Origin: Spirochaetota bacterium
Lineage (GTDB): Bacteria; Spirochaetota; Spirochaetia; SPDA01; B32-G16
Length of the DNA stretch: 45,856 nt
Assembly (NCBI GenBank): GCA_003645645.1
Contig: QNBH01000004.1
Coordinates: 1-45,856, forward strand
Direction of reading: 5' to 3'
Shown: piece by piece, positions 1 through 45,856 of the stretch
How positions within the stretch are numbered: position 1 is the first letter of the stretch
Layout of the letters: every line of letters starts with the position of its first letter
Notes under the pieces: generated by a model
What the model was told of the DNA's origin: nothing
Databases searched by the model: none
What the model saw: only the letters and a program-made list of their open reading frames with translations
Made by a program: the position numbers and the translations under genes

Positions 1-416
1 ATCGGATAGCAGCCCTGAACCAGATACCTCTGGAACTTCCTCTTGCCTATGAGGGTTCGCAGCAGCTGAAGCTGGGCTTGCTGAATCTCCTCCACATCGA
101 TGCGATCGAGCAGACGCATCAGCGTGTCGTGGTGTGGGATGCTCTCCAGATCGGGAAACAGCGCCATCAGATTCTCCCGGAAAACAGGGCGTCTCATCTC
201 ACGATCGGCCTCCCGCCGACTCCTTGCCATCGGTCCACCCTCCGGCCTGCCCGTTCCACCGGTGCTATACCGGTCCAGATGTTCGGCGATCGTCGAGCCC
301 AGCTCCTTGATCGAGAGCTTCGGCAACAGCTCAACCGTCTCCCTGATCTGCTCCAACTCCGCCTCGCTGAACAGCCGTCCGCTGTGCTCCAGCACCGGAG
401 CACTTCCCTTCGCCAT
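1..416 (-). CDS. Transposase (H-repeat/ISNCY-like), N-terminal part, runs off window
   Basis: The minus strand is open from an ATG at 416 to the window edge, giving 138 residues without a stop; the C-terminal part lies outside. A good ribosome site (AGGAGGGG) sits 6 nt upstream. The segment around residues 75-135 (FRENLMALFPDLESIPHHDT, then a conserved LLDRIDVEEIQ helix and YLVQGCYPI at the edge) resembles the region before the catalytic DDE core of a transposase family related to the H-repeat/ISNCY type. The usual next element would be an AIDGTQ-like catalytic Asp, which is not in view. Base composition and codons (CTG, CGG, GAG) are clearly GC-richer than the neighbours, which fits a recently acquired insertion sequence. 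The family call is recognition by eye, and function cannot be shown without the catalytic part. Confidence 0.6.
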   Translation of the reverse strand, partial: MAKGSAPVLEHSGRLFSEAELEQIRETVELLPKLSIKELGSTIAEHLDRYSTGGTGRPEGGPMARSRREADREMRRPVFRENLMALFPDLESIPHHDTLMRLLDRIDVEEIQQAQLQLLRTLIGKRKFQRYLVQGCYP

Positions 417-430
417 CTGAGCCCCTCCTA

Positions 431-556
431 ACATATCGCAATCTTCGATCGCAACTAAAAGGAAGATTGCGGTGTGGTATGGGTTGCGGTAGATTTTGTT
501 TTTTCGCGTTTAAAAGATTTGGTAGAAAACAAAATCTCGACTGTACATGGCATATA
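431..556 (+). repeat. Two-hairpin repeat, copy A
   Basis: This ~125-bp unit matches, in opposite orientation, the unit at 5476-5620. Hairpin 1 has arms CGCAATCTT and AAGATTGCG around a loop starting CGATCGCAA. Hairpin 2 has arms AGATTTTGTTTT and AAAACAAAATCT. It begins only about 10 nt upstream of the ribosome site of the transposase gene on the other strand, so it may be the end of that insertion sequence. The homology stops near a TATAAT at 553-558, which could serve as a -10 box for the M20 gene downstream, though no good -35 is seen. Confidence 0.7.
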
Positions 557-635
557 ATGATAATAACAAAAAGTTCTGTTGTGGAATTCCACTTCCTTCA
601 TTATAATATCAATTATGAAGAAAAGCAGGACCTTT

Positions 636-1814
636 ATGGAAGCGCAGAAGAGGTTTAAAATGATGCAGGACTTAAGGCGGGATTTACACATGCATCCCGA
701 ACTTGGTATGCAGGAACACAGGACTGCAGATATTATAGCCCGGCATCTGGAAAAGCTGGATATGGAAGTAAGGGGAGGAGTAGCAGGCACAGGTGTTGTG
801 GGATTGCTTAAAGGTCATAATAACGGAAAAACCGTTGCCTTAAGGGCAGACATAGATGCCCTTCCCATGGAGGATAAAAAACCGGTAAGCTACGCCTCTT
901 CCATTCCCGGTGTAGCACATTCCTGTGGGCATGATGCCCATACTGCCATCCTTCTGGGAGCAGCGGATATCCTATCTTCCCTTAAGCATGAAATAGAGGG
1001 TAGTATCAAGTTTATATTTCAACCGAGTGAAGACACCTTACCGGGAGGAGCTCTCCCTATGATAGAGGCCGGAGTGCTTGAGAAACCCACTGTTGAAGCC
1101 ATATTCTCTTTGCACTTAAACTCACACTTTCAGGAGGGTTTCGCTGCTGCAAAATCAGGTTATGCCAGTACATCTTCTTCGACTTTCTCACTAACACTTC
1201 AAGGCAGGGGGGGCCATGTAGCCATGCCTCGGCAGGTAGTAGATCCGATCATGATGGCAGGAACGGTTATCAGCGTTACTCAGAGTATTCTACCGAAAAA
1301 GATTGATCCCGGAGATCCTCTTATATTTGCATACGGTTCTGTTCACGGAGGGTCAGCTCCTAATATTATACCGGATAAGGTTACTCTTACAGGAAGCATA
1401 AGGGCAGGTTCTCCGGAAAAACTAGATGAGATTATTCAGCTATTCAAGGATATTTCAGAAAAAACAGCAGATCTTTATGGAGGGGAGTGTTTCATCGATT
1501 TCACAAGGGGCTATCCTTCGATATACAACGATCCGGAATTGATAGAGATATGGAAAAAGGCAGCTTCTGCAGTAGTAGGCGAAGAAAGGGTACTTCTTTT
1601 AAACCATGTGTTGACAACAGGAGACGATGTCTCATACTTCCATAAGAAAGTACCGGGAGTATACTGGCATCTGGGAATAAGAAATGAGAAGAGAGGATAT
1701 AACCATCCTCTGCATAGTCCTAACTTTGATTTTAACGAAGAAGTCCTTGTTTATGGAGCAGCGATACAAGTACAGGCGGTAATCGATTATCTTAAATTTG
1801 GTACACATAAGTAA
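636..1814 (+). CDS. M20-family amidohydrolase (amidase/carboxypeptidase)
   Basis: The product is a 392-residue cytoplasmic metallohydrolase of the M20D type (IAA-amino-acid hydrolase/hippurate hydrolase/N-acetyl-diaminopimelate deacetylase group), which cleaves an amide bond in N-acyl amino acids. The sequence has the family start RRDLHMHPELG near residue 14, the metal-binding segment SCGHDAH (residues 96-102), the dimerisation domain with GRGGHVAMP, and a late HSPNFDFNE near the C terminus carrying the last metal His. No signal peptide is seen. The reading frame is open further upstream (to ATG 579). I prefer ATG 636 because AGGA precedes it; ATG 660 with AAGAGG is also possible. The gene lies directly before an amino-acid importer, which fits hydrolysis of an imported or acylated amino acid. 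The substrate cannot be read from the sequence. Confidence 0.88.
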   Translation: MEAQKRFKMMQDLRRDLHMHPELGMQEHRTADIIARHLEKLDMEVRGGVAGTGVVGLLKGHNNGKTVALRADIDALPMEDKKPVSYASSIPGVAHSCGHDAHTAILLGAADILSSLKHEIEGSIKFIFQPSEDTLPGGALPMIEAGVLEKPTVEAIFSLHLNSHFQEGFAAAKSGYASTSSSTFSLTLQGRGGHVAMPRQVVDPIMMAGTVISVTQSILPKKIDPGDPLIFAYGSVHGGSAPNIIPDKVTLTGSIRAGSPEKLDEIIQLFKDISEKTADLYGGECFIDFTRGYPSIYNDPELIEIWKKAASAVVGEERVLLLNHVLTTGDDVSYFHKKVPGVYWHLGIRNEKRGYNHPLHSPNFDFNEEVLVYGAAIQVQAVIDYLKFGTHK

Positions 1815-1844
1815 ACTTATTCTCATTATACGAAATTAAAAGAT

Positions 1845-1873
1845 TTGACAAAATCGTTATATAGGTTTATGAT
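1845..1873 (+). promoter_or_regulatory. Near-consensus sigma-70 promoter of the amino-acid ABC importer
   Basis: TTGACA (1845-1850), exactly 17 bp, then TATGAT (1868-1873). It lies after the M20 gene stop and about 60 nt before the first permease, so the ABC genes have their own strong promoter rather than relying on readthrough. Confidence 0.75.
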
Positions 1874-1935
1874 TTGATAATGTTTTTCGGTTTTTTTAAG
1901 TATATGGTAAAATTGTAAGAACTAATTTACATTTT

Positions 1936-2766
1936 ATGGAAGTTAGAGAGAAAGTAAAGCCCAAATACTCTTTTTTTAAGAATTTTATCCTGTTTCAACC
2001 TCCCTGGAGGGATATTATTCAATTTCTCCTTCTTGCGGGTTTTTTTGGTTGGCTTATCTATCTAAGCTCAACGAGGCTGGAGTATAAATGGCAGTGGTAC
2101 AGGATACCCAAATATGTTTTCCAGATAAAGGATGGACATCTGGTTGCCGGAAGGTTGATTCAGGGATTGCTGTTTACTTTTAAAATATCCGGTGTAAGTC
2201 TTATTTTTACCTTCATATTTGGCCTTGGTACTGCACTGTTGAGATTGTCCGGTTCCTTTACAGGAAGACTGCTTTCCAGACTATACCTGGAGTTGATAAG
2301 GAATACTCCACTTCTTGTACAGATATATCTTATCTATTTCGTACTCGGGCCTATTATAGGGCTTGATCGCTATATGTCGGCAGTATTAGCCTTAAGTTTA
2401 TTCGAAGGTGCCTACTCATCCGAGATTTTCAGGGCGGGAATAGTCTCTATTCACAAGGGGCAGTGGGAAGCGGCTTACAGTCTCGGTCTTTCCGGTTTCG
2501 ACATGTATAGAGACATTATTCTCCCGCAGGCCACAAGAAGAATCCTGCCTCCGCTTACAAGTCAGGTGATAACTCTCATAAAGGATTCGGCACTGGTGAG
2601 TCTTGTAGCATTGAGCGATCTTACACTGGAGGCAAAAATACTCGCATCAGATACATTTCTTACTTTCGAAATATGGTTTACAGCAGCAGCCATATACCTT
2701 GTTGTTACTGTGACCCTTTCGACCATAGTAAGCCTTATGGAAAAACGTTTTCAGATAAGAACCTGA
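1936..2766 (+). CDS. Polar amino-acid ABC transporter permease (HisM/GlnP family)
   Basis: This 276-residue inner-membrane permease belongs to the polar amino-acid uptake family. A first membrane segment (about residues 30-46) is followed by a periplasmic stretch and a core of about four further segments starting with FTFKISGVSLIFTFIFGL. The ATPase-contact (EAA) loop is visible around residues 183-220 (EAAYSLGLSG...ILPQATRRILPP). The RNTPLLVQIYLIYF segment is the family signature. It begins the gene order permease, ATPase, binding lipoprotein, permease; together with the permease at 4571 it should form the heterodimeric channel. The start lacks a clear Shine-Dalgarno sequence, but the promoter about 60 nt upstream supports it. 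Confidence 0.93.
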   Translation: MEVREKVKPKYSFFKNFILFQPPWRDIIQFLLLAGFFGWLIYLSSTRLEYKWQWYRIPKYVFQIKDGHLVAGRLIQGLLFTFKISGVSLIFTFIFGLGTALLRLSGSFTGRLLSRLYLELIRNTPLLVQIYLIYFVLGPIIGLDRYMSAVLALSLFEGAYSSEIFRAGIVSIHKGQWEAAYSLGLSGFDMYRDIILPQATRRILPPLTSQVITLIKDSALVSLVALSDLTLEAKILASDTFLTFEIWFTAAAIYLVVTVTLSTIVSLMEKRFQIRT

Positions 2767-2788
2767 TTTATAAACCAGGGGAGAAGAG

Positions 2789-3541
2789 ATGAGTGAAAAA
2801 AAATTGGGCGAACATATTATCACAGTTGATAATGTAAGTAAAACATTTACCGGGGGAATCCAGGCGGTAAAGAACTTCAGCACAAAGATTCGCAGAAGTG
2901 AGGTGCTGGTTATTATGGGTCCCTCGGGTTCTGGGAAATCGACCTTACTGAGATGCTTAAACGGTCTTGAGGAGCCGGACAGCGGTACAATTATCATTGA
3001 TGGGATCCCATTGGATGATGATAAGAGACACAGGCTGGAGATTCGAAAAGAAGTGGGTATGGTTTTCCAGCAGTTTAACCTCTTTCCACATTTAACCGCG
3101 CTGGAAAATGTTAATCTTGCTCAGATAAGGGTAAGAAAAAAGAGCAAAAAGGAAGCTACAGAGATGTCCATGGATATGCTTACGAAAGTAGGTATTGCCG
3201 AAAAAGCTCACTGTTATCCAGCCCAGCTTTCCGGTGGACAACAGCAGCGGGTAGCTATTGCCAGAGCCCTGGCAATGATGCCAAAGGTCATGTTGTTCGA
3301 TGAACCCACCAGTGCCCTGGACCCAGAAATGATCAACGAAGTGCTCGATGTAATGAAAAACCTGGCAAGAGAAGGGATGACCATGGTAGTGGTTACACAT
3401 GAGATGGGTTTCGCAAGAGAGGTAAGCGACTGGGTCATCTTCATGGATGACGGGCAAATTGTGGAAACCGGTACTGTAGAGCACTTCTTCAAAAATCCGA
3501 GGGAAGAGCGGACGAAGCTCTTCTTAAGTCAAATTCTATAA
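2789..3541 (+). CDS. Polar amino-acid ABC transporter ATPase (GlnQ/HisP family)
   Basis: This 250-residue cytoplasmic ATPase energises the importer. It has Walker [10 protein letters not shown] (residues 44-52), Q-loop FQQFNLFPH (about 93-101), signature LSGGQ (147-151), Walker B VMLFDEP (167-173) with D-loop SALDP, and the switch His in VVTHEMGFA. The length is normal for the family. The start ATG follows GGGGAGAAGAG, 22 nt after the permease stop, so it is cotranscribed. The pairing with two permeases and a lipoprotein receptor makes amino-acid import very likely, but ligand specificity cannot be read. Confidence 0.95.
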
Positions 3542-3551
3542 AGAGGAGGTG

Positions 3552-3605
3552 ATGGAGAAAGAAAAGAAGATATTTTCTCTGGAAATTAGAAAAAATATAA
3601 AATGA
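3552..3605 (+). CDS. Possible 17-residue leader-type ORF before the binding protein
   Basis: A tiny ORF (MEKEKKIFSLEIRKNIK) starts 2 nt after AGGAGGT, within a stretch almost fully complementary to the 16S rRNA tail (AGGAGGTGAT). It ends 13 nt before the ATG of the binding protein and overlaps that gene's own AAAGGAG leader region. It may be a translated small protein or simply a ribosome-loading site. No homology is recognised and codon use is uninformative at this length. Confidence 0.25.
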   Translation: MEKEKKIFSLEIRKNIK

Positions 3606-3618
3606 AAGGAGAAAGAAT

Positions 3619-4494
3619 ATGAGAAAAATAAATGCTTTTCTAAAAGTATTGCTGGTTCTGGCTTTAACAGCCGGTCTGGCAGGTATTTTGGTCTCCTGTG
3701 CTCCCAAAGAACAAGCAGAAGAAGGAGAAGAGAAAGAACAGGCTGCTGTTGAAAAAGAAAGTGTGGTAGACACAATCCTCAAACGCGGAAGCATGAAAGT
3801 GGGTGTGGGAATCTTTACGCCCTGGTCTTTTAAGGATAAGGATGGAAATCTCGTTGGTTTCGAGGTGGATGTTGCAACCAAAGTAGCTAAAGATATGGGC
3901 GTCGAAGTGGAGTTTGTCCCAACCGAGTGGTCAGGAATAATACCAGCGCTTCTTACAGGTAAGTTTGATGTAATCATAGGCGGAATGACCATTACCCCCC
4001 AGAGGGCTCTCCAGGTCAATTTTACAAGACCTTATGATTATGCAAATCAGGACATGGTTGCCAACCGAAAAATAACTGACAACGGTAGTTGGAAAAGTAT
4101 AGAGGATTTCAATAAGCCCGATGTAATTATAGCAGTGAGAATGGGATCAACCGCCAAAGAAACAGCAGCGATTGTATTCCCTAAAGCAACATTGAGGGAG
4201 TTTGATGACGAAGGCCAGGTTATTCAGGAGGTACTGAACGGCAAGGCTCATGCAGTAGTATCTTCTGCTCCGAAACCTTTTCATTGGCTTAGTCAATATC
4301 CCGATACACTCTATCGACCTTTTGAAGGTGAGTCGTTGAGAAAAGAGCCTATCGGGTTTGCCTTGAGGAAGGATGATTTTAATGGACTTACTTTTTTTAA
4401 CTCCTGGATTCAAATAAATTGGGATACAGGTTGGCTCCAATCCAAACACGATTACTGGTTCGAAACTATGGAATGGCAGAAGTTTTTGGAATGA
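3619..4494 (+). CDS. Amino-acid ABC transporter substrate-binding lipoprotein (SBP family 3)
   Basis: The protein is a 291-residue periplasmic solute receptor. A lipoprotein signal peptide ends in the lipobox LVSC with Cys27, so the mature protein is membrane-anchored. After a Glu/Lys-rich linker (28-47) the family-3 fold follows: LKRGSMKVGVGIFTPWSFKD, then LVGFEVDVATKVAKDMGVEVEFVPTEW split over two segments, IIPALLTGKFDVIIGGMTIT (the typical SBP_bac_3 signature region) and a hinge with VRMGSTAKETA. It is preceded by AAAGGAG and followed by a strong terminator, so it may be made in excess over the membrane parts. It feeds the adjacent permeases. Confidence 0.94.
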   Translation: MRKINAFLKVLLVLALTAGLAGILVSCAPKEQAEEGEEKEQAAVEKESVVDTILKRGSMKVGVGIFTPWSFKDKDGNLVGFEVDVATKVAKDMGVEVEFVPTEWSGIIPALLTGKFDVIIGGMTITPQRALQVNFTRPYDYANQDMVANRKITDNGSWKSIEDFNKPDVIIAVRMGSTAKETAAIVFPKATLREFDDEGQVIQEVLNGKAHAVVSSAPKPFHWLSQYPDTLYRPFEGESLRKEPIGFALRKDDFNGLTFFNSWIQINWDTGWLQSKHDYWFETMEWQKFLE

Positions 4495-4517
4495 ATTACT
4501 AAGAAAAATCTCGGCTG

Positions 4518-4544
4518 ACCGCCCCTTTCCAGGGGGCGGTTTTA
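4518..4544 (+). terminator. Rho-independent terminator inside the ABC operon
   Basis: Arms ACCGCCCC (4518-4525) and GGGGCGGT (4533-4540) around a 7-nt loop are followed by TTTT. It lies between the binding-protein stop and the second permease. It would limit transcription of the permease at 4571 relative to the receptor. Confidence 0.75.
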
Positions 4545-4570
4545 AAAAATTTCCTACGTTGGAGGGTTAA

Positions 4571-5452
4571 TTGCTTAAACAAAAAGTCAGGTTTAAACTG
4601 CTTGATCTCATACTCATTATTTTCTGCATAGGCATAGTCTACTTTATTTTTTACCGCATAAACGTACAGTTGGAATATCGCAGTAACTGGGCGGCAATTC
4701 CCAGATATCTTCTAAGAAAAGATCCCAGCACCGGTAAATTAATTCCCAACTACCTGCTCTTAGGCCTTTTTACCACCATACGTCTTTCGGTGTGGTCTAC
4801 CCTGCTTGGGCTTGTGGTGGGAGTAATCATGGGCATCTTCAGAACAACAAAGATCCTTTTTCTAAGGCTGGTAGGCAGGATTTATGTCGAGTTCATAAGA
4901 AATCTTCCCCCACTCGTTTTAATATTTCTCTTCTACTATTTCGCAAGTGGACAGATTCTCCCGCTCCTCGGCGTTGAGGAGTTTATCCGTACCCGTTCTG
5001 CGAGTGCTCAGGCAATTCTTGCTTTTTTCTTTGCAGAAAAGGCTCTTTTTACCCAGTTTGTATCTGGAGTAATTACTATAGGACTTTTCGAAGGTGCTTT
5101 CATAACCGAGGTAGTAAGATCCGGAATTGAATCCATAGAAAGGGGGCAGAGAGAAGCCGCCTACTCGCTGGGGCTTTCCTGGCTCGATCAAATGCGGTTT
5201 ATCATTATGCCTCAGGCTATCAAGCGTATTCTTCCTCCTCTCGGAAACGAGTTTATCTCAACAGTTAAGCGTTCATCCATCGTGTCCGCCATTTCCATCC
5301 AGGAACTTACCTTTCAGGGTCGCCAACTTGCCACAAGCACCCTGTGGGTTTTCGAAGTATGGATAACAGTTGCACTCATGTATCTTATGCTTACCCTGAT
5401 TCTCTCTTTCGCTGTAAGCGCCATGGAAAAAAGATTGAGAATAAGCGATTGA
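4571..5452 (+). CDS. Polar amino-acid ABC transporter permease, second subunit
   Basis: This 293-residue inner-membrane permease is homologous to the one at 1936 (shared RxNWxxIPRYLLR-type periplasmic entry, FIRNLPPLVLIFLFYY, EAAYSLGLSWLDQMRF and MPQAIKRILPPL). It is longer because of an insert around residues 130-165. The start is TTG at 4571, chosen because GGAGGG sits 4-5 nt upstream and no ATG fits. It lies after a terminator, so it depends on readthrough or a weak promoter. The two permeases presumably heterodimerise on the ATPase at 2789. Confidence 0.92.
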   Translation: MLKQKVRFKLLDLILIIFCIGIVYFIFYRINVQLEYRSNWAAIPRYLLRKDPSTGKLIPNYLLLGLFTTIRLSVWSTLLGLVVGVIMGIFRTTKILFLRLVGRIYVEFIRNLPPLVLIFLFYYFASGQILPLLGVEEFIRTRSASAQAILAFFFAEKALFTQFVSGVITIGLFEGAFITEVVRSGIESIERGQREAAYSLGLSWLDQMRFIIMPQAIKRILPPLGNEFISTVKRSSIVSAISIQELTFQGRQLATSTLWVFEVWITVALMYLMLTLILSFAVSAMEKRLRISD

Positions 5453-5475
5453 GCTTATGGATGTGCAAAAATTGC

Positions 5476-5620
5476 TTACCCTATGCTATTGTATGCACAG
5501 TAGAGATTTTGTTTTTTCCTTAATTTTTAAATGCGAAAAAACAAAATCTACATTAAACAATAGCACATCGCAATCTACCTTAATTTGCGATCGTAGATTG
5601 CGATATGCTATAGAGGGTAA
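5476..5620 (-). repeat. Two-hairpin repeat, copy B (MITE-like)
   Basis: The reverse complement aligns along ~125 bp with the unit at 431-556. Both hairpins are perfect here: AGATTTTGTTTTTT / AAAAAACAAAATCT (14 bp) and ATCGCAATCTA / TAGATTGCGAT (11 bp). Both loops end in a similar AAATTAAGG motif. The unit is bounded by inverted TTACCCT (5476-5482) and AGGGTAA (5614-5620). TATGCTAT occurs as a direct repeat at both edges. No transposase lies in or beside this copy. It fills the whole gap between the permease and the methyltransferase gene and ends just before that gene's ribosome site. Confidence 0.7.
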
Positions 5621-5647
5621 ATTGATCCCTCCAGGAGATCTACCAAT

Positions 5648-7087
5648 ATGATTCCCGAATCGAAACTATTATCTGATATTGAAATAGAGGAGATAACGGA
5701 CAAGATATTTCTTTTTCTCGAAAAAAACGGGGTGAAGGTCCAACACTGGGAGGTATTGCGGTTGCTGGACAAGGCAGGAGTCGATGTGGATCATGAAAGC
5801 CACGTGGTTCGCTTTCCCAGGCCTGTTCTTGAAATTGCACTAAAAAAAGCGCCCTCACGGTTTTCTCTCGCAAATCCTGATGGCAGGAAACACCTCGCTA
5901 TACCTACACAACAAGGAGGGTTTTTTACTTGCACAAATACAGGCGCAAGCAATGTCATAGATGCAGTTACAGGGGCGAAGAGGCTGATTGAAATCCAGGA
6001 TGTTGAGGTATGGGGACGGCTTGTAAACATTCTTGAAAATATCGACATGTGCGCTTTCCCGACACCAGCAAATGTGCCGCCGGAGACAGCGGATATCCAT
6101 TCGCTTAAGGCTCTGCTGGAGAACACAGGTAAACATGTGTGTATTCAACCTCATACCGAAAAAAGCCTTGAATACCTTGTTGAATTGGCAGTTACAATGG
6201 CCGGAGGCCTTAACAATCACAAAAAAAATCCGATAACAAGCATATTTTGTTGTTCCCTTACACCATTCCAGTTTAAAAAGTTCGACATGGAGGTACTTCT
6301 TAAGGCCACCAAATGCGGGATGCCTATTCACGCATCTTCGTTACCTGTTGCCGGGGGGACTGCTCCTCTTACAGTAGCCGGTGCAGTTATGGTTGCAACA
6401 ATCGAGGTAATAGCGTTGGTTGCAATGACCCAGTTGATCGAGCCTGGACATCCTGTAGTCGGTCTGATTACTTCCCTGGCAATGGATATGCAAACAGGCA
6501 GGGTGAAAAAGGCTGCAGTGGATGTGATGAGAATAAACGCAGCTTCCTCTCAGTTGCTGAAAAGAGCTTTCCACATTCCCACACATACATGTGCTTTCAC
6601 TTCGGATTTTGACCTGCTGGACGATCGGACCATGCTGGAAAGATACATCTCATGTGCGCTCGTTGCAGGCGCAGGGGTCGATATTATTGGCAGGCCGGGA
6701 GAGCTCGAAGCGGCAAAAACAATAAGTTCACTCCAGTTGATAATCGATGACGAGATTGTTGGAATAATCAAAAGGGCTCTCTCAGCAATCAGACTTGATG
6801 AGGATGAAATTGCCTGGAACGCAATACTTGAGACTCCGCATGGAGGCAATTTCCTTGATCACCTGCATACGCTTGCCCATTGCAGGAATGGTTTCAACTC
6901 GTGGCTTTTAACAGGAAGAAACGAAAGAGTTGAAGAGAAACTTTTTCAACAGGTGCAAGCTAAATTCGAGCAGTTCATAGATGTGGCAGAAAAAGATGTT
7001 GCTGAGATACCCGAAAGGATTCGTATGGATATGGATAGAATAGTAAGGGAAGCGGATGAAAAACTTTCACGAAAAAAGAGAAGATAA
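5648..7087 (+). CDS. Trimethylamine methyltransferase (MttB) family protein, non-pyrrolysine, divergent
   Basis: The 479-residue cytoplasmic protein belongs to the MttB/MtgB superfamily, whose members move a methyl group from a quaternary or tertiary amine to a corrinoid protein. The family start is clear (EIEEITDKIFLFLEKNGVKV...LLDKAGVDVD), followed by a barrel with FTCTNTGASNVIDAVTG and IHASSLPVAGGTAPLT. No in-frame amber codon occurs, so it is not a pyrrolysine enzyme. The C terminus departs from the family: the usual HxRxEFWxPxLxDR segment is here HCRNGFNSWLLTGRNER. AGGAG lies 9 nt before the ATG. It overlaps the next gene by 32 nt, so the two are translationally coupled. No corrinoid-protein gene is seen; the substrate is unknown. 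Confidence 0.85.
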   Translation: MIPESKLLSDIEIEEITDKIFLFLEKNGVKVQHWEVLRLLDKAGVDVDHESHVVRFPRPVLEIALKKAPSRFSLANPDGRKHLAIPTQQGGFFTCTNTGASNVIDAVTGAKRLIEIQDVEVWGRLVNILENIDMCAFPTPANVPPETADIHSLKALLENTGKHVCIQPHTEKSLEYLVELAVTMAGGLNNHKKNPITSIFCCSLTPFQFKKFDMEVLLKATKCGMPIHASSLPVAGGTAPLTVAGAVMVATIEVIALVAMTQLIEPGHPVVGLITSLAMDMQTGRVKKAAVDVMRINAASSQLLKRAFHIPTHTCAFTSDFDLLDDRTMLERYISCALVAGAGVDIIGRPGELEAAKTISSLQLIIDDEIVGIIKRALSAIRLDEDEIAWNAILETPHGGNFLDHLHTLAHCRNGFNSWLLTGRNERVEEKLFQQVQAKFEQFIDVAEKDVAEIPERIRMDMDRIVREADEKLSRKKRR

Positions 7088-7970
7088 AGATTCATGGCGA
7101 GAAAAAAATCTTCTCTGGGGTGTGCCTTCTTTCTGGATTGAACGTTTTCCTCTTTACTATGGAAGATCGAAGGGATTTTTCAGGAAGAGAGGGATTTCCC
7201 TTGAAATAAAGTACTACTGGGGAGGGCCTGAACTGGCGCAGGCTGTAAGAGCGGGTGAGCTGGCAATAGGAGAAATGGGGCTTCCACCATTTACAAAAGC
7301 CTTTTCAGATGGATTGCCGGCACGTGTGATAGGGAGCAGTATCGTTCAGCAGCTCGATCACTATCTGGCGGCCAAACCAGGAATAAAAAATATAAAAGAG
7401 CTTAAGGGCAGAAGGGTTGGAATCCTCTCCCGCGGTAGTTGCGATGAGTATTTTTTAAGGTATATGCTTGAGTCTCATTCACTGGATCCTGACAGAGACA
7501 TAGAGATTGTACCGCTCGGAAGCTCTTACGGGAATCTGGATTGCTTTTCCTCAGGAATTGTGGATGCGGGGTTTATAATCGAACCCTATTTATCATTGGG
7601 CGAGTCTCTTGGAGTGGTGAAAGTTGTTGCCACGGTAAAAGATTACTATCCACGGTATCAGTGGGGCATCATTTTTGCACGAGACGATCTGCTGGAAAAC
7701 AATCCGGAACTGGTTGGACGGGCCATGGAGGTTTACAGGGAATCCTGTAGTTACATCCGTGAAAATTCTGAAAAAGCTGCCTCATTCGGTGCCCAGGTTT
7801 TCGGAATAAAAAAAGAGGTTTTCTTAAGTTGCCTTAAGCGGAATATGCCCTCCTGGGAGATGAATGCAATGCTCGACTGCGAAGGGGTTAAGAATTGCAT
7901 CCGGATGCAGAAAGAGACAGGTGCCGTGCCGGTAGACTTTGATTTCGGAGCAATAGCCCACCAGTTGTAG
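7056..7970 (+). CDS. NMT1/THI5-like (SsuA-type) substrate-binding fold protein without signal peptide
   Basis: This 304-residue protein has the fold of ABC receptors for sulfonates, nitrate or pyrimidines: WGVPSFWIERFPLYYGRSKG at the start, then FFRKRGISLEIKYY, a ligand-gate segment with GELAIGEMGLPPF, IKELKGRRVGI, and a second lobe with SGIVDAGFIIEPYL. Unlike a periplasmic receptor it starts directly with charged residues and has no signal peptide or lipobox. It is therefore probably cytoplasmic, or its export signal has been lost. It starts inside the methyltransferase gene (AAGGGA upstream). No permease or ATPase of the matching SsuB/SsuC type is nearby. A sensor, ligand-presenting or enzymatic role linked to the methyltransferase is possible but unproven. 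Confidence 0.78.
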   Translation: MKNFHEKREDKDSWREKNLLWGVPSFWIERFPLYYGRSKGFFRKRGISLEIKYYWGGPELAQAVRAGELAIGEMGLPPFTKAFSDGLPARVIGSSIVQQLDHYLAAKPGIKNIKELKGRRVGILSRGSCDEYFLRYMLESHSLDPDRDIEIVPLGSSYGNLDCFSSGIVDAGFIIEPYLSLGESLGVVKVVATVKDYYPRYQWGIIFARDDLLENNPELVGRAMEVYRESCSYIRENSEKAASFGAQVFGIKKEVFLSCLKRNMPSWEMNAMLDCEGVKNCIRMQKETGAVPVDFDFGAIAHQL

Positions 7971-8007
7971 GCCTTGATAACTTCTGCTATCATCTACTCA
8001 TTATCCG

Positions 8008-8633
8008 ATGAAAAAGCGTAATGAATTGAGCGGGGAGTTTTTCGAAATCGAAAAAGCCTTCCGTAAATTCCAGGCAGCGGAACAGCGGATTAAGAAGAGG
8101 GAAGAGGCAGAGCGGCAATCTGGTCGGCAGAAGAGACCGGTAAAACGACGGTGGTTTTCACCAGTTATTCTAGGCGTGCTGGCACTCCTTATCTTCTGTG
8201 TGCTGATTCCTCCTCTCCGCTATCCGGTTGATGGAAAGGCTACCTCCTTGTTTTTTCCCGAATTGCACCTGATAGCGGCTTTTTACCGGAGTTTGAGCTT
8301 CACCGCGGTCTTGATATAGCCGCGGAAGTCGGTACACCTGTATTGTCGGCAAGAAGCGGTATTGTAACAGAGACAGGAGTATCGCCCTCATACGGAAAAT
8401 ATATAATAATTCGTCATCTTCCCGGGATCTCCACTGTATATGCCCACCTCTCTGAAATCCTGGTTAAAAGGGGTGGTGTCGCATGACGAGGAAGAAAAAT
8501 CGGTAAGGCTGGTGCAACAGGCAGAACTACCGGCCCTCATCTTCATTTCGAGATCCGAATAAAAGGGAAATCTCTCCAACCCCGTTTCTTCTTGTTTTTT
8601 CACGATATTCGCCGTTTGTTTCTGGGGTGGTAA
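8008..8633 (+). pseudogene. Broken M23 (LytM) peptidase
   Basis: The N-terminal part (from ATG 8008) has a charged cytoplasmic stretch, one membrane segment (WFSPVILGVLALLIF) and RYPVDGKATS, the usual entry into an M23 domain. The domain then continues only in another frame: after the T6 run at 8251-8256 the frame shifts, giving RIAPDSGFLPEFELHRGLDIA and later GPHLHFEIR, both M23 zinc-site motifs. In that second frame a TGA at 8484-8486 interrupts VKRGGVVA/RGRKIG. The second frame ends at TAA 8631-8633. Two lesions make loss of function likely, although a single-base error in the homopolymer region cannot be excluded for the first. Confidence 0.8.
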
Positions 8634-8653
8634 GAGATCCTGCCACGAAGTTT

Positions 8654-8752
8654 GGGCTTCTTATTAAGATAAGCATATTATTTAAGAAGCTCCCTGAGCT
8701 AAAGCCGCATGGCAGTCTTAAGAACCCTAAAGCTTGAGCTCAGAGGAGCTCC
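8654..8752. other. Overlapping inverted repeats (alternative hairpins)
   Basis: Inverted repeat 1 pairs GGGCTTCTTA (8654-8663) with TAAGAAGCTCCC (8683-8694). Inverted repeat 2 pairs GCTCCCTGAGCTAAAGC (8689-8705) with GCTTGAGCTCAGAGGAGCT (8732-8750). They share 8689-8694, so only one can form at a time. They lie between the broken M23 gene and the terminator of the convergent operon. No T-tract follows on either strand, so this is not a simple terminator. Confidence 0.45.
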
Positions 8753-8773
8753 ACAACGAGCCTTTATCTGAAT

Positions 8774-8797
8774 AAAAAGCACCATTTTCGTGGTGCT
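8774..8797 (-). terminator. Rho-independent terminator of the methyltransferase/oxidoreductase operon
   Basis: On the minus strand AGCACCA and TGGTGCT form a 7-bp stem with a 6-nt loop, followed by TTTTT. It overlaps the stop codon of the MttB-like gene ending at 8796. Confidence 0.85.
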
Positions 8798-10229
8798 ACA
8801 AAAGAAGTATTTCCTCTATCCTTTCCTCAACGGAAGATTCGAGAGGCGGAGACGCGTGTGTTCGTAGAATCTCCTCCACTCTCAGGCGAGCTCTATCAAG
8901 CAGGGATTTACATCCTTTCTCCTGCCACACATAGTAGTTGTTTTGATCCATGAGTTTGGGAAACCAGAACTCTTCACGAAAGTGTTTCAGGGTATGTTCT
9001 TGATCGAGAAATTGCCCATCCGGTCCCACCTTTTCGATAACATCCAGTGCTGCATGTTCGGGGCTAAAATCCATTCCCCGGCAAATCCTCTTTACGATCC
9101 CTGCCACTTCATCACTTATTACAAGGGATTCGAGACTTGCAGTCATACCCGATTCGAGATAGCCCATATCATGAATCAAATTGTTACCGGTTAAATATTC
9201 GTGATAAACCGAAAGTCCGATCTCTATGCCTGCCTGCTGATCGAGCATCTTTGCATCACCGGCACCGGCCTTCGCGAAAGTGGGAATGCCGTAGGAAAGT
9301 GCCATCTCCTTGTTCATCAGTGAAGAAAGCCAAACTTCAGGAGAAAAATAGGGTTCTACCATCGTGCTCATATTTAGAAAAGCAACTGAGTTATGAATTA
9401 TGAGAGGTGCTCCAGGGGCTTTAAGCTGGTGAATCACCATACTGCTTAAATTACGTGCATTTCCCTGTATAAATGCTCCAGCAAGTGTTGCAGGAGCGGT
9501 GCTGCCGCCTATATCCACAGAATGATATTCCACGGGGATCCCCTTTTCAGCACAAAAAAGCACCTTCTGTAGCGATTCTTTAGGATGTATCAGGGGGGCA
9601 GTGTTCATGGCGTAGTGGATAACAAAGGGTTTTTCCTGTAGATTTTTCTCACCTCCGGCAACGGCTGCAGCCATTTGATAGATATCCTTAAGACCCTGGA
9701 GATCCCAGGCTGTAAACATAATGGGCTTGGTGGTGTTTCTGACCATGGCTGCAAAATGATACCTGTCGGAACGCTTTGCAGGAACATCGGCAGCAAGTCC
9801 CATGCTCATAATAAAGTTTATATTATCGAGAGCATCGGCAACTCGTGCAGCATCGTTCACATCCCCAATTACAGCCTTCCTTCTTTTCCCACTCTCATGG
9901 TCTATTACATTCGGAGTATCAGATCCCGTGCCAAAATATCCCTTGCGATCTTCTAAGACCATTGCCGTTTTACCAGAACGATTGTATATCTCTATTTTTT
10001 GAGGGACTGTTCTTATTGCTTCTTCGACGATGTGTTCCGGTATCTTCACACGACGGTTAGAATCTACCTTACAGCCGGCATCTCTCAGTAACCCCAGAGC
10101 CTCGTCTTCATATACTATAATTCCGGTTTTTTCTAAAACTCTTAAACTCCAGCGGTGAATCTCCAGTTTTTCTTCTTCTCCAAGAATGGTGATTTTTGGA
10201 TGATACCGCATAAGAAAGTCTTCTCGCAT
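8796..10229 (-). CDS. Trimethylamine methyltransferase (MttB) family protein, non-pyrrolysine
   Basis: The 477-residue protein is a corrinoid methyltransferase of the MttB/MtgB superfamily and closer to the family norm than the copy at 5648. It shows EEKLEIHRWSLRVLEKTGIIVYEDEALGLLRDAG split over the start, GYFGTGSDTPNVIDHESGKRR, EYHSVDIGGSTAPATLAGA, and the full C-terminal signature GQFLDQEHTLKHFREEFWFP followed by PKLMDQNNYYVW and RAR. No in-frame amber codon is present, so it is of the glycine-betaine-methyltransferase-like, pyrrolysine-free kind. It is the last gene of a five-gene minus-strand operon, 17 nt after the flavoprotein gene. An alternative start is ATG at 10211. Its corrinoid partner and substrate are not encoded here. 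Confidence 0.9.
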   Translation of the reverse strand: MREDFLMRYHPKITILGEEEKLEIHRWSLRVLEKTGIIVYEDEALGLLRDAGCKVDSNRRVKIPEHIVEEAIRTVPQKIEIYNRSGKTAMVLEDRKGYFGTGSDTPNVIDHESGKRRKAVIGDVNDAARVADALDNINFIMSMGLAADVPAKRSDRYHFAAMVRNTTKPIMFTAWDLQGLKDIYQMAAAVAGGEKNLQEKPFVIHYAMNTAPLIHPKESLQKVLFCAEKGIPVEYHSVDIGGSTAPATLAGAFIQGNARNLSSMVIHQLKAPGAPLIIHNSVAFLNMSTMVEPYFSPEVWLSSLMNKEMALSYGIPTFAKAGAGDAKMLDQQAGIEIGLSVYHEYLTGNNLIHDMGYLESGMTASLESLVISDEVAGIVKRICRGMDFSPEHAALDVIEKVGPDGQFLDQEHTLKHFREEFWFPKLMDQNNYYVWQEKGCKSLLDRARLRVEEILRTHASPPLESSVEERIEEILLL

Positions 10230-10246
10230 TTGTTTGACCTGGAAAG

Positions 10247-11956
10247 TTACGGTTTGTGTTTTTCGAATACTATATTATCACCTATCTTCTTCTGACCGAG
10301 GAAACAGAACCAATTATTATCATCCTGATGGGGATAGTCCTTTCTTTTTAAACAGGGTGGTCGGCTTTCTTTCCTTTCTATGGTAGAACGTAATATTATC
10401 TGTCCACATTCGATCAGGTTCCTAATTTCAAGGCAGTGGGTGATTTCATGGGGATTTTCCCCTTTAAGCTGCATGGTATTTTTGAGATACTCGAGGTATT
10501 CTATCCCCCTTTGAGCCATTGTCTCCGATCTGTATTCAATGTTGTAATCGGTCATTACATTCTGGATAAATTGCTGTGCATCCTCCCAGGAGTCTCCGCC
10601 CTTTCGAGCCAATATCTGATTGCAGAACTCCTCCACCTCTTCTTCTCCCTTTCCCATGGGCAGACCGGCGATTTTTTTCGAGTGTTCAGATGCCGATTCT
10701 GCCGCAAGATATCCCATGGTGAGAGCTCCGGGAACCACACTCTGGGGTGTTCCGCCTGCCTCATCCCCTGCTGCGTACAAACCCGCAATATTTGTACTGC
10801 AGTGCGAATCCACAATGGGTCCACATGCTGCAAAGGCTGAGTGTTCGGGTTCTATCGGCCATATTTCTATCTTGTGTTTTCTAAAATCCAACCCATACTC
10901 TTCCATTAGATGGAGAAAGGCAGTACCTAGACCTTCCTGGGAGACTGCCCACTTCATGTATTCCTGATCCTCTTCACTGCCCCAGGACATATCGGCATAG
11001 ATAGGTCCGCGTCCCGCATCCAGTTCGGATTGAAAAGTCTTTCCCGTACCGAAAGGAGTGAAGCAACCTCTCCACTTCTCTCCGTAATCTTCAAACTCAT
11101 GGGTTCTGGGTCTGATTACCTCTCCAAGTGCATTTAACCCGATTCCTGGAGGTTGAAAAGAGCCGCGGGGCAAACCGCCTCCCCGAATAAGATTTTTGGA
11201 AGACCAGCGTCCAGGAATTGATAAGAATTCCATATTAATCAGTTCTACGCCTGCCCGGAACATGGCCGCCTTGCCGTCCCCGGTAAGGGCTGGTGGCATT
11301 CTTATGGCGAAGGGCATCCCGTTGTAGGGTTTATAGAGCCGGTTGGGCCGTCCACAGGCCATTATAACCGACCTGGAACGAATAATGTGTAATTTCCCGT
11401 CTCTCGTTCCATAGCCTACTACCCCTGCAATTTGACCGTTCTCAAGGAGGAGATCTGTAACCATCACCCTGCTTAATATTTTAGCACCATTTCTTTTGGC
11501 AGCCTTTGTCATGATTCTCTTTATATCCCTTCCGTCAAAGTGGAGGGTATTTCTACACTTGTGCAACTGGTACTGTAGCCTTAGCTTACCGGGAAGAGTG
11601 GAATCCTCATAGCGAATTCGCGCGCCATACCTCTCCAGATCGAGGATTCGCTGAAAACTGGTTTCCGCTATATACCGGACAATTTCTCTATTGGCAAGGC
11701 CTCTGGCAACATTTTGGATATGATCTTCCACCAGATCATCCAGGCTTACGCCCTCCTGCTTCTGTACTTCCGGAAAATACCCCCAAATATGATCTATTCC
11801 CGATCCTGCACAACCCGAACGTTCTGGATTGGATTTATCCACAAGAATAACATTGTCATTAAGCTCTCCCGCCCGTATCGCGGCCGAGCATCCGGCTATT
11901 CCTCCGCCGACCACACATATGTTACAGGTATATTCTTCTTTTTCAATTTTAGCCAT
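10247..11956 (-). CDS. FAD-dependent oxidoreductase, AprA/fumarate-reductase flavoprotein family
   Basis: This 569-residue flavoprotein has a dinucleotide-binding start CNICVVGGGIAGCSAAIRAG (residues 11-30), the covalent-or-tight FAD region with RSGCAGSGIDHIWGYF, and a late ADENGGTPQ-like flavin segment (AAGDEAGGTPQSVVPGALTMG). The gene order flavoprotein plus small 8-Cys ferredoxin matches adenylylsulfate-reductase-like AprAB pairs. It is shorter than true AprA and no sulfate-activation gene is nearby, so APS reduction is not implied. It probably passes electrons between the ferredoxin at 11973 and an organic substrate in the cytoplasm. GGGAG lies 6 nt before the ATG. Confidence 0.85.
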   Translation of the reverse strand: MAKIEKEEYTCNICVVGGGIAGCSAAIRAGELNDNVILVDKSNPERSGCAGSGIDHIWGYFPEVQKQEGVSLDDLVEDHIQNVARGLANREIVRYIAETSFQRILDLERYGARIRYEDSTLPGKLRLQYQLHKCRNTLHFDGRDIKRIMTKAAKRNGAKILSRVMVTDLLLENGQIAGVVGYGTRDGKLHIIRSRSVIMACGRPNRLYKPYNGMPFAIRMPPALTGDGKAAMFRAGVELINMEFLSIPGRWSSKNLIRGGGLPRGSFQPPGIGLNALGEVIRPRTHEFEDYGEKWRGCFTPFGTGKTFQSELDAGRGPIYADMSWGSEEDQEYMKWAVSQEGLGTAFLHLMEEYGLDFRKHKIEIWPIEPEHSAFAACGPIVDSHCSTNIAGLYAAGDEAGGTPQSVVPGALTMGYLAAESASEHSKKIAGLPMGKGEEEVEEFCNQILARKGGDSWEDAQQFIQNVMTDYNIEYRSETMAQRGIEYLEYLKNTMQLKGENPHEITHCLEIRNLIECGQIILRSTIERKESRPPCLKRKDYPHQDDNNWFCFLGQKKIGDNIVFEKHKP

Positions 11957-11972
11957 AATTTACTCCCTTGTA

Positions 11973-12269
11973 TTACTCTTTAATAACAGAGCGCGTAAAT
12001 GCCGCAGCTTTTCTAAGGTTCTCCTCCTCGCCCCTTTTTGGTGGCCCGTAAAGTGCAGGAGAAGGCACAATATGGAGTTGCAACGGAAGCTTAAGCCGGA
12101 TTGCTTCTTTCGGACAGTCCATATAGCAAGCTCCACAGTACCAGCACTCCTTGGGGTAGCCTATTTCTGGAGGCTCTTTCCTGTTTTCAAAGGTGAAAAC
12201 ATCCTGAGGACAGACATCCCAACAGATACCACAGGCATTACAGAGATTTTTATCAATTACTGGTGGCAT
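11973..12269 (-). CDS. 2x[4Fe-4S] ferredoxin, AprB-like
   Basis: This 98-residue protein has two clusters' worth of cysteines: CNACGICWDVCP (from residue 10) and CWYCGACYMDCP (about 42-53). It is the electron-transfer partner of the flavoprotein gene that follows 16 nt downstream. The C-terminal tail (PSPALYGPPKR) resembles the short tail of AprB-like subunits, though the protein is shorter than AprB. AAGGAG precedes the ATG. Confidence 0.9.
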   Translation of the reverse strand: MPPVIDKNLCNACGICWDVCPQDVFTFENRKEPPEIGYPKECWYCGACYMDCPKEAIRLKLPLQLHIVPSPALYGPPKRGEEENLRKAAAFTRSVIKE

Positions 12270-12303
12270 ACTCTCTCTCCTTTCTATAAAATAGCAGTTA
12301 ATC

Positions 12304-14367
12304 TTAAATTTTATTAATATTAACCGGTATGGATGTTGTCTGAGGAAACCCGCTTATAGGATCGTTTACGTTGTCTAAGGTAAGTCGGTTAATGTTGGAA
12401 TTACCCCCCCAACCGTGGGTAACCTGAAGCATCCCCGGTTTTATTTCTCCTTTATGCATTAGCACGGCTTTAACAATAACTTCACCAGTCTCCGATTTGA
12501 TCCTTACTTTATCCCCATCTTTAATATCCAGTCCGGCGGCATCCTGAGAGTTAATTTCTACCACAGCATGGGGATATTTCCGAGAGAAACGGTAGATATT
12601 TCTGAAACGGGAATGAGTGAATACCAGATTTCTCGCTCCCGTGATAAGTGTAAAGGGATATTTATTCATGTTTTCCCTCGAGTAGAAGGGTTTCGTATAC
12701 AGCGGCAGTCCCTCATATCCCCGATCGGCAAGATACTCGGAGAAAAACTCGAACTTTCCCGAAGGAGTAGGGAAGGGAGTGTTTAGATATTTACGGTAGG
12801 TGATCGGCCTGTATTGCATTCCATGATGATTTTCCTGAAGAGCTTCAATAGAAACGGATGTGCCCTCAAGCATCCATCTGTTTACTTCCTCCTCGTTTTC
12901 CCATGGGAAGAATTTCTCGGCAAACCCCAACCGCTGTGCCAGTTCTTTCCAGAAAGAATACTCATCGACAACATCGGGGATATGCAGAACTTTTCTGGAA
13001 AGAGATACCCAATGATAGTGAGGGTAGAAGCTTAGTTCCGATCTCTCAAGAAATGATGCTGCTGGGAGGATATAATGGGCGAGGGATGCTGTTTCTGTTA
13101 AAAAGAGATCTCTTACAACAAAAAGATCCAACTTTGAGAATGCCTCTTTTACCTTCTCAGCATTTGGATTGGTTATTACAGGATTTGCCCCTGTTAGAAG
13201 CATTGCCCTTAAGGGATACTCTCCTTTCCCCAGAATATAGTCCATTGCTGTCATTGTATGACATTCTTTACGAAAATCGTAAAGAAGGGGAAATCTCTCG
13301 GCCCCAATGGGTTTAAGCTCTATCAGTGGTATTTCATCGTAGAGGTTTAGATTCTGTTCCCCCATTTGCTCGGGCCAGAGATCGCTGCCGGGAATATCCA
13401 CTGCTCCGCAGAGCCCTCCGAGACAGGCAATTGTTCTTATAGTCTGAACTCCGTTTTCCTGATGCTCCAGAGAGACCCCTACATAATTTGCTATATGGGG
13501 AATGTTCTCTCTTATGATCTCGGCCAGGGTGATGACATCACTCTCTTCAAGACCGGTTTCGTTGGCTACAAATGAAGGTTTAAAGTGCTGCGAATAGGCG
13601 CTTAACTCCGTAAAACCGGTTGAATATTTTTCTACGAAGTTTTTGTCGTAGCTCTCTGACTCTATAAGATAACGAATTAAACCCCATGCAAGTGCCCCAT
13701 CGCTTCCAGGTTTAATTTGAAGAAAGAGGTCTGCCTTATTAGCAATATTTGTGAGCCTCGGATCTATGGCTACAAGTTTACCACCTTTCTTTCTGGCTCT
13801 ATTGATAGGTGCCATGAATGTGGGATGGGAGGAGGGTGGGTTGGTACCCCAGAGAATTATCGCTTTTGCATTTTCGAAATCGGGAGAGGGGTTCCAGAAA
13901 CCCTGTACCAGGCAGTAGGCAATGTAACGACTGGCAAAACACTGAGAGTCACAGGAAAAGTAGTTAGGAGAACCGAGGGCGTGAGCGAATCTTCGAGCAT
14001 ACTTCTCCTGCTGAGCGAACCCAAGTGCCTCACCCTTCCATATTCCGATTGACCTTGCACCCGATTTTTCTTTGATTCCTTCTATCTTTGTAGCTATTTC
14101 ATCCATGGCACGGGGAAGTGAAATTTCAGAAAAAGAACCATTAGAGCTTCTCTTTAATGGTTTAAGGAGTCTTTCATCATGATAGACTGTATCCCTTGCA
14201 GCTACACCCTTCTGGCAGACACGACCTCTGTTCTGGGGATGGGCTTTCATACCGGAAATATCTTTTATCAATCCATCTTCGATATGGACATAAATCCCGC
14301 ATCTCATATCGCATTGCCTGCAAATGGTGGGTACAATACCTTTATATAAAATAGTTTTATGTCGCAT
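12304..14367 (-). CDS. Molybdopterin oxidoreductase, DMSO-reductase family
   Basis: This 687-residue catalytic subunit carries an N-terminal [4Fe-4S] site (Cys16, Cys19, Cys23, Cys51) and the bis-MGD fold: LPRAMDEIATKI, NYFSCDSQCFASRY (the likely Mo/W ligand is Cys143), the IILWGTNPPSSHP cofactor loop, and a C-terminal domain with TGARNLVFTHSR and VTHGWGGNSNINRLT. There is no Tat signal, so it works in the cytoplasm. It groups by eye with thiosulfate/polysulfide-reductase and acetylene-hydratase-like enzymes rather than formate dehydrogenases. With the ferredoxin and flavoprotein downstream it probably forms one electron-transfer enzyme or pathway. AAGGT precedes the ATG. Confidence 0.9.
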   Translation of the reverse strand: MRHKTILYKGIVPTICRQCDMRCGIYVHIEDGLIKDISGMKAHPQNRGRVCQKGVAARDTVYHDERLLKPLKRSSNGSFSEISLPRAMDEIATKIEGIKEKSGARSIGIWKGEALGFAQQEKYARRFAHALGSPNYFSCDSQCFASRYIAYCLVQGFWNPSPDFENAKAIILWGTNPPSSHPTFMAPINRARKKGGKLVAIDPRLTNIANKADLFLQIKPGSDGALAWGLIRYLIESESYDKNFVEKYSTGFTELSAYSQHFKPSFVANETGLEESDVITLAEIIRENIPHIANYVGVSLEHQENGVQTIRTIACLGGLCGAVDIPGSDLWPEQMGEQNLNLYDEIPLIELKPIGAERFPLLYDFRKECHTMTAMDYILGKGEYPLRAMLLTGANPVITNPNAEKVKEAFSKLDLFVVRDLFLTETASLAHYILPAASFLERSELSFYPHYHWVSLSRKVLHIPDVVDEYSFWKELAQRLGFAEKFFPWENEEEVNRWMLEGTSVSIEALQENHHGMQYRPITYRKYLNTPFPTPSGKFEFFSEYLADRGYEGLPLYTKPFYSRENMNKYPFTLITGARNLVFTHSRFRNIYRFSRKYPHAVVEINSQDAAGLDIKDGDKVRIKSETGEVIVKAVLMHKGEIKPGMLQVTHGWGGNSNINRLTLDNVNDPISGFPQTTSIPVNINKI

Positions 14368-14453
14368 ATATTACCTTTATGCTATCAGTAAAAAGTAATT
14401 GTGTCAAATTCGATTCTTTCATTATATGGAATTAAGTTTACTTATATGCACTC

Positions 14454-15605
14454 TTAATGTGAGTGATTAGAAGATACATAAGCCTTATGAAGCCTCCTCA
14501 CGCCCTCTTCGAGGTTATTGCTATTGTAAAAGGAAAAACTTATTCGCATATAATTCCGGAAACTTCCCTGTTCGGAACACCGAATACCTGGCATAAATCT
14601 TACACTGTATTTTTCGAGTTCGGGTAGTAGACTTGTAACATCAGTATTATCCGTAAATCTTACCCAGAGGAAAAAACCACCACAGGGAACTGTGAAGTCC
14701 ACTAATTTACCGAATTCTCTCCTTAGTGAGTTTACCAGAGCCTCGAGGCGTTCTCTGTACACTCTGCAGAGATAGTCTATGTGCTTTTGTAGAAGATCGA
14801 GCTCAAAAACACTTCTAACGATTGATGACAGGAAGGGGGCCAATCCCCCTCCGCTATCAAGAAAGCCACAAGTTATAAGCGGTTTCAGCAGAGAGGGAGA
14901 AGCATGGATCCAGCCCAACCTTAATCCCGGAGCCAGTATCTTTGAGAAGGAACCAAGTGAGATTACAGGCCCTCTATCTATAAAGTTTGAGAAACCAGGA
15001 GGAGGCTCTCCCCTGTAAGTTAAAAAGTGGTACACTTCGTCTGCCAGTATTAAAAAATTATGTTTTCCGCCAAGCTCTGCTATCTCCATGCGTCTCTCTC
15101 TGGGCAGAGTGGCACCGGAAGGGTTTTGATGTGTCGGGATCGTATAGAGAAAGGCGGGTTTTACGCTTTTTAGTTTATCTTCCAGATCTTCAACAATAAG
15201 ACCTTTACTATCGGTAGCTATGGGAATTACTTTAAGCCCATGATCTTCGAAAATGCGCAAGGAGAGAAAATATGTGGGATCTTCTACAAAAACTGTATCC
15301 CCTGGTACGGTGAAGATGGTACAAAGCAGATCCAGTGCCTGTGAAACTCCGTTTGTAATAAATAGATGGTTCTCTTTGACAGGGCATGAGCAATTAAAAC
15401 TTAAATAATCTGCCAGAAGCTTTCGAAAGGATTCATCACCCTGTTCCAGACCGTATTGCAGTATCAGGGGGTCCTTTTGGGCCGTTCTGTGTATAGAGGC
15501 TTTTTGAATTACCTCAAGAGGAAGCAGTGAGGGATCGGGGTGGCCCAAACCAAGGTCGATTATGTTACCTGGAACCACACTCTGTGTGGATGCCTGTAAA
15601 GACAT
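14454..15605 (-). CDS. PLP-dependent class I/II aminotransferase (2-aminoadipate/MocR-domain type)
   Basis: The 383-residue enzyme has the fold-type I core: IDLGLGHPDPSLLP near the start, LQYGLEQGDESFRKLL, ITNGVSQALDLL, PTHQNPSGATLP, ADEVYHFLTY, and SFSKILAPGLRLGW with the PLP Lys at residue 222. It acts on an amino-acid substrate in the cytoplasm. I place the start at 15605, because GAGGAG lies 8 nt upstream and the protein then begins as related enzymes do. The frame is open 20 codons further, but that stretch covers the promoter of the divergent regulator. It heads the minus-strand operon, so it may act on an amino acid produced or used in the same pathway. Confidence 0.88.
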   Translation of the reverse strand: MSLQASTQSVVPGNIIDLGLGHPDPSLLPLEVIQKASIHRTAQKDPLILQYGLEQGDESFRKLLADYLSFNCSCPVKENHLFITNGVSQALDLLCTIFTVPGDTVFVEDPTYFLSLRIFEDHGLKVIPIATDSKGLIVEDLEDKLKSVKPAFLYTIPTHQNPSGATLPRERRMEIAELGGKHNFLILADEVYHFLTYRGEPPPGFSNFIDRGPVISLGSFSKILAPGLRLGWIHASPSLLKPLITCGFLDSGGGLAPFLSSIVRSVFELDLLQKHIDYLCRVYRERLEALVNSLRREFGKLVDFTVPCGGFFLWVRFTDNTDVTSLLPELEKYSVRFMPGIRCSEQGSFRNYMRISFSFYNSNNLEEGVRRLHKAYVSSNHSH

Positions 15606-15646
15606 GATTTTTCTCTCCTCTGTTTGTAATTTATAATATTGTAAGC

Positions 15647-15675
15647 TTGACCTGTATTTAAGCATTAAGTATAGT
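15647..15675 (+). promoter_or_regulatory. Promoter of the TrpR-family gene
   Basis: TTGACC (15647-15652), 17 bp, TATAGT (15670-15675). The expected transcription start is only about 5 nt before the ATG at 15687, so the message would be almost leaderless. The same short interval must also hold the promoter of the divergent aminotransferase operon, so an operator here would touch both. Confidence 0.6.
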
Positions 15676-15686
15676 GTATTAAAGGC

Positions 15687-16010
15687 ATGTCAGAGAACCA
15701 CCAGACTTACGAATATGCTTTAAAGGAACTCTCTCTTGCCCTTGCAAAAACGGACGACGAAGAGCTCATAGAGAGATTTCTAAAAAGCCTCCTTACTAAG
15801 TACGAACTTTCGGAGATATCTTCACGCTGGGCTCTGGTAAGGCTGATCGATGAGGGTATAAGCCAGAGAAAAATAGCTCAAAAATTGGGCTTAAGCCTCT
15901 GTAAGATAACCAGAGGCTCAAAAGAGCTTAAAAAAAAAGACTCTGCATTCAAAAAACTAATCGACCGCTATAAATTGGTTTCTGAAGTTAAGGAGAAAAC
16001 CTTAAGTTAA
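15687..16010 (+). CDS. Trp repressor (TrpR)-family transcriptional regulator
   Basis: This 107-residue all-helical DNA-binding protein has the TrpR helix-turn-helix intact: RWALVRLIDEGISQRKIAQK then LGLSLCKITRGSKELKKKD, matching the family's SQRELKxxLGxxxxTITRGSN. TrpR itself is a dimer that binds DNA when loaded with tryptophan. The residues that contact tryptophan cannot be judged by eye here. It is divergent from the aminotransferase with about 80 bp between coding starts, and no trp biosynthesis gene is nearby, so it more likely controls the adjacent catabolic operon. The start is the first ATG; the AAAGG upstream is too close to be a good ribosome site. Confidence 0.88.
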   Translation: MSENHQTYEYALKELSLALAKTDDEELIERFLKSLLTKYELSEISSRWALVRLIDEGISQRKIAQKLGLSLCKITRGSKELKKKDSAFKKLIDRYKLVSEVKEKTLS

Positions 16011-16062
16011 TTATATCGCCGGTAATCCCACATTTTAAAAATACCATTCCTGCTTTTAAAAA

Positions 16063-16068
16063 TATAAT
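16063..16068 (+). promoter_or_regulatory. -10 box upstream of the dnaE-like gene
   Basis: TATAAT follows an AT-rich run; no convincing -35 is seen 16-18 bp upstream. It would give a leader of about 60 nt ending in the palindrome at 16121-16148. Confidence 0.4.
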
Positions 16069-16120
16069 AGTGGATTTAGCGGAGGCATCTCCCTCTTCAC
16101 ACGGTTGATTTTTTTCGGGA

Positions 16121-16148
16121 AGCATACTAAACTAATGTTTAGTATGCT
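16121..16148. promoter_or_regulatory. Perfect 28-bp palindrome over the start of the dnaE-like gene
   Basis: Arms AGCATACTAAAC (16121-16132) and GTTTAGTATGCT (16137-16148) are exact reverse complements around TAAT. The candidate start ATG 16135 lies in its centre and ATG 16147 at its edge. It can be an operator for a dimeric repressor (the core AAAC-N4-GTTT resembles the layout of an SOS box) or an RNA hairpin hiding the start codon. Confidence 0.6.
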
Positions 16149-19100
16149 GAGGTATTCTGCAGGATATTCCCCCCTCTACCGGCGCTCCTTCTACTCTCTC
16201 CTTCGAGGTTGTCTGTCTCCTGAAGAGTTGTGTATACACGCTGCGGAAGGGGGTCACACTTCCGTGTGCATGGTAGATATAAACAACTTTTACGGCCTTA
16301 TCCGGTTTCTCAAGGCTGCAAAAAGAGCAGGGTTAAAACCCCTGACCGGAGTAACCATTGCTCCGGATGGAGGCTCGTCTTTCACTGCTCTGTGCTTGAA
16401 TGCAAGTGGATTCGCCAGGGCAAATCGGATTATCACTTCTCTCCTTGCCACCGGTAGAGCGGAGAAGAGGGAAGCTCAAACCGTAAAAAACTATTGTGCT
16501 GGAAAGCCGGAAGATTTAAGCAACCCTGGCTACGATCCCATGGAAGACCTTGTAGAAAACGGATGGGATGGGTTGTGGATAGTCTCTTCTTCAATTGCGG
16601 TGCTGGAGAGGCTTTTAAACAGGGATAGGAATAACATTTTTGCCGGCCTTACCTGGGGTCGCCCTTTCGCCAGGCTCTCTTCATGGGCACGAAAACGGGA
16701 GATACCCCTGCTGGCTGTAAACGAAGGAGTTTACCTTGGAGAAGAGGAGCAGAATCTTTACCATCTTTTAAGGGCAATCGATCTTAATACTACAGTGGAC
16801 AGGCTGACGCAGCAAGAGCTGCCCTTGCCCGAGTATAGAATTGTTTCGGATTCCGAGATGGAGAGGTTTTTCTCTGCGGTTCCGGATGCAATTTACAACG
16901 CACAGCGCTTCGCCGAGGAGGCAGATATAAGGGGCATCCTCAGAGAGGAGTATATATTTCCCCGCTTCAACGGCTACTCCCAGGAAGAAGCTTACAGGTT
17001 GCTTAAAAGGCTCTGCCTGGACGGTGTAACCAGGAGATATGGATCAATGCGTCCGGATATTCACAAGCGCCTCTTTTACGAACTATCAATTATTAGAAAA
17101 AAGGGTTTTTCGGATTACTTCCTTGTAGTTTACGATATAGTAAAGAGATGTCCCCGTACCTGCGGGAGAGGCAGCTCTGCTTCGAGCATAGTTTCCTACT
17201 TACTCGGCATAACTCATGTGGACCCCCTTAAACACAACCTTTTTTTCGAGCGTTTTTTAAACGAAGGAAGAAAAGACCCACCGGATATCGATGTGGATTT
17301 TCCCTGGGACGAAAGGGATAGGGCCCTTTCCTATGTATTTCAACGCTATAGAGGGCGGGCGGGGATGGTAGCGGATCATGTTACCTTCGGGTCTCGTTCC
17401 AGTCTGCGTGAAGCAGCCAGGGCTGCGGGGCTCCCTGAAAGCGAAATAGAGAAAATCATCAGACAGAGCAGATATGGAAGCACCGGAGGGATACCCGAAT
17501 ATCTCTTGAGGGCAGGCGAAAGGCTTAAGGGGATGCCAAGGCATATAGGTACCCATCCAGGCGGGGTGGTAATAACCCCGGGCCCTATAACCGATTACAC
17601 CCATCTCCAACCTTCTCAGACAGGGTTTCCCGTTATAGCATGGGAGAAAGATGCAACAGAGGATGCCGGGCTGGTAAAGATCGATCTCCTGGGCAACCGT
17701 TCTCTGGCAGTCTTGCGAGACTGCATAGAACTTGTAAACAAGAAGCGTAAAAGCCCCATTACATGGGAGCAGTTCAATCCGATAGGAGATAAGAAGACAC
17801 GAAGACTGATCGAGCATGGGGATACTCTTGGAGTGTTTTATATAGAATCGCCTGCCACCAGGCAGTTGCTCAAAAAAATGGGCCGGGGGGATTACGAACA
17901 CCTGGTAATTGCCAGCTCTATTATTCGTCCCGCTGCCAACAAATATATCAGGGAGTTCGTTCAAAGACTCAGGGGAGGGGAATACACTGCTCTTCATCCA
18001 TTGCTGGGGGAGACTTTGCGGGAGACGCTTGGAATAATGGTATACCAGGAGGATGTAGCCAGGGTAGCCATTAAGGTCGCAGGGTTTTCTCCTGCGGAAG
18101 CCGATGCTCTTAGAAAAATACTTTCCAAGAAGGACCGGGAATTGAGGCTTGATGCGTATCGGGAACGTTTTTTTCTGGGGGGGGCAAAACAGGGAGTGGA
18201 CAGGGGTACAATGGAAAAACTCTGGGAGATGATCCTCTCTTTCGAAGGTTACTCATTTTGCAAGGCACACAGCGCCTCCTATGCACTCGTCTCCTACCGG
18301 CTTGCATGGCTTAAGTGTTACTATCCACTGGAGTTTCTCGTCTCTGTCATAAATAATCGGGGCGGATTCTATGCCCCTCAGGTCTATCTGGATGCAGCCA
18401 TGCGTATGGGGGCAAAGATACTCCCTCCGGATGTAAATGAAAGCCAATGGGAATGCACGGTTTCGGATGGGGCTATAAGAATCGGGCTTTCCTGGCTTAA
18501 ATCCATTCCCCGGTCGTTTATTCAACAAATAATCAGGGAGAGAGAGGCAGGAGGAAAGTACAGGAGTTTTTTCGATTTTATCCATCGTCTCTCTCCTGAG
18601 TTTTCCCGGATGAGGGTGCTAATCCGTTCAGGGAGTCTGGACAGTGTGGCAGAAGGTTTATCCAGGCCCCAACTTTTCTTAAGCTATTTCCATACGAATA
18701 AAAACTACTCTCTTTTCGGGTTGACCCCACCCGTGGCTGTAGGTGATTACTCATGGCGCACCAGAGTACTGGATGAGGTGCGAACCTTCGGCCTTGTTAT
18801 ATCGTGTCATCCGCTGGAGATTTTTTCCGGCATCCCTTCGAAGGTCAGGGCAATGGGATTACCCCGGTTAATAGATTCGGATAAAATTCTTAAGAATGTG
18901 GGTCGTAGAGTAACTATTGCCGGTATGCTTATCGCCGGAAAGGAGGTTTTAACGAGAAACAGAAGCTTTATGAGCTTTGTAAGTTTCGAAGACCCTTATT
19001 CGGTTTTCGAGACGGTGCTCTTCCCCCGCGACTACGAAAGGCTTAAAAGCAAACTGGATACAGGTGTTTTATTCCTTGTGATTGGGAAGGTTACAGAAGA

Positions 19101-19158
19101 ATTGGGAGTCTGTACAATCGAAGTACAGGATTTGCTGCCGTTCAGATCGTTGAAATAA
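16135..19158 (+). CDS. DNA polymerase III alpha-type polymerase (DnaE2/ImuC-like)
   Basis: This C-family polymerase of about 1007 residues is shorter than replicative DnaE. The catalytic signature GRGSSASSIVSYLLGI then KDPPDIDVDFPWDERD is present (Asp386 and Asp388, with Asp384 alongside), and the third acidic residue is in KIDLLGNRSLAVLRD. GTHPGGVVITP and IAWEKDATEDAGL resemble the second, translesion type of DnaE. The N-terminal PHP domain is eroded: where HxH and DHN metal motifs are expected it reads YRRSFYSLLRG and MVDINNFYG, so proofreading or metal binding is unlikely. An OB-fold region closes the protein. The start is uncertain: ATG 16135, ATG 16147 or TTG 16105; none has a good ribosome site. 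No imuA/imuB partner lies nearby. Confidence 0.88.
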   Translation: MFSMLRYSAGYSPLYRRSFYSLLRGCLSPEELCIHAAEGGHTSVCMVDINNFYGLIRFLKAAKRAGLKPLTGVTIAPDGGSSFTALCLNASGFARANRIITSLLATGRAEKREAQTVKNYCAGKPEDLSNPGYDPMEDLVENGWDGLWIVSSSIAVLERLLNRDRNNIFAGLTWGRPFARLSSWARKREIPLLAVNEGVYLGEEEQNLYHLLRAIDLNTTVDRLTQQELPLPEYRIVSDSEMERFFSAVPDAIYNAQRFAEEADIRGILREEYIFPRFNGYSQEEAYRLLKRLCLDGVTRRYGSMRPDIHKRLFYELSIIRKKGFSDYFLVVYDIVKRCPRTCGRGSSASSIVSYLLGITHVDPLKHNLFFERFLNEGRKDPPDIDVDFPWDERDRALSYVFQRYRGRAGMVADHVTFGSRSSLREAARAAGLPESEIEKIIRQSRYGSTGGIPEYLLRAGERLKGMPRHIGTHPGGVVITPGPITDYTHLQPSQTGFPVIAWEKDATEDAGLVKIDLLGNRSLAVLRDCIELVNKKRKSPITWEQFNPIGDKKTRRLIEHGDTLGVFYIESPATRQLLKKMGRGDYEHLVIASSIIRPAANKYIREFVQRLRGGEYTALHPLLGETLRETLGIMVYQEDVARVAIKVAGFSPAEADALRKILSKKDRELRLDAYRERFFLGGAKQGVDRGTMEKLWEMILSFEGYSFCKAHSASYALVSYRLAWLKCYYPLEFLVSVINNRGGFYAPQVYLDAAMRMGAKILPPDVNESQWECTVSDGAIRIGLSWLKSIPRSFIQQIIREREAGGKYRSFFDFIHRLSPEFSRMRVLIRSGSLDSVAEGLSRPQLFLSYFHTNKNYSLFGLTPPVAVGDYSWRTRVLDEVRTFGLVISCHPLEIFSGIPSKVRAMGLPRLIDSDKILKNVGRRVTIAGMLIAGKEVLTRNRSFMSFVSFEDPYSVFETVLFPRDYERLKSKLDTGVLFLVIGKVTEELGVCTIEVQDLLPFRSLK

Positions 19159-19204
19159 GTTTTGTTGTTTATTTTAATTTAATAAGAGTCGATATTTAAA
19201 TGTG

Positions 19205-20104
19205 ATGAAAGTACTTATAGCTTATGCCTCAGAACAGGGAGCCATAATCGATGCCATTGTAGATACGTGCAGGAGAATCAAGTTAGGGGTTGACCTTTAC
19301 GAAGTCTCCCATGGAGAAACTGCGTTGGAATCGGGGTTATACGAAAGGTTAAGCAGTAGTTCCTCCGTGCTGCTCGTAATTTCTCAGGAGAGATTTTCCG
19401 AGGGCTGGGTTGTCTTCTCTGTGGGATACATGTTGGGGAGAGGCGATCGGGGGCTGCTTTATATTCCGTTTATGGAGAGGGAGATACCAGAATATTTTAA
19501 GAAACTCTCGATAGCCTCTAGTCAGAAAGAACTGGAGTATTATTACCGGGAGGAGAAGAGGATCTGGAATCAGAGAATTGCAGTAGAAAGGGCAAAGACT
19601 AAACTAGCCGCTAAAGGTATTAGCTTTACAGAACCCGCCTTTATTAAGTGTGTAGAGAGGGGAGAGAAAACAGCAGTCAGGTGCTTTTTAGCTGCAGGAT
19701 TTTCTCCCAATGTTCGTAATGAAAAGGGAGTGCCTCTTCTGTCTCTGGCAGTAAGAAACAGAAAGAAAGAACTGATACCCATGCTTCTTTCGGCCGGGGC
19801 CGACCTGAATATAATTAGTCCGGACAACGGAAACTCCCCTTTGATGGATGCTGCTGCAATTGGTGAGAGAGATATTGTTGAGCGTTTTATAGAGAGCGGT
19901 GCAAATCTAAATGTACAGAGCAAGAACGGCCAGACAGCCCTCATTCTGGCGGTGGGGAAAGGTTCTTACGATATAGCAGAAAAACTCATCAGATCAGGAG
20001 CAGATATATCAATCAAAGACAATCTTGGAATGTCTGCTATTCAGTATGCGCGTCTTTTTAAACGAAACGATATTATTAAAGTGATCGAACATTGTGTTAA
20101 TTAA
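19205..20104 (+). CDS. TIR-like domain protein with ankyrin repeats
   Basis: The roughly 299-residue cytoplasmic protein begins MKVLIAYASEQGAIIDAIV and continues with VLLVISQERFSEGWVVFSVGYMLG, a pattern matching a TIR fold over about residues 1-115. Where TIR NADases carry a catalytic Glu after the conserved Trp, this sequence has Ser (WVVFSVG), so it is probably not an NADase. A linker helix (about 100-135) leads into about five ankyrin repeats (for example LLSAGADLN, FIESGANLNVQSKNGQTALI, LIRSGADISIKDNLGMSAI). It is a protein-interaction or signalling protein of unknown role. ATG 19205 is preferred over the GTG one codon earlier; no Shine-Dalgarno sequence is visible. It follows the polymerase by about 45 nt. 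Confidence 0.65.
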   Translation: MKVLIAYASEQGAIIDAIVDTCRRIKLGVDLYEVSHGETALESGLYERLSSSSSVLLVISQERFSEGWVVFSVGYMLGRGDRGLLYIPFMEREIPEYFKKLSIASSQKELEYYYREEKRIWNQRIAVERAKTKLAAKGISFTEPAFIKCVERGEKTAVRCFLAAGFSPNVRNEKGVPLLSLAVRNRKKELIPMLLSAGADLNIISPDNGNSPLMDAAAIGERDIVERFIESGANLNVQSKNGQTALILAVGKGSYDIAEKLIRSGADISIKDNLGMSAIQYARLFKRNDIIKVIEHCVN

Positions 20105-20107
20105 ATC

Positions 20108-20136
20108 TTGACATAGGTATTGTTACAGATTATGTT
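20108..20136 (+). promoter_or_regulatory. Promoter with a -10 box just before the start codon
   Basis: TTGACA (20108-20113), 17 bp, TATGTT (20131-20136). Only 8 nt separate the -10 box from ATG 20145, so transcription should begin at or within a couple of bases of the start codon (leaderless message). Confidence 0.65.
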
Positions 20137-20144
20137 TTAACTGT

Positions 20145-20927
20145 ATGGATGAAGAGAATAAAATAACAATTTTTCATCTTTACAGGAAAAACGGTTCTTC
20201 ACTTTTCCTGCATCCCTTTAATAGTTCTGAGAAGTTGATCGAGATATTGGAAAAATACAATGTAGAGGGGAAATACGGCAGAGAACCGCGTGTAGAATCT
20301 CTGACACTATTCAGGAACGAGTTGTACCGGATGATCGAAGAAAGCGTCAAAAGGTGGGTGGCGGAAATCAGGTTTATTCCCAAGTTTCTTATATCTTCAG
20401 CGACATTTCTTATCTCCTATCTATTACTTTCACTCACGGTTCGCGATCCCATGCCAATGCTGGATGAAATTGCCATAAGTCTGGGAGCTGCTGTCTTTAT
20501 ATACATATACATAGGTAAGAGGGATAAGCGCTCAAACATCTCGGTTAAGAAACGGATGGAGTTGCGAAACAAGGTTGACAGTATCGTATTTTTTGATAGT
20601 AATTTCGTCAAAAAAGTTGAAGAATTGTTACACTTAAATGAATCGGAAAGCAGGGAAAAGGTTCTAGAATATATGTTGAGCCCACCCGACGCCAGCATAA
20701 GCAAAGAAGAAGAGAAAGATGCGTTACAATTACTGGGTTACTTAAAGAAGCAGTTCAATAAAAGGGAGTTTCGCAGACAGGAGAAGATTTTCTCCAGACT
20801 CTACAAAAAGAAAGTGGGGAATAATAACACAAAACTCTTTACACTCTGGCCCGATCCTAAAAAAATAGATCTTTCCCTCTTTGCTCTGTATACCAGAATG
20901 AAAAAAAATCTGGAAAAAGTAAGGTAA
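20145..20927 (+). CDS. Hypothetical protein with two membrane segments
   Basis: I do not recognise this 260-residue protein. It has a soluble N-terminal part (residues 1-75), two hydrophobic helices (about 78-98 FLISSATFLISYLLLSL and 104-123 IAISLGAAVFIYIYIG), then a long charged, helix-rich C-terminal part full of Lys, Glu and Arg. This topology places both ends in the cytoplasm. The start is supported by a TTGACA/TATGTT promoter that places the transcription start at the ATG; no ribosome site is seen. It is convergent with the UPF0164 gene. Confidence 0.8.
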   Translation: MDEENKITIFHLYRKNGSSLFLHPFNSSEKLIEILEKYNVEGKYGREPRVESLTLFRNELYRMIEESVKRWVAEIRFIPKFLISSATFLISYLLLSLTVRDPMPMLDEIAISLGAAVFIYIYIGKRDKRSNISVKKRMELRNKVDSIVFFDSNFVKKVEELLHLNESESREKVLEYMLSPPDASISKEEEKDALQLLGYLKKQFNKREFRRQEKIFSRLYKKKVGNNNTKLFTLWPDPKKIDLSLFALYTRMKKNLEKVR

Positions 20928-20978
20928 ACCTGTAAGATTAAAGATAACGCTTCTGGCGGGAACGGGAGCCAGCCTCTA

Positions 20979-22202
20979 TCACTCTTCTATTTTCTGAATA
21001 TCTTCCATCTCCCGGTGGAGGGATATCGTCTGTTGTAGAACTCTAAGAAGTTCTGCCGCAGGTATAAAACGCGGATCAATCTCAAGAGCCTTTTCCAGGT
21101 ATGTAATAGCTTCTTCGAGGTTTCCGTTGGCGTATTCTTCCAATGCCGTAATATAGAGCTCATCCACCCGGGCTTGAAGTGCCGCTCTACCCCTGTCACC
21201 TATTTTCAATCTTGCAGCCAGACTGAATCGGTCCAGCACTCCGAATTGAGTCGTTAAGTCCATGGTGTAATTCACGATAAAGCTCATTTTTTGAAGATCT
21301 ACAGTTGCTCCTAAAGATATGCCCGGATTCGATCCTCTGTATCTAAAACCCCCCTGAACGGAGAAAAAATCGGTAAAAACAATGTCTGTGCCTGCTACAA
21401 TATTCCAGTTTTCTGCGGGATAGTTTGTATTAAAAGTTACTGGAAGGTTTAAATCCACAGCAGCAGTAACGGGTCGAATGGGCGAATAGGCAATACCAAC
21501 AGTTACTTCGGTTGGAAGAGGCTCCTGGAGCACATACGGCCCCAGATTTTTAATAACAGCTCCTACTGAGAAGTTTTTACTCCTGGATACGAATGGCTTG
21601 GCGAAGTTAAACCTGGTGAGTGCTCCTATGTCGGTCATAAAGGCGATAGCCGATTGATCTGGATAGATTGAGGCCGGGATATTTCTATAGGCAAACTTTA
21701 AGTTTGCCCCTACAGCCACACCGTAAAAATAGTAGGTAGGAAAAAAGTTATAAGAGATGTTCATAGTGGCAATGGTCTCTGAATAGTAACCCTTTGAAAC
21801 CCTCTCTCCCCATGTGTCGTATTCCGTAAAGGGAACATAGAGAAACTTACCCGCTGCTCCGATTCCCAGGTCGTTGAATCGTACTGTATATACTACTCCT
21901 TCCATTCTTGAATCGGCAATCCAATTGTTGTGTGAAAAGGTTAATTCAGTATACTTTAAAACCGAACTGGCAGAAGGATTTGACTCTATAAATCCGAAAT
22001 CTTTCGATACTGCAGTATAGGCCGTACCCATACCCTCCAGTTTACCCCCCATGGGTATAAGGAGGGTGGGAAATACCGTAAGGCCTGTATCGGGATCCGG
22101 CTGGCTTATTATTTCTGCCATGCTTCCGTAATAATCCGAATAATCAGAACCGTACAGAGAGGAGGTTATAAATATAAAAGTAAGGTAAAGAAATCTCTTC
22201 AT
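20979..22202 (-). CDS. UPF0164-family (FadL-like) outer-membrane protein with C-terminal TPR
   Basis: The 407-residue protein has a signal peptide (MKRFLYLTFIFITSSLYGS) and the spirochaetal UPF0164 beta-barrel pattern: LLIPMGGKLEGMGTAYTAVS, ESNPSAS, many alternating beta strands with aromatic girdles, and GFRYRGSNPGISLGATVDL. These FadL/PorV-like barrels sit in the outer membrane and may pass hydrophobic compounds. The last ~50 residues add one tetratricopeptide motif (YANGNLEEAITYLEKALEID), facing the periplasm. A TATAAT lies about 18 nt upstream of the ATG on the minus strand and no Shine-Dalgarno sequence is visible. It is monocistronic as seen. Confidence 0.85.
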   Translation of the reverse strand: MKRFLYLTFIFITSSLYGSDYSDYYGSMAEIISQPDPDTGLTVFPTLLIPMGGKLEGMGTAYTAVSKDFGFIESNPSASSVLKYTELTFSHNNWIADSRMEGVVYTVRFNDLGIGAAGKFLYVPFTEYDTWGERVSKGYYSETIATMNISYNFFPTYYFYGVAVGANLKFAYRNIPASIYPDQSAIAFMTDIGALTRFNFAKPFVSRSKNFSVGAVIKNLGPYVLQEPLPTEVTVGIAYSPIRPVTAAVDLNLPVTFNTNYPAENWNIVAGTDIVFTDFFSVQGGFRYRGSNPGISLGATVDLQKMSFIVNYTMDLTTQFGVLDRFSLAARLKIGDRGRAALQARVDELYITALEEYANGNLEEAITYLEKALEIDPRFIPAAELLRVLQQTISLHREMEDIQKIEE

Positions 22203-22345
22203 TATTGTTTTACATGTAATATTATAGTAACATTTTTTAAAAATTTCTACACGAAGCCACTATTTCTTTATTTATTCTTCGGATAGTTCTGTCGAAAAAT
22301 GATAGTAATCGTTAGTACTCTTTTAATGCTTAACTTTTTCTCCTA

Positions 22346-22375
22346 TTGTCCTGAGTGGTGCTTTCTGCATATATT
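22346..22375 (+). promoter_or_regulatory. Candidate promoter of the TPR/phosphatase operon
   Basis: TTGTCC (22346-22351), 18 bp, TATATT (22370-22375), just before a GGAGG at 22381-22385. The rest of the 22203-22434 gap is AT-rich and shows nothing else I can name. Confidence 0.45.
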
Positions 22376-22393
22376 TAACTGGAGGAAGCTTTT

Positions 22394-22498
22394 ATGCCGA
22401 TATTATGGTACACTGGGGGTAGAGGCATAGTAAAGTGCTTTTCCTGTTTAGAGGATGGCAAAAAGTTATTTTTCTTTTCTTATCACTTTTTCTTCTAA
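22394..22498 (+). CDS. Possible 34-residue overlapping upstream ORF
   Basis: An ATG 8 nt after GGAGG opens a 34-codon frame (MPILWYTGGRGIVK..., ending YHFFF) that overlaps the first 64 nt of the large TPR gene in another frame. It has the better ribosome site of the two. It could be a regulatory upstream ORF, or the strong site may serve the large gene by other means. No homology is recognised. Confidence 0.3.
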   Translation: MPILWYTGGRGIVKCFSCLEDGKKLFFFSYHFFF

Positions 22499-25452
22499 CC
22501 TCCTGGCTCTCGGCAGGGGGGCAGCGGGAGAACACCTTCCGTGAAGCCGAAAAGCTTATAGAGGAGCGTGAGTATAACAACGCAATCATTCTCCTCGCAG
22601 AGTATATAAAGAATAATCCAGATAAGATAGAAGCTGCACAAAGCCTTCTGGAAAAGATAAAGAAAGCTAAAGAAATTTACAATCAGCGCTACGAAGAACT
22701 AATAGAAATCTACAGCCAGGAATCACCGGATTTTGATAAGGCTTACAAAATATTTCAAGAACTGGAGGAACTCGACAGATCGCCAAACAAGACCACGGTC
22801 GAGGCCTTTGAGAAAGCCAGGGAGACGGCAGTTTTTGTTTATAACAACAATCGTTTCAAGGAAATAATGAAGACTGCCATGGATCAACTACAACAGGACT
22901 CTTATTGGGAAGCTGTAAAGACCTACTTTACCGGTTTTGATCTCCATAGAGAACAGTACGATAGTACCGATTACGGAAATATCATAGAAAACCGTATAGA
23001 TCATGCCATTTCAACTCTTAACTCATCTGTCGAGCATTTCCTCAGTCTGAAAGAAGAGTTTAACCAAAGAGTCAACAATACACTATCTCTTTTCGAATCC
23101 TCCGACCTTGAATCTCTCTCGGAAGAGATAGATTCCCTGAGTGAGATTTTACTCGTCCTTTCCGATCTACGTAAAGATGTTTTAAATGCCATCCACACTA
23201 TTGAGGAACAAAATAGATTGATTAAGCAGAGCGGTTTTGATGAGGCCTTTTGTCTTACATATTTAAGCCTTATTGTGAAGGGCAGGGATACTGTAGATGT
23301 AAAGGAAGGAATCATCGGAGCCTTCGACATGCTATGGGATACCACTTTGAACAACCTTGAGGGAGAATTAAAAGAAAGAGCAGCCACTGCCTTTCAATCC
23401 GGTATTAAAGATATGGGAGAAGGTAACCCGAAAGGGTCTGTTAATAATCTGGATAAAGCCTATACTTATTCTCTCCTCACGGTGAAAACGCTGGCACTGC
23501 GTTCTTCGAGAATGTATGTTGAGGAAAATCTATCCTTTAGCCCGTTGAGTGTTGAGTCGGAGAAAGAGATCCTGCCTTCTATACTGTTTTATCAATTACT
23601 GGCAAAAGAAGCAAAGGCTTATAAGAAAATAGTTAAGATAAACGAAGATAAGATACTTATAGAGACCGGGATAATGGAAGCACAGACAGGAGAGGAACTT
23701 AAAAAAATTCGTGAAAATCTTGTTGTTCTGGAAGAAAAGACAGAAGATCATTTGAATGAATGGGAGTCTCTAAGACTTTCGTTTAATGAAATTGCAAAGT
23801 TAGGTTTTAATTTAGAAAAGAGTACAGAAGAAACAGGTAATACAATTGCTAGATTGAACAAGATTAGAGCCGATCTTTTGGAGACCGAAACAGCACTGGT
23901 GGATAGATCGATTCACATTGCCCTCGACCCGCTTAACGATATCTACTTAAAAGAAGAGAGACGGATAGAAGAGGGGAAAAGATTACTCGATGGATATGAG
24001 AAAGTTGTTGGAGAAGACGATGCCGGAGAGCCTATAGTCGTCATGGCTAAAGATCCTCAATCTGCAAAGCAGATCTTTACCACTGCCGAAAAGAATATCG
24101 GAGAGCTGAAACAGGAAGTAGAAGAGCTTTTAAGTGATGTAAAAAGTGAAAAACCTTTTATCCTGGAAGATCCTGAGATTAAAGAGAGAATATCGGCCAT
24201 TGTTGAGCTCGATAAAAAGAGCTCAAATACTATTGATCGACTGGCTGATCTGATCAGTATCTCAGATGAAGAGATCCTGCTGGCAGGTAAGCTGGAAAGC
24301 GAAGCACTATTTCGTGTTGAACAGGCAAGAATAGCACTCGGAAGGCAAGAGTTCGCTCTGGCAAGAGAACATCTTAAAATTGCAAGCGAGAGGTTCGACC
24401 GCTCTCTGGCAATACAGGAAAATGCAGAACTCCGTAAAAAACGGGACCAAGTTCTAACGGAACTAAACAACCGTATTGTAACCGAAGAGAATGCCATTAT
24501 TGTTGAGGAAGTAAGAAAACTGATAAATCAGGGTAAGGAGCTCTACGCTCAGGGTGATTACGAAGGCGCCGAAAGGCTTTTTCAGAGAGCACAAACCAGG
24601 TGGAAGGTTACCCATGTGGAAAATAAATCAGAAATTGAGTACTGGCTCGGAATCGTAAGAACTGCCTTAAATATCAGGTCGGGAAGAACCATTGAAGAAC
24701 GGGACCCTCTTTATTCAGAGGTAAAACCTCTTTTAAACGGAGCGAAGGAGGATTTTCTTAAAGGAAAGACTCTTATGGAAGAGGGGAAAAGGCAGGAGGC
24801 AATGGGATACTTTGAAAGAGCGGGGGAGAAAATATTTTACGTAAGGTTAACCTTCCCACTCAACCAGGAAGCAAGCGTAATATCTCTTAAAATACAACAA
24901 TATAAAAATCCAGAAAACTTCGACGCTCTATTCAGAGAAAGGTTTGCTCAGGCCAGGTCGAAAATCGATACAAATCCACAGGAAGCATACATAGAGCTTA
25001 AAGACCTGAGTGAAATAAAACCGGATTATCCCGGTTTAGCGCAGGCAATATACAATGCGGAGATAAAATTGGGTATACGAATACCTCCTCCGGATCCGGC
25101 CAGAAAAAAGAAGGCAGAAGAGTTTTATCAGAGAGCCTACGAAATTGTGAGGAGCAACGTTCGATCCAATTTCCCTGTTGCCCTCGAATATCTAAATGAA
25201 GCCCTGAGACTTACTCCCGATAATGAAAGTGTAATTTCACTTCTCGATCGTGTTGAAGCAGAAATGGGAGGAAGGGCTACCATGGTGTTGAGTTCCATGG
25301 CACAACAACAGTATCGGCTTGCAGAGGAGAAGTTCATACAGGGTAGCTATTACGAAGCCTTAAGAATCGTCAATAATTTGATGACCGACAGTAACAACAG
25401 AAATTACGGACCCCTTCTGGAATTGAAGAGGAGGATCGAATCAAAGATCTGA
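22435..25452 (+). CDS. Large exported TPR/coiled-coil protein
   Basis: The 1005-residue protein has an N-terminal signal peptide (KVIFLFLSLFLLTSWLSAGG) and no later membrane segment, so it should be periplasmic. The body is almost entirely helical with many charged residues: TPR-like units near the N terminus (AEKLIEEREYNNAIILLAEYI), long coiled-coil stretches in the middle, and clearer TPR units near the C terminus (GKELYAQGDYEGAERLFQRA; ALEYLNEALRLTPDNESV; FIQGSYYEALRIVNNL). The start is GTG 22435, with AGAGG 8-9 nt upstream. The gene overlaps the next by 4 nt (CTGA), so the protein is probably made with and linked to the receptor phosphatase that follows. Its function is unknown; a scaffold or sensor role is inferred. 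Confidence 0.85.
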   Translation: MLFLFRGWQKVIFLFLSLFLLTSWLSAGGQRENTFREAEKLIEEREYNNAIILLAEYIKNNPDKIEAAQSLLEKIKKAKEIYNQRYEELIEIYSQESPDFDKAYKIFQELEELDRSPNKTTVEAFEKARETAVFVYNNNRFKEIMKTAMDQLQQDSYWEAVKTYFTGFDLHREQYDSTDYGNIIENRIDHAISTLNSSVEHFLSLKEEFNQRVNNTLSLFESSDLESLSEEIDSLSEILLVLSDLRKDVLNAIHTIEEQNRLIKQSGFDEAFCLTYLSLIVKGRDTVDVKEGIIGAFDMLWDTTLNNLEGELKERAATAFQSGIKDMGEGNPKGSVNNLDKAYTYSLLTVKTLALRSSRMYVEENLSFSPLSVESEKEILPSILFYQLLAKEAKAYKKIVKINEDKILIETGIMEAQTGEELKKIRENLVVLEEKTEDHLNEWESLRLSFNEIAKLGFNLEKSTEETGNTIARLNKIRADLLETETALVDRSIHIALDPLNDIYLKEERRIEEGKRLLDGYEKVVGEDDAGEPIVVMAKDPQSAKQIFTTAEKNIGELKQEVEELLSDVKSEKPFILEDPEIKERISAIVELDKKSSNTIDRLADLISISDEEILLAGKLESEALFRVEQARIALGRQEFALAREHLKIASERFDRSLAIQENAELRKKRDQVLTELNNRIVTEENAIIVEEVRKLINQGKELYAQGDYEGAERLFQRAQTRWKVTHVENKSEIEYWLGIVRTALNIRSGRTIEERDPLYSEVKPLLNGAKEDFLKGKTLMEEGKRQEAMGYFERAGEKIFYVRLTFPLNQEASVISLKIQQYKNPENFDALFRERFAQARSKIDTNPQEAYIELKDLSEIKPDYPGLAQAIYNAEIKLGIRIPPPDPARKKKAEEFYQRAYEIVRSNVRSNFPVALEYLNEALRLTPDNESVISLLDRVEAEMGGRATMVLSSMAQQQYRLAEEKFIQGSYYEALRIVNNLMTDSNNRNYGPLLELKRRIESKI

Positions 25453-28400
25453 AAATCTTTTTTCTACTGCTTCTTACTCTTCTCTCATTTATCTACCCTG
25501 GAAGGGGAGAAGCACAAACTCTTTTCTGGGAAGAGCCCGAAATATTGGTCAAGTCAGGAGCTAAGTTCCCCCAGTGCGATTCCGGTGGTGGATTGATGGT
25601 AATAGTATGGCAGGAGTCAAGGAGGATCGAAGGGGAAAGAATAGAAATATCATTTTCACTAATGGTAAGAGATAGAGAAAACCGCTGGAATGAGAGAAGA
25701 GGAATAGTTAAACCTGTTAGCTATGTGGGAGACGAAGTATCTCTTTTTTCTCTAATAGTGGATGAAAAGGGTAATATTTTTCTGGCAATATCAACTGCAG
25801 GAAACACTGTAACTGTATATTTATCAGAAGATAGAGGAAATAATTTTAAAGAAGTGCACAGGTTTGTCTCAGAGGTAACCATTGTATCACCAAAACTCTT
25901 CTTAAGAGAAGACGGGGGATTGATTCTGTTTGTTGCCGGAGAGAGCTCCACGTCGGAAGGGGGTAGTATTCTCTCCATCTTCTATTCGAGAACTACAGAT
26001 GAAGGTCGCTGGAGCTCCCTCAACCAACTGGTTAAAGAGCTTGAAATGCGGTTGAACTTTTTACCCTATTATACTTCTCACAGAGGAAGAGATTATGTAG
26101 TTTTTCAGGTTCTGGAGAGCGGAGTACGGGCAAATTACCAGTTGTACTTGAAAATGAGTTACGACGGAGGAGTGACCTGGAGTCCGGCAAAAAGGATAAC
26201 CGACTTCACCGAGTATCGAGCCGGAGTGGAAACAAGCCCCGATCAGTTCGATAACCAGCGTCCCCAAATAAAGGGGATAAACGGAAAACTGTCTCTCGTG
26301 TGGGAGAGACGTTTAGCGAGAGAAAACTCACAAATCTATTATGCCGAGTTAAATCTTCAGGGCGAACTGATTGGGGAACCAGAGAGGGTCACTCAGGGAG
26401 TACGTTCTTGCAGTTTCCCAAGGCTAATCCTCTACAGAGATCGTGTGTATGTACTCTGGTTTGATAACCGAGAAGGCAGTGAGCATATTTTTATTGCTAC
26501 AAAAGATGGTATTTTCTGGGAAGATCGCGATTTAAGCAGAATGCCGGGAATATCTACTTTCGGAATACCGATTATTCACCAGGATAATCTATATGTTGTA
26601 TGGGAGAACAGAATTGGAAACACCACATGTTTGGTTTTCCTTGCACCCGATCACAGTGTAGAATCGCCTTCGGTAATACCCGTCAATTTTAGAATAGGCA
26701 GTAGAAATTCCAATGATAGATATAGATTGCGCTGGACTTCGCCCCAGGACTCATCTGGTATTGCCGGATTCAGTTATTCCTGGGACAGGGATAAAAGTGG
26801 TTCACCGCCCGAAAGACTTATGGTTTTACAGAATAATAGGGAGATAGAGTTTTCTGTTGATGAGGATGGATGGTGGTACTTCCACCTCGCAGCTCAGGAT
26901 TATGCAGGCAACTGGTCAGAGACCACCACCGTCTCTTTCTTTAGGGATACCACCCCACCTCCTCCTGTTAGCATAATAGAGCCGGAAAAAGACGAAAAGG
27001 GATATCTCCTTTCGAACACCTTTACCATATCCTGGGAATCACCGGAAGGTGACGAGATAGGAGGATACAGCTATTCCCTCCAGTATTTAGGTAGCCTTGA
27101 AAGAGATATCAATATGGAGCGAGTATCCCTTAGACCTCCCCCGGAACGAATAATAACTACGAGTGAGGAGGCATCCTTTTATAATCGAGATAACGGTTAC
27201 TGGGGTTTTACAGTAAGAGCTATAGATGTAGTAGGAAATGCAGGTGAACCGGCCGGCGTTTCTTTCAAACTTAATAAATATGTACCTGTTACCTATATTA
27301 CTCATGTAGGTTCTACCAGAGATGCGCTGGGCAGGATAACCCTGGAAATAAGGGGAAGAGGATTTACAGAAGGAGGGGTAATTCAGGAAGTAATTTTGGA
27401 TAGAGAGGGGCAGAAACCGTACGATTACACCTTCCCTCTGGAGCTGGAGCTTTATACGGTGGAATCGGATAGAATCATACGCGGTCCCGAAATTGAAGAT
27501 ATTGAAGAAGGAACCTACAGGGTAGGTCTTATACATCCTGAAAGAGGACTGTATTTTACAAAACCAATTCTGAAACTGGAGTCCAGCGGAACTGTAAAGT
27601 TTGGAGATTTCAGGACGGTTGAAGCTACAGGTTTAAAACCAATTGGGCGAAGGGGCATTTCTTTATCAATAAATACTGTTATGTTGTGGGTTATTATCGT
27701 TTTTCTCTCCCTGACCTTACTTTTTTCGATTCAGAGGGTGGCTCAACTTGTAGAAGAAAGTCGTTCCCTGCGAATGGAGATAGATCTATTGATCCGGGGA
27801 GAGGACATATATATCGAAAAAAGAAGAGAGAGGATCATTACCATGAAAAAGAAAGGTATGGGTCTGCGAATAAAGTTTACTCTTTTTATAACCATTCTGG
27901 TAATTGCGGTTGTACTAATGGTCTCAATTCCTCTAACTTTCTATATGCTGGATACTCAGAGGAAAAATCTGGCAGAAGGACTTAGGAACCAAACCGAAGT
28001 ACTTCTGGAAAGTCTGGTTTCAAGCGCAAGGACATATCTGCCTGGTAAAAATACTCTGGAATTGGGGTTGATACCGAATCAGCGCACAGCCATGAAAGAT
28101 GCTCTTTATGTAACAATAACGGGAGAAGGAGCAAATGACCCCCAACATTTTGATTATATATGGGCTACGGATGATCCCGATATAAGCGAAAAAATAGATG
28201 GTGAAACTCTTCAAATTGGTCTATCACGTATAGAAGATGAACTATCTGAAGAGATAAGTAAACTGAGAGAGAAAATAAACTTACAGGCAAGGGAGAGCGT
28301 TACTGCACTCACAGAAGAGCTCGACCGTCTTGGTGCAAGAGCACGGGAGCTTGCGTTATCGGATGAGCCCGGTGCAGAGGAAGAGCTGTCCAGATATCAG

Positions 28401-30002
28401 GAGGAGATTGCAAATCTTGAAAAAGTTGTTAATCAGAGGCTTTCCGAAATAGCGGCTGTAGTGGGCAGTGTGCCGAGATTTAATCCAGAAGATCTGGATC
28501 CGAATACAACAAGATATGTTTTTTACAAACCTATTGTATACAGAACGATTGGAGAGGATCGCTATTTCCGCGGCGTTGTAAGATTGGGAGTAACTACTGA
28601 ACGTATATTAAACGAGATAGAGGAATCCAGAAGAAACCTGTTATTAATTATCGGCGCTATTGCTCTTATATCTATCGCTCTTGGAGTTGTCGGAGCGTTA
28701 ATCTTCGCCTCTATTATGATTATTCCTATCAACAGGTTGCTTAAAGGGGTGGAGATAATACGTGATACAGAGGATAAGGAGAATCTCAAGGACCACATAA
28801 TAAATGTTAAGACCAGAGATGAGCTGTCAACTCTTGCTGAAACGGTCAATCAGATGACAACGGGGCTGGTGAAAGCTGCCATAGCGAGTAAGGAACTCAC
28901 CGTCGGAAAGGAAGTGCAGAAAATGTATATCCCCCTGGAGAAAGATACAGCAGGAAATAAACTTACAACCGGAAAGGAGACTACTGAAAATGTGGAGTTT
29001 TTCGGTTATTACGAGGGGGCTAAAGGAGTTTCCGGAGATTACTTTGATTTCAAGAAACTGGACGAGAAACACTATGCAATCATTAAATGTGATGTCGCGG
29101 GTAAAGGAGTACCGGCCGCTCTTATCATGATTGAAGTTGCCACGATCTTTCTTGACTACTTCAGAGAATGGTCTTTGAAAAAAGATGGTATTCAACTGGA
29201 AAAACTTGTATACCGGATGAACGATCTACTCGAAGAAAGAGGATTTAAGGGAAGGTTTGCCGCGCTGATTGTAGTGCTTATCAATATTGAAACAGGAACA
29301 TGTTATCTCTGCAATGCAGGGGATAATCTGGTACACATTTTCGACAGCGAAAAAAGTAAAATGATTCAGAAAGAGCTTCCCGAAGCGCCTGCTGCCGGTG
29401 TGTTTCCCTCGATGCTTGTACAGATGCAGTCCGGTTTTCAGCAGGTAACCTTTAAGTTAAAAAAAGATGATTGCATGTTGCTCTTCACAGATGGTATTGA
29501 AGAGGCAAAAAGAATTTTTAGGGATGAAAACTTCAATCATATTGTGTGCAGAGAGCCCGGGTTAAAAGAGGGTGAGCTTCACATTACCCACCCAGTGGGA
29601 AGCGGCGACGAGGAGCTGGGAATCACCCGAATATATGAAATAGTTGATGCGGTATTCAATCGCACAATGTTTTCTCTTTTCAAATTTCACAACCCCATAC
29701 CCGGGGAGAAGCTAACCTTTAATTTTACGAATTGTGAAGGCACCATTGAGGAAGTGGTTCTTGCAATGGTAGCGGTGGAGAAAGTTTTCAGGCTATACAG
29801 GGATCCTACGGCAGGTGTGGATAATAGAGTAATGGTAGACAGAAAGATAGATGAGTTTTTGAAAAAACACTTCGAGCAGTATAGAGTTTATTTCAACCAT
29901 CCTATTGAACATGGTGAGAATGGCCAGTATGTTTATTACTCCCATCTTAAAGAGGATGAACAGTACGATGATCTTACAATTTTAGGTATAAGAAAGCTAT
30001 AA
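25449..30002 (+). CDS. Membrane receptor with Asp-box propeller, HAMP and SpoIIE-type PP2C phosphatase
   Basis: The frame gives about 1517 residues if read from CTG 25449, which overlaps the preceding TGA as CTGA and restores a signal peptide (KIFFLLLLTLLSFIYPGRGEAQ). From TTG 25545, the first conventional start, that peptide would be lost. Order: exported beta-propeller with Asp-boxes (SEDRGNNF, SYDGGVTW; about 35-410), Ig/Fn3-like strands (about 420-720), a membrane helix near 740, a short cytoplasmic linker, a helix near 811-834, a second periplasmic region with coiled coil, a helix near 1064-1092, HAMP, then the PP2C domain with GDYFDF, DVAGKG, FTDGIEE and DDLTILG metal-site Asp residues all present. 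It should dephosphorylate a serine/threonine target, typically an anti-sigma-factor antagonist, in response to an outside signal. Confidence 0.88.
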   Translation: MKIFFLLLLTLLSFIYPGRGEAQTLFWEEPEILVKSGAKFPQCDSGGGLMVIVWQESRRIEGERIEISFSLMVRDRENRWNERRGIVKPVSYVGDEVSLFSLIVDEKGNIFLAISTAGNTVTVYLSEDRGNNFKEVHRFVSEVTIVSPKLFLREDGGLILFVAGESSTSEGGSILSIFYSRTTDEGRWSSLNQLVKELEMRLNFLPYYTSHRGRDYVVFQVLESGVRANYQLYLKMSYDGGVTWSPAKRITDFTEYRAGVETSPDQFDNQRPQIKGINGKLSLVWERRLARENSQIYYAELNLQGELIGEPERVTQGVRSCSFPRLILYRDRVYVLWFDNREGSEHIFIATKDGIFWEDRDLSRMPGISTFGIPIIHQDNLYVVWENRIGNTTCLVFLAPDHSVESPSVIPVNFRIGSRNSNDRYRLRWTSPQDSSGIAGFSYSWDRDKSGSPPERLMVLQNNREIEFSVDEDGWWYFHLAAQDYAGNWSETTTVSFFRDTTPPPPVSIIEPEKDEKGYLLSNTFTISWESPEGDEIGGYSYSLQYLGSLERDINMERVSLRPPPERIITTSEEASFYNRDNGYWGFTVRAIDVVGNAGEPAGVSFKLNKYVPVTYITHVGSTRDALGRITLEIRGRGFTEGGVIQEVILDREGQKPYDYTFPLELELYTVESDRIIRGPEIEDIEEGTYRVGLIHPERGLYFTKPILKLESSGTVKFGDFRTVEATGLKPIGRRGISLSINTVMLWVIIVFLSLTLLFSIQRVAQLVEESRSLRMEIDLLIRGEDIYIEKRRERIITMKKKGMGLRIKFTLFITILVIAVVLMVSIPLTFYMLDTQRKNLAEGLRNQTEVLLESLVSSARTYLPGKNTLELGLIPNQRTAMKDALYVTITGEGANDPQHFDYIWATDDPDISEKIDGETLQIGLSRIEDELSEEISKLREKINLQARESVTALTEELDRLGARARELALSDEPGAEEELSRYQEEIANLEKVVNQRLSEIAAVVGSVPRFNPEDLDPNTTRYVFYKPIVYRTIGEDRYFRGVVRLGVTTERILNEIEESRRNLLLIIGAIALISIALGVVGALIFASIMIIPINRLLKGVEIIRDTEDKENLKDHIINVKTRDELSTLAETVNQMTTGLVKAAIASKELTVGKEVQKMYIPLEKDTAGNKLTTGKETTENVEFFGYYEGAKGVSGDYFDFKKLDEKHYAIIKCDVAGKGVPAALIMIEVATIFLDYFREWSLKKDGIQLEKLVYRMNDLLEERGFKGRFAALIVVLINIETGTCYLCNAGDNLVHIFDSEKSKMIQKELPEAPAAGVFPSMLVQMQSGFQQVTFKLKKDDCMLLFTDGIEEAKRIFRDENFNHIVCREPGLKEGELHITHPVGSGDEELGITRIYEIVDAVFNRTMFSLFKFHNPIPGEKLTFNFTNCEGTIEEVVLAMVAVEKVFRLYRDPTAGVDNRVMVDRKIDEFLKKHFEQYRVYFNHPIEHGENGQYVYYSHLKEDEQYDDLTILGIRKL

Positions 30003-30005
30003 TAA

Positions 30006-30344
30006 ATGAAGCCCCGGTTTTTTTGTGACAACTGTGGAAAAGAAGTTCCCTTTAAAGCGGAGAAATGCCCTGCCTGTGGAAAATATTTTGAGTTAACAAG
30101 GTGCCCCGAGTGTGGATTTTCAGGAAAACAGGATCTTTTTTTCTCCGGATGTCCTGCCTGTGGTTATCTCGGTGTACCCTCCTATCATTTGCAAAAGAGA
30201 AAAGAGGAGTCAAAGAGTCACCTCTCTGCGCCGGTTGAAATACAAAAAGAGAGTACTAAAAGCCTGCCTCTCTGGTTTTATTTGTTTTCGATACTAATCC
30301 TTTCTGGTGCAATAATTCTCTTTTTTATCCTCCTGTTAAATTAA
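30006..30344 (+). CDS. Zinc-ribbon protein with C-terminal membrane anchor
   Basis: This 112-residue protein has four CxxC pairs (Cys7/10, 21/24, 33/36, 49/52), enough for two zinc ribbons, a charged linker, and one C-terminal membrane helix (LPLWFYLFSILILSGAIILF). The ribbon part would face the cytoplasm. It starts 3 nt after the phosphatase gene and so is the third gene of that operon. Its role is unknown; an accessory or assembly function for the receptor is a guess. Confidence 0.85.
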   Translation: MKPRFFCDNCGKEVPFKAEKCPACGKYFELTRCPECGFSGKQDLFFSGCPACGYLGVPSYHLQKRKEESKSHLSAPVEIQKESTKSLPLWFYLFSILILSGAIILFFILLLN

Positions 30345-30381
30345 GCAGGGCAAATAACCTCTGCTATTGCAGGTCATCCTT

Positions 30382-32298
30382 TTATTGATGCTCAAGTAAC
30401 TGCTTAATCTCTTTTTTATACAATTCGTTTACCACATCTCTCCGTATTTTGAGAGTGTGAGTTAACTCTTTTCCAACCTCAAAGGGCTGTGCAAGTAACT
30501 TGAACCTGAAGATTCTTTCAAAAGGTTTAAATCCGGTTTTGCTGTTTACCAAGTGCTGAATTTCGTTGTAAATAACATTCTGGATCTCCGGGTCTTCTAA
30601 CAGTTCTTCTTTGTCGATATAGGGTTTTTCTTCTGCAGAGGCAATCTGTTCCAGTTTTTCCATATTTGGTACGATGAGCGCTCCAAGAAACTTCTGATCC
30701 TGTCCCACCACCATAGCCTGGTCGATATACTCGGACTGCACAAGCTTATCTTCTATTGGGGTAGGTTCCACATTTTCACCGCCCATAAGCACAATGGTCT
30801 CTTTTGCCCTTCCCAGAACCTTAAACTCCCCGGTATGGGTGAAAATTACAATATCACCAGTATTCAGCCAGCCATCCTGTAAGACTTCTGCTGTTGCCTC
30901 GGGTTTTTTATAGTATCCTTTCATGACTTGATCACTCTTAACCCACAGCACACCCTTGTGTCCGGGCGGCAGGGGTGTGAGGTTCTCATCGAGTACTCTG
31001 TATTCTATATCCCTTAGAAGAGGCCCTACCGTAGAGGTAACCGGTGCCTTCTGTTTTCTTACAGCCAGTATGGGTGCCGTTTCGGTAAGCCCATAACCTT
31101 CCAGAAGGAGGACCCCTGCGGCCTGAAAAAAACGGTCAACATAAGGGGGGAGTGCTCCTCCTCCGGATATACCGGCGATAAATTTCCCTCCCAACCTGGC
31201 TTTTAGTTTACTGAAAACCAGGATGTTACCCAGGGCCTTTAAAGGTGATAGAAGAATAAGGGGAATTATGCTAATAATAATGTCAAGAGAACGGATTCTT
31301 TTTCTAAACTGGGGTAGAAGACCCCGGAACATGTTGTAGAAATAGGCATAAGTCTCTCCCACTCCAACGAAAAAATGGAAAAGTGCCTTCTTTATACCAC
31401 CCTCACTGTTCACGTTTCTGTATATGGCAGCCCTTATACCTTCCCAGATGCGGGGTACCGATGCCATCCAGTGGGGTTTAACTTTCTGCATATCTTCAAG
31501 CATTATCTTACCGATGGGTTTTGAATAGGCTATTGTTGCTCCTATATTCATGATTATATAATCTACTGCCCTTTCAAAAGAATGCCAGACGGGAAGAATA
31601 CTTAAGAAAACATCCCCAGGGCTTACAAATATATAGTCGTATACTCTTTCAAGTTGAAATATAAAGTTGCGATGGGTTAGCATTGCCCCCTTCGGTTCAC
31701 CCGTAGTACCTGAAGTGTAAATTATCGTAGCCAGATCATCCGACTTCCCCTCCTCCATTTCTTTCTCAAAGAGATTGGGATTTTCTTTTAAGGCAGTTTC
31801 TCCGCGTTCCGAAATCTCTTTAAAAGTAAAAAACTCTACATCTCCGTGTTTCTCCTTCTCTTTATTTGTAAAGTTTCCTTCAAACAGGATGATTTTTTTA
31901 AGCAATGGCAGATCTTTCTTTTTGGAGAGTATTTTCTCCACTTGAGTTTTATTTTCAGCAAAAGAGAGATGGCAATCGGCATGACCCAGAATATAGCCTA
32001 TCTCATCGGCTGTAGAATCTGACCCCCGGGGTACATCTACCGCACCCAGGGTAAGCAGCGCTATATCCGCTATATACCATTCAAAACGATTGTCAGATAT
32101 GATCCCCAAGTGATCTCCTCGCTTTACTCCAAGGGAGTGAAGCCCCATGGCAAAGCCCTTTACCTTCTGATAGAGTTCCTGATAGGTAATGGGTTGAAAC
32201 TCTCCGTTAATATCCTTGGTTAAAACAGCCCTTATCTCGGGATGTTTTTCCACTACCGCCCTGAACCTCTTCGGTACAGTATCGTTGTTCTGAGACAT
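30382..32298 (-). CDS. Long-chain acyl-CoA synthetase (AMP-forming, FadD/ACSL type)
   Basis: The 638-residue enzyme activates fatty acids with ATP to acyl-AMP and then acyl-CoA. Motifs are the P-loop YTSGTTGEPKGAMLTHRN (about residues 194-211), LPVWHSFERA, GYGLTETAPI (A5), GWLNTGDI (A7) and LGRAKETIVLMGGENVEP near the C terminus. I start it at ATG 32298 because AGGAGG lies 5 nt upstream. The frame is open further, into the preceding FabZ gene, but that extension has no family similarity. A middle segment with hydrophobic residues (about 345-390) suggests membrane association, as in long-chain synthetases. It is cotranscribed with fabZ. Confidence 0.93.
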   Translation of the reverse strand: MSQNNDTVPKRFRAVVEKHPEIRAVLTKDINGEFQPITYQELYQKVKGFAMGLHSLGVKRGDHLGIISDNRFEWYIADIALLTLGAVDVPRGSDSTADEIGYILGHADCHLSFAENKTQVEKILSKKKDLPLLKKIILFEGNFTNKEKEKHGDVEFFTFKEISERGETALKENPNLFEKEMEEGKSDDLATIIYTSGTTGEPKGAMLTHRNFIFQLERVYDYIFVSPGDVFLSILPVWHSFERAVDYIIMNIGATIAYSKPIGKIMLEDMQKVKPHWMASVPRIWEGIRAAIYRNVNSEGGIKKALFHFFVGVGETYAYFYNMFRGLLPQFRKRIRSLDIIISIIPLILLSPLKALGNILVFSKLKARLGGKFIAGISGGGALPPYVDRFFQAAGVLLLEGYGLTETAPILAVRKQKAPVTSTVGPLLRDIEYRVLDENLTPLPPGHKGVLWVKSDQVMKGYYKKPEATAEVLQDGWLNTGDIVIFTHTGEFKVLGRAKETIVLMGGENVEPTPIEDKLVQSEYIDQAMVVGQDQKFLGALIVPNMEKLEQIASAEEKPYIDKEELLEDPEIQNVIYNEIQHLVNSKTGFKPFERIFRFKLLAQPFEVGKELTHTLKIRRDVVNELYKKEIKQLLEHQ

Positions 32299-32311
32299 TT
32301 TCGCCTCCTGT

Positions 32312-32731
32312 TTATTTGCTGTCTCCCACCAGGCAGAGCCATTCAGCTTCTGCAGCCAACTCCTCACCCACAAAAGCCTTTCCGCTCTGTTTAATCATGC
32401 GGCTGGAAACACGGAGATTCTTTATCTTAAGGCATACTTCCTCATTGGGTCTAACCTGTCTTCTGAACTTAGCCTTCTCGATGGTTGCCAGAAAAAAAAG
32501 AGAATCCCCCAGCGTACCCAATAGACTTATTCCAGCTCCTCCGCATTGCGCCAGGGTTTCAGTAAGAATTACCCCTGGAACCACAGGATAATCCGGAAAA
32601 TGCCCCTTAAAAAAGAACTCTTTATCGGTGAACTTTTTATAGCCTATGATTTCTTCGTCTGTTGCCTTTTCTATGCGGTCTACAAAGAGAAAAGGTTCTC
32701 TATGAGGTAGAAGCTCTTTAATATCTTTCAT
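32312..32731 (-). CDS. fabZ: 3-hydroxyacyl-ACP dehydratase, FabZ/FabA-type hotdog fold
   Basis: The 139-residue protein has the FabZ start LLPHREPFLFVDRI and the active-site helix GHFPDYPVVPGVILTETLAQ with the catalytic His in GHFP. The place of the usual catalytic Glu carries Glu in TETLAQ. It dehydrates 3-hydroxyacyl-ACP in type II fatty-acid synthesis. It is 13 nt upstream of the acyl-CoA synthetase, and the pair has its own promoter. In this linked setting it may be a second, specialised copy rather than the housekeeping one; that cannot be decided here. Confidence 0.88.
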   Translation of the reverse strand: MKDIKELLPHREPFLFVDRIEKATDEEIIGYKKFTDKEFFFKGHFPDYPVVPGVILTETLAQCGGAGISLLGTLGDSLFFLATIEKAKFRRQVRPNEEVCLKIKNLRVSSRMIKQSGKAFVGEELAAEAEWLCLVGDSK

Positions 32732-32766
32732 GATGGCACCTGCCCTTGTATTTGGGTTTAAGGAGA

Positions 32767-32795
32767 ATTATAAGTCTATTTTTGTTGTAGAACAA
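32767..32795 (-). promoter_or_regulatory. Promoter of the fabZ/acyl-CoA synthetase pair
   Basis: On the minus strand TTGTTC (32795-32790), 17 bp, TATAAT (32772-32767), about 35 nt before the fabZ ATG. Confidence 0.7.
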
Positions 32796-32877
32796 GTGAA
32801 ATTTTTAAAAAATTGCGTAGATACATTGTAAAAATTGATAGTTAATAACACAAATCTGTATCAAGCATGTGTTACAT

Positions 32878-33468
32878 CTACATTATCTGTCTTAAAAGTG
32901 AATAAACTTCGGGAGAATCCCACTCTGCTCCGCCTATAATGCCCGCAAGAACTATTCCATTTTTATCGATTAGATAAGTAGTAGGAATGCTTCTTACACC
33001 GTAGGTGCCTCCAATCTTTCCGCTGCTATCCATGAGTATCTCGAAGGTATAGCCGTTCTGTTTTATAAAATCTTTTACCGTTTGCAATGACTCCTGTAGA
33101 TTTACCCCAACCATAGCAAAGGCTTCTTCTTTTAACTGCCTGTGAAGATTTTCCATGGCAGGCATTTCTTCTCTACAGGGAGGACACCAGGTGGCCCAGA
33201 AGTTTAAAAAAACGAGTTTACCATGGTAAGAGCTCAAGGAACGATTTTCTCCGTCGAGTGTTTTGAGTGTAAAATCAGGAGCCTGGATCGGCTTATCGAA
33301 CACTTGAAAGCCTATTTTTTCAAGATTGACCTCTATTTCTGGGGAAGGAGCTGTGGGATTGGCCTTCTTGCTGGCTGCAGATGCCTCTTCTTCACTTCTT
33401 CCGCGACTCCAGATAGGTGTAGAAAGCGTTAGCAAAAAAATAAAACCGGTAAATAGTATTTTCCTCAT
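32878..33468 (-). CDS. TlpA/ResA-like periplasmic thioredoxin
   Basis: The 196-residue exported protein has a signal peptide (MRKILFTGFIFLLTLSTPIWS), a low-complexity Ser/Ala/Glu linker, then a thioredoxin fold with NFWATWCPPCREEMP (active-site Cys95 and Cys98), VNLQESLQTVKDF and the cis-Pro segment RSIPTTYLIDKNG. Proteins of this type reduce disulfides in the periplasm, often for cytochrome c maturation or stress defence. No ccm gene is nearby. AAGGAG precedes the ATG. Confidence 0.92.
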   Translation of the reverse strand: MRKILFTGFIFLLTLSTPIWSRGRSEEEASAASKKANPTAPSPEIEVNLEKIGFQVFDKPIQAPDFTLKTLDGENRSLSSYHGKLVFLNFWATWCPPCREEMPAMENLHRQLKEEAFAMVGVNLQESLQTVKDFIKQNGYTFEILMDSSGKIGGTYGVRSIPTTYLIDKNGIVLAGIIGGAEWDSPEVYSLLRQIM

Positions 33469-33481
33469 ATAGTAAACTCCT

Positions 33482-33523
33482 TATCTTTTGTAAAAAGATA
33501 ATAAATTCAATAAAAAACTGCAA
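33482..33523 (-). promoter_or_regulatory. Promoter of the tlpA-like gene with palindrome on the -10 box
   Basis: On the minus strand TTGCAG (33523-33518), 17 bp, TATCTT (33500-33495). The -10 box is one arm of an inverted repeat TATCTTTT-N3-AAAAGATA (33482-33500), a possible operator position. Confidence 0.5.
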
Positions 33524-33526
33524 GGA

Positions 33527-34243
33527 TTAAGACGCCATTACTCCGTAAAAATAAATTAAAAGAAGGGTTGTAAAATTATACAATCCATGGGCAATTGCAA
33601 TTATATGAACATTTCTGCAGCGAAGAAAAATAAGAGAAAAATAAAGGCCTATCAATGCAGTACCCCAGAACCCTACTACTCCTTGATAAAGGTGTCCCAT
33701 GCTGAAAAGCACTACACTGATTGTTACTGCGTAATAGGTGTTTAAACCCGACCTCTTAAAATTGGTAATAAGATAAGCCCTGAAGAAGAGCTCTTCCCGA
33801 TAGCCGGCAACTATACAGGTGAGAAAAATCAGAGGGAAAATACGGGGATCTTCAATTTTCCAGTTAACAGGATTTATGAGTATCTCCCTTGCTTTACCCG
33901 TAAAAATCGATACTGAGAAAAAAAGAAAAAGAAGAACGCCATAGGTGCCGACAAATGTTAGTAAGGAGGGAATAAATACAGAGATTTTAAAACCGGTAAT
34001 GCCGTATTCCGAAAAATCATCTGTATGTATCCTCTTTATTATATATAGAAGGAGAAAGATCTGAGGAAAGCTTAAAAGTATATAATTGATATGGAAAACT
34101 ATATTACCAAAGAGGGTTGCATCGATGTCACTTCTCTGTGAAAGATACGAGGGGAGAAAGAAGACCGCAAAAAGCAGTACGAGCTCTAAAAAGTTTTTCC
34201 CCTCTTTACTGTTGAAAATACCTTTCTTATAATTTAAAAACAT
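33527..34243 (-). CDS. CPBP-family intramembrane metalloprotease (Abi/Rce1 type)
   Basis: The 238-residue protein has about six to seven membrane segments and the family's conserved motifs inside them: EExxxR as Glu150-Glu151...Arg155 (YREELFFRAYL), FSMGH with His184, and AHGLYN with His219 and Asn223. These form the intramembrane active site. Bacterial members are used in peptide maturation, protein quality control or self-immunity; nothing nearby shows which. No Shine-Dalgarno sequence is visible before the ATG. It is divergent from the PilZ gene across about 90 AT-rich bases. Confidence 0.88.
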   Translation of the reverse strand: MFLNYKKGIFNSKEGKNFLELVLLFAVFFLPSYLSQRSDIDATLFGNIVFHINYILLSFPQIFLLLYIIKRIHTDDFSEYGITGFKISVFIPSLLTFVGTYGVLLFLFFSVSIFTGKAREILINPVNWKIEDPRIFPLIFLTCIVAGYREELFFRAYLITNFKRSGLNTYYAVTISVVLFSMGHLYQGVVGFWGTALIGLYFSLIFLRCRNVHIIAIAHGLYNFTTLLLIYFYGVMAS

Positions 34244-34331
34244 ACTTATACAGTTAAAACTGAATATAATAGTATTGTAAATAGATATTTACATATATAA
34301 TAAATTATAATATTGAAAAGGATATTTAAAT

Positions 34332-35381
34332 ATGTGGTTAGTAATTCTTTTAATTATTATATTCTTTTTCTTGCTTGTTGGTATCATAACCCTCAGAAGA
34401 CTCGGTGGTGGGAGTTTCCCCTGGTTTCAATTTTATATTAAAGGTAGAGAGTCGGGATTCAGTTTTAAAGAAGTCAATCTCTTAAGAAAGGTCGCTGTAG
34501 AAAACAGGTTGGAAAATCCGGTATCTTTGTTCTGGTCAATAAAACAACTGGATCGTTCGATAAGAGGAATAATGTTAAAGTTTCGCTCCAAGGGTTCTGA
34601 AAATGATCCCCAAAATGAACAGTTTCTCTCAAAGCTTTTCGACTTCAGAAAGAGGGTAGAGTTTAAGCTTCCAAAATACAAACTCGGAATAAAGACAAGC
34701 CGTAAAATTGTACCCAGACAGAGACTCCAGCTAACTCTAACAGGCGGGGAAACATTTACTTCCACGGTGGTAGAGAATCTCAGAAAATATCTTGCAATCT
34801 CCTACCCGGAAGGGCCCAAAATGCCGCCCGGATTCTCTTGGAAGGGTCAGAAAATCGAAATTTATTTCTGGCGGCCGGATGATGCAGGCTATGTTTTTGA
34901 GACGAAGGTTCTGGAAGACTTCTACGATAGAAAGTACCCCATACTGCATATAGCTCACTCGGATTCACTCCTGAGAAGTCAGAAGAGGGAGTCGGTGAGA
35001 GCCCAGGTCAATAAAAACGCATATATCTATCCCCTTAAAACGATAGAATCTGCCAATGAGTTTGAAGAAAAATCAGCGGGGCTTAGAAGCAGACTCATGG
35101 ATATCTCAGAAGGTGGAGCGGCGGTACTTGTGGGAGGCAAGGCAAAAGTGGGGCTTCCACTTAAGATTCAATTTTCTTTGGGGAAAAATACCATTGTAAT
35201 GTGCGGTACTGTAAAGGGAGTTTCCTTTAATCAGAAGAAGAATCAGTCTGTTCTTCATATTCAAGCTGTACCCTTAAGCTTTAAAAACAGAAATAAAGTT
35301 CTTACTTATGTCTACGATTTATTCGGCGAACGGGAAGCAGAGAAAAAGATTGCTTCAAATAATATAATGAAGAGAAAGTAA
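34332..35381 (+). CDS. Membrane-anchored PilZ-domain protein (c-di-GMP receptor)
   Basis: The 349-residue protein has one N-terminal membrane helix (residues 1-22), a helical segment, an N-terminal PilZ-like barrel around 120-200, and a C-terminal PilZ domain with the c-di-GMP motifs: the Arg-containing stretch QKRESVRAQV (about 218-227) and MDISEGGAAVLV (about 255-266, matching DxSxxG). Both are needed for c-di-GMP binding. It resembles YcgR-like or spirochaetal PlzA-like proteins, so a role in motility or envelope signalling is likely. AAAGGA lies upstream. It heads a run of four plus-strand genes. Confidence 0.85.
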   Translation: MWLVILLIIIFFFLLVGIITLRRLGGGSFPWFQFYIKGRESGFSFKEVNLLRKVAVENRLENPVSLFWSIKQLDRSIRGIMLKFRSKGSENDPQNEQFLSKLFDFRKRVEFKLPKYKLGIKTSRKIVPRQRLQLTLTGGETFTSTVVENLRKYLAISYPEGPKMPPGFSWKGQKIEIYFWRPDDAGYVFETKVLEDFYDRKYPILHIAHSDSLLRSQKRESVRAQVNKNAYIYPLKTIESANEFEEKSAGLRSRLMDISEGGAAVLVGGKAKVGLPLKIQFSLGKNTIVMCGTVKGVSFNQKKNQSVLHIQAVPLSFKNRNKVLTYVYDLFGEREAEKKIASNNIMKRK

Positions 35382-35409
35382 TTATAGCCTTGAATATAAG
35401 GAGTTTTAA

Positions 35410-36615
35410 ATGAAAAAAGGTCTAATTACCCTGCTGTTGGTATTTATAATTTTGTCTTCGAGAATATTTGCTCAGGATGAAACCGGTTCAGAGGAGGCCG
35501 GTTCCATGGTAAACATTTATATGCGTAACTTCGTGAGGGCAAGCCTGGGCACAAAAGTTCAGATCCTTCAGGACGCTGCAAAGATTGAAGATGAGGAGAT
35601 GGGGCCTCTTTACCTCAGGGCAGTTGAGTTTGTTCTAAACAACGCCGAATTGATAGCTACCGACCAGACGGCAACAGAACTGGCCGTTCTGGCCATTCGA
35701 CTTATAGGAGAATCAGAATATACCCCGGCAAAATATAAGGTATGGAAATTATTCAATACAAGCAAGGATACTACTCTTAGAATTGCCATAATGAATGCAC
35801 TGGGGATTATCGCAAGGAACGATAATGATCTAATCGATAGTCTTAATACCTGGCTTTCACGGGCAAACAGTTTGCTTGCAGCCGGAGAGAAACCCGATCC
35901 CCAGGTTGTAAAGGAGTGTGTTGTTACTCTGGGGAAACTGGGAGATGTAAGCTCCTTTCCCATTTTGTTTACAATCATGAATCTAGGATATTCAAAGGAA
36001 ATACAGGATAAAGCCGAAGAGGTGCTTTTCGAGATAGGAGGGGATTTAAAAGAAAATTTTATAGGTGTAATAAACAACAACCCGATACCTGAGAAAATAA
36101 AGGCCCTGAAAATGGCTCTTGCAAGTGAAAGACTAAACGATAATGAGAAAGGAGAAATCGCCGAAAGAGCATTGATCCTGGGTTTAAGAACTACCACAAA
36201 CAGCACCGAGGAGAGAGCTGTTCTGAGGGAGATGAGGTTTGAATCAATCAATGCGCTTAATCAGAGGAGATGGGCCAGAGCTACGGAATCTGTAATAGAA
36301 CATTTCAATACTACTGTCCAGGAGTTTGAGAGAGGAGTATCCGGGCTGGAACGTCTTATAGAAGCTATAGAATGCCTTGGAGCCATGGGCACTCATGAAG
36401 CAGCAGAGCGACTCAACGTGTATTTAGGGTTGATGAACTCTTTAAAAGAAAGCGGGAATGCGGTAAACGAAAGAATTGTTTTAAGGGTTATCCAGAATCT
36501 GGGAGAGCTTGGGGATAGGGTTGCAGCAGATAATCTGCTCTACATTTCCTATCTTGATTATGGTGATGCCGTAAAAGAGGCTGCCAGGGAGGCCTTTAAT
36601 AATCTTAAAAGATAG
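35410..36615 (+). CDS. Exported HEAT-repeat protein
   Basis: The 401-residue protein has a signal peptide (MKKGLITLLLVFIILSSRIFAQ) and a body of helical pairs of the HEAT/armadillo type (LRIAIMNALGIIARND; VVKECVVTLGKLGDVSSFP; IVLRVIQNLGELGDRVAAD; VKEAAREAFNNLKR). It should be a periplasmic interaction scaffold. No catalytic motif is visible. AAGGAG lies 6 nt before the ATG, and its 3' end carries the ribosome site and start region of the ComEC gene. Confidence 0.88.
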   Translation: MKKGLITLLLVFIILSSRIFAQDETGSEEAGSMVNIYMRNFVRASLGTKVQILQDAAKIEDEEMGPLYLRAVEFVLNNAELIATDQTATELAVLAIRLIGESEYTPAKYKVWKLFNTSKDTTLRIAIMNALGIIARNDNDLIDSLNTWLSRANSLLAAGEKPDPQVVKECVVTLGKLGDVSSFPILFTIMNLGYSKEIQDKAEEVLFEIGGDLKENFIGVINNNPIPEKIKALKMALASERLNDNEKGEIAERALILGLRTTTNSTEERAVLREMRFESINALNQRRWARATESVIEHFNTTVQEFERGVSGLERLIEAIECLGAMGTHEAAERLNVYLGLMNSLKESGNAVNERIVLRVIQNLGELGDRVAADNLLYISYLDYGDAVKEAAREAFNNLKR

Positions 36616-36652
36616 ATTCAGGTATTTCCCGGGTATACCCCTTTTCTTCGCT

Positions 36653-38071
36653 TTGCCGCTGGCAATAGTTCTATATTTTCCCGTAAAATTGATGTTTACG
36701 ATTACAATTTTTCTCTCCCTCATCATATCGGCTGTTGGTATAACCTTTATCTCCATTACCGGGGCAGGGTACAAGAGTTTAAGAGACTTCGGTTTGATCT
36801 TTCTTGCCATTACACTGGGGTTAAATGCCTCAGTTGTTGTTAAAAAGAAGTTCTCCCTTTCCGAAGTAAGCACGGGTATTCCTCATATAAAGGTAAAAAG
36901 CTTCGAAGGTACTATTCTCGAAGATGCTCAAAGTCTTCCCGACGGCAGGTCGCTTTTTACTTTAATGCTTAAGAGAGTCTCGGATGGACATGGCACTGAA
37001 GCGAGCGCCTCGGGGAAGGTAGTTATTTATTACAGAGGTACCCTTGCTTACGGGTGGGGGGCAGAAATACGGGTGGATTCTGCCTTAAAGAGCCAGAAGG
37101 ATAGCGGCAAAGAGGATTTTTTCTCCTATCCCGGAGAAGAGGATATCCAATTTTTGTACTGGAGCTCACCTCTTTTAAAGTTAAGATATCTCATGAAAGA
37201 AAAGGTTCTTCGATCAATTCAAAAGATGGGCAAGCCGGCGGCAGGGCTTTTCGGTGCCCTGTTCCTCGGTGTAAGGGATGATCTGGGAGTACTGGAGAGG
37301 GAGTATTTTCGGCGTGCCGGCAGTATGCATATTCTCGCCCTATCGGGAATGCACCTGGGAATTATTGCCGGATTGATATTTTTTTTATTGTCTCCCATAG
37401 CCGGGAAAAGATACAGTTTTCTTATAAGTTTGGTGATCCTTTCCTGCTATATTCTTACCACGGGACTTAAGCCTTCTCTTCTCAGAGCAGGTGTTATGTT
37501 TTTCCTGTTCGGGTTTGGCAGGCTAATTGCCCGGGAGACTTCACCCTTAAACATTCTCTTTTTGGCATTTATTATTCTTGCAATAGCAATGCCTTCTTCG
37601 GTAAATACCCTATCCTTTAAACTTTCTTTTCTCGCTCTATTTGGTATCCTTGTTGTAAGTAAGAGAGTTATTTTCTATCTTAATCCCTTTCTCCCGAGGG
37701 CTGTTGCGCTTTCCATTTCCGCCTCAATTGGTGCTCAGGCATTAACCTCTATTCTGGTGATACCAGTTTTCGGAGTTATCTATCCGGTCGGGATAATCGC
37801 CTCACTCCTGCTTGCTCCTTTAATAACCGTCTTTATTGCTCTGGGGATGCTCTATATTGTATTGATACAGGTACCACTGATGGATCAGATTCTCCGATTT
37901 TTGCTTTTCTTTATATATAAATGGGTTATTGAACTTGTAAAGCTTTTTTCTCTTTTCCCCGGTCTCCGAATAGAGAGAAATTGGGAATATACTATCTATT
38001 TTATCTCTCTTCTCTGTTTCTTTACGGCTTTATTTTACCCTGTGATTAAAAATTTTAAGAAAAGAGTATGA
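36653..38071 (+). CDS. ComEC/Rec2-family competence membrane protein
   Basis: The 472-residue membrane protein has the competence-domain core AGSMHILALSGMHLGIIAGL (near residue 225), KPSLLRAGVMFFLFG, and many membrane helices, preceded by a DUF4131-like region. The C-terminal metallo-beta-lactamase domain of full-length ComEC is absent. It would form the DNA-uptake channel across the inner membrane. The TTG at 36653 has no ribosome site. The frame is open upstream to 36575 and reads on as hydrophobic, protein-like sequence, and GGGAGG at 36587-36592 fits a non-canonical ATA 36599 or ATC 36602 start inside the HEAT gene. It overlaps rsmA by 4 nt. Confidence 0.86.
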   Translation: MPLAIVLYFPVKLMFTITIFLSLIISAVGITFISITGAGYKSLRDFGLIFLAITLGLNASVVVKKKFSLSEVSTGIPHIKVKSFEGTILEDAQSLPDGRSLFTLMLKRVSDGHGTEASASGKVVIYYRGTLAYGWGAEIRVDSALKSQKDSGKEDFFSYPGEEDIQFLYWSSPLLKLRYLMKEKVLRSIQKMGKPAAGLFGALFLGVRDDLGVLEREYFRRAGSMHILALSGMHLGIIAGLIFFLLSPIAGKRYSFLISLVILSCYILTTGLKPSLLRAGVMFFLFGFGRLIARETSPLNILFLAFIILAIAMPSSVNTLSFKLSFLALFGILVVSKRVIFYLNPFLPRAVALSISASIGAQALTSILVIPVFGVIYPVGIIASLLLAPLITVFIALGMLYIVLIQVPLMDQILRFLLFFIYKWVIELVKLFSLFPGLRIERNWEYTIYFISLLCFFTALFYPVIKNFKKRV

Positions 38072-38934
38072 TAAATTACAATTCTGCAGCCGAGGTTGCA
38101 AGGGTTCTTAGATCGAGGGGGATAGTGCCTAAAAAAAGATGGGGACAGAACTTTCTTGTATCTGCCGGTGTGAGGGAGAAATTGATAAAATTGATAGGTC
38201 CGGGAAAGGAGGATGTGGTCTGGGAGATAGGTGCCGGGTTAGGGGCGCTTACCAGTATGCTTACCGGGAAGGTGCGAAAGCTTTTCATTTTTGAGATAGA
38301 CCCGGGATTGATCGATTTCCTTAAAGAGGCTTTCGGTTCTGTCAATAGATTGTATATCACAGAAGGGGATTTTCTTAAGAGGTGGCAGGAGGTTAGAGAA
38401 AAAGAGGGAGTTCCTGATACTATATGTGGCAATCTTCCCTACAGTTCAGGTTCGGCGATTATAGTTTCTCTTATTAAAAAGAATTGCATTCCCGATAAAA
38501 TGGTTTTTACCCTCCAGAGGGAAATGGCCCGAAGGCTCATAGCCGAGCCAGGAAGCAAATCCTACTCTTCATTCTCTCTTATATGCCAATTTGTGTATAA
38601 AGTTAAACATCACGGAGATGTAAGATCCGGATCGTTTTATCCTGTACCCGATGTATTTTCTTCTATAATTGAAATGGTTCCCCACAACAGGTTTACTCAG
38701 TTAAAAGAAAGGGAGATATTTTTCTCACTCGTAGATGATCTTTTTGCCTCCAGAAGAAAAACCATAAGAAACAACATTTTTTCAGGAAAAGTAGCGAGAA
38801 ATTACGGAATAAATACACTTAAAAAGGCCCTTTCACAAAGCCCTCTTAATCTTGAAAGAAGAGGAGAAAGTCTATCCGTCGATGAAGTGGTGGTACTCGC
38901 TCAAAGGATAGGAGAAGTCAATTCAGGAGGCTGA
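38068..38934 (+). CDS. rsmA: 16S rRNA adenine dimethyltransferase
   Basis: The 288-residue SAM enzyme dimethylates two adjacent adenines near the 3' end of 16S rRNA. It shows KKRWGQNFL (residues 22-30), the SAM site EIGAGLGALT (53-62), FEIDPGL, and the catalytic motif GNLPY (121-125), followed by FTLQREMARRL and the C-terminal helix domain with DLFASRRKTIRNN. The ATG overlaps the ComEC stop (ATGA). Confidence 0.95.
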   Translation: MINYNSAAEVARVLRSRGIVPKKRWGQNFLVSAGVREKLIKLIGPGKEDVVWEIGAGLGALTSMLTGKVRKLFIFEIDPGLIDFLKEAFGSVNRLYITEGDFLKRWQEVREKEGVPDTICGNLPYSSGSAIIVSLIKKNCIPDKMVFTLQREMARRLIAEPGSKSYSSFSLICQFVYKVKHHGDVRSGSFYPVPDVFSSIIEMVPHNRFTQLKEREIFFSLVDDLFASRRKTIRNNIFSGKVARNYGINTLKKALSQSPLNLERRGESLSVDEVVVLAQRIGEVNSGG

Positions 38935-38961
38935 TGCTTTTTCGTATCTACCTGCTCTTTC

Positions 38962-38977
38962 CGGTCAATAAAGACCG
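38962..38977. terminator. Weak hairpin between convergent rsmA and dapA
   Basis: CGGTC and GACCG pair around AATAAA. It lies between the two convergent genes, but the T-rich tract is poor on both strands, so termination here is only possible. Confidence 0.3.
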
Positions 38978-38998
38978 TCTATATTAAGACTTTATATT

Positions 38999-39883
38999 TC
39001 AGGCTTTAATAGAATCTACAGATTCGAGGATTTTCTCAAACTTCTTTTTGTTTTCATCACTCATCGGACACATGGGTAACCTGTAGATTTCTTTGGCAAA
39101 CCCCTTTTTGACCATGGCGTATTTGATGGGGATGGGATTTGTTTCGATAAAGCATGCTTTAAAGAAGGGAAGTAACCTATAATGCCACACTCTAGCCTCT
39201 TCCAGTTTATTTCCAAGCATGGAGCTTACGAATTTTACCATAAGCGAGGGGATATAATTACTTGCGACAGAGACAACACCCCTTCCGCCGAGAGCTATGA
39301 GGGGGAAGGTCATATTATCATCACCGGAGAGTACCGTAAAATCATCGGGTTTGTTCATAATCAGATTCATCATCTGATCGATGTTTCCGCTTGCCTCTTT
39401 TACTCCGACTATATTGGGGTGTTTTGCCATTCGGAGCATAGTTTCATTTTCGATGTTTTTACCCGTTCTTCCGGGAATGTTATAAATAATCAGAGGAATA
39501 TCTACCGTATCGGCAATTTTCATGAAGTGGCGGTAAAAACCCTCCTGAGTAGGTTTGTTGTAATAAGGGGCTACCTGGAGACTCGCATCTGCGCCGCATT
39601 CCATGGCCTGAGTGGTCAGCTCCAATGCTTCGCTGGTTGCATTTGACCCTGTTCCTGCAATGACCGGTACTCTGCCGTTGGCCTGATCTATAACTATCTC
39701 AATTGCTCTGATATGCTCCTCATGGCTCAATGTGGGGCTCTCCCCGGTAGTGCCCATCGGAACAAGACCGGATATTCCCTCATTGATCTGATAATCTACA
39801 ATCTCCCGTAATGCTGGCTCATCGATTGACTCATCCTTGTTAAAGGGAGTAATCAATGCAGTATAGACACCTTCTAAAACCAT
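38999..39883 (-). CDS. dapA: 4-hydroxy-tetrahydrodipicolinate synthase
   Basis: The 294-residue TIM-barrel lyase joins pyruvate and aspartate semialdehyde in lysine/diaminopimelate synthesis. Family motifs are GVYTALITPF at the start, GTTGESPTL (44-52), YNIPGRTG with Tyr134, and VGVKEASG with the Schiff-base Lys162. The Arg of the GRTG loop is present. AAGGAGGT lies before the ATG. It stands alone, divergent from tyrA. Confidence 0.94.
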   Translation of the reverse strand: MVLEGVYTALITPFNKDESIDEPALREIVDYQINEGISGLVPMGTTGESPTLSHEEHIRAIEIVIDQANGRVPVIAGTGSNATSEALELTTQAMECGADASLQVAPYYNKPTQEGFYRHFMKIADTVDIPLIIYNIPGRTGKNIENETMLRMAKHPNIVGVKEASGNIDQMMNLIMNKPDDFTVLSGDDNMTFPLIALGGRGVVSVASNYIPSLMVKFVSSMLGNKLEEARVWHYRLLPFFKACFIETNPIPIKYAMVKKGFAKEIYRLPMCPMSDENKKKFEKILESVDSIKA

Positions 39884-40003
39884 ATTTTAATACCTCCTTC
39901 CACTGGAAGTTTATTCACTTTCTTCTTTAATAGGTACTGATAATACGAAAAAAACATTATATTTTGCAAGCCCTTTAAGCTCATTTTTCTAAATTTGCTC
40001 CAC

Positions 40004-40032
40004 TTGTGAGGTCGGATAGAAAAAGTTATATT
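40004..40032 (+). promoter_or_regulatory. Promoter of tyrA with -10 box 7 nt before the ATG
   Basis: TTGTGA (40004-40009), 17 bp, TATATT (40027-40032), then 7 nt to ATG 40040. Transcription should start at the start codon, giving a leaderless message for the first gene of the operon. Confidence 0.5.
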
Positions 40033-40039
40033 TACAGGA

Positions 40040-40768
40040 ATGGAAGTAGGAGTATACGGCCTTGGTAGATTCGGATATCTGTGGGCGGAGATCCTATCAA
40101 AAAAGTTTACGGTGAAAGGTTTTAACAGGTCTGGGGAGAGGAAGACCCCACAGGGTGTTATCAGAGTTAGCGAAGAAGAATTACTGCACTGCGATACTAT
40201 CTTCCTCTGTGTGACCATATCTTCGATGGAAGATGTACTTAAGAGGATCTCGGTTAAAATTAAAGAACATACGCTGGTTATGGATACATGTTCTGTAAAG
40301 GTGTATCCTGCCAGGATAATGAGAGATCTATTACCGGAAAATGTTAACATAATAGGAACCCATCCTATGTTTGGGCCCGATTCCGTAAAGCACGGACTCG
40401 AACACTTACCCATGGTACTCTCCCCGGTGAGGGCGGAGGAGTACCAGATAGAGTACTGGAGAGGGGTTTTTCATGATTTAGGGCTTAAAGTTTTAATACT
40501 GACACCAGAAGAACATGATCGTGAAGCAGCCTATACCCAGGGAATAACCCATTTCATAGGAAGGGTCTTAGAAGATTTGAAACTTACAGAGAGTAGAATA
40601 GGAACACTGGGATTTAAGAAAATCCTCGAAGTAATAGAGCAGACCTGTAACGATCCATGGCAGCTTTTTCTAGATCTTCAGAGATACAATCCCTATACCG
40701 AAGAGATGCGGAGAAACTTAAACATCTCTCTACAGAAAATTATGGATAAGCTTAAGACCGATGCTTGA
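40040..40768 (+). CDS. tyrA: Prephenate dehydrogenase (short form)
   Basis: The 242-residue NAD(P)-dependent enzyme makes 4-hydroxyphenylpyruvate from prephenate in tyrosine synthesis. The N-terminal Rossmann motif GVYGLGRFG is at 4-12, FLCVTISSMEDVL follows, and the substrate segment IIGTHPMFGPDS has the catalytic His. It is shorter than many TyrA proteins and has no fused chorismate-mutase or ACT domain. It starts the tyrA, bactofilin, TPR, mtaB run. Confidence 0.88.
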   Translation: MEVGVYGLGRFGYLWAEILSKKFTVKGFNRSGERKTPQGVIRVSEEELLHCDTIFLCVTISSMEDVLKRISVKIKEHTLVMDTCSVKVYPARIMRDLLPENVNIIGTHPMFGPDSVKHGLEHLPMVLSPVRAEEYQIEYWRGVFHDLGLKVLILTPEEHDREAAYTQGITHFIGRVLEDLKLTESRIGTLGFKKILEVIEQTCNDPWQLFLDLQRYNPYTEEMRRNLNISLQKIMDKLKTDA

Positions 40769-40817
40769 CAGTACCCTTAAGCAGAGTTAGGATATTTTTC
40801 AAATTGTGGAGAGTAGA

Positions 40818-41201
40818 ATGGCGGAAATAAGAATTAAAAGCATTGATGAATCGGAACTGGATACGGTTCTTGCCGAGGATATAGATTTTGTAGGAGAACT
40901 TAAGTTTACCAAACCTCTAATGATAAAAGGAAGATTCAAGGGAGAGATAAAAGCCACGGGAGATTTATATATAGGAGAAAATGCCTTTGTGGATGCAAAA
41001 ATAGAGGCAAACGTGGTTTCTCTTAAAGGCAGGGTAAAGGGTAATATACTGGCAAATTCTCGAGTAGAGCTTTTCTCAACATCGTGTGTCGATGGTGATA
41101 TATCGACGCCAAATCTTGTTATGGAAAGCGGGTGTCGTTTTAACGGAATATGTACAATGAAATCAGATAACGGTGAAGATGAAAAAGATAATGAGAAATA
41201 G
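40818..41201 (+). CDS. Bactofilin
   Basis: The 127-residue protein has the bactofilin/DUF583 beta-helix: LKFTKPLMIKGRFKGEIKA, DLYIGENAFVDAKIEANVV, LKGRVKGNILANSRVEL, each turn adding one rung. Bactofilins polymerise without nucleotide into filaments beside the membrane and shape cells, including helical spirochaetes. I start at ATG 40818 (GGAGAG 4 nt upstream) rather than the GTG four codons earlier. The 3' end overlaps the next gene. Confidence 0.92.
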   Translation: MAEIRIKSIDESELDTVLAEDIDFVGELKFTKPLMIKGRFKGEIKATGDLYIGENAFVDAKIEANVVSLKGRVKGNILANSRVELFSTSCVDGDISTPNLVMESGCRFNGICTMKSDNGEDEKDNEK

Positions 41202-41823
41202 ATTAATAATAGTGGTATTTCTTCTTATTGCTGTTGTGTTCCCCCTATTTGCTCAACTCGAAGAGAAAGATGCTCTGGAATTATACCGCAAAGGACAATA
41301 CGAGGAAGCTGTAAAGGTCTGTCTTCAAGAACTGGAAATAATGCCAAGGAGGATGGATTCCTATGTAGTGCTGGGATGGAGTCTTATCAGATTGGGAAGA
41401 TACCAGGAAGCGCTGGAATACGCAGAAAAGGCACACACCATCTCTCCCAGTGATTATCGGGTTATCGAGATAATGGGAGAGATTCATTATTTTCTTGGAG
41501 ATAATGAAAATGCACTAAAATGTTTCGAAGAATACACAGTACTTGCCCCTACCGGTGATCGAATCGATATGGTATACTACTTTATGGGTGAGATTTTTAT
41601 TCGTCTTGCCGAATACAATCATGCGGATATAGCCTTTTCTACGGCCCTATATCATTCTCCTAACAGAGCAGAGTGGTGGGCTCGACTCGGTTATGCCAGA
41701 GAAATGGCAAAGAATTACAATCTTGCTGTAGAGTCCTACAATAAAGCACTGCAGCTTAACTCCACCCTCACAGAGGCACGCAGAGGTAAAGAACGTGTGG
41801 AGAAAATGTTGCAAGGCGGATGA
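41179..41823 (+). CDS. Exported TPR protein
   Basis: The roughly 214-residue protein has a signal peptide ending PLFAQ and four or so TPR units (ALELYRKGQYEEAVKVCLQEL; SLIRLGRYQEALEYAEKAH; YFLGDNENALKCFEEYT; NYNLAVESYNKALQLN). It should be a periplasmic adapter. It overlaps the bactofilin end by about 20 nt and the mtaB start by 4 nt, so translation is coupled. ATG 41179 and 41191 and GTG 41173 are all possible starts. Confidence 0.85.
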   Translation: MKKIMRNRLIIVVFLLIAVVFPLFAQLEEKDALELYRKGQYEEAVKVCLQELEIMPRRMDSYVVLGWSLIRLGRYQEALEYAEKAHTISPSDYRVIEIMGEIHYFLGDNENALKCFEEYTVLAPTGDRIDMVYYFMGEIFIRLAEYNHADIAFSTALYHSPNRAEWWARLGYAREMAKNYNLAVESYNKALQLNSTLTEARRGKERVEKMLQGG

Positions 41824-43163
41824 GAGTATCTTTTTATACTTTAGGTTGCAAGCTTAATCAGTACGAAACAGAAGCTATAGCTTCTTCATTCAAAGAAAAA
41901 GGGTTTATCATAGTTCCTGTTGAAGAGCATTCGGAGCTCTTTATTATAAATACCTGTACGGTAACTTCACGTAGCGATCAAAAAGCCAGGAGAATTATAA
42001 GAAAAATATCCCGGGAGAATCCCGAATCGGTAGTTATTGTAACCGGATGTTATGCAGAACTGGACCCTGAAATACTAAAAACTCTTGGTGAAAATGTGTA
42101 TCTTATCTCACAATCAAGAAAAAATATACTCCTGGAATTACCAGCCCATCTTTGTGAATCTCCGCAGGAGAGACTCTACGAGAAAATTGAGGCTCTTTTA
42201 GCCGAACTGTCAGACAATTCTCGACTGTTTTCCGAAGAAAAAAAATTTCAATTCCTTCCCTCTGCTTTCTCCTTTCACTCCAGAGCTTTCCTTAAAATAC
42301 AAGATGGTTGTGATCAGAGATGCTCCTACTGCAGGATACCTCTTGCAAGGGGTAATTCAACAAGCCTGAATACAGAAGAGGTGATCTCCAGAGCCACCCG
42401 GCTTGCCGAGAAGGGATACAGGGAGATTGTTCTTACCGGTGTCAACATATCCTCTTACAGGTGGGACGATTGCAGATTGGAGGATTTAATTGAAAGACTA
42501 ATTTGCAGTCTGCCTCATACCCGAATACGCCTCTCCTCCCTGGAGCCTGAGATGGTATCTCCGAGACTCGCAAAGATCCTCTCACAGCCCACCGTATGCC
42601 CTAATTTCCACATACCTGTTCAATCCGGGTCGGACAGGATTCTAAAAGCAATGGGAAGAAGATATCGCAGAGAAACGGTAAAAAGGGTCGTAAAAAGATT
42701 GAGAGAGTGCAAAGGCGACCCATTTATAGCAGCAGATATAATAGTGGGATTTCCGGGTGAGGAAGAAAAAGATTACATGATGACAAAGGATCTTATTCTT
42801 GAGTTGGAGCTTTCAAAACTACATGTTTTCCCCTATTCGAAGCGTCCAGGTACACCTTCTGCTAAACTCAAGGATAGCGTAGCCGACGAGGTAAAAAAGA
42901 GGAGGGTTCAGGAACTCGGAGAGCTTTCCGATAGGCTTTTAAATAATTATAAACAGCGGTGGAAGGAGAAGGTAGTCTCTCCTTTACTCGAGACGTACAG
43001 AATAACGGAAAGTAAAAAGGTATGGTATGGAATAACGGAGAACTATCTTAAGGTGGTTGTTAAAAGTATTCCCAAAAGATACCAGGAGAGGGGAGTGTTG
43101 TGTAGGGCAAGACTTAAGAAAGTAGAACCTGAATGCATTACCAGATTTATTTCTATTATGTAA
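41820..43163 (+). CDS. mtaB: tRNA (t6A37) methylthiotransferase
   Basis: This 447-residue radical-SAM enzyme adds a methylthio group to t6A at position 37 of tRNA. The N-terminal domain has Cys10 (GCKLNQYET, the MtaB-type signature that separates it from MiaB), Cys46 and Cys77. The radical-SAM CxxxCxxC is Cys164, Cys168 and Cys171 (DGCDQRCSYCRIPLARG). A TRAM-like C terminus follows. ATG overlaps the previous stop. Confidence 0.93.
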   Translation: MRVSFYTLGCKLNQYETEAIASSFKEKGFIIVPVEEHSELFIINTCTVTSRSDQKARRIIRKISRENPESVVIVTGCYAELDPEILKTLGENVYLISQSRKNILLELPAHLCESPQERLYEKIEALLAELSDNSRLFSEEKKFQFLPSAFSFHSRAFLKIQDGCDQRCSYCRIPLARGNSTSLNTEEVISRATRLAEKGYREIVLTGVNISSYRWDDCRLEDLIERLICSLPHTRIRLSSLEPEMVSPRLAKILSQPTVCPNFHIPVQSGSDRILKAMGRRYRRETVKRVVKRLRECKGDPFIAADIIVGFPGEEEKDYMMTKDLILELELSKLHVFPYSKRPGTPSAKLKDSVADEVKKRRVQELGELSDRLLNNYKQRWKEKVVSPLLETYRITESKKVWYGITENYLKVVVKSIPKRYQERGVLCRARLKKVEPECITRFISIM

Positions 43164-43170
43164 AGTAAGT

Positions 43171-43199
43171 TTGTTTTTTTTTAACTTCTGCTGTATAAT
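43171..43199 (+). promoter_or_regulatory. Promoter of the outer-membrane gene cluster
   Basis: TTGTTT (43171-43176), 17 bp, TATAAT (43194-43199). The expected transcription start is near 43206, right at the first hairpin of the leader, and about 210 nt before the first gene. Confidence 0.6.
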
Positions 43200-43205
43200 T
43201 ATAGG

Positions 43206-43303
43206 TGGCATGGACGATGTACGTCGTGCCATCGATGCTGCGGATGAAACAGACAATCCACGGCAGGTGTAAGTTCATATTTCCGATTGCTGTTTATCCG
43301 CAG
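43206..43303 (+). ncRNA. Structured 5' leader (two hairpins), possible regulatory RNA
   Basis: Hairpin 1: GGCA/TGCC and GACG/CGTC around ATGTA (43207-43230). Hairpin 2: a 19-bp stem with two single-base bulges, arms 43238-43258 and 43285-43303 (CTGCGGAT... and ...ATCCGCAG), loop of 26 nt. They start at the predicted transcription start and end before an AAGGAG-containing stretch. No known riboswitch consensus was recognised. A 20-codon ORF (ATG 43210 to TAA 43272) overlaps it. The rest of the leader, 43304-43419, shows nothing I can name except the ribosome site. Confidence 0.45.
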
Positions 43304-43414
43304 TAAGGAGATCCAAAAGTAATAAAGGATTAATTGAAATTGTCTATTTGTCGATATGAGATAGAGAAGTGGGGATGGTGATTCTATTTGTCTTTGCTTG
43401 AGGCAGGAGTCAGA

Positions 43415-43423
43415 ATGTTATGA
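43415..43423 (+). promoter_or_regulatory. Minimal start-stop ORF overlapping the outer-membrane gene start
   Basis: AGGAG (43405-43409), 5 nt, then ATG-TTA-TGA (43415-43423), whose TGA overlaps the real ATG at 43420. The upstream ATG is at the better distance from the ribosome site. Confidence 0.5.
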
Positions 43424-44601
43424 GAAGCCTGTATCCGACTATTTTAGCTATTTTACTCTATTTTTTCGCTATTCCCCAATTCAATATAGGTGCTTTAGAT
43501 ATATCGGGAATTCCATTCAAGTATTACAGTTCTGCAATAATGGGAAGAGGAGGAGCTTATGTCTCTTCACCTGAAGGGTACAACTCCCTTTTCACAAACC
43601 CTGCAGGTTTTAGCTCGGAGAAAGGCACTGTTACCATAGCTTCTGCGGGTTCCTGGGCTTACATAGAACCGCACAAGGCATTACCTCTGGCAAGCAGTAT
43701 ATCAAACAGTGGGTTGAAGGGCTCTTTGAATATCCTGGGTGAACAGATTACATCGGAAGGTTTCGGTTGGGGAGCTGCTTCAGGTATAGGATATGCAGGA
43801 AGGGGTTTAGGGCTTGGTTTTTTGGGGGTTCTGGATTCCTATTTTCACGGATCGGACATTACCAGTGCCAGCGGAGACGTGGTGGCCACATTCGCTTTTA
43901 TCGGAGGTTTGAGTTTTTCTCTGAATTTTATTGGGATGAAAGTCTCTATAGGCGGCGATGTTCGTCCGATGGTAAGAATTCACTCCCCAATTGAAAGCAG
44001 TGGAATTACAAATATGCTGACCACACTTGCCGATGGAGGGGATATATTAACCGCTTTAAACAGTGAAACTTCTTACCACGGAGTGGGACTGGCAATAGAT
44101 ATGGGTATCATCGCAGATATCTCACCATTTTCTATCGGAATAAATGTGCGAGACCTTGGAGGTACAAGGTTCAATTACACGAGAGGGACATTCGGAGATG
44201 ATTTTGGCAGAGTCTTGCAGGGAAGGTTTCCAGAAGGGGGTGCCATTGATGCACAATCACAGATCCCCATGGAGATCAATGCAGGTGCTTCATTCCATCC
44301 CGACCTGGGAGTTGCCGGAATATTTATCGACCCTGCATTCTACATCGATATACAGGATATAACTGCACCTTTAAGAGAAGAGCGTTCGATTCTAACCATG
44401 CTACATGCAGGTACGGAGGTAAAATTACTCTCTTTCCTGAAAGCAAGAGCAGGAATCAATCAGGGGCATTTGACCCTGGGTGCAGGATTCAGATTTATCG
44501 CTCTGGATGTAAATGCAGCATTCTTTACCCGTGAGCTTGGAAGCAGGAGGGGGGAACACTCCAGTTCTGCGCTGGTAATCGATGCCGCTTTGAGTTTTTA
44601 A
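43420..44601 (+). CDS. FadL/PorV-like outer-membrane protein
   Basis: The 393-residue protein has a signal peptide (PTILAILLYFFAIPQFNIGA) and a beta-rich body with Gly/aromatic patterning. AIMGRGGAYVSSPEGYNSLFTNPAGFSS matches the N-terminal plug motif (gene family: GRGGAY...NPAG) shared by UPF0164/PorV barrels. Its C terminus ends in alternating hydrophobics and Phe (LVIDAALSF), the usual outer-membrane-insertion signal. It is a paralogue of the truncated gene at 45250. The cargo is unknown. Confidence 0.8.
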   Translation: MRSLYPTILAILLYFFAIPQFNIGALDISGIPFKYYSSAIMGRGGAYVSSPEGYNSLFTNPAGFSSEKGTVTIASAGSWAYIEPHKALPLASSISNSGLKGSLNILGEQITSEGFGWGAASGIGYAGRGLGLGFLGVLDSYFHGSDITSASGDVVATFAFIGGLSFSLNFIGMKVSIGGDVRPMVRIHSPIESSGITNMLTTLADGGDILTALNSETSYHGVGLAIDMGIIADISPFSIGINVRDLGGTRFNYTRGTFGDDFGRVLQGRFPEGGAIDAQSQIPMEINAGASFHPDLGVAGIFIDPAFYIDIQDITAPLREERSILTMLHAGTEVKLLSFLKARAGINQGHLTLGAGFRFIALDVNAAFFTRELGSRRGEHSSSALVIDAALSF

Positions 44602-44623
44602 AATGAGATTACAGGAGGTAAGG

Positions 44624-44632
44624 ATGAAATGA
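44624..44632 (+). promoter_or_regulatory. Minimal start-stop ORF overlapping the lipoprotein start
   Basis: AGGAGG (44613-44618), 5 nt, then ATG-AAA-TGA (44624-44632), whose TGA overlaps the real ATG at 44629. The geometry is identical to that at 43415. Confidence 0.5.
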
Positions 44633-45234
44633 AAAGAGAGCTTTTTAAAAATAAATACTCGGTAATTTTCACAGTTGTAGCGATAATAACGGTAGTGTTG
44701 TTTATCTCTTGTCAGGCGGTTTTTACCTTCAGCCCATTTCAATTTTTGCAGAGAGACCCGTCAAAATTGCCGGATGAGCAGAAGGAAGCCTATGCCAGAA
44801 ATGCTCTTGCCAGTGGTGATAGTGAACAGATGGCGGAAGCTTACGAAGCTATAAACCAAATGCTTCAAGATAATCCCAATGATCCCGATCTAAATCTGCT
44901 AGCCGCGGATCTGGCATCGGGCGCATCGGGGCTTAACTCCATGATCAGCTCCCTTGATGTAGAAGGTGGTCTGGATTCGTTAAACGAGGCTTTAGAATCT
45001 CTTAATCCCGAAATGCTCGCTTCTATACCTGTTCATGTAACTGTTGCAGAGAACAATGATGGTAATGTGTCTCAATCACAATACATAAATGCAGGCGTTG
45101 CAATAATTGCTAATGAGGCGATAGAGGCGGGGGGATTCGATAAGGTAGACTGGGAAAGCTCGAGTGAGGAGCTTGAGCAGGCAAAAGATTTCGCAGAGAA
45201 GGGAGGGGTAGATCTGGAAAGTTATTTTGGTTGA
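44629..45234 (+). CDS. Putative lipoprotein of the outer-membrane cluster
   Basis: The 201-residue protein has a long hydrophobic signal (VIFTVVAIITVVLFISC) with a lipobox-like FISC at Cys28. The mature part is acidic and helical, with a TPR-like element (QMAEAYEAINQMLQDNPNDPDLNLLAADLASG). I recognise no named family. It sits between two paralogous barrel genes and probably works with them at the outer membrane. Confidence 0.8.
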   Translation: MKRELFKNKYSVIFTVVAIITVVLFISCQAVFTFSPFQFLQRDPSKLPDEQKEAYARNALASGDSEQMAEAYEAINQMLQDNPNDPDLNLLAADLASGASGLNSMISSLDVEGGLDSLNEALESLNPEMLASIPVHVTVAENNDGNVSQSQYINAGVAIIANEAIEAGGFDKVDWESSSEELEQAKDFAEKGGVDLESYFG

Positions 45235-45249
45235 TTACGGAGTAAATAG

Positions 45250-45856
45250 ATGAGGAGAGAGAACTCTTTTTTGCTGTTAATTGTTATATTTACACTACTA
45301 AACCCCACCCTGTTCCCGGAGACAAGAAGAATCGAAGAAAGAATCTCCTCACCATCACCCCGAATAAAAGCTCTGGGAGGTAAGCACGCCGCCCTGGCTG
45401 ACGATTTTACAACTCTTCTCAACAATCCGGCTGGATTCCAGGAAGCAGGACCTGTTATGAGCCTTTCGGAAATAACCATGGGTGTAAGCGGTCCGATCTT
45501 TGATATAGCGGGTGTAGCAATCGAAGGCAGTCAGGGAGATATAGGCAGTGTGATAACATCTCCCGATGTTATTGCGCTCCTTCAGGGGTTGTACTCTTCC
45601 ATGAGAGTTCAGGGTCCAATATCTTTTGGTTATGTCGGCAGGGGTTTGGGTTTTGGCTTTATAAACAATTCCAACATCGTTTTTTCAAACAACAAGCCTC
45701 TCACAATATCTGTTACGGCACAGGAAGAGATAGCCCTATGTGGAGGATATTCCTTTCGTGTACCCTTACCGGAAAAACTTTTAAGCAAGCTCGACGCCGG
45801 CGTATTGTTAAAGGGATTTTTAAGGGGAGAGACCAGCATAGAGAAATCATTTTTAC
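45250..45856 (+). CDS. FadL/PorV-like outer-membrane protein, N-terminal part, runs off window
   Basis: The frame stays open to the window end (202 codons). It has a signal peptide (SFLLLIVIFTLLNPTLFP) and the same plug motif as the gene at 43420 (IKALGGKHAALADDFTTLLNNPAGFQ), then ISFGYVGRGLGFGFIN. GGAG lies 7 nt before the ATG. It is the third gene of the outer-membrane cluster. Confidence 0.82.
   Translation, partial: MRRENSFLLLIVIFTLLNPTLFPETRRIEERISSPSPRIKALGGKHAALADDFTTLLNNPAGFQEAGPVMSLSEITMGVSGPIFDIAGVAIEGSQGDIGSVITSPDVIALLQGLYSSMRVQGPISFGYVGRGLGFGFINNSNIVFSNNKPLTISVTAQEEIALCGGYSFRVPLPEKLLSKLDAGVLLKGFLRGETSIEKSFL

Follow-up and report, generated by a model that had tools for sequence, protein, structure and literature searches.

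A conserved 20-bp dyad at the start of a DnaE-family polymerase gene is very probably a LexA operator in Spirochaetia

Results

An inverted repeat covers the start of a polymerase gene

We examined a 45,856-nt stretch of DNA from a Spirochaetota bacterium (contig QNBH01000004.1, positions 1–45,856; hereafter the window), in which an inverted repeat overlies the start of a DnaE-family polymerase gene. A UPF0164 gene is also present in the window, and just 3' of the polymerase gene (19202–20104) lies a gene for a protein with ankyrin repeats whose N-terminus weakly matches TIR (TIR_2, E 0.0002, below cut-off). The features of the locus are as follows.

15687–16010, plus strand: TrpR-family repressor gene, directly upstream of the polymerase gene; a bystander in our reading
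16105–16110, plus strand: −35-like hexamer TTGATT, 17 bp from the −10-like hexamer
16121–16148, no strand: inverted repeat with 12-nt perfect arms and a 4-nt non-palindromic centre, TAAT
16125–16144, no strand: putative LexA-type operator of 20 bp, TACTAAAC-TAAT-GTTTAGTA
16128–16133, plus strand: −10-like hexamer TAAACT (TAWACW in relatives), within the operator
16144–19158, plus strand: DnaE-family DNA polymerase gene (about 1004 aa), probably with a leaderless start

The repeat reads AGCATACTAAAC-TAAT-GTTTAGTATGCT in the window, and its 12-nt arms are the longest among the inverted repeats found there. The original prediction had described a perfect 28-bp palindrome; the two arms match perfectly as reverse complements, whereas the TAAT between them is not palindromic, making the element a 12+4+12 inverted repeat. 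Its statement that the repeat covers the candidate start codons was borne out, with an in-frame ATG at both 16135 and 16144. When the whole window was simulated 20 times with an order-2 Markov model, allowing loops of up to 12 nt, a single inverted repeat with 12-nt arms arose, giving ~0.05 expected per window. By length alone the repeat is suggestive, that is, unusual and not overwhelming.

The 20-bp core of the repeat is conserved in spirochaete orthologs

We then compared ortholog loci drawn from 60 related genomes and further named genomes, some of which occur under two names. Across 26 sequences aligned on the box, column conservation was restricted to a 20-bp dyad with the consensus TACTAWAC-N4-GTWTAGTA and to a separate TTG peak 17 bp from the −10-like hexamer. 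The outer arm bases of the repeat (AGC/GCT) vary among relatives and only the inner 16125–16144, which matched RCTWWACNNNNGTWWAGY exactly in a pattern search, is conserved. What relatives keep is the sequence itself and not pairing alone, a distinction the original prediction had proposed to check.

The box was found at or just before the start of the polymerase ortholog in every spirochaete locus with an intact 5' end (25/25; PWM scores of 21.9–26.9), scores that are high partly by construction, since the motif matrix (PWM) was trained on 16 sites from the relatives themselves. Independent tests came from the class-wide hits described below and from shuffles: none of 10,000 shuffled upstream regions reached a PWM score of at least 20. 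One of 589,171 background positions did so, and this sole match was the site upstream of recA in L052. Among 26 non-spirochaete homologs of the polymerase the box was absent (0/26), with a best PWM score of 11.7.

These counts bear on the simplest explanation, that the repeat arose by chance or is the terminator of the upstream gene. With ~0.05 such repeats expected per window, chance could have produced it as far as the sequence of this locus goes, and the original claim that it was very unlikely by chance could not be decided on length. Conservation in all 25 orthologs refutes a chance origin, however, and a terminator scan found no terminator-like site, so that we give this explanation practically no weight.

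The box overlaps a putative promoter and the transcript is probably leaderless

The −10-like hexamer lies inside the box, and the TTG conserved separately in relatives belongs to the −35-like hexamer. A consensus promoter scanner did not list TTGATT-17-TAAACT, because TAAACT scores low. In relatives, the start codon mostly falls 10–13 nt past the −10 with no visible Shine-Dalgarno sequence; the exception, L144, has a purine-rich leader. Promoter geometry and the relatives together make ATG 16144 a likelier start than ATG 16135. Since the start codon directly follows the promoter without a Shine-Dalgarno sequence, the polymerase mRNA is probably leaderless, with its transcription start placed by this geometry; many mRNAs of this type occur in Leptospira, where they are common (PMC5243855).

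This arrangement also bears on whether the repeat folds in RNA into a hairpin masking the start codon, a translation switch that the original prediction had considered equally possible. The arms would be able to pair in RNA, and they overlap both ATG 16135 and ATG 16144. However, the predicted transcription start falls within the right arm, which would leave the left arm untranscribed; the dyad also occurs at unrelated genes, among them mraZ, where it stands about 147 bp upstream, and its conservation extends beyond pairing. We therefore do not place the two on an equal footing and consider a hairpin switch extremely unlikely.

The polymerase belongs to a family found in lexA-linked cassettes

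The polymerase contains PHP, Pol3 alpha, finger, HHH and OB domains and ends at the OB fold, with no tau-binding CTD, and the window's genome (G000) also encodes a separate, normal DnaE1 (G000:C16). It thus has the makeup given for DnaE2/ImuC, a CTD-less C-family core additional to DnaE1 (PMC3919608). It passed the superfamily model TIGR00594 (DNA polymerase III alpha), and scored below cut-off with the DnaE1 equivalog models and with the DnaE2 model NF004225 (505 bits vs a cut-off of 939). In our tree, spirochaete DnaE1, canonical DnaE2 and the family of the window polymerase separated with strong support; the window polymerase fell among spirochaetes, and all of its nearest orthologs were spirochaete MAGs, which together with the UPF0164 gene fits a Spirochaetota assembly. 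A record titled Borreliella garinii (isolate SulCav; L157) clusters with uncultured spirochaete MAGs, and its name is probably a mislabel.

Of 53 homologs from outside the spirochaetes, 34 have lexA and a Y-family/ImuB-like gene immediately before them in the same orientation. A Desulfosarcina plasmid copy, annotated as lexA-DUF72-(hypothetical)-dnaE, clustered in the tree with the operon forms of G010 and G029. Neither ImuB nor ImuA is encoded beside the window gene; an ImuB-like neighbour is present in G010, in G029 and in most non-spirochaete homologs. Operons joining Y-family polymerases with DnaE2, often also with lexA, have been described (PMC6511836). By its sequence relationships the polymerase is a member of this lexA-imuB-dnaE cassette family, and given the lexA-linked cassettes of the family elsewhere, the window gene looks like a surviving cassette polymerase that has lost its neighbours and kept SOS control. 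Its activity is predicted to be error-prone.

The box recurs at SOS genes across Spirochaetia

Other genes behind the box were sought with an exact-pattern search of 19 genomes, using the reversed pattern as control. This returned 28 exact boxes vs 11 for the control. The polymerase gene accounted for 16 of the 28, mraZ/DUF1820 for 5, rSAM_link_UDG for 2 and a DUF72–Y-family–dnaE operon for 1, which left 4 unexplained. The last four (G000:C150, G054:C12, G019:C28 and G024:C22) were treated as probable chance matches. When 3 mismatches were allowed, the genome-wide count for the pattern fell below the control and was uninformative.

In G010 (exact box) and G029 (near-match box), the box heads the DUF72–Y-family–dnaE operon and not dnaE itself, and in G051 it sits between divergent dinB and dnaE genes. 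A near-match box precedes recA in G019, the one genome overall with a box at this gene. The class-wide scan placed the box before umuD (6 genomes), dinB (2 genomes), uvrA, an integron integrase gene and an ImuA-like gene; it also added four rSAM_link_UDG genes, a box preceding this gene in 7 genomes overall. In G040 a box also lies upstream of a canonical DnaE2-type gene. Elsewhere, COG4277 (rSAM/UDG) and imuA-imuB-dnaE2 both belong to SOS regulons (PMC8565304). Among the class-wide sites, several that fall within long ORFs, and one close to a Cas9-like gene, were set aside as chance. The integrase site (L315; G078:C54) is just upstream of a TIGR02249 gene and suggests that a spirochaete has its integron integrase under SOS control.

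In the window's own genome, the three SOS genes checked (lexA, recA and dinB) had no box, and the single other credible box lies upstream of mraZ/DUF1820. The box regulon of this genome looks very small, since those three genes are without a box. A second box near DNA-repair genes, which the original prediction had called for, is thus found in relatives (umuD, dinB, uvrA, recA, imuA and rSAM-UDG) but not at the organism's own recA, lexA or dinB. Separately, a two-mismatch box in L037 (G000:C248:3557-3576) lies just upstream of a transposase-like gene, either by chance or as part of an SOS-linked mobile element.

The distribution of the box also speaks to the TrpR-family protein encoded at 15687–16010, which could use the box as its operator and act as a local repressor of its neighbour. 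A TrpR-family gene is directly upstream of the polymerase gene in six genomes (G000, G001, G002, G003, G024 and G044), and TACTA...TAGTA recalls the half-site of the E. coli trp operator. However, the half-site spacing of the box differs by 4 bp from that of trpO, and the box recurs at umuD, uvrA and dinB and not at tryptophan metabolism genes. We rejected the TrpR-family neighbour as the regulator, a role we consider very unlikely, because four genomes (G013, G028, G036 and G048) keep the box without any TrpR-family gene.

LexA is the probable regulator

LexA is encoded in all 19 genomes tested. The organism's own LexA scored 201.8 bits with TIGR00498 (cut-off 111) and retains the Ala-Gly cleavage site together with the Ser/Lys motifs. 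The conserved dyad overlaps the promoter of the gene it would control, and it recurs at core SOS genes (umuD, dinB, recA, uvrA, imu) in the same clade. Since the genes behind the box form an SOS regulon, the regulator is expected to be LexA, and we infer with high confidence that the 20-bp element is a LexA (SOS) operator. The original reading of the repeat as a LexA-type operator is supported by ortholog conservation, recurrence at SOS genes in relatives, the presence of LexA in all the genomes tested and the place of the polymerase family in lexA-imuB-dnaE cassettes.

Autoregulation of lexA is common, not universal, and we found no box at lexA; the organism's own lexA is an internal gene of an operon, preceded by an NtrC-type regulator gene, and is not visibly autoregulated. 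We did not treat autoregulation as a strict criterion because Leptospira lexA is likewise not autoregulated according to work cited in PMC3789691. An NtrC-type response regulator gene precedes lexA, overlapping or nearly so, in L002 and L065–L082, with a different gene upstream in L066 (G010); in G000, lexA is followed by a holA-like gene.

In the mechanism that we propose, a LexA dimer would bind TACTAWAC-N4-GTWTAGTA in undamaged cells. Bound LexA would cover the −10 and the probable start site of a sigma-70-type promoter (TTGATT-17 bp-TAAACT), barring RNA polymerase and stopping transcription of the leaderless mRNA for the DnaE-type translesion polymerase. Upon DNA damage, RecA filaments would trigger LexA self-cleavage, the operator would empty and the mutagenic polymerase would be made.

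A box upstream of mraZ

In 11 genomes mraZ is preceded by a box at a distance of about 147 bp: the window's own (G000:C83:10332-10351, which is L128 4333-4352) and those of L110, L113, L119, L120, L122, L288, L295, L298, L301 and L321. Five of these mraZ regions came from the class-wide scan. These boxes are usually accompanied by small divergent genes, encoding DUF1820 and an 84-aa protein of unknown function. In several mraZ regions, the mraZ strand carries a TATTATCGG-like element after the box. That LexA also directly controls the division cluster in this spirochaete clade is a tentative idea that we think unlikely to be correct; if true, damage may raise MraZ, or the divergent DUF1820/84-aa proteins, to stop division in place of SulA. 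Because LexA control has already been reported for the dcw cluster of E. coli (PMC3265435), the novelty would be confined to the clade and the proposed effector.

Discussion

Like the LexA operators of E. coli and Gram-positive bacteria, the spirochaete box is a short dyad over promoters of DNA-repair and translesion genes. Its outer spacing is that of the E. coli SOS box, and its AAC-N4-GTT core resembles the Gram-positive box (GAAC-N4-GTTC type). In sequence TACTAWAC-N4-GTWTAGTA differs from both, the E. coli box being CTGT-N8-ACAG (PMC8565304); unlike those operators, it was not found at lexA and probably overlaps a leaderless mRNA start. The Leptospira boxes (LexA1, TTTGN5CAAA; LexA2, TTGTAN10TACAA) likewise serve a spirochaete LexA with small regulons that include a dinB-type gene, but they differ in sequence and spacing and are reported at recA, recN and dinP, not dnaE (PMC3789691). 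The box is almost certainly a switch of a known type whose recognition sequence we did not find described for this bacterial group; our search of the open-access literature returned no LexA recognition sequence for Spirochaetia outside Leptospira.

The lexA-imuB-dnaE2 and imuA-imuB-dnaE2 cassettes (PMC3919608, PMC6511836) also place a CTD-less DnaE under LexA control. In contrast to these, the polymerase stands alone in the window and in most spirochaete relatives, with no imuA or imuB beside it, and it branches apart from canonical proteobacterial DnaE2.

Together, our results provide a testable LexA recognition sequence for Spirochaetia outside Leptospira. They suggest that SOS control persists in Spirochaetia for a polymerase that stands alone and is related to the lexA-imuB-dnaE mutagenesis cassette, and with the box in hand the SOS regulons of uncultured spirochaetes would become predictable from sequence.
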